The notes beneath the pieces were generated by a model. That model was not told the DNA's origin, made no database searches, and was given only the letters and a program-made list of their open reading frames with translations. Positions 1 to 36,807 of a stretch of 36,807 nt of DNA are shown here, piece by piece. The position numbers were made by a program, and so were the translations under genes. The stretch comes from a virus. The number at the start of each line of letters is the position of its first letter. Positions within the stretch are counted from its first letter, which is position 1. The DNA is taken from positions 1-36,807 of IMG/VR virus record IMGVR_UViG_3300044692_000005. One strand, written 5' to 3'.

Positions 1-4
1 GCGA

Positions 5-205
5 ATGCGTGACTTCCTTCTTTCTTTTTCTGGCAAATGGTCGGTCAAGCTTTTGTGCCTACTCGTATTTGGAGTGGAACTTTTAGCGCTTCACGATCCG
101 CATGCTGCGCTGCTGGCCGTACGGATCGCCGAAAATATCTTTTTGCAGGTTTGCATCTTCTCATACCTGCTGCGGTTTGTTCGCTGGTGGAACAAACATG
201 CCTAA
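5..205 (+). CDS. small membrane protein, unknown function
   Basis: 66-residue ORF at the left edge of the window; the true start could lie further upstream outside the window. About two hydrophobic segments are visible (residues about 13-30 and 36-58), ending in a basic, Trp-rich tail (RWWNKHA), so an inner-membrane location is likely. Its stop overlaps the ATG of the replication-type gene at 198, which places it in the rightward early operon. I do not recognise a family. Confidence 0.6.
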   Translation: MRDFLLSFSGKWSVKLLCLLVFGVELLALHDPHAALLAVRIAENIFLQVCIFSYLLRFVRWWNKHA

Positions 206-1010
206 TCGCCTTGTCAGAGAAGGCTTCCTTGATTCAGAAGCTGTGCACGCGTTAAGCGATGCCGCTGAGTGCTTTTATCACCGTCTGTTGCTAGCCGCTG
301 ACGATGCCGGACGTATGGATGGCCGTGTAGAGGTTCTACGCGCCCGCCTGTTCCCGCTCGATAGCAGCCGCCGAGCCAGTGACGTTGAAAAATGCCTCGC
401 CGAATGCTTACAGCAAGCCTTGGTAATCCCATACGAATGGGATCGCCGACGCTTGCTCCAGCTTACGAAATGGCAGCGCGTATCACCGTGCAAGACCTCT
501 CGCTACCCATGGAAGGATGGTTCCTTCGATTTTACCTATACGAAGTTGCAAACGCGGGATGGCGTGCGTGATTACGTCACCACGTCAATACCCATACCGA
601 TCCCATCGCTATCCCATACGGATGGGATAGAACCCCTTGTCTCGCCGTATGTCGGAGACGGAGACGGAGACGGAGACGGAAACGACTTATACGTCGGGAC
701 TGACGCCCCGACCGCCGGTCACTGTCCGATTCAGAAAATCATTCAGCTATACCACACCAAGCTTCCCGAGCTACCGAAGGTCGAGAAGATGACCGATGCC
801 CGCGAAGGCTATATCCGCCAACGCTGGCGTGAAGACCTTAAGTCGCTGGATGAGTGGGGCAACTACTTCGACTTCATCAGGCTTTCGGATTTCCTCATGG
901 GTCGCGCTCCTGGTCGCGATGGCAAGCAGCCATTCATCGCAGACCTGGAGTGGATCACGCGCCCAGGTAACTACGCCAAGATCGCCGAGGAGAAATATCA
1001 CCGTGGGTAA
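198..1010 (+). CDS. phage replication initiator-like protein
   Basis: 270 residues from the ATG at 198, which overlaps the upstream stop; the frame is open from 102 but the earlier residues read like a shadow of the previous gene. The N-terminus (PNRLVREGFLDSEAV, then helices and a short strand-rich stretch ending KWQRVSPCK) resembles winged-helix replisome-organiser/O-type proteins. A low-complexity linker follows (IPIPIP, then repeated Gly-Asp at about residues 153-160), then a C-terminal helical domain. First large gene of the early operon, as O is in lambdoid phages. The gene contains palindromic repeats that could be the origin. The family call is by position and layout, not by a catalytic motif. 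Confidence 0.6.
   Translation: MPNRLVREGFLDSEAVHALSDAAECFYHRLLLAADDAGRMDGRVEVLRARLFPLDSSRRASDVEKCLAECLQQALVIPYEWDRRRLLQLTKWQRVSPCKTSRYPWKDGSFDFTYTKLQTRDGVRDYVTTSIPIPIPSLSHTDGIEPLVSPYVGDGDGDGDGNDLYVGTDAPTAGHCPIQKIIQLYHTKLPELPKVEKMTDAREGYIRQRWREDLKSLDEWGNYFDFIRLSDFLMGRAPGRDGKQPFIADLEWITRPGNYAKIAEEKYHRG
426..443. repeat. palindromic repeat copy 1 (candidate origin iteron)
   Basis: Perfect inverted repeat ATCCCAT-ACGA-ATGGGAT inside the replication-type gene. A second copy at 611-628 differs at one of 18 positions. Lambda iterons are likewise about 18-bp imperfect palindromes inside the initiator gene. Confidence 0.5.
588..629. repeat. palindromic repeat copy 2 with CCCAT half-sites (candidate origin)
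   Basis: ATCCCAT-ACGG-ATGGGAT lies at 611-628, extended to TATCCCAT/ATGGGATA at 610-629. Two further CCCAT half-sites sit just upstream at 591 and 602, each preceded by AT or GAT. The cluster encodes the IPIPIP linker. A replication origin inside the initiator gene is the inference; no AT-rich unwinding tract is obvious nearby. Confidence 0.5.
654..683 (+). repeat. hexanucleotide tandem repeat encoding Gly-Asp repeats
   Basis: GGAGAC is repeated four times, followed by one imperfect unit GGAAAC. It is in frame and encodes alternating Gly-Asp in the linker of the replication-type protein, so copy-number change would alter linker length without a frameshift. Confidence 0.85.
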
Positions 1011-1332
1011 GTTCACATCAGCCCCAACGCCAGTCGCCGAGATAGCTAGGCCGGTTCCGAAGTGTCAACGCTGCGGATGGGATTTCAACGAGCGCCACGA
1101 ACAAACGTTCAAGAAGGCGGACGGCACGACTGCTTTCCGCATCAACACGCGCGACCAAATCTGGATCGGCAGTGTGATCCGCTGCGGTGCCTGCTACGAG
1201 GAGGAGCTTATACGCGCAGGCAGGCATCGCTACTCAGATCACGAAGACATCAAGCACATGCAGCTTCGTTCGATTGAACAGGACAAGGCCAATGAGCAAG
1301 AACGACTTAATCCTACGCGCCGCGCAGCTTGA
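1003..1332 (+). CDS. small zinc-finger protein
   Basis: 109 residues from the GTG at 1003, which overlaps the TAA of the upstream gene; GAGGAG lies about 12 nt upstream. Two Cys pairs, CQRC near residue 22 and CGAC near residue 62, suggest one zinc site. The frame is open further upstream but those codons shadow the replication gene. The C-terminus is Glu/Arg-rich. Function unknown; membership in the early replication/recombination operon suggests nucleic-acid binding. Confidence 0.65.
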   Translation: MGKFTSAPTPVAEIARPVPKCQRCGWDFNERHEQTFKKADGTTAFRINTRDQIWIGSVIRCGACYEEELIRAGRHRYSDHEDIKHMQLRSIEQDKANEQERLNPTRRAA

Positions 1333-1453
1333 ACAGGACATCGAGTGCGAGCGCAAGTTGGCTCGCGAATACCTGTCCGAACTCAACGCCGAGACAGCCA
1401 AGAGGATCGAGCTGGAGCGGATCGTGGAGAAGTTTAATTGGGGTAACGCATGA
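1292..1453 (+). CDS. short coiled-coil protein, unknown
   Basis: 53 residues from the ATG at 1292, which overlaps the end of the zinc-finger gene in another frame. GGACAAGG lies just upstream as ribosome-binding site. The sequence is almost wholly charged helix (KNDLILRAAQLEQDIECERK), typical of a coiled coil. No family recognised. Confidence 0.55.
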   Translation: MSKNDLILRAAQLEQDIECERKLAREYLSELNAETAKRIELERIVEKFNWGNA

Positions 1454-1456
1454 CCT

Positions 1457-1648
1457 ATGACGCTGACACATACGCAAGAGCGTGCGCTTTACCTGTCCGA
1501 CCATACGCAATGGCTGGCGTATGCTGCACCGCGCCTCTTGGAGAGGATGAGGATGGAGCCGGAGACGAAAGTGATTCGGTGGAAGATGGCGAGTCCTGCG
1601 TTGCGCTCGGCGGTGAATGATCTGTTGAAGTTGGAGAAGGCTGCATGA
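1457..1648 (+). CDS. small helical protein, unknown
   Basis: 63 residues, starting a few bases after the previous stop and overlapping the NinB start by 4 nt (ATGA). Contains RLLERMRMEPETKVIRWKM, a basic helix. It belongs to the early operon; no family recognised. Confidence 0.6.
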   Translation: MTLTHTQERALYLSDHTQWLAYAAPRLLERMRMEPETKVIRWKMASPALRSAVNDLLKLEKAA

Positions 1649-1944
1649 CCCGCACCTTAGAACAAAACGACAAGTTCCACGCCGTCTGCGCAGACCTCGC
1701 CAAGCAGATGATGTGGGCGGGCAAATACCGCGATGTCGAAGCGTGGAAGCGTCTTCTCGTGGACGCTTGGGCACGTACGGAAAACCGTACGCAAGGCGAA
1801 ATCGTGCCGAGCCTGGACGGTATGAGCGTTGTCAACCTTGGGATACAGACCAGGCGCATGAAGATGAGCGATATGTCGGCGCTGATCGAATTTGCGCAGG
1901 CCTACTGCGCCGAGCATGATGTGAGGATGGCCGATGCGAAGTAA
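1645..1944 (+). CDS. ninB: NinB recombination protein
   Basis: 99 residues, close to the usual size of part of the NinB (Orf) family, which binds DNA and can substitute for host RecFOR in phage recombination. Characteristic features are the N-terminal TLEQNDKFHAVCADLAKQ, the central DVEAWKRLLVDAW and the C-terminal MSALIEFAQAYCAEHDV. Starts at an ATGA overlap with the previous gene. Its neighbours are Ref-like and VRR-NUC nucleases, a nin-region recombination set. Confidence 0.85.
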   Translation: MTRTLEQNDKFHAVCADLAKQMMWAGKYRDVEAWKRLLVDAWARTENRTQGEIVPSLDGMSVVNLGIQTRRMKMSDMSALIEFAQAYCAEHDVRMADAK

Positions 1945-2200
1945 AAACTCGAAACCACTCAACCGCAGCGAACTCGCCCATCTTGAGCGCGTGAAGTCTT
2001 CCGGCTGCGCCGTCTGCGGCGCTGGAGGCTACGTAGACGCTCATCACACGAAGCAGGGCGACCACTTCACCACAATAGGACTCTGCAAAGCTTGTCACCA
2101 GGGCCCGATGGGCATTCACGGCGGCAAAACCCTATGGCGCATCCACAAGATGGATGAAGGCTCTGCGCTCAACGAGACCCTGAGGCGCATTTATGGTTAA
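1934..2200 (+). CDS. Ref-like RecA-dependent HNH nuclease
   Basis: 88 residues overlapping the NinB end by 11 nt. Cys25-x2-Cys28, His37-His38, Cys51-x2-Cys54-His55 and His62 give an HNH/zinc arrangement of the P1 Ref type (recombination enhancement function), a nuclease that cuts DNA bound by RecA filaments. The segments CAVCGAGGYVDAHHTKQGD and CKACHQGPMGIHG match the family pattern. Usual partner of NinB in nin regions. Confidence 0.8.
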   Translation: MRSKNSKPLNRSELAHLERVKSSGCAVCGAGGYVDAHHTKQGDHFTTIGLCKACHQGPMGIHGGKTLWRIHKMDEGSALNETLRRIYG

Positions 2201-2546
2201 CATATTGACACTTCTGCTTGCTGTCGCAAGCGCTGATTACGATGTTATGCAGGTCGATTTACCGGCAGAGCAGAAAACCAAGCTGTTCGCCGGGTGTACG
2301 AACTACGATCAAGGCACTTCAAACGCTTTCGTCCTGTGGTGTGAAGACACTTACCCAGGCGTATACAGCCAGCCACCAAATGCCGGTAGGCCAGTCTCGT
2401 TCGGAACCATTGACCCAGGCTTCGAGTGGTTCTCTGACCTCATGGGCGCTTGCAGGCTGCACGCTATCGAGGATCACGGCACGTATAAGTCCTATCACTT
2501 TTCCTGCTACACCGATCGCATATTCGCGGATGGTAGCGAGGAATGA
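2193..2546 (+). CDS. possible secreted protein, unknown
   Basis: 117 residues overlapping the Ref gene by 8 nt. A short hydrophobic N-terminus (VNILTLLLAVASA) ends in a plausible signal-peptidase site. The rest is acidic with four Cys (near residues 34, 50, 87 and 105) that could form disulphides, which fits export. Stop overlaps the next start (ATGA). I do not recognise it; an envelope role is only an inference. Confidence 0.6.
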   Translation: MVNILTLLLAVASADYDVMQVDLPAEQKTKLFAGCTNYDQGTSNAFVLWCEDTYPGVYSQPPNAGRPVSFGTIDPGFEWFSDLMGACRLHAIEDHGTYKSYHFSCYTDRIFADGSEE

Positions 2547-2836
2547 CACCACGCTACGCGTGCCGCGTTGACGGGAACCACGCTGAGATCGTCGCCGAAT
2601 GGCGAAGGCTTGGGCTGTTGTTTGTCTCAACCCACAAGCAGGGTGACGGGGCGCCTGACGGCTATCTGCTCTATCGCGGCATCTGGCTCGCCATCGAGTT
2701 CAAGACGGAGAAGGGCAAGCTCAAGCCGAAGCAGGTTGAGTTGCACCAACGCGTACGGGACAAAGGCGGGAAGATTTACATTGTGCGGAATTTGGAAGAC
2801 GCCATGAATCTGGTCGGCATCGAGAAGGCCGCATGA
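2543..2836 (+). CDS. VRR-NUC domain nuclease
   Basis: 97 residues, a stand-alone VRR-NUC (PD-(D/E)xK) domain. The catalytic signature is Asp39 in GAPDG, then Glu52-x-Lys54 in LAIEFKTEKG, with Gln64 following. Small phage proteins of this family are structure-specific nucleases, often considered Holliday-junction resolvases. It sits next to NinB and Ref, so a role in recombination or replication-fork processing is likely. Confidence 0.85.
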   Translation: MTPRYACRVDGNHAEIVAEWRRLGLLFVSTHKQGDGAPDGYLLYRGIWLAIEFKTEKGKLKPKQVELHQRVRDKGGKIYIVRNLEDAMNLVGIEKAA

Positions 2837-3132
2837 GCGACTTCGCCGCCATCGAAGAAAAACTTCTGGCGGCCATGCTGGAGTGTGGGGCATCGCCATC
2901 GCTGGCGAAGATACATGCGGCCGACTTCGCGGCGATCATCAATCCGAAGATAATTCGTGAAAAGCGTGAGCAGGAAATCGCCGATCTCTTCCCAATGCTC
3001 GGCGTAAACAAGGTAGTCGAGCGCTTTAGCGTCGCGCGAACCACCGCCTATAGAATCTTGCGAAAGTGCCAAAAACGTCGAGAAATTGGTACGTCCCCAA
3101 ATTACCTTAGATCGTGCGAGGGAGAGACATAA
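2833..3132 (+). CDS. helix-turn-helix protein
   Basis: 99 residues, ATGA-coupled to the nuclease. A clear HTH is seen at about residues 56-77 (GVNKVVERFSVARTTAYRIL), similar to Mor/resolvase-type DNA-binding helices. The N-terminal half is helical and may dimerise. Placed just before the Q-like gene, so it may act as a transcription regulator at the early-late switch; this is inference. Confidence 0.65.
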   Translation: MSDFAAIEEKLLAAMLECGASPSLAKIHAADFAAIINPKIIREKREQEIADLFPMLGVNKVVERFSVARTTAYRILRKCQKRREIGTSPNYLRSCEGET

Positions 3133-3148
3133 GCCGCATGGAAGCGGC
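3133..3148 (+). promoter_or_regulatory. short hairpin before the Q-like gene
   Basis: GCCGC-ATGGAA-GCGGC forms a 5-bp stem between the upstream stop and the ribosome-binding site of the next gene. It could modulate translation of that gene. Small and unproven. Confidence 0.3.
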
Positions 3149-3162
3149 ATTTGGGAGAGGGC

Positions 3163-3675
3163 ATGGAAGTCGATATCGACGAGGTTCACGCCACCTGCGA
3201 CTACGCGCGCGCAGACCGGCAGGCGTCTATCTGTCAGCGGGCCAAGCGCAATGCGAATAAGCTGTTCAGCCCATATTTCATGGGGGAGGCCATTTATGAC
3301 AGGCTCAATAAGGGTTACGAGAATTTAGATCGGGGAATACTCGCCTTGGTGCTTGGAACTGCGCGTCAGCTTTCCCGATACAAGCTCCGCACGGGCAGGG
3401 ACTATATCTGGCCTTCTAAGCGTCGGCGCGACTGGATACGGCAGGCTGCATTCGATGCGTTCTGCCACTTCCTGCATAACCAGTTCCCGGAAGGATTGCA
3501 TGAACGTGCGGCGCGATTCGGGATAGCCCACAAGACGTACCAGAAGATTCGCGACCCACTGGCTGGTTTTCTGCAGATCGCTTTTGCTACATACCGAACG
3601 GCGCTCCATTCGGAAACCATCAAACTAATTGCGGAAGAAAGATACCCGCTGCAAAAAGCGGTGATAAATTCATAA
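3163..3675 (+). CDS. candidate Q-like antitermination protein
   Basis: 170 residues from the ATG at 3163 (a TTG at 3151 is an alternative; GGGAGAG lies just upstream of the ATG). The protein is basic and helical, with a strongly basic centre (SKRRRDWIRQ) and an RFGIAHKTYQKIRD segment that could be an HTH-like helix pair. As the last gene of the early operon, directly before a 350-bp gene-free stretch and the late genes, it occupies the place of Q in lambdoid phages. No zinc motif is seen. The call rests on position and size rather than on similarity. Confidence 0.5.
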   Translation: MEVDIDEVHATCDYARADRQASICQRAKRNANKLFSPYFMGEAIYDRLNKGYENLDRGILALVLGTARQLSRYKLRTGRDYIWPSKRRRDWIRQAAFDAFCHFLHNQFPEGLHERAARFGIAHKTYQKIRDPLAGFLQIAFATYRTALHSETIKLIAEERYPLQKAVINS

Positions 3676-3773
3676 TAGGCATTGGCAAATGAAGACCAGC
3701 CTCGCCGGATGCCTCTACCGAAACCACCGTTCGCTACTCAGCGCGGTAAGCAAGAAAACCGGCACCAATCCAC

Positions 3774-3800
3774 CCGCCGAGGATGTTCATGGCTCGGCGG
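3774..3800 (+). terminator. strong hairpin, possible terminator
   Basis: CCGCCGAG pairs perfectly with CTCGGCGG across an 11-nt loop. There is no U-tract after it (AAGGTCG follows), so it is not a standard intrinsic terminator. It could be the terminator/pause structure that a Q-like protein overcomes, or part of a small structured RNA. Confidence 0.4.
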
Positions 3801-3983
3801 AAGGTCGATTTGGGCGCAGTTCGAATCGGCCGACACGTCGCTCTCACGGAGCCTTGGTTCACGATCATCCAGTCAGGCGACCGGAGCCTGCGAAATCGTT
3901 TAGCCGATACGCCGTGAGTAAGTATTCGGCAATCTATTCAAAAGTGGGTGAAAACCGCCCAGGAATGCGGATTTATCTATTCA

Positions 3984-4015
3984 GTTATACGTGTTTTTCG
4001 GCGGCTTAGTATAAC
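3984..4015. promoter_or_regulatory. GTTATAC/GTATAAC dyad upstream of late genes
   Basis: A 7-bp perfect inverted repeat, GTTATAC at 3984-3990 and GTATAAC at 4009-4015, separated by 18 bp and ending directly before the AGGAGAGG ribosome-binding site of the gene at 4027. It could be an operator or a hairpin that controls that gene. Confidence 0.35.
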
Positions 4016-4026
4016 CAGGAGAGGCT

Positions 4027-4212
4027 ATGGATGGCCTGATTAGTGATCTCGTCGAGACGCGCCGCGTTCTGGTGACGTTGGATCGGCGTTTGGCCGAAAT
4101 GATCCTGCGGCTCACTCCGCCCACGCCTGATCCGCTACCAGCGGACTGTATTGACGCCGAAGTGGCGCACATGCTGCCGCCCCAACCGATGACTATCGGG
4201 GATGAAGTCTGA
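4027..4212 (+). CDS. small protein, unknown, first late gene
   Basis: 61 residues with a strong AGGAGAGG ribosome-binding site. The N-terminal half is a charged amphipathic helix (LVETRRVLVTLDRRLAEMIL), and the C-terminal half is Pro-rich (PPTPDPLP). Its TGA overlaps the apparent CTG start of the exonuclease, so the two are probably translated together. No family recognised. Confidence 0.65.
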   Translation: MDGLISDLVETRRVLVTLDRRLAEMILRLTPPTPDPLPADCIDAEVAHMLPPQPMTIGDEV

Positions 4213-4952
4213 AAATCCTATTCCTCGATATCGAATGCAGCCCAACCGTTGCAACGGTGTGGGGATTATTCCGGCAGAACATAGCCATTAACCAGCTAAT
4301 CGGGAACTCGGAAGTCCTTACATGGGTGGCAAAATGGGGCGATGAGCGCGACTGCATTGCGGGCTCACTGATGCGTGACGGCAAGCGCAAGATGCTTGCC
4401 GCTATGCATGCATTGCTTGATGAGGCCGATGCAGTTGTCAGTTGGAATGGCAACGGCTTCGACCTGAAGGTGCTAAACAAAGAGTTCTTGGTGCATGGCT
4501 TTCAGCCGCCAGCACCTTACAAATCGATCGATCTTCTGGCGACGGCCCGCAAACAGTTCAGGTTCACCAGCAACAAGCTCGATTACGTCAGTGACCAACT
4601 TGGGCTTGGCCGCAAGCTCAAGCATCGCGGCCACCAGCTATGGCTTGACTGCATGGCACGTAAGCGAGAAGCGTTCGACGAGATGCTTCGCTACAACAAA
4701 CGGGACGTTCTCCTGCTGGAGCGCGTCTATAAGCGCATGCGGCCTTGGGTGAAATATCACCCTAATCATTCTCTCGTCGGCAATAAAGCATGCTGCCCAA
4801 ATTGCGGCGGCACGAAGATTCAGCAGCGTGGGCAGAGCATCACCGCCGCTGGTGTCTATCTGCGCTTTCAATGCCAGGCGCCGAAATGCGGTAAATGGTT
4901 CAGGTCTGCAAAAGCGGCAGCATCGCGCATTGGATTTAGAGAAGCCGCATGA
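4209..4952 (+). CDS. DnaQ-like 3'-5' exonuclease with zinc ribbon, CTG start
   Basis: 247 residues if started at the CTG at 4209. The frame opens at 4206 and has no ATG, GTG or TTG before the GTG at 4257. Starting at 4257 would remove the first catalytic motif, Asp7-Ile8-Glu9 (KILFLDIECSPT). GGGGATG lies about 5 nt before the CTG, and the upstream stop overlaps it. The other DEDD motifs are Asp85 (WNGNGFDLKVL) and Tyr162-x3-Asp166 (YNKRDVLLL). A C-terminal zinc ribbon has Cys pairs CCPNC near 195-199 and C-x4-C near 222-227. The family degrades or proofreads 3' ends. A nuclease at the head of the late operon is unusual. Confidence 0.8.
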   Translation: MKILFLDIECSPTVATVWGLFRQNIAINQLIGNSEVLTWVAKWGDERDCIAGSLMRDGKRKMLAAMHALLDEADAVVSWNGNGFDLKVLNKEFLVHGFQPPAPYKSIDLLATARKQFRFTSNKLDYVSDQLGLGRKLKHRGHQLWLDCMARKREAFDEMLRYNKRDVLLLERVYKRMRPWVKYHPNHSLVGNKACCPNCGGTKIQQRGQSITAAGVYLRFQCQAPKCGKWFRSAKAAASRIGFREAA

Positions 4953-5206
4953 GCGCGCCCAAACTCGAAGGCGATCCGCAGCAAGAAGAAGTCGAGTACG
5001 TCCTAGAACAGCCCGAGCCACTATCCCTATGGGATGACGGTTGCGTGATCTTCGACCCTCCGGCATTCGCAGAAAAGTACAACGCAGACGCCGCCCAAGT
5101 CAGGGGTGGTCAGTTGTTCATTCTGGACAAAGACACGCGCGAATGGTCGGCAGTAGAGCCGATCAAGAAAGAACGCAAACTGAAAGTTATCAAGGACAAG
5201 CAATGA
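4949..5206 (+). CDS. acidic small protein, unknown
   Basis: 85 residues, ATGA-coupled to the exonuclease and to the following gene. Acidic N-terminal half (QQEEVEYVLEQPEPLSLWDD) and basic C-terminus (KKERKLKVIKDK). No recognised domain. Confidence 0.6.
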   Translation: MSAPKLEGDPQQEEVEYVLEQPEPLSLWDDGCVIFDPPAFAEKYNADAAQVRGGQLFILDKDTREWSAVEPIKKERKLKVIKDKQ

Positions 5207-5553
5207 GCGTAATTAGCGACTTCCTGGGCCAGCTTAAGCAGACTCAGGCCGACCTTGTTGCATTTGCAGCTAGCCTCACGCAGCGTCAATGTGTCAATGG
5301 CGAAATCGCTTTCAAGCAGGGCAAGACATATACGCCAACCGTTGCCGACACTTATCAGCTCGTTAATGACGATCCTGACAAACGGCTGACGTCAGAGCAG
5401 GGGAAATATGCGGATCAGCTGCATTACGCATTAGGTCGATGCCTGACCGGCATTTGGCAGGAGCAGCGCAAGCTTGGCGTCAAGACGAATACGGGCGCTG
5501 AAATCTATGCTGCCGCCAACAGCGGCGACTACTCCAAGATTCGCGGCGCGTGA
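5203..5553 (+). CDS. helical phage protein, unknown
   Basis: 116 residues from the ATG at 5203, coupled to the previous gene by an ATGA overlap. The frame is open upstream to 5041, but those codons shadow the neighbour. Soluble, helical, no membrane segment; central KQGKTYTPTVADTYQLVND. It lies just before the holin-like gene. Function unknown. Confidence 0.6.
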   Translation: MSVISDFLGQLKQTQADLVAFAASLTQRQCVNGEIAFKQGKTYTPTVADTYQLVNDDPDKRLTSEQGKYADQLHYALGRCLTGIWQEQRKLGVKTNTGAEIYAAANSGDYSKIRGA

Positions 5554-5563
5554 AGTGCAAAGA

Positions 5564-5731
5564 GTGAATAACGCCGTTGGTGTTGACCTAATTCTCAGCG
5601 CGCCAGTCGCTACTCCTTATGTTCTGCCGCCAATCAACGTCATTGTCGATACCGTTGTCCATGTTCTCACGGGCTTGTACACGATAGTTCTAGCTATTCA
5701 TGTCATCCGGCAGTGGCGTAAGGACAAATAA
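5564..5731 (+). CDS. holin-like small membrane protein
   Basis: 55 residues from the GTG at 5564 (GTG 5555 is an alternative). One long hydrophobic segment (about residues 17-46, PPINVIVDTVVHVLTGLYTI) is followed by a short basic tail, RQWRKDK, as in single-pass holins or pinholins. Position just before the lysis genes and spanins supports a membrane-permeabilising role. Family assignment is inference. Confidence 0.55.
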   Translation: MNNAVGVDLILSAPVATPYVLPPINVIVDTVVHVLTGLYTIVLAIHVIRQWRKDK

Positions 5732-5750
5732 AAATACTGCGGAGTAAACC

Positions 5751-5867
5751 ATGGCTTTTTTGCTTGGCTTGGCCTGTGGCTTGGGTGTACCTGCCAAGCT
5801 TCGGGAAAAAGTGATTGCTGGCGCGAAATTGCTGCTGTCGAAAATTACACAGAAGAAATCATCGTGA
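5751..5867 (+). CDS. 38-residue cationic hydrophobic peptide in lysis module
   Basis: Small ORF with a good GCGGAG ribosome-binding site. The hydrophobic N-terminus MAFLLGLACGLGVP leads to an amphipathic Lys-rich helix ending KITQKKSS. Its TGA overlaps the GTG start of the next gene (GTGA), so the two are coupled. The context suggests a lysis accessory (antiholin or regulator) or a leader peptide for the next gene. Confidence 0.55.
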   Translation: MAFLLGLACGLGVPAKLREKVIAGAKLLLSKITQKKSS

Positions 5868-6520
5868 TCTTTACGCGCGGCGATAAGCTCAATAACCCTG
5901 GCAATATTGTCCACGGCGACCCGTGGCAGGGGCTTGCTGACGATCAACCTGACCCGAAGTTTGCTAAGTTCAAATCTCCCGTTTGGGGATTTCGCGCAAT
6001 GGCGGTCACGCTTGTTGCTTATCAAGATCGGCACAAGCTCAATACGATACGCGGCATCATTACACGTTGGGCGCCACCGACAGAAAACAATACGGCGGCA
6101 TATATCTATGCTGTCTCTAAAGAGACGGGATTTGGCGCGGACGATGCGCTTGACTTGCATAAGTACAGCGATGCCTACAAGGTCATCCGCGCGATCACGA
6201 TTCGCGAGCAGGGCGCTTTCGAGGGCGTTTATACCAAATCGCAGCTTGACGCCGGTTGCGTCAAAGCAGGATTAGAAGGCGCGCCAATTGGCGCGGTAGG
6301 AAGCTATGTAAAGACCGCTGCGGCCGCTGCGGCGGCGGCTTCGGCACATGCTGCTAGTGACCCTGGCGCATTGGCTAATGTCTATAGCACCGTCAAGCCC
6401 ATTGTCGATGTTGGCCCTGATTTCCTAAAGCATGCGTTTTGGTGGGTTGTCGCTATTGCCTTGTGCGGCCTTGCGCTCGGTGAGTTCGTGCAGTACAGGA
6501 ACAAGCAAGTTGCGGCTTAA
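5864..6520 (+). CDS. P5-type structural/lysis protein with C-terminal membrane anchor
   Basis: 218 residues from the GTG at 5864. The N-terminal LNNPGNI and the run WGFRAMAVTL...IITRWAPPTENNT match proteins usually annotated as phage structural protein P5, considered to be peptidoglycan-acting. An Ala-rich linker at about residues 147-162 is followed by a C-terminal transmembrane segment (WWVVAIALCGLALGEFV) with a basic tail. Lying between a holin-like gene and the spanins, it is the best candidate for the lytic enzyme. A C-terminal anchor is unusual for a soluble endolysin. Enzyme activity is inferred. Confidence 0.65.
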   Translation: MIFTRGDKLNNPGNIVHGDPWQGLADDQPDPKFAKFKSPVWGFRAMAVTLVAYQDRHKLNTIRGIITRWAPPTENNTAAYIYAVSKETGFGADDALDLHKYSDAYKVIRAITIREQGAFEGVYTKSQLDAGCVKAGLEGAPIGAVGSYVKTAAAAAAAASAHAASDPGALANVYSTVKPIVDVGPDFLKHAFWWVVAIALCGLALGEFVQYRNKQVAA

Positions 6521-6523
6521 AAC

Positions 6524-6601
6524 ATGAAAACTTTCGCCGAGATTGTGCGCTACGTGTTTAGTAAGCGTGATGCATTGATGCGGCGTTTGGCGCAATCGTG
6601 A
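6524..6601 (+). CDS. possible 25-residue peptide
   Basis: ATG three bases after the previous stop; encodes a basic amphipathic helix (FAEIVRYVFSKRDALMRRL). No clear ribosome-binding site. It fills most of the gap before the spanin genes. It may be a real micro-ORF or chance. Confidence 0.3.
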   Translation: MKTFAEIVRYVFSKRDALMRRLAQS

Positions 6602-6642
6602 TTCGAAACTTATAAAGCCGGATTAGCAAATTAAGGATAGCC

Positions 6643-6903
6643 ATGAACCTTCTCAAATCCGCATGGGGCTGGTTCAGCGGCACAACCCTTGGTAAGTACG
6701 CAGCTATTGCCGCTGGCGCGATTGCGCTGTTCTGCGCTGCTATGTGGAAAGCCTACAAGGCTGGCGCGGTAGAGCGCGCCAACGCGGAAGCGCAACAGAC
6801 TATCAAAGACGTCAGCGAGGCCAAGGACGTGCAGGCAAAGGTGGACAGCCTGCCGAGTGGGCGCGCGCAAAAGGAGTTGGCTGACAAATGGTCGAGAGAC
6901 TAA
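6643..6903 (+). CDS. i-spanin (Rz-like)
   Basis: 86 residues with an N-terminal transmembrane segment (about 17-35, LGKYAAIAAGAIALFCAAMW) followed by a helical periplasmic domain rich in Ala, Glu and Lys. The inner-membrane spanin subunit pairs with the outer-membrane lipoprotein to fuse envelopes at the last step of lysis. The start of the o-spanin gene lies inside its 3' end, the usual overlapping Rz/Rz1 arrangement. Confidence 0.75.
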   Translation: MNLLKSAWGWFSGTTLGKYAAIAAGAIALFCAAMWKAYKAGAVERANAEAQQTIKDVSEAKDVQAKVDSLPSGRAQKELADKWSRD

Positions 6904-7109
6904 AAGCGATCTTCCAGCATTGGCGCTGGCACATACTCATTTTGGGGTCTAGCGTACTCATTTTGGGGTGTTCCGCCAATCCTGTCCGCGACTACTGCGC
7001 GATCTCACAGCCGATTCGCCTCACGAAGGCCGAGATTGCTCAATTGAGCGATGAATCTGCAAAGCAAATCCTGGCTGCTAACGAAACGCGCGCCAGATTG
7101 TGCAAATGA
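6888..7109 (+). CDS. o-spanin lipoprotein (Rz1-like)
   Basis: 73 residues overlapping the i-spanin gene by 16 nt. Lipoprotein signal: basic N-terminus, hydrophobic stretch and lipobox LILGC with the lipidated Cys at residue 28. The mature part has CSANPVRDYCAISQPIRL and ends ANETRARLC, typical of Rz1-type subunits with a C-terminal Cys. Anchored in the outer membrane; partner of the i-spanin. Confidence 0.75.
   Translation: MVERLKAIFQHWRWHILILGSSVLILGCSANPVRDYCAISQPIRLTKAEIAQLSDESAKQILAANETRARLCK
6934..6969 (+). repeat. 15-bp direct repeat in the o-spanin signal peptide
   Basis: TACTCATTTTGGGGT occurs at 6934-6948 and 6955-6969, 21 nt apart, so the duplication is in frame (7 residues). It duplicates the LILG core of the signal peptide, and the second copy supplies the lipobox. 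Confidence 0.8.
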
Positions 7110-7165
7110 ATCTTTTCTGCTGGTCGGCGAGATATCGCCAACTCAAACTTTTGGAGCTGAAACTA

Positions 7166-7342
7166 ATGGCTGATCTGAACGCAAACCTGGCGCGTCTTGC
7201 CGCCTCTGTCGCTGTTCTCACGGAAGGCATCAGCAAGTTGCCGCCTCGTGTCGATGAAAGCGCTGCTGCGCAGGCCGTGTCTGATGCGGCTGACTCTGTA
7301 GATGCCGCCAATGCGGCTCTCGCGGCCTATGAAGCTAACTGA
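7166..7342 (+). CDS. Ala-rich short helical protein, unknown
   Basis: 58 residues from the ATG at 7166, with GGAG about 10 nt upstream. Ala-rich amphipathic helix with a Pro break (KLPPRVDE) in the middle. The frame is open upstream, but those codons overlap the o-spanin end. Function unknown; possibly a minor structural or lysis-timing protein. Confidence 0.55.
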   Translation: MADLNANLARLAASVAVLTEGISKLPPRVDESAAAQAVSDAADSVDAANAALAAYEAN

Positions 7343-7365
7343 TTTCCACACTACAGGTACTAACC

Positions 7366-7779
7366 ATGCCCATGCTTGATGCACAGCCTTGCCTTGGCTT
7401 TACTAAAGGCGCCAGCACCGCGAACGGCGACGTTTTCATCGATACCCCTGCAGGTTCCAAAGGCATTATCTTCGACAAGGTGACTTGGACGAATGCTTCG
7501 GCCAACCTCAGCACGTCCACGGCTACCTCCGGCCTCTACACGGCCGCTTCTGCGGGCGGCACGGCTATTGTCACGGCCGCGACTGGCAACCTGACTCCGC
7601 TGACCGCTGCGTCGAAATACAAAGACGGCACGATTGCCGCTAGCGCGGATGCGCTTACGATCTCTCAGCAGACGAGCGGCACGTATGCAGGCCGTACCGG
7701 CGTCTTCCTCAACTTTGGCGGCACAAACAACGTGCCGGCCACCGTTGACGTCTATCTGTATGGCCGCGTGTTGACGTAA
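7366..7779 (+). CDS. Ala/Thr-rich probable virion protein
   Basis: 137 residues, rich in Ala, Thr, Gly and Ser with alternating beta-strand character (GSKGIIFDKVTWTNASANLS), and no signal peptide or membrane segment. This composition suits a capsid decoration or head-surface protein. It sits just before the tRNA and the terminase genes. Family not recognised. Confidence 0.6.
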   Translation: MPMLDAQPCLGFTKGASTANGDVFIDTPAGSKGIIFDKVTWTNASANLSTSTATSGLYTAASAGGTAIVTAATGNLTPLTAASKYKDGTIAASADALTISQQTSGTYAGRTGVFLNFGGTNNVPATVDVYLYGRVLT

Positions 7780-7784
7780 TCCGC

Positions 7785-7859
7785 ATCTCGTTCGTTTAAC
7801 AGGCAGGACGGCGGTCTCCAAAACCGCTAATGGCGGTTCGAATCCGTCACGAGATGCCA
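7785..7859 (+). tRNA. tRNA-Trp (anticodon CCA)
   Basis: A full cloverleaf is visible. Acceptor ATCTCGT (7785-7791) pairs with ACGAGAT (7849-7855). The D-stem GTTT/GGAC pairs with G-U wobbles. The anticodon stem GCGGT/ACCGC encloses loop CTCCAAA with CCA at 7818-7820. The T-stem GGCGG/CCGTC has loop TTCGAAT. Discriminator G and an encoded CCA tail at 7857-7859. The variable loop is 4 nt. An A-U pair at position 1-72 and weak U-G pairs in the D-stem are unlike a typical housekeeping tRNA. Being co-oriented with the late genes, it is probably cut out of the late transcript. Confidence 0.85.
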
Positions 7860-7869
7860 ATAACCACGA

Positions 7870-7924
7870 GCGCGGCGTGTAATCCGCGCAATCATTCTTA
7901 TACCATCGGCCTCAAGTCCGGTGG
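7870..7924 (+). other. two hairpins between tRNA and next gene
   Basis: GCGCGG/CCGCGC (7870-7889, 8-nt loop) and CCATCGG/CCGGTGG (7903-7924, 8-nt loop, one G-U) lie between the tRNA and the gene at 7943. They could protect the processed 3' transcript or control the next gene. No T-arm is present, so this is not a second tRNA. Confidence 0.35.
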
Positions 7925-7942
7925 TTTAACTCAGGAACACAC

Positions 7943-8347
7943 ATGGCAGGTCCAGCACCTTTTGTCATCGCATCCAATTCGCCGCAGACAATCGAGGTTC
8001 CGACGAGCCTTGGGCTGAACTACACGCTGGCGAGTGCCGGAACCGTCACGCCCGATATTGGCAATCAGAACTGCCGTGGATTGGTTGTCTTCATCAACCT
8101 GACGGGCGGCAGCACGCCATCGCTGACCGTCACGGTGCAGGGCAAAGACCCGGTAAGCGGGCAGTACTATACGATCCTAGCCTCGGCAGCGATTACGTCA
8201 AATGGATTGACGGCGCTGCGTATCTATCCAGGCATTCCAGCTGCGGCCAATAGCACAGCAAACGACGTTCTGCCGAGCCAATGGCGTATTAGCGCGGCGA
8301 TTACCGGCACTGTAACCGCAACGGTTAGCTCAGTCTTGCTCCCCTAA
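7943..8347 (+). CDS. beta-rich probable virion protein
   Basis: 134 residues, dominated by short beta-strands (GLVVFINLTGGSTPSLTVTVQ, YYTILASAAI, TVTATVSSVLLP), as in phage head-decoration or fibre-base proteins with a jelly-roll/Ig-like fold. No signal peptide. It lies between the tRNA and the small terminase. Specific role unknown. Confidence 0.6.
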   Translation: MAGPAPFVIASNSPQTIEVPTSLGLNYTLASAGTVTPDIGNQNCRGLVVFINLTGGSTPSLTVTVQGKDPVSGQYYTILASAAITSNGLTALRIYPGIPAAANSTANDVLPSQWRISAAITGTVTATVSSVLLP

Positions 8348-8367
8348 ACAATGGCTGTGATAGGCCC

Positions 8368-8679
8368 ATGAAGTTTCAGAAAGGCCAAGGAGGCCGACCC
8401 AAGGGCGCTACCAATGTTGCGACCAGAGAAATCAAACAAGCATTCCACGAAGCGTTCTTTGAGCGCGGTGGTGTCAAGGCACTTCTTAAGTGGGCTGACG
8501 AGAACCCCACCGACTTTTACCGGCTGGCGGCAAGGCTGATTCCTGTCGAATTGGCCGGAACCATTGCGCACACGCACAAGGCCGCGCAGGACATGACGGA
8601 TGACGAACTCGCCCGTATTGCCGCAGGAAGCGGCCAGCGAGCTATTGCGCAGGCGTCAAGCGCGCAGACACTTAATTGA
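8368..8679 (+). CDS. terS: small terminase subunit-like protein
   Basis: 103 residues directly upstream of, and overlapping by 80 nt, the large terminase gene. The N-terminal FQKGQGGRPKGATNVATREIK is a common DNA-binding start in small terminase-type proteins, and the helix GGVKALLKWADENPTDFYRL is typical of the family. Recognises the packaging site for the large subunit. No strong ribosome-binding site is seen. Confidence 0.7.
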   Translation: MKFQKGQGGRPKGATNVATREIKQAFHEAFFERGGVKALLKWADENPTDFYRLAARLIPVELAGTIAHTHKAAQDMTDDELARIAAGSGQRAIAQASSAQTLN

Positions 8680-10030
8680 CTTCACGCAATACACGCTGCC
8701 GAAGTTCCAGGTAGGCGCGCACCACCGAATCATCGCTGACGCGCTCGAATCCGTAGAGCGCGGCGAATGCGATCGATTGATGATCTTCGCGCCGCCGAGG
8801 CATACGAAGTCGGAGTTAGCGAGCAGGCGATTCCCGGCATGGTATCTCGGCAGACATCCGGACAGGCAGATTATCACCACAACCTATGCTGGTGAGTTTG
8901 CGCAAGACTTCGGTCGCGATGTTCGCTCAATCGTGGATAGCAGCGAGTATCGCGCTCTGTTTGATGTGCGATTGGCAGCTGACTCTGCTGCTCGTGGCCG
9001 GTGGCATACCGATGCTGGCGGCGTATATTTCGCTGTTGGTGTGGGCGGTCCTATCACGGGACGCGGCGCACATCTTGCCCTCATCGACGATCCGGTTAAG
9101 AACCGTCAGGACGCCGAATCGCAGGTAATCCGCGATCAAGTTTGGCACTGGTACACATCCACACTGCGCACGCGATTGATGCCGGGAGGTGCGATTGTCC
9201 TTATTTGCACAAGATGGCATGAAGACGATTTGGCGGGCCGACTCCTCAATCGAGCGGCTAACGGCGGCGAACAGTGGCGCGTTGTTAATTTGCCTGCGGT
9301 CAGACAAGACGGGACTGCTCTCTGGCCTGAATGGTACCCAATCACCGAACTGGACCGAGTTAAGTCCAGCCTCGGACCGCGCGATTGGCTAAGCCTCTAT
9401 CAGCAAACGCCCACCGCTGAAACCGGCACATATTTCCAAAGGGAATGGTTCAAGAGGTACACGGATGCGCCGAAAGAACTCAACGTCTACATTTCAGGTG
9501 ATTTTGCGGTCACGGCCGACGAAGGAGACTTCACGGAGTTGGCTGTTTGGGGGATCGACAGTCGCGACAATGTCTATGCCATCGATTGGTGGTCTGGCCG
9601 TACTACATCAGATGTCTGGATCGACATGCTCCTGGGATTTGCCGCGCGCTATGCGCCGATTCATTTCGTCGGAGAGACGGGACCGATCCGCAGAGCCATT
9701 GAGCCCCTTCTTGAACGCCGCATGAGGGAAACCGGCAGCTGGATTACTCCAGTCTGGCTAACTGCCAACGCCGACAAAGCCTCAACCGCACGAACGTTCC
9801 AGGGCATCGCAGCGCAAGGCCGAGTTCATTTCCCGCACACAGACTGGGCTGAGCGCGTCTTAGATCAGCTTCTCCGTTTCCCAGGCGGTCGATATGACGA
9901 CGCCGTAGACGCCTGTTCGTTGCTTGGACGACACCTTGCGCAGACGTGGGCCGCGCGACCGACACCTGCGCCCGTCGCGCACAACTGGAATGCACCGATA
10001 ACCATTGGACAAATGCTGAAGCGTGGCTAA
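8600..10030 (+). CDS. terL: large terminase subunit
   Basis: 476 residues. The ATPase domain has a Walker A variant, APPRHTKS, at 64-71, Walker B LALIDD at 159-164 and coupling motif CTRW near 203. The RNase H-like nuclease domain has acidic residues Asp301 (ISGDFA), Glu359 (FVGETG) and the Asp433/434/437 cluster (YDDAVDAC). Packages DNA into the prohead and cuts it. The early start at 8600 gives an 80-nt overlap with terS; a somewhat later start is possible. Confidence 0.95.
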   Translation: MTNSPVLPQEAASELLRRRQARRHLIDFTQYTLPKFQVGAHHRIIADALESVERGECDRLMIFAPPRHTKSELASRRFPAWYLGRHPDRQIITTTYAGEFAQDFGRDVRSIVDSSEYRALFDVRLAADSAARGRWHTDAGGVYFAVGVGGPITGRGAHLALIDDPVKNRQDAESQVIRDQVWHWYTSTLRTRLMPGGAIVLICTRWHEDDLAGRLLNRAANGGEQWRVVNLPAVRQDGTALWPEWYPITELDRVKSSLGPRDWLSLYQQTPTAETGTYFQREWFKRYTDAPKELNVYISGDFAVTADEGDFTELAVWGIDSRDNVYAIDWWSGRTTSDVWIDMLLGFAARYAPIHFVGETGPIRRAIEPLLERRMRETGSWITPVWLTANADKASTARTFQGIAAQGRVHFPHTDWAERVLDQLLRFPGGRYDDAVDACSLLGRHLAQTWAARPTPAPVAHNWNAPITIGQMLKRG

Positions 10031-12149
10031 GACCGACGACAACAAGCGCGACAAGTGGCTCAAACGCCTGTCGGATGAAGACAAAGCGCACGCAGAATGG
10101 CGTAAGCGCGCCAAGGAAGCGGATAAGGCGTATTGCAACTATGAGGGCGGCGCCGATCCGCCCAAGGCGCCCTTGTTCCCGGCGACGATCAACATCATTC
10201 ACGGGAAGATTTATGCTCAGCCGCCGAAACCCGACGTTCGCAAGCGCCATCAGAGCGGCGCATATAGTGCGCAGAGTCCTGCCGTTTCGTCCCAACCTGC
10301 GGCGACGCCTGTACAACCGCAAGCTGTGGGTCAACAACTTCCCGGACCTGCACCAGTCGCAGCGGGAGCTGGTGCGAATCCTGCGCAGGCAGCCCAATCC
10401 AGCCCGGCAATGGGCATGGCGCCACCGCCTGTCGCAGACCCCATAGCCGACGAAAATATCATCGCCCTGGCGATTGAGGGCTGCCTCAAATACATCATCG
10501 ACAGCACGCTGTTTGCCGACGACGGCCATGCTGCGGTCAACGATTTCCTCGTCACTGGCCTGGGCGATGCCAAGGTCGAGATGGAAACGCGTGTTGAGGC
10601 CGAGCCGATCATTAATCCGGCCACCGGCAACGTCATCACCGACCCTGAAACGGGCGAAACACTGACCAAGGACGTAATCACCTTCCAGACGCTGCATCTG
10701 CGGCATTTCTCCTATTCGCAATTCCGGTGGGAGCCTGCGAAGGATTGGCGCCGCTGCAGCTGGGTTGCCTTCGACCATTATCTGACCAAAGACGAGATTG
10801 AGGCCAAGTTTGGTGTTGATCTTGATCCCAAGGGCGATAAATCGACTGAGGGCGATAGCAATCAGCGCGAAAACGGCCAGGCGACCGGCACATCGCCGCC
10901 GCAGATGGACAAGTACGAAGGCGTCTATACCGTTCATGAGATTTGGGACAAGCGCAAGCGTGAGCGGCTGTTCGTCACAGACGCTTATGACGATGTTCTT
11001 TTAGAAGAAGACGATCCGCTAGAGCTGGAAGACTTCTTCCCCTGCCCGCGCCCGATGATGGCGCTGCAGAATGGCCGCGAGATGGTGCCATGCCCGGAAT
11101 ACTGGCAATGCGCGCACCTGTTCGATCAACTCACCGAGATCGCGGATCGTATCTGGCACATCACGCGCCAGATCAAGGATATCGGGTTCTACGATGACTC
11201 TTTCGTAGACCTGCAAAAGCTCAATCTGTACGAAGACGGCGCGATCATCCCCGTCAAGAATCTGCTGGATAAGCTGCGCTCCGTTGACGGCAAGGCCACC
11301 GCAGAAAGCGTGCTGTTCCAGGTGGACATGGGCTCAAAGGTCAACGTCCTGACCGAGCTACTTCAGCAGTATGCGACCGTCAAGCAGCGCATTGACGAAT
11401 GGTGGGGCATCGCCGATATCGAGCAGGGCACATCGAACCCTGAAGAAACGGCGACCGCGCAGACGATCAAGGACAACTGGGCCAATATCCGCACCGGCCA
11501 GCGCGTGCAGAAGGTCGCCATGTTCTTCCGCGATGTATTACGCATCATGGCAGAACTCATCGCTAACAAGTTCGACGCGGCGCAGATCAAGGCCATGTGC
11601 GGCATTGCGCTTTCGGAAGAGCAGCTCGAACTCATGCGCTCGGATTTGGCGCGCGAATATGTGATTGATGTGCAGTCCGACTCTACGATGTTGGAGAACG
11701 ACGCGCAGGACGTGCAGGATTTGACTCAGTTCATGGGCGCTTTCACGCCATGGTTGCGTGAAATGCTGCCTGCCGTTAAGCAGGGCATTTTGCCTGCTGA
11801 TCTCGCCAAAGAGATCACGTCCCTATTTATCGATACGTATAAGCCTGGGCGCAATTTGCAGCAGGCCATCGAAGCACTGCCGAGTACGCTGGATCAGATC
11901 AACCAGCTCACGATGTCGCTCCAGCAGGCTCAGCAGCAGGCCCAGCAGGCCCAGCAGCAGTTACAGCAATACCAGGCCGGCGAGGAGGCGCGCAAGAACG
12001 CGCAGACGCAGGCTGATGTCGCCAAGAAACAGGTGGATACCGAGGCCGCTGCGCAGAAGTTGCAGCCTGACGCGATCAAGGCTGCCGCCGAGGCTTCGCA
12101 GGCAAGCCGCCAGGACATCATCGACGGGGCAATGACAGGGATTCACTAA
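10023..12149 (+). CDS. portal protein (P22-like podovirus type)
   Basis: 708 residues from the GTG at 10023, overlapping the terminase stop. Size and order (directly after terL) fit the P22 gp1-like portal group. Recognisable segments include the N-terminal helical domain (AEWRKRAKEADKAYCNYEGG), the clip/stem region around EIADRIWHITRQIKDIG and NPEETATAQTIKDNWANI, and a long Gln-rich C-terminal coiled coil (barrel). A Pro/Ala/Gln-rich stretch at about residues 78-140 interrupts the N-terminal domain. Dodecameric DNA channel at the head vertex. Confidence 0.85.
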   Translation: MAKTDDNKRDKWLKRLSDEDKAHAEWRKRAKEADKAYCNYEGGADPPKAPLFPATINIIHGKIYAQPPKPDVRKRHQSGAYSAQSPAVSSQPAATPVQPQAVGQQLPGPAPVAAGAGANPAQAAQSSPAMGMAPPPVADPIADENIIALAIEGCLKYIIDSTLFADDGHAAVNDFLVTGLGDAKVEMETRVEAEPIINPATGNVITDPETGETLTKDVITFQTLHLRHFSYSQFRWEPAKDWRRCSWVAFDHYLTKDEIEAKFGVDLDPKGDKSTEGDSNQRENGQATGTSPPQMDKYEGVYTVHEIWDKRKRERLFVTDAYDDVLLEEDDPLELEDFFPCPRPMMALQNGREMVPCPEYWQCAHLFDQLTEIADRIWHITRQIKDIGFYDDSFVDLQKLNLYEDGAIIPVKNLLDKLRSVDGKATAESVLFQVDMGSKVNVLTELLQQYATVKQRIDEWWGIADIEQGTSNPEETATAQTIKDNWANIRTGQRVQKVAMFFRDVLRIMAELIANKFDAAQIKAMCGIALSEEQLELMRSDLAREYVIDVQSDSTMLENDAQDVQDLTQFMGAFTPWLREMLPAVKQGILPADLAKEITSLFIDTYKPGRNLQQAIEALPSTLDQINQLTMSLQQAQQQAQQAQQQLQQYQAGEEARKNAQTQADVAKKQVDTEAAAQKLQPDAIKAAAEASQASRQDIIDGAMTGIH

Positions 12150-12159
12150 GGAGAAGGAT

Positions 12160-12324
12160 ATGGCCGCTGCAGTTATTTGCATGATGACCGCCGTAAACGC
12201 TTCGCTTCAGGCAATGCGTAATGAGGAAGATGCGGCGCGTAGGCAAAGAGAAGAGACAGATCGCCAGATGCGTGAGCGCATGCTGAAAGAAGAAGCCAAG
12301 AAACAGCAGAACCGCTATCGGTGA
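12160..12324 (+). CDS. short charged coiled-coil protein
   Basis: 54 residues with an excellent AAGGAGAAGG ribosome-binding site. A hydrophobic Ala/Met start (AAAVICMMTAV) is followed by a highly charged helix (EEDAARRQREETDRQMRER). Its TGA overlaps the GTG start of the acetyltransferase. Located between portal and GNAT; function unknown. Confidence 0.65.
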   Translation: MAAAVICMMTAVNASLQAMRNEEDAARRQREETDRQMRERMLKEEAKKQQNRYR

Positions 12325-12899
12325 TCGTCTACAGCAACGGCGCTCACGATCCGCCGCGCTCATTCAACCCGCTTCGTGCGTGGCTCGAAGCAAAACTCGG
12401 CGACAACGTATGCAAAGACGCCCAATTCATCGGGCGTCTGGATGACAAGGAAAACGTCGTCGCGTCCTGCGCCTTCTCGTCCTACACTGGCGAGGGTAAC
12501 GACATCGAACTTTCATTTGCCTGCGATCCCAACGGCGGAACACCGGCCTTGGTCGCGGCGATATTCGGTTATGCCTTCGGGCAGCTCAAATGCGCTCGCG
12601 TCACTGCGCGGGTGCGCAAAGACAACCATGCATCACGCCGCCTTGTGAAGCGCCTCGGGTTCAAGCTCGAAGGCTGCATGCGCAAGGCTGAGCGCGGCAA
12701 AGACAAACTCATTTTCGGATTGCTCAGAGAAGAATATGGCGAGTTCTCCAAAGCCTCCCAAGGCTCCCGATCCAAACACGATCATCAACGCGGAGGAATC
12801 GGCGAATCGTGTCAACCGGATCACGCCGTTCGGCAGCCAGACATACGGCCCGAACGGATTGACGACGACGCTTCCTCAGGGAACGCAGAACGCCTTTAA
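12321..12899 (+). CDS. GNAT-family N-acetyltransferase
   Basis: 192 residues from the GTG at 12321 (GTGA overlap). The GNAT fold shows in the central strand ARVTARVRKDNHASRRLVKRL followed by GFKLEGCMRK, the acetyl-CoA-binding and C-terminal motifs. Similar acetyltransferases lie among the morphogenesis genes of several podoviruses; their target is unknown. The last ~55 residues overlap the next gene for 164 nt and read as low-complexity, so the catalytic domain ends at about residue 138 and the tail is an overprinted extension. Confidence 0.8.
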   Translation: MIVYSNGAHDPPRSFNPLRAWLEAKLGDNVCKDAQFIGRLDDKENVVASCAFSSYTGEGNDIELSFACDPNGGTPALVAAIFGYAFGQLKCARVTARVRKDNHASRRLVKRLGFKLEGCMRKAERGKDKLIFGLLREEYGEFSKASQGSRSKHDHQRGGIGESCQPDHAVRQPDIRPERIDDDASSGNAERL

Positions 12900-13140
12900 C
12901 AATGTTTCCGATCTAGCCGGTAACAAGCAGCAGTTTTTGAGTACTCCGCAGGGCGCTGGCGATTTGCAGTCGGCCATCCTCAATAAGATTTCAAGCCGCT
13001 ACTCGCAACCGTCCGGTGGCGCACAGAAAGCTGGGCCTCAGCAGATGGGCGCTCCGACGCAGATCGGCGCAGGCGGCAACGTCATGCCGACGCAGGGCGC
13101 ATGGAATCAGATGTTCAACATGATTGGAGGCCAGCACTAA
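12736..13140 (+). CDS. Gln/Asn/Gly-rich virion (ejection-type) protein
   Basis: 134 residues. The N-terminus (SSPKPPKAPDPNTIINAEES, then NRVNRITPFGSQTYG) is a recurrent pattern in podovirus internal/tail proteins placed after the portal. The rest is Gln/Gly/Asn-rich, low in charge and probably disordered. Its first 164 nt overlap the acetyltransferase 3' end. TAATG overlap with the next gene. Probably a minor virion component delivered with DNA. Confidence 0.65.
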   Translation: MASSPKPPKAPDPNTIINAEESANRVNRITPFGSQTYGPNGLTTTLPQGTQNAFNNVSDLAGNKQQFLSTPQGAGDLQSAILNKISSRYSQPSGGAQKAGPQQMGAPTQIGAGGNVMPTQGAWNQMFNMIGGQH

Positions 13141-13469
13141 TGGCGCAAGGTGGTTATAAGCCGATGGCCTCGCCAAGCGCGAGCTTCAATCCTCAGATCA
13201 CGCCGAATAGCACGCAGCCAACGGGAGGCTTGCAGCAAGCGTTGATGCAGGCCAATCGTGGTGTCGGCACGCTAGGGCAGATGCCGATGGCAACGCACCA
13301 AATGCTGCCAACGATGGTTCCTGGCGCCGGCACGATGCAGCAGGGCGCCAATGTTCCCCCACCGCCTCCGGTTGGTCAGCCGATGCAGCCGCAGGGCTTT
13401 AATCAAGGCTTCGCTGGCGGACTCGGTCAAGGCATGAACAATCCCTTTGCTCGCCAATTGGTGCGCTAA
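13140..13469 (+). CDS. Gln/Met/Pro-rich low-complexity virion protein
   Basis: 109 residues starting at the TAATG overlap. Low complexity: Met-Gln-Gly-Pro-rich with a run of five prolines (NVPPPPPVGQP). No domain. It belongs with the flanking Gln/Asn-rich genes as a likely ejected or scaffolding-type virion protein. Confidence 0.55.
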   Translation: MAQGGYKPMASPSASFNPQITPNSTQPTGGLQQALMQANRGVGTLGQMPMATHQMLPTMVPGAGTMQQGANVPPPPPVGQPMQPQGFNQGFAGGLGQGMNNPFARQLVR

Positions 13470-14387
13470 ATGGCTACCAATTCTGCCGCAGCGACCACTG
13501 GCGGACCTGGTGGCATACAAACGGCCGCTAGCAAGCAGCTTAACGTACACAATATGTTCGACCCCAATAGCGCATGGGCGAACGGCACAATCACCTACGG
13601 CAACCCGAGCGTATCTGGCTATCAGGCGGCCAACTCGACTAGCTACGGCTCAGACCCGTCGCACGTCAATATAGACCCTAGCATCCTGAACTCGATGCAG
13701 CAGTACCAGGATGCTGCGTATCAGAACCAGGTATCGCGCCTTGATCCGCAATGGCAGCAGCAGCAAAACGCGTTTGACCAGCAGATGGTCGCGCAGGGCC
13801 TGCAGCCAGGCAGCCAAGCCTATAACAACGCCTATCAGAACTTCATGATGGGCAAGAACGACGCGTATAGTCAGGCGTACAACAACTCGTTCCAGACGGG
13901 ATTGGCAGCTCAGGGACAAGCCTTTAATCAGGGCTACGAGAACTCGCAGCTCGCCAATGCCCTTGCTGTCGCCGATCGCCAAAAAGCGGCCACAATCGGC
14001 GCAGCTGGCATCAACGCCAATGCGAGCATGCACAACGCGGACGCGGCTAATGCGACGAATCAGTTGCTGGGTCTAGGAAATTTAGGGCTCGGCTACGGCA
14101 ATTTGCAAAACCAGATGAACCAGCAGGACTTGCAAAACCTGCTTGGCATCTCTGGCCTGATTAACGGCAACCAGCAATACAACAACAGCCTCATCGGCGG
14201 TGCGCAAAACACGCTGTTCGGCTTGGTACCTAATAGCAACCCAACCCCGATCGATGTGACCGGCGCATACGGGCTCAATCAGAGCGGACAGAACGCCGCT
14301 TATCAAGGGCAGCTAGCCAGTTCCAACGCACAGAATCAGATGCTTGGCGAATTAGGCACGGCGGCCATGATGATGATGTTCATGTGA
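13470..14387 (+). CDS. Asn/Gln-rich ejection-type protein
   Basis: 305 residues, starting directly after the previous stop. Very rich in Asn, Gln, Ala and Tyr (for example LDPQWQQQQNAFDQQMVAQG and SQAYNNAYQNFM), with a central coiled-coil-like region of repeated NQxY/AF units and a C-terminal run of five methionines. Typical of podovirus internal proteins that leave the head with the DNA. Precise role unknown. Confidence 0.65.
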   Translation: MATNSAAATTGGPGGIQTAASKQLNVHNMFDPNSAWANGTITYGNPSVSGYQAANSTSYGSDPSHVNIDPSILNSMQQYQDAAYQNQVSRLDPQWQQQQNAFDQQMVAQGLQPGSQAYNNAYQNFMMGKNDAYSQAYNNSFQTGLAAQGQAFNQGYENSQLANALAVADRQKAATIGAAGINANASMHNADAANATNQLLGLGNLGLGYGNLQNQMNQQDLQNLLGISGLINGNQQYNNSLIGGAQNTLFGLVPNSNPTPIDVTGAYGLNQSGQNAAYQGQLASSNAQNQMLGELGTAAMMMMFM

Positions 14388-14620
14388 AGAACGGCATTCC
14401 TGATAAGGAAACGCAGGAACGCATCTGGCCGTATATTCGCAGGTGGCAGATCACGCCGCCTGCGGTCAAGTTTGAATGGCTGACCTGCCCGATCTGCGGC
14501 GACAGGCTCTACGCGAACAGCAACGAACAGCTCGCGCAGTTCGCCTGCGTAGCACCAGAGTGCCTGTGTGTGACCGTTCCGCTCGATTTGAAACTTTATC
14601 AAGGCAAGAAAGATGGCTGA
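14384..14620 (+). CDS. small zinc-ribbon protein
   Basis: 78 residues from the GTG at 14384, which overlaps the upstream TGA (GTGA). A zinc ribbon is formed by CPICG and CVAPEC. It ends in a Lys-rich tail. Overlaps the next start by 8 nt. A small metal-binding protein within the morphogenesis genes; role unknown. Confidence 0.6.
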   Translation: MKNGIPDKETQERIWPYIRRWQITPPAVKFEWLTCPICGDRLYANSNEQLAQFACVAPECLCVTVPLDLKLYQGKKDG

Positions 14621-14897
14621 CAGTTACATGCTGATGCCACGAGGCTACGGCATAGGCGCGGATCAATACCGGCAGAATGGCCAAGAGGCCGATAAGGACA
14701 CGCAGCAGAGCCAGTTGTTCAAAGCATTATTGCAGCAGTCAATGCAACAGCAGAGTGGCGGAAGCGCACTTGGCACAGCCGGCCATCTGTTGAGCCAATA
14801 CATGATGATGAATGCCTTAGGCGGCAGCCAGCAGCCGTATTCGACCGATCCAACCTCAGCTAATTTCATGGGGCCGCCAGCGGCCTTGGCAGGTTAA
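14613..14897 (+). CDS. Gln/Met-rich small virion protein
   Basis: 94 residues, overlapping the zinc-ribbon gene. Gln/Ser/Met-rich helices (QQSQLFKALLQQSMQQQSGG), then a Gly/Pro-rich tail. Similar in composition to its neighbours, so probably another minor ejected or internal protein. Confidence 0.55.
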   Translation: MADSYMLMPRGYGIGADQYRQNGQEADKDTQQSQLFKALLQQSMQQQSGGSALGTAGHLLSQYMMMNALGGSQQPYSTDPTSANFMGPPAALAG

Positions 14898-14899
14898 GC

Positions 14900-16111
14900 A
14901 TGGCCGTCGATCCCAATACCGGTCAGTCGGTCATCAACATTCCTGGTTTCGACCAGAGGAATGCTCAATTCATAGATCCCTCGGCTATCGGATCGCTCGT
15001 ATCACAACAGCAGCAGTTGGGCCAACAGAGTCAACTAGCACAAGCAATGATGCAGCGCGGCTATATCCCCAATTCGGGCTTTGGGGGGGCATTGTCGCAA
15101 ATGGTCAATGCGTTCATGGGCATGAAAATGCTCAAGGATCAGCAAGGCCGGATGGCTGGCATCAACCAGAAAATTTTGGAAGCCACACAGACCGCCGCAC
15201 AGAAGGCGCATGACCAGAAGATTGCAGACGACAAGTTTGCGACGGACGAGGCTATCCGCAAGGAAGTCGGCGTCGATTCAGGCAAAAAGCAGTTCGATTT
15301 CGCTCACCAGGGCGAAGAAGCCGCACTGAAAGGCGCGACCGCCAAAGCTGAATCGGATGCGCAGTTTGGCAACCAAGCAAAGCTTGAGCAGATGCGTGCT
15401 GCCTCGGCGGCTAACGTTGCGCAAATTGGGGCAAATGCCACCAAGGGCCGCGCGTACCCCATCCAGGACGCGAATGGTAATACCGTCATGGTTGCGCTGC
15501 AGCCGGACGGCACATTCAAGCAGGTTTATCAGACGACGACGCCTGGCGGTGGCAAGCTCACGCCGCAACAGCAGGAAGAAAACAAGGTAGATGTAAGCAC
15601 GCTGGAATCGCTCGGCAAGCGCATTACATCCGCCAAGCAGCTGCAAACCAACTTGCAGAACTATGTCGCGTCCTACACTGGCGCTGATCCAAAATCTCTT
15701 GAAGGCAAGAGCCCGGAAGAACTCGCCAACATCATGGAGAAAGCGGGCACGTCGATTAGCAAGATGATCCCGATCGGCAATCGCGGCTTGGATGCTATCT
15801 CAAACGATATCGCGATCAATGCGGCCGGAACCAAGCGCGAGACGCCGACCGAGGACATCATTCGTGCGGAGCAGGCAAATACGGTTAGCCGCTACAAGAC
15901 GGCTGCCGAGAACGCCGCGATCATTCGCAACCACGCCAACGACATCAAAGAATTGCTCGATCAGTCTGAGAAATTACGTGCGCAGATACAGTCGCGGCAG
16001 GCTCCGGGCAGCGGCCGCGTTCCTCAAGCGCAGCCAGCGGCGCCAGCCGCGACGCCGAATGTTACACATATCTGGACGCCTGACGGCGGTTTGCAGCAGG
16101 TCGGCCAGTGA
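14900..16111 (+). CDS. ejection/internal virion protein, helical
   Basis: 403 residues. The Gln-rich N-terminal part contains a hydrophobic, Met/Gly-rich patch (GGALSQMVNAFMGMKMLKD), then long charged helices (IADDKFATDEAIRKEVG, EKLRAQIQSR). The C-terminus has THIWTPDGGLQQVG. This layout of a membrane-active patch plus coiled coil is seen in podovirus DNA-ejection proteins that form the trans-envelope channel. Overlaps the next gene by 4 nt. Confidence 0.65.
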   Translation: MAVDPNTGQSVINIPGFDQRNAQFIDPSAIGSLVSQQQQLGQQSQLAQAMMQRGYIPNSGFGGALSQMVNAFMGMKMLKDQQGRMAGINQKILEATQTAAQKAHDQKIADDKFATDEAIRKEVGVDSGKKQFDFAHQGEEAALKGATAKAESDAQFGNQAKLEQMRAASAANVAQIGANATKGRAYPIQDANGNTVMVALQPDGTFKQVYQTTTPGGGKLTPQQQEENKVDVSTLESLGKRITSAKQLQTNLQNYVASYTGADPKSLEGKSPEELANIMEKAGTSISKMIPIGNRGLDAISNDIAINAAGTKRETPTEDIIRAEQANTVSRYKTAAENAAIIRNHANDIKELLDQSEKLRAQIQSRQAPGSGRVPQAQPAAPAATPNVTHIWTPDGGLQQVGQ

Positions 16112-18207
16112 ACGTACAAGCCCCTGACGGTTCGGTAGTCCAATTCCCTGACGGAACTGATCCCGCCATTGTCAACTCCGTGATGGCGAAAAACTTCGGG
16201 CCTAAACCTGCGTACGATCCAAAAACGGACTCGACAAGTTCGGCCAATTTCAATCCGACGCGCGGAGTCGCAGACAATCTCATCGCTGGCATCGGCCAGG
16301 GCATGACGGATGTTGGTGTCGGCATGAATCAGATGGCCGCGCACAATCCGTTCTTAGCGATGACGCTTAATCCGATGATGTTGTTTTCAGCCGAGGCGCG
16401 CAAGAAGGCGGACGAAGAAGCCAAAGATAAAGCCAAGATCGACAAACCACTGCTAGACACCACGTCCGGCAAGATTGGTTCTATCGTCGGCAATGCTGCC
16501 GTTACTGCTCCATTGCCAACAGCAGAAATCGGAGCATTGGGAAAGATAGGCAATGCAGCCTTTAAGGGGCTTCAGCAGGGAGCTGCAGCAGGCGCAGTGC
16601 AGCCAGTGCAAACCGGGCGTGACGGCATCGGTGGTCTTATCGCGGGTGACAAATCGCCTTCCTATGAACAACAGAAGTTTGGACAGATTGCGGAAGGTGG
16701 CGCTTCCGGTGCAGTAGTCGGCGGTGTGCTTTCTGGCCTCGGCAGCCTACTCAATCGCGTCATTTCGCCGAGAAATACGGCGGCGACTATCAACAACACG
16801 CTGGCTAAAGTTGGTGGTCAAGCCGATTCGGATTTCGCCAAAGAAGGCGAAGACCTCGTTGCGAAAACAGGCGTCAATCTCACGCCAGGCGAGATCAGCG
16901 GCAACAAGGCGCAGATCGCGCTTGAGAATAACGCCCGACAATCACTGCTATCTCGCAATCTAGCGTTCGCTGCCGATCAGGCAAAAACGCAACAGCTATA
17001 CGACCACGTTTCTAATCTGATCGACAACATTGCCCCCTCTGGCGGCGATCCTGCTGCGGTAGGCCAGCGCGTACAGGGCACCGTAAAGAACGCGATCAAA
17101 ACGCTATCGGATCAGCGGGCGATGCAAGCAGCTCAGGACTACGCGATTGTTAACCAGTTGGCGAAGGGTGCAAACCCCGTAGTTCCGAAGAACTACCTGC
17201 AGGCGCTTAACGATGTCGGCCAAGAATTGGTTGGTGCGCCGAAACAATCGGATTTGGGCAAGATCAGTCAGTCTATTGCATCCCTTCAAGAGCAGGGCAT
17301 GCAAAATGCCGATTTGCCGACGCTGTTGAAGACGCGCCAGTTTCTATCGCAGGTTTCGAGTGGTCAGAAGCTCGCTTCCAGTGCTTCTGACCAAAGTATC
17401 AGCCAACAAAAACGCATTGCTGCTCAGTTGCTGGATGCGATCAATTCGGACTTTGATACTGCTTCACAAACCGCTGGCGGCGATATTGGGGCTGCCTTGC
17501 GTACCGCTAATTCCAATTACGCACAGGCGTCGCAGCAGATCGAAGGCATCAAGAAAATGGCCCTCGGCAAGCTCATTGGAGAAGACTTGAGCGGCTTCCA
17601 GAGCAATACGATTCCAGGCGAAGCTGTATTACAAAAAATGCAGACCATGAAGCCTAGCGAATTGGACGCGTCGGTGCGTCTTCTGCAGGATCACGACCCG
17701 GATACGCTGCAGGCGGTCAAGCGAACTGTTCTTGAGTCAGCATTGAATCGCGCGCAGCAGATGGCTCCTAGCGAAGGCGCTAACACCCTAGCGATGCGTC
17801 CTAATGTGCTTGTGAACGCGCTCGCTAAAACACCGGAAGACGAGGCGCGCTTACGCATTCTGTTCTCCCCGAAGGAACAGAGTCAGATCAACGACGCGCT
17901 CAATGTGGCGCGCCGCATGTCTGACAAGACTGGCTACAACGCCTCGGGTACGGCGAACAATCTGGAAACAGGCGGTCTTGCTGGCGCTATCTTCTCCGGC
18001 AACTTGCCGGGCGCAATCGGTATCGGCGGCAAGATGTTAACGAGTCGCGGAATCGCCTCGATCATGGCCAATCCCGAGGGGCGCGCGATCGTGATCCAAC
18101 TCGACCGTCTGCCGCCCGGAAGCGCTAAGGCCGCACAGCTTACGGCCCAACTCGCCGCCATAGCGCAAGCTCAGGATGTGAGCCAGCCAGCTCAAGCAAG
18201 TCAGTAA
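16108..18207 (+). CDS. large ejection/internal virion protein
   Basis: 699 residues from the GTG at 16108 (GTGA overlap). The N-terminal motif APDGSVVQFPDGTDPAIVN is common at the start of internal virion proteins. A Gly/Ala-rich amphipathic region (about 140-215, GLQQGAAAGAVQ to GGASGAVVGGVLSGLGSLL) could insert into membranes, and a long helical domain follows. Third and largest of the presumed ejection set (compare P22 gp7/gp20/gp16). No lysozyme motif seen. Confidence 0.7.
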   Translation: MNVQAPDGSVVQFPDGTDPAIVNSVMAKNFGPKPAYDPKTDSTSSANFNPTRGVADNLIAGIGQGMTDVGVGMNQMAAHNPFLAMTLNPMMLFSAEARKKADEEAKDKAKIDKPLLDTTSGKIGSIVGNAAVTAPLPTAEIGALGKIGNAAFKGLQQGAAAGAVQPVQTGRDGIGGLIAGDKSPSYEQQKFGQIAEGGASGAVVGGVLSGLGSLLNRVISPRNTAATINNTLAKVGGQADSDFAKEGEDLVAKTGVNLTPGEISGNKAQIALENNARQSLLSRNLAFAADQAKTQQLYDHVSNLIDNIAPSGGDPAAVGQRVQGTVKNAIKTLSDQRAMQAAQDYAIVNQLAKGANPVVPKNYLQALNDVGQELVGAPKQSDLGKISQSIASLQEQGMQNADLPTLLKTRQFLSQVSSGQKLASSASDQSISQQKRIAAQLLDAINSDFDTASQTAGGDIGAALRTANSNYAQASQQIEGIKKMALGKLIGEDLSGFQSNTIPGEAVLQKMQTMKPSELDASVRLLQDHDPDTLQAVKRTVLESALNRAQQMAPSEGANTLAMRPNVLVNALAKTPEDEARLRILFSPKEQSQINDALNVARRMSDKTGYNASGTANNLETGGLAGAIFSGNLPGAIGIGGKMLTSRGIASIMANPEGRAIVIQLDRLPPGSAKAAQLTAQLAAIAQAQDVSQPAQASQ

Positions 18208-18339
18208 CCAGATTGCCCCAAGGATGGGAAGCGCCACCCACCATGGCGCGCCTTTTATCACGCTTAAGCCGACGATCAATCCGGCATAGCCGGTAGTGCG
18301 GCTGAGCGTGTAAGACCAGAAGGACTCAAATGCCGACAT
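18037..18339 (-). CDS. possible antisense small membrane protein
   Basis: 100-codon minus-strand ORF that covers the only sizeable gap (18208-18329) in this dense plus-strand block. The part encoded in the gap is strikingly protein-like: FWSYTLSRTTGYAGLIVGLS, then a Trp-rich second hydrophobic segment (PWWVALPILGAIWLLTCLSW). It then runs antisense through the end of the ejection gene, where it looks like shadow. Ribosome-binding site weak. It could be a separately expressed membrane protein such as a superinfection-exclusion moron, or chance. Confidence 0.4.
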   Translation of the reverse strand: MSAFESFWSYTLSRTTGYAGLIVGLSVIKGAPWWVALPILGAIWLLTCLSWLAHILSLRYGGELGRKLCGLSASGRQTVELDHDRAPLGIGHDRGDSATR

Positions 18340-18677
18340 ACACCTATCGCTGCTCGCAATGCGAGCGGGATGAGGACGTTTTTTGCTCCATGAAAGACAT
18401 GGAGAAGCACGTCCCGCAGTGCTGCGAAATGCCCATGACGCGAATGATATACCCGGTCGCGGGCTATGTCCAAGGCGAATGCCGGTATCGCTGTCCCGTC
18501 ACTTTGGAAGGCGTGACGAGCTGGAAGCAACGCAAGGAAATCATGGCCCGCAAGGGGCTGATCGACGCCAACGATCTCAACACCCCATCGGCCCTGGCGG
18601 CCTATGAAAAACGCATGGCCAAGGTCAAGGAACAGGCCAGCGTACAGCCTGAAGAAATCAGGAATCTCTCACTTTAA
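18330..18677 (+). CDS. FmdB-family zinc ribbon protein
   Basis: 115 residues with an AAGGA ribosome-binding site. N-terminal PTYTYRCSQCERDEDVFCSM followed by PQCCEMPMTRM gives the FmdB-type four-Cys zinc ribbon. The C-terminal part is a charged helix. Such small zinc ribbons occur just upstream of scaffold/capsid genes in some phages; their role is not established. Confidence 0.75.
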   Translation: MPTYTYRCSQCERDEDVFCSMKDMEKHVPQCCEMPMTRMIYPVAGYVQGECRYRCPVTLEGVTSWKQRKEIMARKGLIDANDLNTPSALAAYEKRMAKVKEQASVQPEEIRNLSL

Positions 18678-18692
18678 AAGGAGTTATCGAAC

Positions 18693-19697
18693 GTGTCTGA
18701 CGTACAAACCATCAGTGAAGCGGAAGCTTTTGACACAGCCGCAAAGCCTGATGCGGGCGATGTAAGTACCCGTGCCGAACCTGCCAAAGACGAATGGGAC
18801 GGCTGGGATGGCCCTGGCTATGTAAAGCAATGGAAGAAGCCTAGCCAAAGTGCGATTAGGGAACTACGCAGGCTCGATGCCGAAAACAAGTTCTTGCCGG
18901 CAGTCCTCAAGGAAGTTGAAGACCGCTACGACTACACCGGCAAACAGCAGGCAGAGTTCGATAAATACCGTAAGCGGTTCGACCCGTACAGCGAGGTAAT
19001 CGGGTCGCTGGAGCAGCGCTTCGCATTGCAGGGCGTGCATCCTGCGGCTGGCCTGCAGCAGATGGCCGCAGTGAGTGATCTTTTGTATCGCGACCCTGAC
19101 CAGGCGTTGGGCATGTTGCTCAATACCTTCCGTCCTCGGGATGCAAAAGCACTCATTTCCTCCCTCGCACAATCGGCAGGCATCGATCTCGGCTCGCTCG
19201 CTGCGGACAAGCCATGGGTCGATCCAGCCGTTCAAAACCTGATTGCTCCACTGCAGCAGCAGTTCCAGCAAATGAACGGCTTTTTGCAGCAGCAATTCCA
19301 GGCGCAACACCAGCAAGCATCGCAGCAACTGGCGAACACGATCAAAGCATTCAAAGAAGCGACGAATGCCGATGGCAGTCTGAAGTATCCGCACTACGCA
19401 AAACTAGAGCCGCTGATGACCCAGGTTCTGAAAGCCACGGGCATCACCGATCTCGAAAAACTCTATGAGCAGGCTTCGTATCTAGACCCGGAGGTTAGGG
19501 AACAGATGATCGAAGACCGCGCCCGTAAAGCCGAAGCGAAAGCGATACAAGACGCCAAAGAGCAGCAAGCCTCTGTTGAAGAAGCCGCGAGAGCGAGCCG
19601 GAACATCACCGGAAGCAAGACCGTCCCGCTCAATCCAAAACCGAAGAACCAACGCGAACAGTTCGACGGCGAGTGGGAGCGACTCTCACGCAGATAA
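18693..19697 (+). CDS. scaffolding protein
   Basis: 334 residues from the GTG at 18693 with a good AAAGGAG site. Acidic disordered N-terminus (AKDEWDGWDGPGY), central Gln-rich coiled coil (LQQQFQQMNGFLQQQFQ), charged helix (EQMIEDRARKAEAKAIQ) and a basic C-terminus (NPKPKNQREQ...ERLSRR) such as binds coat protein. Position immediately before the capsid gene is the standard scaffold location. Expected to assemble inside the prohead and then leave. Confidence 0.8.
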   Translation: MSDVQTISEAEAFDTAAKPDAGDVSTRAEPAKDEWDGWDGPGYVKQWKKPSQSAIRELRRLDAENKFLPAVLKEVEDRYDYTGKQQAEFDKYRKRFDPYSEVIGSLEQRFALQGVHPAAGLQQMAAVSDLLYRDPDQALGMLLNTFRPRDAKALISSLAQSAGIDLGSLAADKPWVDPAVQNLIAPLQQQFQQMNGFLQQQFQAQHQQASQQLANTIKAFKEATNADGSLKYPHYAKLEPLMTQVLKATGITDLEKLYEQASYLDPEVREQMIEDRARKAEAKAIQDAKEQQASVEEAARASRNITGSKTVPLNPKPKNQREQFDGEWERLSRR

Positions 19698-19713
19698 ACC
19701 TATCAGAGGATAA

Positions 19714-20679
19714 ATGGCTACTCCCAATTTCGGCGACTTGGTAACAAGTACGCTGCAGAAAGCGTTGCCCGATATTTCGGACAACATCACCAACCACAAC
19801 CCGCTGCTCCAGCGTCTGAAGCAGAAGGGCATGATCGAAAAGACCCGTGGCGGTCGCACGATCCTGGAACCCCTGATCTACGGCACCAACTCTTCGGCGC
19901 AGTGGTATCAGGACTATGACACCTTCACCCCGCCGACGAGCGGCCAGCAGGCAATCGACGCGGCTGAATACCAGTGGAAGCAGATCGGCGGCTTCTTCTC
20001 GTGGTCGGGCAAGGAAGAGCGCATCAACACGGGCAAAGAAGAGCGTTACGACCTCTATAAGGCCCGCAAGACGCAGCTTGTTGCGAACCTGTCGAACATG
20101 GTTGCGCAGTCCATCTATTCGGACGGCACGGCCTCCGGTGGCAAGGAGTTGACGGGCCTCAAGCAGCTCATCAGCGACACTCCGACCAGCGCGGGCGTGG
20201 TCGGCGGCATCGACCAGGTAGCCAATCCGTTCTGGCAGAACAAAGCCACGAACATTGGTGCTGCCGTCACTGCGACCAACGTTGTGACCAGCCTCAACGC
20301 CATGTGGTTCAGCCTGATCCGTAACTCGGACAAGCCGGACATGCTGGTCGGCGATGTGAACTGGTACACCGCGTACCTCAACAACCTGCAGCAGTTGCAG
20401 CGTTTCACGACGGACAATGCCCGCACGCAGGCTGGCTTCCCGTCGCTGGCGTACATGGAGGCGGATTTCTTCTACGACTCCAACTGCACGACCAAGCACT
20501 GCTACTTCGTCGATACCGACGCCATTCACTGGCGTGCGATCGATGACCGCGCGTTGGGCTTTGAAGTTCTGCCCGCGCGTCAGGTGCCGAATGCCGACTA
20601 TCAGGTGGTCCCCGTCTTCGCGATGGCGAACCTCACCTGCGGTCGCCGTGCGGGCTGCGGCGTGCTGATCTCGACCTGA
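19714..20679 (+). CDS. major capsid protein
   Basis: 321 residues, directly after the scaffold. Begins ATPNFGDLVTSTLQKALPDI and contains GGRTILEPLIYGTNSSAQWY and DMLVGDVNWYTAYLNNLQQL, a pattern of podovirus capsid proteins with a predicted HK97-like fold. Its codon use is more GC-biased and uniform (many GGC, AAC, AAG) than in neighbouring genes, as expected of a highly expressed gene. A hairpin follows the stop. Confidence 0.85.
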   Translation: MATPNFGDLVTSTLQKALPDISDNITNHNPLLQRLKQKGMIEKTRGGRTILEPLIYGTNSSAQWYQDYDTFTPPTSGQQAIDAAEYQWKQIGGFFSWSGKEERINTGKEERYDLYKARKTQLVANLSNMVAQSIYSDGTASGGKELTGLKQLISDTPTSAGVVGGIDQVANPFWQNKATNIGAAVTATNVVTSLNAMWFSLIRNSDKPDMLVGDVNWYTAYLNNLQQLQRFTTDNARTQAGFPSLAYMEADFFYDSNCTTKHCYFVDTDAIHWRAIDDRALGFEVLPARQVPNADYQVVPVFAMANLTCGRRAGCGVLIST

Positions 20680-20694
20680 TATCTAGGTCTTTGC

Positions 20695-20732
20695 GTGGGC
20701 CTCGGTTGCTTTGCATATCTTCCGAGGCCCAC
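20695..20732 (+). terminator. strong hairpin after the capsid gene
   Basis: GTGGGCCTCGG at 20695-20705 pairs perfectly with CCGAGGCCCAC at 20722-20732 (11 bp, 16-nt loop), 16 nt after the capsid stop, followed only by TTTGC. Probably a partial terminator or RNA-stability structure that raises capsid output relative to downstream genes. Confidence 0.65.
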
Positions 20733-20739
20733 TTTGCAT

Positions 20740-20812
20740 ACCCCGGTTAGCTCCTCTCCTCACAATGCTTCAAGTGAGTGATGGGTCCGGGGTCTTTTAG
20801 GAGCTTCACTCA
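20740..20812 (+). promoter_or_regulatory. nested inverted repeats in the leader of the next gene
   Basis: ACCCCGG (20740-20746) pairs with CCGGGGT (20787-20793), which is followed by CTTTTAG. TGAGTGA (20775-20781) pairs with TCACTCA (20806-20812), which includes the A of the ATG at 20812 and encloses the AGGAG site. The two pairings overlap and are mutually exclusive, so the leader could switch between a terminator-like and an SD-masking form. Confidence 0.4.
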
Positions 20813-21294
20813 TGGATGATTTCAACGCGCTGAGTCCGGCGCAGCAAGCCGCCATTCTCGGCGGAGAGTTCGGTCCCGCCAAGATCACCGTACGGTTCAT
20901 GGTCGGCGCGGTGCAGAACGAACAGGAAACCTTGGAGAAGGGCTACCCGGTCTTTTTCGAGCACGACATGATCTCCAAGCACGTCGCCGGAGAGAAGGAT
21001 TTTATCTCGTCCTATGTCGATGCCGATGTCGATCCCAAGCGCTATCCGCGCGAATGGGCCGAGTTCCAGGAATCCAAGAAACGGCGTCCGCCTATTCCGC
21101 TGACCGCATTGCCCAAGATGCGCGCAGGCGTGTATGCGACCTTGAAGGCGCTCGACATCCACACGGTAGATGACCTTCTCGCGAAAGACGTGCCGGAAGA
21201 CTTGGCCGAATACAAAACGTGGGCGCTTCACTTGAAACGCCTGCATGACTTCGCGCATGGCGGCCAGAAGCCGCGCATCAAGCTGGCCGCATGA
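20812..21294 (+). CDS. head-completion-type protein, unknown
   Basis: 160 residues with an AGGAG site. Strands at the start (KITVRFMVGAVQNEQETLEKG) and a helical C-terminal part with LKALDIHTVDDLLAKDVPED, which resembles a helix-hairpin-helix-like fold. The position between capsid and the tail adaptor suggests a head-completion or decoration role. Overlaps the next start by 4 nt. Confidence 0.55.
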   Translation: MDDFNALSPAQQAAILGGEFGPAKITVRFMVGAVQNEQETLEKGYPVFFEHDMISKHVAGEKDFISSYVDADVDPKRYPREWAEFQESKKRRPPIPLTALPKMRAGVYATLKALDIHTVDDLLAKDVPEDLAEYKTWALHLKRLHDFAHGGQKPRIKLAA

Positions 21295-21521
21295 CGTTCG
21301 GCCTGTCCCAAACGCCAAAGGAAGTGGTGGCCGCATGGAAGAAGGGAGAAGTCCGCATGCATAGCGATGTGGTCGAAATCGACGGCGTCAAATACGAAAA
21401 GATCACGGTCGATCCCAACAACGTGATCTTCAAGCCCATCCCCGAAGAACAGATCGTAACCACGAGGAAGAAGAAACGTGAGCCAGACGCTAGCGCAGAA
21501 CGCGAACCAGGTTCTAGCTGA
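21291..21521 (+). CDS. small protein, unknown
   Basis: 76 residues, ATGA-coupled to the previous gene. It contains a compact strand-turn-strand (SDVVEIDGVKYEKITVDPNN) and a basic tail, and overlaps the following adaptor gene by 44 nt. The C-terminal residues (ASAEREPGSS) are encoded in that overlap. No family recognised. Confidence 0.6.
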   Translation: MTFGLSQTPKEVVAAWKKGEVRMHSDVVEIDGVKYEKITVDPNNVIFKPIPEEQIVTTRKKKREPDASAEREPGSS

Positions 21522-22167
21522 GTGCGGCTTCCTCGCGCCGGATAGCTATTTCGGCAATCAGGATCAAAACGTTCTCCAGATCGTTGCTTTGGCCCAAGCG
21601 GTTGCGCTGGAGTCTGTCGAGGAAAAATGGCAGCAATTGACCAAGATCAGCACGCTATCGCTGACTTCCTCGCAGACGTATCCGCTGCCGAGTGATTTCC
21701 TGTCCTTCACGCCAGACACGATGTATCAGCAGGGGCGATTCGATTCCGTCGATTTGCCAACCGAGCCTGAAGTATGGGCGCTTCTGACCTCCGTTGCTTC
21801 GGTCGCCTCATTGCCTGTCCGCGCGAGGATCTATGGCGGCCAACTGCACATCCTCAATCCGCAGTCAGGCGCAACGATTACCTACGAATACAACTCCAAT
21901 GCGCCGATCACAGATGCCACGGGTGCAACCGCAAAAACACAGTTCACTGCTGACACAGACATTTGGCTGCTCGATGACCGCATGTTCCAACTGGAACTGA
22001 AATGGCGGTTCAAGAAAGAGAAGGGCCTTGATTTCACGGCCGATCTGCAGAACGCGTCCAACCGCCGTGCCTCCGTGCGCTCACGCGAAAATCCAGGCCA
22101 GGTCATCGCCCTGCCTCGTCTGATGTGGCGCAAGGAGCCGTACGCCGATCTGTGGGCGCATAGCTGA
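21478..22167 (+). CDS. head-tail adaptor (P22 gp4-like tail accessory)
   Basis: 229 residues from the GTG at 21478. The helical N-terminus (VLQIVALAQAVALESVEEKW) followed by QLTKISTLSLTSSQTYPLPSDF and LPVRARIYGGQLHILNP matches tail-accessory proteins of the P22 gp4-like group. These dock below the portal and keep DNA in the head. Located between capsid and tail genes; the last base overlaps the next ATG. Confidence 0.7.
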   Translation: MSQTLAQNANQVLAECGFLAPDSYFGNQDQNVLQIVALAQAVALESVEEKWQQLTKISTLSLTSSQTYPLPSDFLSFTPDTMYQQGRFDSVDLPTEPEVWALLTSVASVASLPVRARIYGGQLHILNPQSGATITYEYNSNAPITDATGATAKTQFTADTDIWLLDDRMFQLELKWRFKKEKGLDFTADLQNASNRRASVRSRENPGQVIALPRLMWRKEPYADLWAHS

Positions 22168-24005
22168 TGCCGACCGTCTCCGTACCCGCCCCCATCGGGG
22201 GCTGGAATGCGCGCGATCCGCTCGACTCCATGCCGCCGACCGATGCGATCTCGCTCGTCAATTGGTTCCCTCAGGCTGGCGCTGTCTATGGGCGCGGCGG
22301 CTCGCTGACCAAAGTGAGCTTGGGCACGCTCAGCAACGTCGATACGCTTGTCCCGTTTACCAGCTCCAGCGGCAGCGCCATCCTCGCCGCATCGGGGGGG
22401 AAGATATTTGCCGTTGACCCTGTTGCCGCAACGAGCACCCAAAAAGGAACTGGTTTCAGCGTCAACAACTGGCAATACGGCATGTACAACAACAAGGCCG
22501 TGCTGGTGAATGGCACTGACCTGCCGCAGGTGTATGACGGTTCGACGCTATCGGCTATCGTTGCCAATGCGGCGCCCGTCACGATTTCCAGTGTGGTCAA
22601 TGCGGGCGGCGGAACGATAGGCGCAGGCCTGCACGGCTATCGCGTCTCTGCGGTAATCGGCGGCAAGGAGGGTATCCCCTCCAACGAAGTCACCGTCACC
22701 AATACGGCAAGTCAGAAGAACACAATTACCTGGTCGCTGCCGAACGGCTCTGTTCCGGTCGATAACTTCAAGGTTTACGGAAGAACATCGGGCGGCGAGC
22801 TGCTGATAGCCACAGTCAGCGGCACGACGTTCTCGTACGTGGATGACGGCTCGATCACTCCGTCCGGCGCAATGCCTTCCAGCGATGCAACTCCAGCGCT
22901 GTTCATCGGCACGGTGAACATGAAGGGCAGGGCCTTATATTGGTCTGCGGCTCAGTGCGGGTTCTGGTATGCGTCTGCCGGTGCGTTCCAGGGCGCATTG
23001 TTCTATTTCCCGCTGGACTATGTATTCCGCGAGGGCGGCGCCGTCTCGTTGATTACCACTTGGTCGCGCGATAACGGCGACGGCGTGGACGACATGACAG
23101 CCATCATTTCGTCGAATGGCGAATGCCTGGTTTATCAGGGCAACGATCCGTCCAGTGCGCTCGCATGGCAGATGGTGGGCCGTTTCCACATCGGTGTCCC
23201 ACTTTCGATCCGCGCAGTAACCAAAGTCGGCTCCGCGGCAATTGTCGTCACTAATGACGGCGCACAATCTCTGGATGAGGCCATTGCCAATCAGCAGACG
23301 CAGGACTCATCCTCGTTCGGCGGCAAGGTCATCCGCGCATTCAATATCGCGACAACGATCTACAGGAGCAATTTCGGCTGGGACTGCACGTTCTACCCGC
23401 GCGGATCGATGTTCATTGCGAACATTCCGATCAATGCGACGCAGTTTGAGCAGTATGTCAGGAACACGGATACCGGAGCCTGGTGCCGCTTCACCGGATG
23501 GAATGCCCGCTCCATGTGCGTGTTCAACACGCGCCTGTATTTCGGCACGACAACGGGGGCGATCGTTCTTGCCGATACCAACAGCTACGACCAGAACTAT
23601 GGCTTCGGAGACGATGGCAATCCAGTCCTGAAGGATGCACAGCAAGCCTACATGCGCTTCACGCAGCCTGGCATGAAGTCGCAGATCACGGCAGTACAGC
23701 TCGTCACGAATATGTACAAGCCGACGAAGGCAAGCATCAACTTCTTTGCCGACTACGCCACGCGCGCATTGCCCAATGTTTCTGCGGCCGACAGTTTTCC
23801 GGCTACGTATTGGGATCAGTCGTTATGGGACACGTTCTATTGGGGCGACCCTGACGATGACCCGCTGAACCAGAACGCGCGGCCCACGCGCCATTCGGTC
23901 ATGGGGTATGGCTTCGCGCTATCGCTTTCCTTCCGATACAACCACAAGAAGCAGCTTCTTGTCTGGTACTCGACCAACTACGAATTTAAGCAGGCAGGTG
24001 TCTAA
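22167..24005 (+). CDS. tail-stem/packaged-DNA stabilisation-type protein
   Basis: 612 residues. The N-terminal motif VSVPAPIGGWNARDPLDSMP plus LVNWFPQAGAVYGRGGS marks a family found next to podovirus adaptors. Repeated beta-hairpins (TISSVVNAGGGTIGAGLHGY, KVYGRTSGGELLIATVSGTT) suggest a beta-propeller plus Ig-like domain. By position it should form the tail stem or needle hub, like P22 gp10. Its stop overlaps the next ATG. Confidence 0.65.
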   Translation: MPTVSVPAPIGGWNARDPLDSMPPTDAISLVNWFPQAGAVYGRGGSLTKVSLGTLSNVDTLVPFTSSSGSAILAASGGKIFAVDPVAATSTQKGTGFSVNNWQYGMYNNKAVLVNGTDLPQVYDGSTLSAIVANAAPVTISSVVNAGGGTIGAGLHGYRVSAVIGGKEGIPSNEVTVTNTASQKNTITWSLPNGSVPVDNFKVYGRTSGGELLIATVSGTTFSYVDDGSITPSGAMPSSDATPALFIGTVNMKGRALYWSAAQCGFWYASAGAFQGALFYFPLDYVFREGGAVSLITTWSRDNGDGVDDMTAIISSNGECLVYQGNDPSSALAWQMVGRFHIGVPLSIRAVTKVGSAAIVVTNDGAQSLDEAIANQQTQDSSSFGGKVIRAFNIATTIYRSNFGWDCTFYPRGSMFIANIPINATQFEQYVRNTDTGAWCRFTGWNARSMCVFNTRLYFGTTTGAIVLADTNSYDQNYGFGDDGNPVLKDAQQAYMRFTQPGMKSQITAVQLVTNMYKPTKASINFFADYATRALPNVSAADSFPATYWDQSLWDTFYWGDPDDDPLNQNARPTRHSVMGYGFALSLSFRYNHKKQLLVWYSTNYEFKQAGV

Positions 24006-25054
24006 TGCCCTTCGACGGCAGCGGTAATTTCAATCTCACGGACGGAACCTTTACCGGGCGCAACATTTTCACGTCTGAAAAGAACGCGTCCCAGCTAGTC
24101 ACTGCAGGCCACATGGATACCTGCATGAACGACATAGCCGGAGGTCTTGCAAACACTATTACGCGTGATGGTCAGGTCAATAACGTCACAAACCTACAGC
24201 TTGTCGCAACGGCGAATGCGACTACTGGCGTTATCACGATCGGCGGTGTCAGTTTTGCCAATATGACCGGGGCCAGCAACTGCTTCATCGGCAACGCTGG
24301 CAATTTCACGGCATCAGGCGCAGGCAACATTGGTATCGGCTATGGCGCGTTTTCCGGCGCTGTCGGGAATATCCCGCTAGGTATCCTGACCACCGGGTTC
24401 AACAACGTTGCTGTTGGCGGCAATGCGCTTGCCGCAGTGACAAGCGGCACGAGTAATACCGCAGTCGGCGTTAGTGCGCTGGCTACCGTATCAAACGGCG
24501 TGACGAATACTGGCATTGGCGGTGGCGCCGGTAAATTCATCACCACCGGTAGTCAGAACACGATGCTGGGAGACTTTACCGGCAATAGTCTAACGACCGG
24601 CTCTTCCAATATCTGCATCGGCTACGGAGCGGATGTGAACTCGGCGCCTGCTAGCGGGCAGATAAATGTTGCATGCACGATTTTTGGTACTGGCTGCACG
24701 GCGACTGGCGCTTCGCCTGGAACCGGCAAAATCGGCATCAACAATCAGGCGCCAACTTATGAGCTTGAATGCGGCACTGGCGACTTCGGTATCGCGACCG
24801 CCGGCAAAACAATCCGCATCAAAGAAGGGACAAACGCCAAGATGGGCACGGCGACCCTTGTTGGGGGCACCCTTGTCGTCAACACGACCGCTGTCACAAA
24901 CAACAGTCGCATTTTCCTGACCTGTCAGACGCCTGGTGGCACGCCGGGCTTTCTACGCGTCTCTGCCCGCACCGCTGGAACTTCGTTCACGATCCTGTCT
25001 TCTAGCGGAACCGATACATCCGTTGTCGCATGGATGATTGTTGAGCCGTACTAA
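24005..25054 (+). CDS. tail fibre/tailspike protein with head-domain-like repeats
   Basis: 349 residues. The short N-terminal adaptor (DGSGNFNLTDGTFTGRN) is followed by Gly/Asn/Thr-rich repeats of the GNxAxG/TGFNNVAVGGNAL kind (about residues 95-215), like the trimeric head repeats of YadA-type fibres. The C-terminal domain (ATLVGGTLVVNTTAVTN...RIFLTCQTPGG...SAR) is a common fibre end domain. Host recognition at the tail tip is likely. Confidence 0.7.
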   Translation: MPFDGSGNFNLTDGTFTGRNIFTSEKNASQLVTAGHMDTCMNDIAGGLANTITRDGQVNNVTNLQLVATANATTGVITIGGVSFANMTGASNCFIGNAGNFTASGAGNIGIGYGAFSGAVGNIPLGILTTGFNNVAVGGNALAAVTSGTSNTAVGVSALATVSNGVTNTGIGGGAGKFITTGSQNTMLGDFTGNSLTTGSSNICIGYGADVNSAPASGQINVACTIFGTGCTATGASPGTGKIGINNQAPTYELECGTGDFGIATAGKTIRIKEGTNAKMGTATLVGGTLVVNTTAVTNNSRIFLTCQTPGGTPGFLRVSARTAGTSFTILSSSGTDTSVVAWMIVEPY

Positions 25055-25893
25055 TGGGCCGTCTGCGTCAGCGCCTTGAGCGCTTGGAGAATCTAAACCA
25101 ATCCGGGCCGGTCACATCAGTTTCATTAGCAATGCCTTCGGGTTTTTTTGTGGCGGGGAGTCCGGTAACTGGCGCGGGCGGATTTACAGTCAGCTATAGC
25201 GGCACGATCCCAGGGTCGGCGATTGATCCGACAATACAAACTGGCCGCCTGATCCGCGCTCCGCAGGTACTGACGAGCGGCACGAGTTATACCACGCCAT
25301 CTAACTGCAACAGCATTCTCGTCATCTGTATTGGTGATGGCGGCGGCGGTGGCGGCGCGGCTACGGCAGCAGCCAGCGCGGCGGTTGGCGGTGGTGGTGG
25401 CGCTGGTGCAATTGCGCAGAAATACTTCTCGGTAACGCCAAGCACGGCTTACGCATACGCAATTGGCTCCGGCGGTGCTGGTGGTGCAAATACAGGAGCC
25501 CCTGGAACATCTGGATCGGGAACCACGTTCACGGTCGGGGCAACGACTGTAACCGCAGGCGGCGGTAATGGCGGAGCCGGCCAGACGGCCGGCACAGCCA
25601 TCACAACTGCACTAGGCGGCTCTGGAGGTACTGGCAGCAATGGGGATGTGAATGGCATTGGGATGAGCGGCACCTATGGCATTACGTTCAGCGGCACGGT
25701 TGCTGTTTCAGGCGCTGGCGGCTCTAGTTTATTCGGGCGCGGCGGCGGCTCTCGCAATGCTGGCGGCCTTAATGGAAATGCCGGTCTAGGATTTGGCGCC
25801 GGAGGCGGCGGCGCGTGCGTGGTTAATGGAAGCGCCGCAGTGACTGGCGGTGCTGGTGCCCCTGGAATTATCATTGTCTACGAATACACCTGA
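25054..25893 (+). CDS. glycine-rich tail-tip adhesin
   Basis: 279 residues. The N-terminus is a short coiled coil (GRLRQRLERLENLNQSG). Then comes a fibre-type module (SVSLAMPSGFFVAGSPVTGAG), then about 195 residues that are extremely Gly-rich: GDGGGGGGAATAAASAAVGG, GGGGGAG, GSGGAGG, GGGNGGAG, GGSGGTGSNG, GAGGGGA. This periodic spacing of Gly runs resembles glycine-rich tip adhesins (gp38 of phage S16), where polyglycine helices pack as a sandwich and loops bind receptor. Receptor unknown. Confidence 0.7.
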   Translation: MGRLRQRLERLENLNQSGPVTSVSLAMPSGFFVAGSPVTGAGGFTVSYSGTIPGSAIDPTIQTGRLIRAPQVLTSGTSYTTPSNCNSILVICIGDGGGGGGAATAAASAAVGGGGGAGAIAQKYFSVTPSTAYAYAIGSGGAGGANTGAPGTSGSGTTFTVGATTVTAGGGNGGAGQTAGTAITTALGGSGGTGSNGDVNGIGMSGTYGITFSGTVAVSGAGGSSLFGRGGGSRNAGGLNGNAGLGFGAGGGGACVVNGSAAVTGGAGAPGIIIVYEYT

Positions 25894-25980
25894 CAACTTT
25901 CACAGGTGAACGCGCCACGATTCACGGTATGCTGCGCGCGTCATGGCGGTTATCTTCTACCCCGAAGCGCCCCATGGCTG

Positions 25981-26006
25981 ACGCCCGGCCACAAGCCGGG
26001 CGTTTT
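25981..26006 (+). terminator. rho-independent terminator of the late operon
   Basis: ACGCCCGGC pairs with GCCGGGCGT (9 bp, 5-nt loop), followed by TTT and A. Lies 88 nt after the last tail gene and before the attachment region, so it should stop late transcription. Confidence 0.8.
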
Positions 26007-26020
26007 AGTATCCTTAGCCG

Positions 26021-26245
26021 ATGGTCCGGTACTTCAAGCGCGCCCCTAGAATCCCGCCTGCCAAATGTCCAGCGTGCGGGAAATACTGTTGGTTCCCGAC
26101 TGCGCAAGATGGCCTATGCTTCTGGTGCAAGGAGGCTCACTTCGTTCATCGCAGCGAATGGGAGTGGTCGGACTGCGCCTGTAAGGGTGACGATCCGTAC
26201 TGCAAGGCGTGTTGGGGGAGCGGGGTGGTCGGAACCCTGTGCTAG
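26021..26245 (+). CDS. small zinc-binding protein next to attP
   Basis: 74 residues. Cys-rich: CPACGKYCWF, CFWC, then CACKGDDPYCKACWGSG, the last resembling half of a DnaJ-type CxxCxGxG zinc centre. It lies between the late terminator and the attachment site, with no clear ribosome-binding site, so it may have its own promoter and be expressed in the prophage. The left arm-type site begins inside its last codons. Function unknown. Confidence 0.55.
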   Translation: MVRYFKRAPRIPPAKCPACGKYCWFPTAQDGLCFWCKEAHFVHRSEWEWSDCACKGDDPYCKACWGSGVVGTLC

Positions 26246-26310
26246 TTGTGCTAGTGAGGGGTCAAATAGCACGACAAAATGCGGTGCTTTCAATATGCAC
26301 AATGCTTAAT

Positions 26311-26323
26311 AATCAATAGCTTA
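26311..26323 (+). promoter_or_regulatory. IHF binding site
   Basis: AATCAATAGCTTA matches the IHF consensus WATCAANNNNTTR at every defined position. Located between left arm sites and core, in an AT-rich stretch, as expected for bending attP DNA. Confidence 0.75.
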
Positions 26324-26339
26324 GGTTTCGGCCTGAATT

Positions 26340-26378
26340 TTAGGAGGGGGACGCTCTATCCAACTGAGCTACGGGGCC
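26340..26378 (-). other. 5' half of tRNA-Arg(CCT), att core
   Basis: On the minus strand, from 26378 leftward, the bases read as acceptor GGCCCCG, TA, D-arm GCTC/GAGC, G, anticodon 5' strand TCCCC and loop CTCCTAA with anticodon CCT. After the loop the sequence should be GGGGA but is AATTC, so the tRNA likeness stops at the end of the anticodon loop. The first tRNA base (26378) is also the last base of the int stop codon. Not a functional tRNA gene by itself. Confidence 0.8.
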
Positions 26379-27367
26379 TATGCGGTTTTCCGGCGTTTTC
26401 TTGGTTTGGCTGTGCTAGTTTTTGTGCTAGTCCAGCGCGCAAGTGTGCTAATCGCATCTCGCCCAAACCCGGGGGCGTGATGGGCGTAACGTTCCGTTAC
26501 CGTAATAGAGCTATGCCCAGCCAAACGCTTGACCTCGTGCAAGGATACACCGGACTGCACAAGCGCCGTACAGAACGTGTGACGCAGCCAGTGCAGCGTT
26601 CCTCGCTCGGTCTCTGCTGAGAACCAGTCACTAAGTGTGTCAGGGTGCACGTCTACCAGCTTGTCCTTGCCTAGCTTCTTCAGTGCCCGATTTGCCGCCG
26701 GGTTAAGCGGTATCGCGCGCCATCGCGCATTCTTGGTTCTCCCCTCGGGCAACGACTCAACATAGAGCATCTTGTCGCGCACGTCCTGCCTGCGCGCCTT
26801 CGCCATCTCGCCGCGCCTGATCCCCGTATTCCACATGAACTGCCAAATAGCTCCGTGTTCCGCGCGGGCCAGCTTACGTAATTGATTAGGTTGAAAATAT
26901 TCTGGCGCGCGGCTGGTTACTGACTTTGGGATCGTCACGCCATCCATCGGAGAGTGCTTTATGCGGCGCTGAGATAGGGCACGTCGAAAGGCGGCCCTCG
27001 CGAGCTTCAATGCTTTCTCTGCTTGGCCTAGCGCCTTTTCCTGAGATACCCAGCGCTCTATGGAGCTGGGGTGCAAGCCTTCTGCTGATTCGTCATCGAA
27101 TCGCGCTCTGAATCGTTTTAGCGCGCTGTGGGCGCGCTTATAGGTAGTAGGCCTGGCCTTCTCGTACCATTCTTCGTAATCTTTGAGAATAGAGCCGACC
27201 GTTACACCACGCGTGGGTGTAATCAGCCCGCGCAGTTCTGCAATCTTTTCAGTAAGACGGCTTTCCGCTTCTCGCTTCTCAACCTTCCCAAGAGACGTTC
27301 GGAACTGCTGTCCGCCATCGTACCAGTTGAGGTAATAGGCGTCGCCGCGTTTGTAGAGCGTTGCCAC
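26378..27367 (-). CDS. int: tyrosine recombinase integrase
   Basis: 329 residues. N-terminal arm-binding domain (TLYKRGDAYYLNWYDGGQQF), core-binding domain at about 52-140, and a catalytic domain with Arg184, Lys212, His259-x2-Arg262 (HWLRHTF), His285 (LAGHSS) and the nucleophile Tyr294 (TERYAHHAP). A basic tail follows (TSTKTSTAKPRKRRKTA); its TST/TSTA codons coincide with two arm-type sites. The stop codon abuts the att core. Transcribed toward attP. The start overlaps the upstream xis gene by 145 nt. Confidence 0.95.
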   Translation of the reverse strand: MATLYKRGDAYYLNWYDGGQQFRTSLGKVEKREAESRLTEKIAELRGLITPTRGVTVGSILKDYEEWYEKARPTTYKRAHSALKRFRARFDDESAEGLHPSSIERWVSQEKALGQAEKALKLARAAFRRALSQRRIKHSPMDGVTIPKSVTSRAPEYFQPNQLRKLARAEHGAIWQFMWNTGIRRGEMAKARRQDVRDKMLYVESLPEGRTKNARWRAIPLNPAANRALKKLGKDKLVDVHPDTLSDWFSAETERGTLHWLRHTFCTALVQSGVSLHEVKRLAGHSSITVTERYAHHAPGFGRDAISTLARWTSTKTSTAKPRKRRKTA

Positions 27368-27522
27368 TCTCTCCCCTCAATCGCAAGGTCAATGTCGTTC
27401 TTATTGTAGACCTTTCTGCCGCCCGAGTTCCTCGCGCGAAGCCTCATTTTGCGGAATGCCGTCAGCTTGCAACGGGCGTATTCCGCCGCCTCCTTCTCAA
27501 GTAGCCAGGGAGAATCGCTCAT
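27223..27522 (-). CDS. xis: excisionase-type HTH protein
   Basis: 99 residues. The N-terminal half is a MerR/AlpA-like winged helix (SPWLLEKEAAEYARCKLTAF, then GGRKVYNKNDIDLAIEG) typical of phage excisionases, which bend DNA and direct Int to excise. The C-terminal ~48 residues overlap the 5' end of int in another frame and are low in structure. Directly upstream of int, as in lambda. Confidence 0.75.
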   Translation of the reverse strand: MSDSPWLLEKEAAEYARCKLTAFRKMRLRARNSGGRKVYNKNDIDLAIEGREWQRSTNAATPITSTGTMADSSSERLLGRLRSEKRKAVLLKRLQNCAG

Positions 27523-27524
27523 AC

Positions 27525-27887
27525 CTAATCCCCGCCATACGGCGTCATCGGAGGCTTAAGCAGCCGGCTCCAGTGCGTAAGTCCGACTGCTTTTAGCCCA
27601 TCCACGCAGCGCGCTTCTATAAATTCACCATTGTGCCAACGGCAGATGTTTACCTCATGCCCGTTCCAGGATATGAATGCGGCATCATGGGGCGCCGTTT
27701 CGATCGGCCTCCACTCATTCGCCAGATCAACCACGTCCTGTCTTGATCCAGCAGCAACAATCAGCCCACCCCCGATAGGTACAGAGAACGCCTCGCTACC
27801 CATGTGCTGAAACAGGTTGAGCGCTGCCAGCTTGAGATCGTTCTCCAACTGCTCGCGGCGTTTGTTCCATATGTCGTCCATTTTCAT
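27525..27887 (-). CDS. DUF551-domain protein
   Basis: 120 residues from the ATG at 27887, with AAGGA upstream. The frame is open further upstream, but those codons shadow the next gene. The C-terminal half has the DUF551 signature EWRPIETAPHDAAFISWNGH with GLTHWSRLLKPP at the end. The N-terminal half is a charged helix plus FSVPIGGGLIVAAG. Common in phage accessory regions, function unknown. A second, minimal member lies at 32815-33009. Confidence 0.7.
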   Translation of the reverse strand: MKMDDIWNKRREQLENDLKLAALNLFQHMGSEAFSVPIGGGLIVAAGSRQDVVDLANEWRPIETAPHDAAFISWNGHEVNICRWHNGEFIEARCVDGLKAVGLTHWSRLLKPPMTPYGGD

Positions 27888-28177
27888 GGGTCCTTTTTTG
27901 GTGAAGCGCGAACAGCCTCTGCCTCGTGGCGTGGCGTTGCTAAGTTTTGGTTCGACACCGTAGAGGCGATTGTGCGCACTACTTCTGCATCCTTTGCGAT
28001 TACTTCGCGCCAGCCTCGAATCGTCCATTTGTTGTAGTGCATGCGCTGCTTTCTTGGCGTCCATTCCTGCCATTCGACATGCGTATAGGTCACAGCAATG
28101 ACCTTGATCGGAATACGTGAGCGCGTCTGAACGATTTCGTCGCCGGCGCATGGGTTGATTCTTGGGTCACGTATCAC
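27884..28177 (-). CDS. cassette A/B gene, unknown
   Basis: 97 residues from the GTG at 28177 with an AAGGAG site. Contains VIAVTYTHVEWQEWTPRKQR and RGWREVIAKDAEVV; the C-terminal LATPRHEAEAVRASP is encoded by repeat A. It is enclosed by repeat B at its 5' end and repeat A at its 3' end, which are inverted relative to each other. Overlaps the next gene by 4 nt. Function unknown. Confidence 0.6.
   Translation of the reverse strand: MIRDPRINPCAGDEIVQTRSRIPIKVIAVTYTHVEWQEWTPRKQRMHYNKWTIRGWREVIAKDAEVVRTIASTVSNQNLATPRHEAEAVRASPKKDP
27901..27944 (+). repeat. boundary repeat A (plus orientation)
   Basis: GTGAAGCGCGAAC, a variable middle, then GTGGCGTTGCTAAG. Sits at the 3' end of the A/B gene and is translated there. 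Inverted partner: repeat B. Confidence 0.8.
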
Positions 28178-28193
28178 GCCACATCTCCTTCCG

Positions 28194-28237
28194 TTAGTAA
28201 CGCCACATCATCACTCCTGAAGATTTTCGCGCTTCAT
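28194..28237 (-). repeat. boundary repeat B (minus orientation)
   Basis: On the minus strand reads ATGAAGCGCGAAA, a middle with CAGGAG, then GTGGCGTTACTAA, followed by CGGAAGGAGATG and the start of the A/B gene. The extension CGGAAGGAGATG is shared with repeat I. Confidence 0.8.
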
Positions 28238-28351
28238 CCGCAAGAGCGGATAACGACAACTTATCCCCTCCCAGGTATTCACCGCACAATCTGCGGAGAA
28301 AGAGGTGTTTAATCTCCGCATGTCACACAAGCACAACATATAGACGGTCAT
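28211..28351 (-). CDS. 46-residue Cys-rich small ORF
   Basis: Starts at an ATGA overlap with the upstream gene at 28348. Its TGA overlaps a further ATG (TGATG). Cys-rich (YMLCLCDM, ADCAV, ISCRY), ending RMKRENLQE, which is encoded by repeat B. It fills an otherwise empty 170-bp stretch. Coupling suggests it is translated, but no family is recognised. Confidence 0.45.
   Translation of the reverse strand: MTVYMLCLCDMRRLNTSFSADCAVNTWEGISCRYPLLRMKRENLQE
28292..28320. repeat. 8-bp inverted repeat
   Basis: TGCGGAGA (28292-28299) and TCTCCGCA (28313-28320) with a 13-bp spacer, inside the small ORF at 28211-28351. Could be an operator or an RNA hairpin; no direct evidence of function. Confidence 0.35.
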
Positions 28352-29109
28352 GTAGCGCATGTATTACCCGCAGCGATGGCGGCGTCTATTGCTTCGCGCA
28401 CTGTTTTGCCTCGGCCAATTTCTTCCCACTCGCGGTCATTGACCGGCCCGTGAATGTTCCAGACCTTCCAGAGAAATTCTTCCTCATCCTCGTCATATGC
28501 GTAGACGACTTCGTTGATCTCTGAATCCTCAAGCCAATCCAACCTAGCCGCATCCACCGCATCCCGCTCACCGGACGCAGGCCAGACGGATTGGAGGGCG
28601 GCACGCATACACTGAGCATTGTGCGATCCGACATGGATGCCGCTGGGCGGCAACGCATCCTTGCATTCCAATTTTGCCGTCAGGTATGCAGCCGTTGCTT
28701 TGCGGACAGCCTCATCCGTCACCCGCGCTGTCGTCTCGCCTTGACCAAGAACAGCAGCCAAAGCCTTTTCCAAGTCGATAACGAACACCGGAGAGATAGG
28801 GTCTTCCCAATTCTCTTTTAGGATGGCAACGAGTTTTTGAGAAAGTTCTCTATATCGTAGGCTGGCTACGACAGGTGTCGTCGCATCCTGCGCAGCGATA
28901 GGCTCGAAGTTATCCGCAAAATACTTGGCGGCGATCAACCATTGGTCATCGTGGTTTGCCGGATTGCGCGCGATCATGTCACCCGCTTTCGGCGAACCGG
29001 CATCACGATCTGCCGTCGATATGCTGACGCGACCAGATAATGTTTCACCTTCGACATACGGACGAAGCTCGGCAATCTGGCTACGACGGTATTGTTGGAA
29101 CTCGCTCAT
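28348..29109 (-). CDS. acidic phage protein, unknown
   Basis: 253 residues from the ATG at 29109, ATGA-coupled to the 45-residue zinc-ribbon gene. The N-terminal third is SEFQQYRRSQIAELRPYVEG; the middle part is helical (LRYRELSQKLVAILKENWED); the C-terminus is acidic (YAYDEDEEEFLWKVWNIHG), then an Ala-rich helix. The layout resembles composite phage proteins with a variable N-terminus and a conserved small C-terminal module. Function unknown. Confidence 0.65.
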   Translation of the reverse strand: MSEFQQYRRSQIAELRPYVEGETLSGRVSISTADRDAGSPKAGDMIARNPANHDDQWLIAAKYFADNFEPIAAQDATTPVVASLRYRELSQKLVAILKENWEDPISPVFVIDLEKALAAVLGQGETTARVTDEAVRKATAAYLTAKLECKDALPPSGIHVGSHNAQCMRAALQSVWPASGERDAVDAARLDWLEDSEINEVVYAYDEDEEEFLWKVWNIHGPVNDREWEEIGRGKTVREAIDAAIAAGNTCAT

Positions 29110-29243
29110 TTCCATTTCTCCTGCGCAGCAAGCCACATCAATCCGCACTTTTGGCAATGGTAAAAACCTCGCCCAGTTTCAGCGCAGAAATAGTCTAGGA
29201 GTGCCGGACGAGGATGGAACAGCGAACACCATAAGCGTTTCAT
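29106..29243 (-). CDS. 45-residue zinc-ribbon protein
   Basis: Small gene between two ATGA overlaps. Sequence features KRLWCSLFHPRP, YFCAETGRGFYHCQKCG and LMWLAAQEKWK; Cys6, Cys20, Cys31 and Cys34 can form one zinc site. I recognise this kind of short zinc-ribbon protein from other phage accessory regions, with no assigned role. Its last codons carry the GCTGCGCAGGAGAAA linker repeat. Confidence 0.65.
   Translation of the reverse strand: MKRLWCSLFHPRPALLDYFCAETGRGFYHCQKCGLMWLAAQEKWK
29115..29129 (-). repeat. linker repeat L1
   Basis: Minus strand GCTGCGCAGGAGAAA, encoding AAQEK at the C-terminus of the zinc-ribbon protein and supplying AGGAG for the gene starting at 29109. Identical 15-mer at 29249-29263. 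Confidence 0.7.
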
Positions 29244-30247
29244 CTAGCTTTCTCCTGCGCAGCGCAATCCATGTGAAGTTCGCCAGCACATCCGCATTTC
29301 TCCGCTGGTGCGACGCGGGCGGCTAGGAACCGCTCCAGCAAATTCCTCATTTCTGGTCGGTACTGCTTGAAATCGAAATCGATGTCGTTGATGACATGAT
29401 TTCCATACCAATCAACGAGTGCTACATCAACTTCTTCCTCGCTCACCCCCTCGCGCGGTGCCGTGGCTGGGGTGGCCGCTTCCAAACGTCGCTTCAAGTT
29501 GTAATCCATGCGGACGCCAATGCCATCCCTCATCGTCGGAACGTAATCGTCATCCCGCGCAGGTGCAGCGGGTGCGGGCGACTCCGAAGGCGTAGACGGC
29601 GTGGCCGGTGGGGCGGCTCGCATGTGCGCTTGAACGGCGCGAACGATTCGCAGCACGTAGTCGTTGTCCGGTTCCAGTTTCGTCGCGATATAGTCGTCGT
29701 AGCAGTCCAGCAAGAATTGCCGAATCGTGCGATCCCCCATCGAACCCCAATAAGCTGTCCACGCTTTGCCGTAGCACCACACAACCAACTCGCCGCGACC
29801 TGGTTGAAAATCGCGCATGATGTACGTGATCGGGTCCAGTCCTTTCGATGCCGGAATCTGATGCAGCACCACCTCCCCCTCGCCGCTGACGGCGGGGCTG
29901 GCGAGCAGGGCGGCTAATTCCTTGCTGCGTTTCAGAATCGAGGACGGCAACCAAAGATTGCCGGGGCCATCATGTTCCAACAATGCAGCCAGCAATGACT
30001 CTTTCGAGTGAACCGAAATATCCGAAAGCTCATCACTCGTGCGTTTCTGTTCTAGCGCCGCCGCCAGTGCGCGTGTGTCCTCTTGCGGGTGGCTGGCGAG
30101 CAGGGCGGCGGCTTCCAGCATCGCGCGTTGTGATTCTTCGATGCAGTTTAGACCGTAGCTGGACAGCCCATCCTTGGACATGACGTCGAAAGAATGTGCG
30201 CGAAACTTAAGCCGTTCCGCCAGTGCGCGTGTGGATTCGGTGGTCAT
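29240..30247 (-). CDS. large accessory protein, unknown
   Basis: 335 residues. Helical N-terminal part (TRALAERLKFRAHSFDVMSK, with a second related ALAAALEQK stretch), a central compact domain (VVWCYGKAWTAYWGSMGDRT), a Pro/Ala-rich linker (about residues 215-232) and a C-terminal helical domain ending CGCAGELHMDCAAQEKAR. The N-terminal DTRALAAALE-type segment recurs in phage proteins of variable function. Coupled on both sides by ATGA. Function unknown. Confidence 0.65.
   Translation of the reverse strand: MTTESTRALAERLKFRAHSFDVMSKDGLSSYGLNCIEESQRAMLEAAALLASHPQEDTRALAAALEQKRTSDELSDISVHSKESLLAALLEHDGPGNLWLPSSILKRSKELAALLASPAVSGEGEVVLHQIPASKGLDPITYIMRDFQPGRGELVVWCYGKAWTAYWGSMGDRTIRQFLLDCYDDYIATKLEPDNDYVLRIVRAVQAHMRAAPPATPSTPSESPAPAAPARDDDYVPTMRDGIGVRMDYNLKRRLEAATPATAPREGVSEEEVDVALVDWYGNHVINDIDFDFKQYRPEMRNLLERFLAARVAPAEKCGCAGELHMDCAAQEKAR
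29249..29263 (-). repeat. linker repeat L2
   Basis: The same 15-mer as L1, encoding AAQEK at the C-terminus of the 335-residue protein and supplying AGGAG for the 45-residue gene starting at 29243. Confidence 0.7.
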
Positions 30248-30420
30248 GGCTGTATCTGTTTTAGCTTTTCGATGTATTTGTCGCGTGCCGTAGCGGTGCG
30301 AAAGAATTTCGGCTTACCGTTCTCGGCAAGCAAAAACCACCTACCTTCAAAATAAATGCTAATTCCCATGCGGGTTTTGCCAGTCTTGATGTTTGCCAAG
30401 TTATTTGCGCGAGCTTTCAT
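30244..30420 (-). CDS. 58-residue basic protein, unknown
   Basis: ATG at 30420 with AAAGGA upstream; ATGA overlaps on both sides. Contains strands GKTRMGISIYFEGRWFLLAENG and a basic helix (TARDKYIEKLKQIQP), possibly a small nucleic-acid-binding fold. No family recognised. Confidence 0.6.
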   Translation of the reverse strand: MKARANNLANIKTGKTRMGISIYFEGRWFLLAENGKPKFFRTATARDKYIEKLKQIQP

Positions 30421-30617
30421 CTAAAATCCTTTTCGCCATTAATCGCATTGTTGATTACATACCTGAGCCTGTTTTCCTCCTCGCCAAACCAAGTAAATTT
30501 TTTTTCTCGCAAAGTAACCAATGCATGCCTAGCCTGATTCTCCCAGCCAGGGGTACCTATAGATATTGCGTATTCGTTCAAAGCGTTTTGCAATTCCTGA
30601 GCGGATGGCTCGTTCAT
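30417..30617 (-). CDS. 66-residue protein, unknown
   Basis: ATGA-coupled on both sides. Helical, with aromatic residues (KKFTWFGEEENRLRYVINNA). Acidic at the N-terminus. Function unknown. Confidence 0.6.
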   Translation of the reverse strand: MNEPSAQELQNALNEYAISIGTPGWENQARHALVTLREKKFTWFGEEENRLRYVINNAINGEKDFR

Positions 30618-30685
30618 TTCGCCTCCTTCGCCTGCGCGGCGGTGCGGTCACGCGTTGGCAGGACGCGCCTAGATTCGGTGCTCAT
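30614..30685 (-). CDS. 23-residue coupled micro-ORF
   Basis: ATG at 30685 overlaps the stop of the upstream gene and its own TGA overlaps the ATG at 30617. It encodes STESRRVLPTRDRTAAQAKE and carries GCGAAGGAGGCGAA, a strong ribosome-binding site for the next gene. Probably a translational relay; peptide function doubtful. Confidence 0.45.
   Translation of the reverse strand: MSTESRRVLPTRDRTAAQAKEAK
30633..30651 (-). repeat. linker repeat L3
   Basis: Plus-strand TGCGCGGCGGTGCGGTCAC, 18 of 19 bases identical to 30904-30922. On the minus strand it encodes RTAAQ at the end of the 23-residue ORF. Confidence 0.7.
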
Positions 30686-30885
30686 GGCTTGCTCCGATCA
30701 ATCTTTTGTGATTCAAGTTCGAGTCGATCCGCTTCGCGCTCAGCCTGTGCGCGCCGCTTGTAATATTTGCTTACAACCGCCTCTCGATTCCAACCAAGAT
30801 TGGTTGATTCGATGCGATCAACTACGTACCAATAGCGGCCATCGTCTAGTTGCTCGCCTTGTACGTAGTAGCGAGATTCGCTCAT
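30682..30885 (-). CDS. 67-residue protein, unknown
   Basis: ATGA-coupled at both ends. Two strands (YYVQGEQLDDGRYWYVVDRI) then a charged helix (YKRRAQAEREADRLELESQK). Small phage accessory protein of unknown function. Confidence 0.6.
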   Translation of the reverse strand: MSESRYYVQGEQLDDGRYWYVVDRIESTNLGWNREAVVSKYYKRRAQAEREADRLELESQKIDRSKP

Positions 30886-31067
30886 TCCCTCTCTCCCGTT
30901 TGCTGCGCGGCGGTGCGCTCACAAAATAATCTTCGTATGTTATCTTCCGCGTCCTTTCGCCTATCCGTGGCTTGGCGATAGTAAGCACCGTTACCTCTCT
31001 CCCTAATTTCGTTGTGCGCGCAATCAACAAGTTCAGCAATCAATTGTTCTAATCGCGCATTAGCCAT
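30882..31067 (-). CDS. 61-residue helical protein, unknown
   Basis: ATG at 31067 (GTG 31073 is an alternative), with GGAGG about 9 nt upstream. Helical (RLEQLIAELVDCAHNEIRER and RRKDAEDNIRRLF), ending CERTAAQQTGERE, which carries linker repeat L4 and the ribosome-binding site for the next gene. Unknown function. Confidence 0.6.
   Translation of the reverse strand: MANARLEQLIAELVDCAHNEIRERGNGAYYRQATDRRKDAEDNIRRLFCERTAAQQTGERE
30904..30922 (-). repeat. linker repeat L4
   Basis: Plus-strand TGCGCGGCGGTGCGCTCAC, near-identical to L3; encodes RTAAQ at the C-terminus of the 61-residue protein. Confidence 0.7.
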
Positions 31068-31266
31068 TGCCACCCTCCTTCCGTTCCTGCGTCATCGCAT
31101 CGGATGGGGCGGGGCGTATTGTGCGAAAGTCGATCTTCGTTATTTCGCCATCCGGATAGATGCCATGAGAAAATACCCATTTAGCATCGTCACGGTCTTC
31201 GGCGTCACATTCGACATCCATAATAAGTCCACACTTACAACGCGCCTTCGCAACGTACTTGGCCAT
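31060..31266 (-). CDS. 68-residue Cys-rich protein, unknown
   Basis: ATG at 31266 overlaps the upstream TGA by one base. CKCGLIMDVECDAEDRDDA gives three Cys and an acidic stretch, a possible small zinc or metal site, followed by IYPDGEITKIDFRTI. Unknown function. Confidence 0.6.
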   Translation of the reverse strand: MAKYVAKARCKCGLIMDVECDAEDRDDAKWVFSHGIYPDGEITKIDFRTIRPAPSDAMTQERKEGGNG

Positions 31267-31955
31267 CACACACCACCCTCTGCCGCGCTAGCGTTCTGTT
31301 CCGATGTGGCGGTGAGAATGGCGTCAAGCTCACGCGCAAACTGCATTGCCATCGCGCACGCATCGTTATCGCACGCGGCGCCATAGTTGATGGCTGCGTT
31401 CATCTTCCGCTCGCGAAGTTCAGCAATGCCTTCCCGCGCCTGCGTCAGCGCCTTGTCCTTCTGCACAATCTCCAGCGCAGCGATGCGGTTGAGGTCGTTG
31501 GCTTCCTTCAACGCGGCTTGCAATGCCTCGACTTTGTCTTTTTCCTTCTCCAACAACGTTTGCGCTTTCAGAGATTTCACTTCCTTAAGTTCAATCTCAC
31601 GCGCATAGAAGCGGACAAGGTCGTTAGCGTCGGTTAGTTGCGACTCCAACTGCTCGGCATTGCGCGACATCGTTTCGATGATCTCGCCTGCGTTGGCGAT
31701 GGCTTGGTCCTTCTCGGCTAATTCGGCTCGAGCCTCCTTCACGGCATCAAACACGCTTTGCGATCCGCCGCCGTCGTAGCAGCGCGCCTGCAATGCGGCG
31801 TGTGCCTCACGTTCAGCAGCCAGTTCGGCGCGGAGTTTTCGTATTTCGGCAGCGGCGCTTTCTGGCTGATTGGCTAACTGCCATTCCGCACGCCGCTCGG
31901 CGTTGAATTGCGCAGCACGCGCTTGCACGTCGTATAGATCGATCTCATCAGCCAT
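31266..31955 (-). CDS. coiled-coil protein
   Basis: 229 residues, almost entirely coiled coil (IRKLRAELAAEREAHAALQA, EKEKDKVEALQAALKEAND, IAELRERKMNAAIN). A short C-terminal part contains NYGAACDNDACAMAMQFARE with two Cys. Overlaps the neighbouring gene by 8 nt. Phages often carry such proteins in accessory regions; role unknown. Confidence 0.65.
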   Translation of the reverse strand: MADEIDLYDVQARAAQFNAERRAEWQLANQPESAAAEIRKLRAELAAEREAHAALQARCYDGGGSQSVFDAVKEARAELAEKDQAIANAGEIIETMSRNAEQLESQLTDANDLVRFYAREIELKEVKSLKAQTLLEKEKDKVEALQAALKEANDLNRIAALEIVQKDKALTQAREGIAELRERKMNAAINYGAACDNDACAMAMQFARELDAILTATSEQNASAAEGGV

Positions 31956-32097
31956 GTTGTGCGCTCCGCTTGATGAGCCAGTCGATCAAATCGCCCAACA
32001 CGTGATGCGTGTTAACCGGTGATGGTTCACGATCAAGCATGCGCTTGAAATGCATCAGCATCTCGATTTCATAATTTGTTTTCGATTGGTCAGCCAT
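31948..32097 (-). CDS. 49-residue helical protein
   Basis: ATG at 32097 with an AAAGGAG site. Sequence ADQSKTNYEIEMLMHFKRML is followed by HHVLGDLIDWLIKRSAQHG. The frame is open upstream, but those codons overlap the cassette gene. Unknown function. Confidence 0.55.
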   Translation of the reverse strand: MADQSKTNYEIEMLMHFKRMLDREPSPVNTHHVLGDLIDWLIKRSAQHG

Positions 32098-32494
32098 GAT
32101 CGGCTCCTTTGGCGCTAGTGGATGAAGCGCGAACATCATCCAGCGTGGAGCGTGGTGTTCCTAAGAAGCCATCCAATGAGGCGAGGGTTTTGAGCATGAA
32201 ACTGTTAGCCGTGTCGAAATTGATTGGCAGATACGCAATCACGTCTCGATCAAACGTCAGTGAATCAAACTCGCCTTGGTATTGCTCGATCTCTTCGCTC
32301 CATCCAAAGCGATGCACCATGCCATTATCGTCAGCGTCTTCGCAGTCTTCGTTGAAGAAGTCGTAGTGCCCGTAGCTACATAAGGCGACTGGTAGCATCC
32401 CGCGCCCATTCGTGTAGATGGCCATGTAAAGCCCGGGCTCAGGATTTCCATCGCGCGCAACAATTTTCCAAGAGTCGGTATTTAGTAACGCCAC
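32090..32494 (-). CDS. cassette C/D gene, unknown
   Basis: 134 residues from the GTG at 32494, which has CAGGAG six bases upstream, inside repeat D. An in-frame ATG at 32524 (MKREHHQENN-) is an alternative that would make repeat D coding. Features: KIVARDGNPEPGLYMAIYTN, GHYDFFNEDCEDADDNG (acidic) and a C-terminus GFLGTPRSTLDDVRASS encoded by repeat C. Enclosed by inverted repeats D and C. Function unknown. Confidence 0.6.
   Translation of the reverse strand: MALLNTDSWKIVARDGNPEPGLYMAIYTNGRGMLPVALCSYGHYDFFNEDCEDADDNGMVHRFGWSEEIEQYQGEFDSLTFDRDVIAYLPINFDTANSFMLKTLASLDGFLGTPRSTLDDVRASSTSAKGADHG
32122..32165 (+). repeat. boundary repeat C (plus orientation)
   Basis: ATGAAGCGCGAAC, middle ATCATCC..., then GTGGTGTTCCTAAG. 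In the 3' end of the C/D gene. Shares GATGAAGCGCGAACATCATC exactly with its partner D. Confidence 0.75.
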
Positions 32495-32524
32495 GTTATT
32501 CTCCTGATGATGTTCGCGCTTCAT
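32482..32524 (-). repeat. boundary repeat D (minus orientation)
   Basis: Minus strand ATGAAGCGCGAAC, ATCATCAGGAGAATAAC, GTGGCGTTACTAA. Contains the ribosome-binding site and GTG start of the C/D gene. Confidence 0.8.
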
Positions 32525-32526
32525 CT

Positions 32527-32577
32527 TCACACCGCCGTTGCTGTCAGGATGGATGGGGATGGATGCGTTGGGGTCAC
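32527..32577 (-). CDS. 16-residue coupled micro-ORF
   Basis: GTG at 32577 overlaps the upstream TGA (GTGA), and its own TGA ends 3 nt before the ATG in repeat D. Encodes TPTHPSPSILTATAV. Probably only relays ribosomes; could also be chance. Confidence 0.25.
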   Translation of the reverse strand: MTPTHPSPSILTATAV

Positions 32578-32768
32578 GGGTTAGCTTTGCGCTTGCGAAT
32601 CTTCGCCAATGCCTGCCGACGTCGTTCGTGACTTCGTTTGCAGCCGCAGTACCCATTCCCATAAGGCAGATGGACAGCCACGTCTGCTATATGTGGAAGC
32701 TTTGAGATGCCGGCAACACCTGCAATTCTTGCGATGACGGCTGTAGTCAAGCTAGTCTTAGTGCTCAC
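32574..32768 (-). CDS. 64-residue basic Cys protein
   Basis: GTG start at 32768 overlapping the stop of a micro-ORF. N-terminal Ala/Ile-rich helix (TTAVIARIAGVAGISKL) and a very basic C-terminus (YCGCKRSHERRRQALAKIRK). Possibly nucleic-acid binding. No family recognised. Confidence 0.55.
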   Translation of the reverse strand: MSTKTSLTTAVIARIAGVAGISKLPHIADVAVHLPYGNGYCGCKRSHERRRQALAKIRKRKANP

Positions 32769-32818
32769 AACACCCCCTCACACGTCGCCGCGCTGACGAT
32801 TCCGGTTGTCGGGTTCAT
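32765..32818 (-). CDS. 17-residue coupled micro-ORF
   Basis: ATG at 32818 overlaps the DUF551 stop (ATGA), and its TGA overlaps the GTG at 32768 (GTGA). It encodes NPTTGIVSAATCEGVL and includes GTGAGGGGG, which could help the next start. It exactly bridges the gap between two genes. Confidence 0.35.
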   Translation of the reverse strand: MNPTTGIVSAATCEGVL

Positions 32819-33009
32819 TTCGGTGGCTCCGGTAGTGGTTGCCAATGACTCGGCTGTCGATTGCCGCGAACGGTGTATCCCAAGTCGTCTGTAAAGTTTT
32901 CCATGTCCTGGTCCCATGACATCACGTCCATATGGCCTTCCCAGTACGCAAGGATTTCCGTTCCATCCTTAGGGGCCGTCTCGATAGGCTGCCAATCATC
33001 CTGTTTCAC
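32815..33009 (-). CDS. DUF551 protein (minimal)
   Basis: 64 residues from the GTG at 33009 with a GGAGG site. Full DUF551 domain: DDWQPIETAPKDGTEILAYW at the start and PSHWQPLPEPPK at the end. Widespread small phage/prophage protein of unknown function. Compare the longer protein at 27525-27887. Confidence 0.8.
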   Translation of the reverse strand: MKQDDWQPIETAPKDGTEILAYWEGHMDVMSWDQDMENFTDDLGYTVRGNRQPSHWQPLPEPPK

Positions 33010-33024
33010 TTCGTTTCCTCCGTC

Positions 33025-33084
33025 TCAATGGGAAAAGCGCGAACATCCGAGATTTTGGGAACGTGGCGTTGCTAAGTCGCTCAT
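33025..33084 (-). CDS. 19-residue ORF reading through repeat G
   Basis: ATG at 33084 overlaps the TGA of the cassette gene (ATGA). Translates repeat G as SDLATPRSQNLGCSRFSH. The LATPR start matches peptides encoded by repeats A and J. Possibly a relay to the DUF551 gene. Confidence 0.35.
   Translation of the reverse strand: MSDLATPRSQNLGCSRFSH
33032..33076 (+). repeat. boundary repeat G (plus orientation)
   Basis: AAAGCGCGAAC, ATCCGAGATTTTGGGAAC, GTGGCGTTGCTAAG, directly after the G/F gene. The middle is identical to repeat I on the other strand nearly 2.9 kb away. Confidence 0.85.
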
Positions 33085-33461
33085 TTGCTTGCCTGAGAGG
33101 ACGCCTTCTTGCGACGCGCGTAGCGCGTTCCATCCCAGTCAACGACACCCGTTTCGATCAGCTTGCGAATAACGCGAGCTGCATGCGCGGTGGAGTATTT
33201 GCGCTCATCGAAATCAGGCGGCTCAAAAAGCCGGTTCGCAGTCGTCCAATGAAGGTCAAGAATGCGCCATGCGGGATCGGAACACTGCTCTTCGGCGAAT
33301 TTTTCCTCTTTCGTGCCGAAGAACTGGATTGCGGCGCCCGCAATGCAACATGTTGTGCCGCAAGTTCCAACGTTCTTCATATCAAAGCCAATAACGCCCT
33401 TTTTGTGCGGGGCACCAGCCTCAAGCCAGCGAGCAATCGCAGCCAAACGTCTCTTGTTCAT
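33081..33461 (-). CDS. cassette G/F gene, conserved-looking unknown
   Basis: 126 residues from the ATG at 33461 (GTG 33464 is an alternative). Helical start RRLAAIARWLEAGAPHKKG, a Cys-rich core VGTCGTTCCIAGAAIQFFG, then an aromatic, basic C-terminal half. The dense Cys/Gly core suggests a metal- or cofactor-binding site, but I do not recognise an enzyme family. Lies between inverted repeats F (5') and G (3'). Confidence 0.65.
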   Translation of the reverse strand: MNKRRLAAIARWLEAGAPHKKGVIGFDMKNVGTCGTTCCIAGAAIQFFGTKEEKFAEEQCSDPAWRILDLHWTTANRLFEPPDFDERKYSTAHAARVIRKLIETGVVDWDGTRYARRKKASSQASK

Positions 33462-33480
33462 CACGCTACCTCTGAGTTAT

Positions 33481-33524
33481 TTAGTAACGCCACGCTTCGT
33501 CAATCTCTGCTGTTCGCGCTTCTC
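33481..33524 (-). repeat. boundary repeat F (minus orientation)
   Basis: Minus strand AGAAGCGCGAAC, AGCAGAGATTGACGAAGC, GTGGCGTTACTAA, then the short leader of the G/F gene. Confidence 0.8.
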
Positions 33525-33608
33525 ACAATCTGGCCGGAGCTACGGATCACCCAGGGGCTCACCGTTGTTCTCCTCCGCAGCCCTCCGGCAGCTGCGGCGT
33601 ATCGCGAG

Positions 33609-33758
33609 TTACTTAGACATGTGCCAGCTCGCGATCCAGCACATGAATTTGGGTGGCGATGGCCGGTGCTGATCTCCGGCATGATGGATGCGTTGCCATC
33701 TAACGTTGCGGTGTCCCATGTCGCGCTTTATGCGGTTTCCCGCAATGGTGGTGGTCAT
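33609..33758 (-). CDS. possible 49-residue basic protein
   Basis: In the 280-bp stretch between repeat F and the SSB-like gene. ATG at 33758, coupled (ATGA) to an 11-residue ORF at 33755-33790 which itself starts 14 bases after the upstream stop. Encodes TTTIAGNRIKRDMGHRNVRW, then a His/Pro-rich part. Weak support; three competing frames are open here. Confidence 0.3.
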   Translation of the reverse strand: MTTTIAGNRIKRDMGHRNVRWQRIHHAGDQHRPSPPKFMCWIASWHMSK

Positions 33759-33803
33759 CTCCACGTTTTCGCATCAGCCTGCGCATTCATCGCCCTTGAT
33801 CGA

Positions 33804-34061
33804 TCAAAAAGGAATCGAGCTGTCTTCGTCGAAAGCTTGCTCGACCGCGTCTTTCGATTTGGCCGCTACCGCCTTGTTTGACGCAGAATCCTTTGGCTTC
33901 AGACGCAAGCCGTAGCCTTTTGAGTTCTGCCAGCCGCTCAGCCAGTATTCGCGCCCCTCGACATTGATGTGGCCCGTAATGTCTGGATGGTTTTCGGTTT
34001 CCTTGCGCGTGTTCTTGCCGATAAAACCGCTATTGGTGTTGTCGAACTGCTGCTTGCTCAC
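33804..34061 (-). CDS. SSB-like phage recombination accessory protein
   Basis: 85 residues from the GTG at 34061 (GTGA overlap with the exonuclease). The pattern QFDNTNSGFIGKNTRKETEN, then HPDITGHINVEGREYWLSGW and LRLKPK, is that of a small conserved phage protein usually located beside single-strand annealing proteins; its strand-rich fold may be OB-like. It ends in an acidic tail, DEDSSIPF, similar to SSB C-termini that recruit partners. The SSB role is inference. Confidence 0.65.
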   Translation of the reverse strand: MSKQQFDNTNSGFIGKNTRKETENHPDITGHINVEGREYWLSGWQNSKGYGLRLKPKDSASNKAVAAKSKDAVEQAFDEDSSIPF

Positions 34062-34648
34062 GCCGCTATCCTCTGTTGATTAACTTCGTTCCAAACCGCC
34101 TCGCATTCGTTTGCAAGGCGCTCGATGTATTTGTCGTCCCGGTACACGCGGATGATTTCCACGCTGATCTCGGGGAAGTAACTGATGTAGTCGCACCATT
34201 CGCGCTCGCAGACCCACATGCCGCCTTGAACCTGGGGCAGGTAGTCATCCGGCACCGACTTGCTCTCGACCGTGCGCAGATGGCGCGCCTCCAGGAAGGG
34301 CGACTTGATCTCAATCATTCCCTTGCCGACCAGCCCGTCCGGCGAATAGGCGATATAGGGGATCGTCAGATGCCGCATCAGCGCCGGAACCGCGCACTCG
34401 CAGTCATTAAGGAACTCGTAGTAACCGCGAGCGCGTGGCTCCATTGCCTTCCCGTGTGCCATGTACTCGTTTTCCTCCACCTCCTCGGGAACGCCGAACA
34501 GCAATTCCTTACGCAGCGTTTCCACCAGAGCGCGACGTGACGCATTCGGCTTGCCGGTACGCCTGTTCAAATCCATGACCGCACGAAACCGCGAGCCAGT
34601 GATCTTTCCGCAGCGCGCGGCCCGCCATTCGGCATCGCCTTGGATCAC
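34058..34648 (-). CDS. YqaJ/lambda-type 5'-3' exonuclease
   Basis: 196 residues from the GTG at 34648, which overlaps the ERF stop (GTGA). Signature QGDAEWRAARCGKITGSR, then Glu70 in HGKAMEPRA, Asp104 in YSPDG, Glu113-x-Lys115 in MIEIKSP and Gln139/Gln141 in YLPQVQGGM. This is the YqaJ viral recombinase nuclease, which resects double-strand ends to give 3' tails for the annealing protein next door. Confidence 0.9.
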   Translation of the reverse strand: MIQGDAEWRAARCGKITGSRFRAVMDLNRRTGKPNASRRALVETLRKELLFGVPEEVEENEYMAHGKAMEPRARGYYEFLNDCECAVPALMRHLTIPYIAYSPDGLVGKGMIEIKSPFLEARHLRTVESKSVPDDYLPQVQGGMWVCEREWCDYISYFPEISVEIIRVYRDDKYIERLANECEAVWNEVNQQRIAA

Positions 34649-35208
34649 GCTGCGACCTTCTGCTTTTTCTGGAAAAGAACGATTGCTTCTTGCACGCGGG
34701 CAGCCGGGAACTTCGCCAATGATTCCGCATTGAAGGCTTTCAGGAACTTGGAAACATCGGAGCCAGTGGCCTCGATCCATTCCTGTAGCGTCACTTGCTC
34801 GGCCTCAGTCGCGTAGCTGGCTTTGACCGCCGCGTTACCGTCGTCGTCCTCCGGCGCGATGCCGACCATGCCCATCAGCGCATAGCGGCGCGCGTAAGTC
34901 AGTGCGGAACCTTCGCCCTGCGGATCGGCCTTGACCGGATGCACCGGGTAGTCGCCGGAGACGTACTGTCCTGACTTGTGGACAATGATCGTCTCCAGAA
35001 TCGTTTGCGCGTCCTCCACGCGCGTGGGCTGCATGAGCAGCAATTCGTTCGCCGCGAGCGCTTCGGAGATGGCGTCGATGACCGCATCCAGGCTCACGTA
35101 CTTGGATTTGAAATGGGGGTTGGTGCTGTCCTTCACCGCAGGGCGGAATTGCGCCTTCGCCTTGAGCAGCGCAGGGAAAATCAGGTCGGTCTTGTCGCTG
35201 GTTTTCAT
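34645..35208 (-). CDS. erf: ERF-family single-strand annealing protein
   Basis: 187 residues. Family hallmarks: AQFRPAVKDSTNPHFKSKYV, SLDAVIDAI, LLLMQPT, and GEGSALTYARRYALMGMVGI with EDDDGNA. Anneals complementary single strands after resection; with the exonuclease and SSB-like protein it forms a complete phage recombination module. The C-terminal ~50 residues are a separate helical domain. Confidence 0.9.
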   Translation of the reverse strand: MKTSDKTDLIFPALLKAKAQFRPAVKDSTNPHFKSKYVSLDAVIDAISEALAANELLLMQPTRVEDAQTILETIIVHKSGQYVSGDYPVHPVKADPQGEGSALTYARRYALMGMVGIAPEDDDGNAAVKASYATEAEQVTLQEWIEATGSDVSKFLKAFNAESLAKFPAARVQEAIVLFQKKQKVAA

Positions 35209-35210
35209 GG

Positions 35211-35495
35211 CTAGCCCTCGTCCTTCATGTCTTGCAGTTCATCTGCATCCGGTTCGTACTGCTCGCTGGCGTACAGCGCTGCTTCGTTGATCGGTTCCAT
35301 ATCTGTTGTCCTTAAGGCGTACAAATTCGTTTCGTTTGTTGTCTTGGAAGGCATCAAAAAGGTGGCGACGTACTCAACAACATCCGTGGGGATGCCGTAT
35401 GCTGTCTTTCCGTCGCCTAAAGCTGCCTGCCCTGGTGATTTGGGAGAAGCGCGAAACGCCTCAGGATTGATGACGTGCGGTACTAAGTGGCTCAT
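35211..35495 (-). CDS. small acidic protein starting in repeat H
   Basis: 94 residues; ATG at 35495 overlaps the stop of the cassette H/I gene. The first 20 residues (SHLVPHVINPEAFRASP) are encoded by repeat H, so the repeat supplies the N-terminus. The rest contains YGIPTDVVEYVATFLMPSKT and an acidic C-terminus (YEPDADELQDMKDEG). Unknown function. Confidence 0.6.
   Translation of the reverse strand: MSHLVPHVINPEAFRASPKSPGQAALGDGKTAYGIPTDVVEYVATFLMPSKTTNETNLYALRTTDMEPINEAALYASEQYEPDADELQDMKDEG
35444..35487 (+). repeat. boundary repeat H (plus orientation)
   Basis: GAGAAGCGCGAAA, CGCCTCAGGATTGATGAC, GTGCGGTACTAAG. Follows the H/I gene and encodes the start of the next gene. GAAGCGCGAAACGCCTC is shared exactly with repeat J. 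Confidence 0.75.
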
Positions 35496-35881
35496 CTGTG
35501 CACCAGGCTAGCCGCGTATTCGAGCAACCAGACCTTTGGTGCCGCTATGATCTGGATAAAGTCATATAGCGACGCGAAGAATCCAACTATCGCAATGCCA
35601 CTCGTAATAAGCACCGCAGCGCTAGCCAAGATCGAGGGGAATCCGTCGTCGTCCCAATCGTAGAGGCGCTTCATGCACGGAAGCACCTTCCAAAACAACA
35701 AGATCGCCCACAACACGCACAACGTTAGCGATATTGCGTAATCGCATGTCTTCCAAAGAAGCAGCTGCTTTACGACATCTGGAATCTGATCTTTGAGAAA
35801 CTCCGTTCCTTGTTGCGCCGAAGAAATAGCGTTCTGCAAAATTTGATTTACCGTTTCTTCAAGCTTCGTCGGATCACTCAC
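35492..35881 (-). CDS. cassette H/I gene, membrane protein
   Basis: 129 residues from the GTG at 35881 with GGAAGGAG upstream. Amphipathic N-terminal helix (KLEETVNQILQNAISSAQQG), then two strongly hydrophobic segments (about 50-67, TLCVLWAILLFWKVL; about 83-105, SILASAAVLITSGIAIVGFF). A membrane protein with no recognised family; phage accessory membrane proteins often act against superinfection, which is only a suggestion here. Enclosed by inverted repeats I and H. Confidence 0.65.
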   Translation of the reverse strand: MSDPTKLEETVNQILQNAISSAQQGTEFLKDQIPDVVKQLLLWKTCDYAISLTLCVLWAILLFWKVLPCMKRLYDWDDDGFPSILASAAVLITSGIAIVGFFASLYDFIQIIAAPKVWLLEYAASLVHR

Positions 35882-35897
35882 GCTGCATCTCCTTCCG

Positions 35898-35942
35898 TTA
35901 GTAACGCCACGTTCCCAAAATCTCGGATGTTCGCGCTTCTCA
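35898..35942 (-). repeat. boundary repeat I (minus orientation)
   Basis: Minus strand GTGAGAAGCGCGAAC, ATCCGAGATTTTGGGAAC, GTGGCGTTACTAA, followed by CGGAAGGAGATG as in repeat B. Lies exactly between the upstream stop and the H/I gene. Confidence 0.85.
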
Positions 35943-35943
35943 C

Positions 35944-36210
35944 CTAAGCCGCTCCCATCGGAAAATCAGCCTTCACCAGTCCAGCAAGAAACTCATCCAG
36001 CGCTTCGCGTATCGCACGATCCATCTGCAAGCCTGCTCCGTACTTGCGCTGAGCTTCTTCGACGACCTGTCGCGTCTGCTCCATCGTCATCCAGTTGTGA
36101 TGCAACCGGACCCGGTTAACGACGGCGTTCTTGATCCGCACATCGTCGGTAATGGCTAGGCACTTGTTATGCGTAGCGCGCCAGATGCTGAGGTTGGTTA
36201 CGGCGCTCAT
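35944..36210 (-). CDS. 88-residue protein, unknown
   Basis: ATG at 36210 overlaps the upstream TGA (ATGA). Features SAVTNLSIWRATHNKCLAIT, a helix around VVNRVRLHHNWMTMEQTRQV and an acidic helix (REALDEFLAGLVKADFP). Stop lies directly before repeat I. Unknown function. Confidence 0.6.
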   Translation of the reverse strand: MSAVTNLSIWRATHNKCLAITDDVRIKNAVVNRVRLHHNWMTMEQTRQVVEEAQRKYGAGLQMDRAIREALDEFLAGLVKADFPMGAA

Positions 36211-36581
36211 GCCGCACGCTCCCATGCCTGCTCAGCCTGTGCCTGTACCCATTCCGTCGCTGCCTTGACGACACCAGGCTCCATCACGAGGGACGAGAAC
36301 CAGCGCTTGCGCATTTCGTTGATGTCGTCGATTTCCAGGCGGTGGTCGAACATCAATTTATGGAGGTCGTCGGCCAGATACGGGTAGTAGCCCACGATTT
36401 GTTCGGCGAGATAGCGTTCGTCGCCTTGGGGGCAGTCCTCGAAATACTCGCGGATCGCCTGTTCCGTGGCGTTGCCGTCATGTCCCAGCTTCCCGTGCAG
36501 TTCTGCAGCAATGAAACGCTCGTGGTCGGGATCGGGTTCGAAGCGGTCTTGTACGAAGTCGGCGTAGTGGAGTTTGTTCAT
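36207..36581 (-). CDS. 124-residue acidic protein, unknown
   Basis: Acidic and aromatic (HYADFVQDRFEPDPDHERFI, EYFEDCPQGDERYLAEQIVG). Coupled by ATGA at both ends. Typical of small early leftward phage genes, unknown function. Confidence 0.6.
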   Translation of the reverse strand: MNKLHYADFVQDRFEPDPDHERFIAAELHGKLGHDGNATEQAIREYFEDCPQGDERYLAEQIVGYYPYLADDLHKLMFDHRLEIDDINEMRKRWFSSLVMEPGVVKAATEWVQAQAEQAWERAA

Positions 36582-36706
36582 GGCATAAGTCCTTTCAGTA
36601 TTTCGTCCTTCACGCAGAACGCGAGTAGTGCGGTAAGGGCGAGAAGAAGTTGGGTGAAGCGCGAAACGCCTCTGTGTTGTTGGCGTGGCGTTGCTAAGGG
36701 AGTCAT
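36578..36706 (-). CDS. 42-residue single-pass membrane peptide starting in repeat J
   Basis: ATG at 36706 overlaps the upstream TGA. Residues 1-18 (TPLATPRQQHRGVSRFT) are encoded by repeat J, followed by a transmembrane helix (LLLALTALLAFCV) and a short tail. Like the gene at 35495, its start has been supplied by the repeat. Unknown function. Confidence 0.5.
   Translation of the reverse strand: MTPLATPRQQHRGVSRFTQLLLALTALLAFCVKDEILKGLMP
36654..36698 (+). repeat. boundary repeat J (plus orientation)
   Basis: GTGAAGCGCGAAA, CGCCTCTGTGTTGTTGGC, GTGGCGTTGCTAAG. Follows the partial gene at the window end. If the pattern holds, a minus-oriented partner lies beyond 36807 at the 5' end of that gene. 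Confidence 0.8.
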
Positions 36707-36807
36707 GCGCGCACCGCCTTCATTGCCATACGAATGAGGCGCTTTTGTTGGGCGGCCCATGCGGCGTCCCATGCGGCGTCCTGTGCGGCGGCCCGTGCGG
36801 CGGCCCG
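36703..36807 (-). CDS. 3' end of an Ala/Trp-repeat protein (partial)
   Basis: Last 34 codons of a minus-strand gene cut by the window. It consists of Ala-rich repeats (RAAARAAAQDAAWDAAWAAQ) and ends QKRLIRMAMKAVRA. Proteins with AAWDAARAAA repeats are frequent in phage early regions and of unknown role. Stop overlaps the next ATG. Confidence 0.6.
   Translation of the reverse strand, partial: RAAARAAAQDAAWDAAWAAQQKRLIRMAMKAVRA
36751..36807. repeat. 12-bp tandem repeats
   Basis: About four and a half units of a 12-bp repeat (GCGGCGTCCCAT and variants) encode the AAWD/AAWA/AAQD/AAAR repeats of the partial gene. In frame, so unit gain or loss keeps the gene open. Continues past the window edge. 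Confidence 0.8.

Follow-up and report, generated by a model that had tools for sequence, protein, structure and literature searches.

The 5′ half of tRNA-Arg(CCT) as the probable attachment core of a Lysobacterales phage whose integrase gene abuts the tRNA sequence

Phages that integrate into tRNA genes usually bring the 3′ half of the tRNA and leave the host promoter in place, and this rule is often explained as a necessity. The phage analyzed here carries half of a tRNA gene directly behind its integrase gene (int), and the half is the 5′ one. The locus raises the question of whether this sequence is an attachment site, and of what becomes of the host tRNA and its promoter when it is used. 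We consider it very probable that attP supplies nucleotides 1 to 39 of tRNA-Arg(CCT), and that integration rebuilds the tRNA behind int and, because those nucleotides come from the phage, strands the host promoter.

The window, by which we mean the whole analyzed stretch, is an IMG/VR record of 36,807 bp without a terminal repeat. Terminase, portal, and other structural genes lie on its plus strand, and the integrase gene lies on the minus strand. The leftward early region contains a 41-bp inverted repeat (98%; 33035-33075 and 35898-35938) and an exact 25-bp direct repeat (28182-28206 and 35886-35910). The only complete tRNA of the window is tRNA-Trp(CCA), at 7785-7859.

The reverse complement of the core (Table 1), GGCCCCGTAGCTCAGTTGGATAGAGCGTCCCCCTCCTAA, is the same sequence as nucleotides 1-39 of the tRNA-Arg(CCT) gene in Lysobacterales. 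The first-pass annotation had proposed a 5′ half of this tRNA, and ARAGORN and Rfam reported no complete tRNA at this position. The likeness breaks right after the last base of the 7-nt anticodon loop, where the annotation had placed the break. After nucleotide 39 the phage reads AATTCAGG where the host genes read GGGGAAGG, and AATT stands in place of the 3′ core-binding strand GGGG of the tRNA. The shared base between int and the tRNA, also described at first reading, is borne out as well: the stop codon TAG occupies 26380-26378, and its G doubles as tRNA nucleotide 1.

Table 1. Features around the half tRNA, in window coordinates.
Feature	Position	Strand	Basis
att core, 5′ half (nt 1-39) of tRNA-Arg(CCT)	26340..26378	-	sequence match to host genes
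CTCCTAA, anticodon loop; inferred strand-exchange (overlap) region	26340..26346	-	identity blocks of lysogens
Tyrosine integrase, 329 aa	26378..27367	-	Pfam PF00589 7.4e-19; PHROG integrase 2.2e-48
Small ORF, probable excisionase/HTH protein, overlaps int start	27223..27522	-	similarity to M. sediminis HTH_17 ORF
Putative arm-type sites ACTAGCACA x2, within int 3′ end	26411-26419, 26423-26431	-	repeats and spacing
Putative arm-type sites ACTAGCACA x2, beyond core	26238-26246, 26247-26255	-	repeats and spacing
IHF-consensus match AATCAATAGCTTA, between core and distal arm	26311..26323	+	consensus match

The surroundings of the half tRNA resemble those of a phage attachment site. Four of the five matches to the 9-bp repeat ACTAGCACA in the window flank it, against 0.14 expected by chance in the whole 36.8 kb. 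The distal pair lies about 90 bp past the core; within each pair the spacing is 12 bp next to int and 9 bp beyond the core. This spacing recurs in a prophage of Mizugakiibacter sediminis, whose arm repeat is GGCACAG, with pairs 12 bp (int side) and 9 bp (other side) apart and the distal pair at about +125/+134 from tRNA nucleotide 1. The adjoining IHF-consensus match is the only one in the window and is weak alone, with 0.9 expected; on reading the sequences, we saw similar matches alongside the att sites of relatives. The small ORF overlapping the start of int has no family match of its own, and the M. sediminis HTH_17 ORF occupies the same place relative to int. From these sequence features, we read the half tRNA as the true attP and not as a stray fragment. 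Since int stands on one side of it and phage sequence on the other, it is an attP and not a prophage junction.

An exact scan for the 39-mer in 84,980 bacterial and archaeal species genomes gave six matches, all in Lysobacterales. Four were intact tRNA-Arg(CCT) genes, and two, in Pseudoxanthomonas broegbernensis and M. sediminis, were interrupted after the loop. As part of the same very probable reading, the half tRNA would be the attP of a temperate Lysobacterales phage that recombines with the anticodon loop of tRNA-Arg(CCT). The first-pass annotation had named identity extending into the 3′ half of attB, or integration at another locus, as results that would speak against it. Neither occurred, and attB matches only through nucleotide 39.

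In P. broegbernensis DSM 12573 (L038, approximately 4985-10713), a 5.7-kb island bounded by CCCCTCCTAAGG splits the tRNA-Arg(CCT) gene without rebuilding it. No integrase was seen in the island, which contains the Hachiman genes HamA (9181-10008) and HamB (7022-9184) and its own complete tRNA-Arg(CCT) (10427-10503; 86% identical). By analogy, this defence island appears to resemble tRNA-dependent integration.

The M. sediminis prophage, whose integrase is 58% identical to that of the present phage over its full length, presents the integrated state. On L036, int (5156-6145) is followed by a complete hybrid tRNA-Arg(CCT) (6146-6222), which follows the int stop codon without a gap, and then by a host aldehyde dehydrogenase gene. 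On a second contig, the host upstream region and a tRNA 5′ half run into phage lysis genes, so that the host promoter stays at this stub end, in front of a 5′ half that is dead. The hybrid has C16 and the stub T16, and the two 5′ halves are accordingly separate copies. In a congener (G456), the only other Mizugakiibacter genome compared, the same host flanks adjoin around an intact tRNA-Arg(CCT), with matches of 697 bp at 83% upstream of the stub and 906 bp at 89% downstream of the hybrid. The M. sediminis genome is a draft in which the prophage is split across two contigs, and we considered whether stub and hybrid pairs could be assembly chimeras. The joined flanks of the congener and the recurrence of such pairs in several genomes argue against this, and the pairs stand on single contigs in G272, G769, G461, and G567. 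The separation of the host 3′ half from its own promoter, foreseen at first reading, is thus seen in natural lysogens of relatives, with the host 5′ half and promoter stranded at the far prophage end.

We infer that the present phage integrates likewise. Int would exchange strands at the anticodon loop, with the flanking anticodon stem serving as the near-symmetric core that is usual for integrase sites. The phage 5′ half, on the int side, would join the host 3′ half to give a complete tRNA, the last element of an xis-int-tRNA strand, and the opposite end of the prophage would keep the host promoter and host 5′ half as a stub. The hybrid would be transcribed by readthrough from int or from a promoter inside int, and RNase P would trim its precursor at the int stop codon.

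We also collected relatives of the integrase. Nucleotide searches of a phage collection gave no whole-phage relatives, tblastn of int against phages gave only distant integrases (27-36% among the matches listed), and the exact 36-nt core had no match in viral contigs. A first int scan of viral contigs returned distant or partial matches only, and an alignment query gave useful ones. Together, the Lysobacterales and viral-contig searches yielded about 30 integrases of the family. In a sample of 369 genomes from across the class, the query genome was the only one with a member.

Carriers of the 5′ half comprise eight lysogens and four free attPs. In each of the lysogens (G002, G272, G305, G769, G461, G567, G379, and G288), one end holds a complete tRNA and the opposite end a 5′ stub, and the free attPs are those of the present phage, L150, L151, and L160. 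Carriers of the 3′ half form a nested clade of 12. Five of them pair a complete tRNA with a 3′ stub (G225, G219, G428, G746, and G750), two were counted on weaker 3′ fragment matches (G743 and G755), four were scored only from a complete or 3′ tRNA beside int (G135, G754, G679, and G733), and one (G222) is at a secondary site. G382, G045, and G267, with no tRNA core beside int, were left unscored; L152/L153 have a related int and no tRNA half directly downstream, and L158/L159 served only as the outgroup.

Some members show further peculiarities. In G222 (L048/L054, L090), the family integrase is at a non-tRNA site, the 3′ half is at the end away from int, and an intact tRNA-Arg(CCT) is located elsewhere in the genome. 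G288 (L083/L094) and G272 (L092) look as if elements had inserted in tandem at one tRNA. In G288 and the viral contig L150, the 5′ half is across the core from int.

The stretches of identity shared by the two ends of each element locate the crossover. In 5′ carriers the block usually starts exactly at tRNA nucleotide 1, and in 3′ carriers it extends through the CCA end. Across eight 5′-type and four 3′-type lysogens, the only common overlap is CCC-CTCCTAA, and for this reason we place strand exchange at the anticodon loop. In a tree of the 30 integrases, the carried half switches once (branch support 96/95; mean about 8.5 when shuffled), and the 3′ clade branches from within the 5′ carriers. 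The orientation of the tRNA with respect to int changes three times. The polarity of the tree comes from outgroup rooting and parsimony, and its deepest fork (G272) is weakly supported. With this polarity, 5′-half carriage is probably ancestral in the family, and the 3′-half branch arose later.

Rebuilt behind int, the tRNA is cut off from its own promoter. We scored sigma-70-like sites with approximate E. coli matrices. The promoter-like TTGGCT-17-CACAAT precedes the M. sediminis stub (score 7.5) and is conserved before the intact gene of the congener, but it is absent before the hybrid. The distance from the int stop codon to tRNA nucleotide 1 is -1 nt in the present phage, 0 in M. sediminis, and +8 in G567; in G461, G379, L154-L156, and L160 it is -23, the final 23 nt of int being shared with the tRNA 5′ half. 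Overlapping int genes (L040, L056, L154-L156, L160) end in RPRSS(V/A)G-stop, with the TAG within the D-loop sequence GGATAG. Gaps of -23 to +8 nt give no space for a separate promoter outside int, which makes readthrough from int the most economical way to obtain the tRNA. Judged from these sequences, the hybrid tRNA likely depends on int transcription. The first-pass annotation had suggested checking for another tRNA-Arg(CCT) gene in the host; of the 42 tRNAs found in the M. sediminis draft, none but the hybrid has the anticodon CCT. Decoding of AGG need not rest wholly on the hybrid, because the genome also has tRNA-Arg(TCT), which could serve as a backup.

On the other hand, the same topology could hold while the hybrid has its own promoter in the int 3′ end or the P′ arm, in which case the tRNA supply would be independent of int transcription. 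We regard this as a real, though somewhat disfavored, alternative. Upstream of the hybrid in L155, TTGGCA-16-AAAAAT scores 11.2, and a site in L160 scores 6.9; with these moderate promoter-like sites, a promoter within int is possible, particularly in these two. Gaps of about 55-75 nt between int and the tRNA in G272, G305, and L151 also favor it, and the gap is about 570 nt in G769. However, the best score upstream of the tRNA is 0.1 in the present phage and 4.6, with a poor -10, in M. sediminis, so neither has a convincing site, and in both the tRNA follows int with essentially no gap.

The overlap of int with the tRNA also suggests a simple route by which integration could shut off the integrase. 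Integration might turn the int mRNA into a tRNA precursor, and the hybrid might then act both as the CCT tRNA of the cell and as an off switch for Int; we hold this to be unlikely. Before integration, the half tRNA would be no substrate for RNase P, and Int would be made. After integration, cleavage at tRNA nucleotide 1 would strip the int stop codon of its final base in the present phage, and int of its last seven codons plus the stop in G461, G379, L154-L156, and L160. The cut, non-stop mRNA would be destroyed. In attR transcripts, the predicted pairing of the acceptor stem is 0.76-1.0; in attP transcripts, it is not properly formed because half of the stem is missing. Thus, RNase P should have a substrate only once the phage has integrated, and the cut should fall at or within the end of the int frame. 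We found nothing in the literature on RNase P together with int or attP.

Compared with these readings, it is quite improbable that the 39 nt are a relic of a site used by an ancestor, with the present phage no longer using it or being lytic. We found no lysogen of this exact phage, and the change of the 3′ core-binding strand from GGGG to AATT would fit such decay. However, int is intact with all conserved blocks, the arm sites are perfect repeats, and in three lysogen lineages (G769, G567, and G379) the identity block ends exactly at the 3′ edge of the loop, as it does in the present phage. Phages can encode tRNA-like decoys, but it is hardly credible that the half tRNA is such a decoy or a regulatory RNA, since its position between arm sites, an identity block ending at the overlap, and the hybrid and stub pairs of relatives explain it fully.

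The reading in which attP supplies the 5′ half can now be set beside known systems. Like other anticodon-loop-targeting tyrosine-recombinase phages, this phage encodes a tyrosine recombinase domain beside attP, has attP/attB identity spanning the 7-nt loop, and has putative arm-type sites flanking the core. The 3′-half phages of the family (G225, G219, G428, G746, G750, and others) share a homologous integrase, the tRNA-Arg(CCT) target, and the same anticodon-loop core, but they bring the 3′ half and the host promoter stays. At one tRNA gene, a single homologous family thus has both 5′ and 3′ carriers, separated by one well-supported change, so that it becomes possible to test why a given half is carried and what follows from it.

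The first-pass annotation was right that most phages carry the 3′ part, and departures from this are on record: Islander (Hudson, Lau and Williams, PMC4383910) found a 5′ fragment in 159 of 3919 islands, about 4%. That class likewise has a tyrosine integrase, a tRNA gene target, an anticodon-loop crossover, a rebuilt tRNA, and a displaced 5′ fragment, and a complete tRNA and a 5′ fragment stand at opposite ends in our eight related lysogens. Promoters are not mentioned in that work, and here the arrangement characterizes one family of phage integrases whose genes adjoin the tRNA or overlap it.

Archaeal pTN3-like integrases (Cossu et al., PMC5495485; PMC8371274) also have an attP with the tRNA 5′ half, and the promoter of the integrase is reported to drive their rebuilt tRNA, which stands apart from its own promoter. 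The M. sediminis hybrid is likewise downstream of int and apart from the host promoter. In the archaeal elements, however, int is disrupted by integration, whereas here it stays whole just upstream of the tRNA, with a complete ORF in M. sediminis, G461, and G567. In bacteria, 5′-half carriage is seldom met (review PMC8371274).

In the established tRNA-dependent lysogeny of actinobacteriophages (Guerrero-Bustamante and Hatfull, PMC10865867), integration also occurs at a host tRNA gene and the lysogen relies on tRNA information supplied by the phage, but there the core is short, the tRNA is restored at neither junction, and a complete isoacceptor tRNA gene on the phage compensates. Here, one junction rebuilds it; the hybrid is complete in relatives, and the only complete tRNA of the window is for tryptophan. 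In summary, the 5′-half arrangement is real and rare in bacteria, and it would link a host translation gene to prophage transcription. Relative to these known systems, what is new is a bacterial phage family where 5′ carriage predominates, a single mapped change of the carried half, 5′ or 3′, at one and the same tRNA, and int genes with the stop codon abutting or inside the tRNA.

Follow-up and report, generated by a model that had tools for sequence, protein, structure and literature searches.

Two short direct repeats at gene ends in a phage operon may record the gain or loss of small gene units

The window analysed here, a virus record of 36,807 bases taken as a whole, carries the genes and repeats listed in Table 1. 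The N-terminal ~75 residues of the 253-aa protein (MSEFQQYRRSQ...) belong to a widespread family of small phage proteins, and the 45-aa protein had no match in PHROGs, Pfam or phage tblastn. No promoter-like site was detected in 28300-31300, and the one terminator-like site there lies outside all repeats. The 23-aa ORF begins like the 335-aa gene (49-nt repeat D5) and ends like the 61-aa gene (20-nt repeat D20); it is a probable remnant. A PADLOC search returned a match to Cas11e (E 0.0029).

Table 1. Positions of the genes and repeats discussed in the text, in window coordinates unless a locus is named.
Feature	Position	Strand	Remarks
Operon of small genes	~36.8 to 27.4 kb	-	Many joints are 4-base ATGA or GTGA overlaps
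Integrase gene	26378-27367
253-aa gene	28348..29109	-	Follows R1 copy b; start ATG at 29109
45-aa gene	29106..29243	-	ORF; unit bracketed by R1
335-aa gene	29240..30247	-	Residues 133-194 match phrog_3451 (unknown function)
66-aa gene	30417..30617	-	ORF downstream of R2 copy b; strong ribosome-binding site
23-aa ORF, MSTESRRVLPTRDRTAAQAKEAK	30614..30685	-	D5 (49 nt) plus D20 (20 nt)
67-aa gene	30682..30885	-	ORF inside the R2-bracketed unit; weak phrog_6938 match, E 0.0013
61-aa gene	30882..31067	-	ORF; C-terminus RTAAQQTGERE; strong ribosome-binding site
R1 copy b, GCTGCGCAGGAGAAA	29115..29129	-	3' end of 45-aa gene (LAAQEKWK); exact match to copy a
R1 copy a, GCTGCGCAGGAGAAA	29249..29263	-	3' end of 335-aa gene (CAAQEKAR); exact match to copy b
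R2 copy b	30632..30651	-	3' part of 23-aa ORF (RTAAQAKEAK); 14 nt before ATG at 30617
R2 copy a	30903..30922	-	3' part of 61-aa gene (RTAAQQTGERE); 17 nt before ATG at 30885
Internal repeat, first copy (TRALAER)	30217..30233	-	Exact 17-mer
Internal repeat, second copy (TRALAAA)	30061..30077	-	Exact 17-mer; spacing 156 = 52 codons, same phase
Internal repeat, first copy (AALLASHP)	30091..30109	-	Exact 19-mer
Internal repeat, second copy (AALLASPA)	29896..29914	-	Exact 19-mer; spacing 195 = 65 codons, same phase
GTGGCGTTRCTAA, three of seven exact copies	27931-27943, 33063-33075, 36685-36697	+
GTGGCGTTRCTAA, four of seven exact copies	28194-28206, 32482-32494, 33481-33493, 35898-35910	-
71-aa gene cassette	L057:5000, L062:5000, L065:2989		Loci in other phages

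A preliminary description of this DNA had reported an identical minus-strand 15-mer at two gene ends, and this was confirmed without a mismatch. We call this repeat R1; its copies are spaced by 134 nt, and a search of the whole record allowing at most one mismatch returned these two copies. Copy b contains an AGGAG ribosome-binding site for the 253-aa gene, and copy a contains that of the 45-aa gene. At both genes R1 ends 5 nt before the start and AGGAG stands 8 nt before it, with R1 reaching 7 nt further upstream than AGGAG. When the unit bracketed by R1 was removed in silico, the 335-aa protein kept its length, ended in CAAQEKWK and overlapped the next ATGA.

The second repeat, R2, had been given as an 18/19 match at 30633-30651 and 30904-30922, which is the same as our 19/20 match (15 exact, spacing 271) but one base shorter. 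The proposal that the linker carries the ribosome-binding site of the next gene proved true of R1 but not of R2, whose 20-mer stops 14 and 17 nt short of the start codon and leaves a purine-rich ribosome-binding site outside the repeat at both copies. Removal of the R2-bracketed unit in silico turned the 61-aa gene into one of 60 aa that ends in RTAAQAKEAK and overlaps the next ATGA. All four encoded ends (LAAQEKWK, CAAQEKAR, RTAAQAKEAK and RTAAQQTGERE) are present, and the next gene starts with ATGA each time. Three of them end genes of 335, 45 and 61 aa, but RTAAQAKEAK closes a mere 23-aa ORF, so that the count of four gene ends stands only in part.

Two further exact direct repeats lie inside the 335-aa gene, and neither contains a start signal. 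The N-terminal part of the protein (window 29876-30247) forms an internal A-B-A-B repeat, with TRALA ... AALLAS occurring twice; the edges of this repeat are conserved in the DNA and the middles are unlike, and no match to the region was found in phages or plasmids. All four repeats keep the reading phase, and at the junctions both copies of each pair are read as C-termini.

R1 and R2 exceed chance. Chance would mean that GC-rich, alanine-rich gene ends and a common AGGAG ribosome-binding site had together produced look-alikes, and it is true that AGGAGAAA alone makes up half of R1 and that the two repeats were chosen after the sequence had been read. Random segments from the same region gave one pair of at least 15 nt in 25/518 sets, a harsh null given that the region holds the real repeats, but two pairs together in 0/518. 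Moreover, in other phages (126 locus-strands, 2,099 junction pairs) no pair shared at least 15 nt, the maximum being 13, and triplet-shuffled junctions reached 15 nt in 0/478 sets. The whole window holds six exact direct repeats of at least 13 nt spaced 20-600 nt, four of them within 29115-30922; triplet shuffles yielded a mean of 0.5 such repeats per window and 0.01 for that stretch, and reached four in 0/300. Chance is thus very unlikely. With a stricter setting (exact, at least 15 nt, spaced 60-400 nt) the window has four direct repeats, all within the same stretch. Since four or more such repeats were also present in 6/105 other loci, many of them as tandem arrays, repeat clusters are not unique to the window.

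The preliminary description had treated the four gene ends as one linker family. The part common to R1 and R2 amounts to ~9 nt (GCYGCGCAG), and of 300 shuffles 2, 2, 27 and 208 reached the local alignment scores between the two repeats, which stand at shuffle level or close to it, whereas none reached the scores within each pair (0/300). The four-member family was accordingly rejected in favour of two separate direct-repeat pairs. That the genes themselves are unrelated was borne out. Ordinary paralogy would require the four proteins to have related C-terminal domains, and an AAQ near the C-terminus is indeed common to all of them, but BLASTP with short words found only AAQEK and (D/E)RTAAQ in common within pairs. 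Outside the repeat cores, same-diagonal identity drops to 20-28%, giving sharp edges. Because the edges are sharp and the proteins share just 5-6 residues, neither paralogy, which we regard as barely credible, nor a long tandem duplication that later decayed accounts for the repeats, and both were rejected.

We searched for the linkers outside this phage. In the viral_contigs collection, GCTGCGCAGGAGAAA followed by ATGA within 8 nt occurred in three stretches, compared with seven for a scrambled control encoding the same residues, and in 0/3 did it form a C-terminus: in L116 and L117 it comes after a stop codon, and in L115 the frame continues through the ATG. The R2 20-mer was absent from viral_contigs. 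Upstream of homologues of the N-terminal domain of the 253-aa protein, the R1 linker was found at 0/100 loci (one contig counted twice, as L003 and L091), and the 12-mer GCTGCGCAGGAG was limited, among 151 loci, to the window's own two copies and the three pattern-match loci. The earlier suggestion of a linker shared at the ends of unrelated phage genes therefore failed, and a widespread phage linker was rejected for these exact sequences. As far as the collections searched show, both linkers appear to be private to this phage lineage.

In further genome sets, the linker-plus-ATGA pattern was found in 0/398 genomes. Short DNA matches occurred in 11/398; of the ten inspected, most fell in signal peptides of the AALLAS type or in coding sequence of an ordinary kind, and we set these aside as coincidental. 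The 335-aa protein was matched, over partial length only, in 0/2, 0/385, 2/398 and 14/298 genomes of four sets. A search for near relatives gave no match in phages for 16.8 kb or 7.9 kb of the window, and the 335-aa and 612-aa proteins led to none in viral_contigs. A Burkholderia cenocepacia record encodes a protein homologous to the 612-aa one (window 22167-24005) at 28% identity. The structural region of the same record is partly collinear with the window by tblastx, at a distance too great for a comparison of junctions. These sequence similarities hint at a Burkholderiales host.

Another repeated sequence is present in the window. The 13-mer GTGGCGTTRCTAA has seven exact copies, and with at most two mismatches 10 were found against 1.4 expected. 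The genes at 27884-28177 and 33081-33464 are each bracketed by oppositely oriented copies. This is probably the first linker family of the preliminary description.

Repeats at gene starts recur in other phages. We surveyed 105 other phage loci (959,330 bases), and in this set, picked mainly for an MSEFQ-type gene, an exonuclease or the searched pattern and so not a random sample, with some near-duplicates (L010/L011, L068/L071), both copies lay at the starts of different genes for 23 of 75 short direct repeats, compared with 1.2 expected from random placement; members of dense arrays and low-complexity repeats had been left out of this count beforehand. A repeat of at least 14 nt stood upstream of two or more starts in 12 locus-strands, with 24 pairs in all (mean of 20 shuffles, 0.05 pairs). 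One instructive set is AAACAACAAGAACAATG, found 31 times with at most two mismatches across records L048, L057, L062 and L065, the reversed pattern being found 0 times; the proteins behind these start-codon linkers are mostly unrelated. Elsewhere, parts of AACCTCTTTCAAGGAACTCCCCATG are common to three starts in one contig (L003:13185-13440 and 13707-13725), a palindrome-like TTTGAGCTAAAGCTCAAA is repeated 18-23 nt before two starts (L089:5213 and 5529), and other private start-associated repeats bracket single small genes in L010/L011, L066, L084 and L111.

Three of the records with AAACAACAAGAACAATG (L057, L062 and L065) share a 71-aa homologue of the 253-aa gene family, with 93-97% protein identity. 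In all three comparisons, DNA similarity of this cassette (~248 bp) begins in the linker ~20 nt before the ATG and stops in the next linker, ~228-240 nt on, and ~400 nt beyond either side is at random level. In L048 the linker is missing to the left of the homologous gene, and the border falls 1 nt before the start. More generally, among 113 locus pairs with genes at least 78% identical and 200 nt of flank on each side, both flanks were unrelated in 35, which reduce to 22 contrasts after clustering and, the comparison being ungapped, may include a few shifted relatives (L038/L042/L044/L058). Of these 35 pairs, 33 have the left border no more than 21 nt from the start, and all 35 have the right border no more than 21 nt from the stop. 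These alignments suggest that the small gene of the 253-aa family often moves by itself, with the borders at its two edges, whether or not a linker is visible. The cassette-bearing phages are AT-rich and distant from the window phage, and their A-rich linker may in part be a translation signal.

The closest parallel to R1 and R2 comes from mycobacteriophages. The adjacent genes 67 and 68 of Island3 have a common 3' end of ~50-60 bp, encoding 18 residues. In Brujita one recombinant copy is present, and the authors conclude that the two copies had recombined, which they give as the first case of this kind in mycobacteriophages (Pope et al. 2011, PMC3029335). Similarly, the 335-aa and 45-aa genes are adjacent and unrelated and have C-terminal residues (AAQEK) and DNA in common, and loss of the unit at R1 or R2 would leave, as in Island3 and Brujita, an intact upstream gene and the next start. 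R1 and R2 are shorter, at 15-20 bp and 5-6 residues, a difference of degree only that nevertheless weakens membership. Furthermore, for Island3 a near-identical relative, Brujita, shows the single-copy state, whereas for R1 and R2 no close relative was found in the collections searched. The small-gene units at R1 and R2 are best read as a new, small example of the Island3/Brujita-type process already described.

A second comparison bears on function. According to Pope et al. 2011 (PMC3203893), the start-associated sequence (SAS) of cluster K mycobacteriophages is the 13-bp GGGATAGGAGCCC, which contains AGGAG, has 11-19 copies per genome and lies mostly where >50 bp separates genes, in the non-structural region. 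R1, but not R2, likewise holds AGGAG within a few nt of the starts of unrelated genes. It differs in sequence (GCTGCGCAGGAGAAA, not GGGATAGGAGCCC), has two copies and sits at a 4-bp gene overlap. It is conceivable that R1 is, like the SAS, a start-associated regulatory element acting in translation initiation or coupling with no role in exchange; the identical AGGAG spacing at both starts, the 7 nt of extra identity upstream and the recurrence of start-associated repeats in other phages would all fit. We nonetheless consider this improbable, since the whole record has two copies of R1 against the 11-19 per genome described for the SAS in PMC3203893, R2 and both internal repeats are without a start signal, and the region is free of promoter-like sites.

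Two other systems share features with R1 and R2. Boundary sequences, described as conserved, have been proposed to explain phage mosaicism (refs 21 and 22 cited in PMC3029335). Like these, R1 and R2 would provide short homology at gene borders as a site of exchange, but unlike them they were not found in the other phages searched. Mobile elements of T4-type phages offer the other comparison: R1 and R2 too are repeated elements that may be tied to single-gene shuffling, but they lie in coding sequence at gene overlaps, with 0 promoter-like sites and a terminator-like site that is not in a repeat. Those elements, the mobile regulatory cassettes or PeSL attributed to Arbiol and colleagues in 2010, reportedly sit between genes, mediate single-gene shuffling and consist of an early promoter plus stem-loop elements.

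In our reading, to which we assign a probability of roughly 0.55, R1 and R2 are short direct repeats without relation to each other, and they most likely record the gain or loss of small units across short homology. Each brackets a small-gene unit at gene edges (134 and 271 bp), and the units would enter or leave by recombination between the short repeat copies. With the repeat at the 3' end and in phase, the upstream C-terminus and the downstream start would be unharmed, and R1 would also bring a ribosome-binding site. The same kind of event, here inside a coding frame, would account for both internal repeats of the 335-aa gene. We infer recombination across R1 and R2, as well as its direction and the enzyme. 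By analogy, the private start repeats of other phages and the one mobile cassette lend support to such exchange over short homology. Efficient RecA-type recombination, for its part, needs more than 15-20 bases, which counts against recombination at R1 and R2. The idea of linker-mediated gene shuffling put forward in the preliminary description is upheld to the extent that removal of each unit leaves the upstream gene, ribosome-binding site and start intact, but not as regards a linker shared by many phages.

The repeats could instead have arisen by slippage or template switching in 1.8 kb of repeat-prone DNA, in which case their gene-end positions would be incidental and no cassette would have been exchanged. 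It is true that two of the four repeats share a single gene and that the four form a cluster; against this, the edges are sharp with nothing else copied, the copies of R1 and of R2 agree in phase and gene-end position, and the repeats of other phages stand at gene starts far above the placement expectation. We judge local duplication of this kind rather unlikely.

More tentatively, many phage lineages may each keep a private start-codon linker, repeated before unrelated small accessory genes, that serves as a recombination address, with single genes moving from phage to phage as start-to-start cassettes. On this view the AAACAACAAGAACAATG set in L048, L057, L062 and L065 would be a mature case, and R1 and R2 a GC-rich one that is either young or in decay. 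In the literature searched, which covered few subscription journals, we found no account of start linkers that are private to a lineage and form the borders of cassettes.

Short boundary sequences have not been seen at most phage mosaic borders, according to PMC3029335, and single-gene swaps have for this reason often been ascribed to homology-independent recombination. Our survey suggests that start-associated repeats are more frequent than the isolated examples would lead one to expect, yet lineage-specific, which, if true, would explain why they have been missed. The window itself is one modest case. Repeats that carry a gene end together with the next start signal would offer a simple and safe route for swaps in packed operons.
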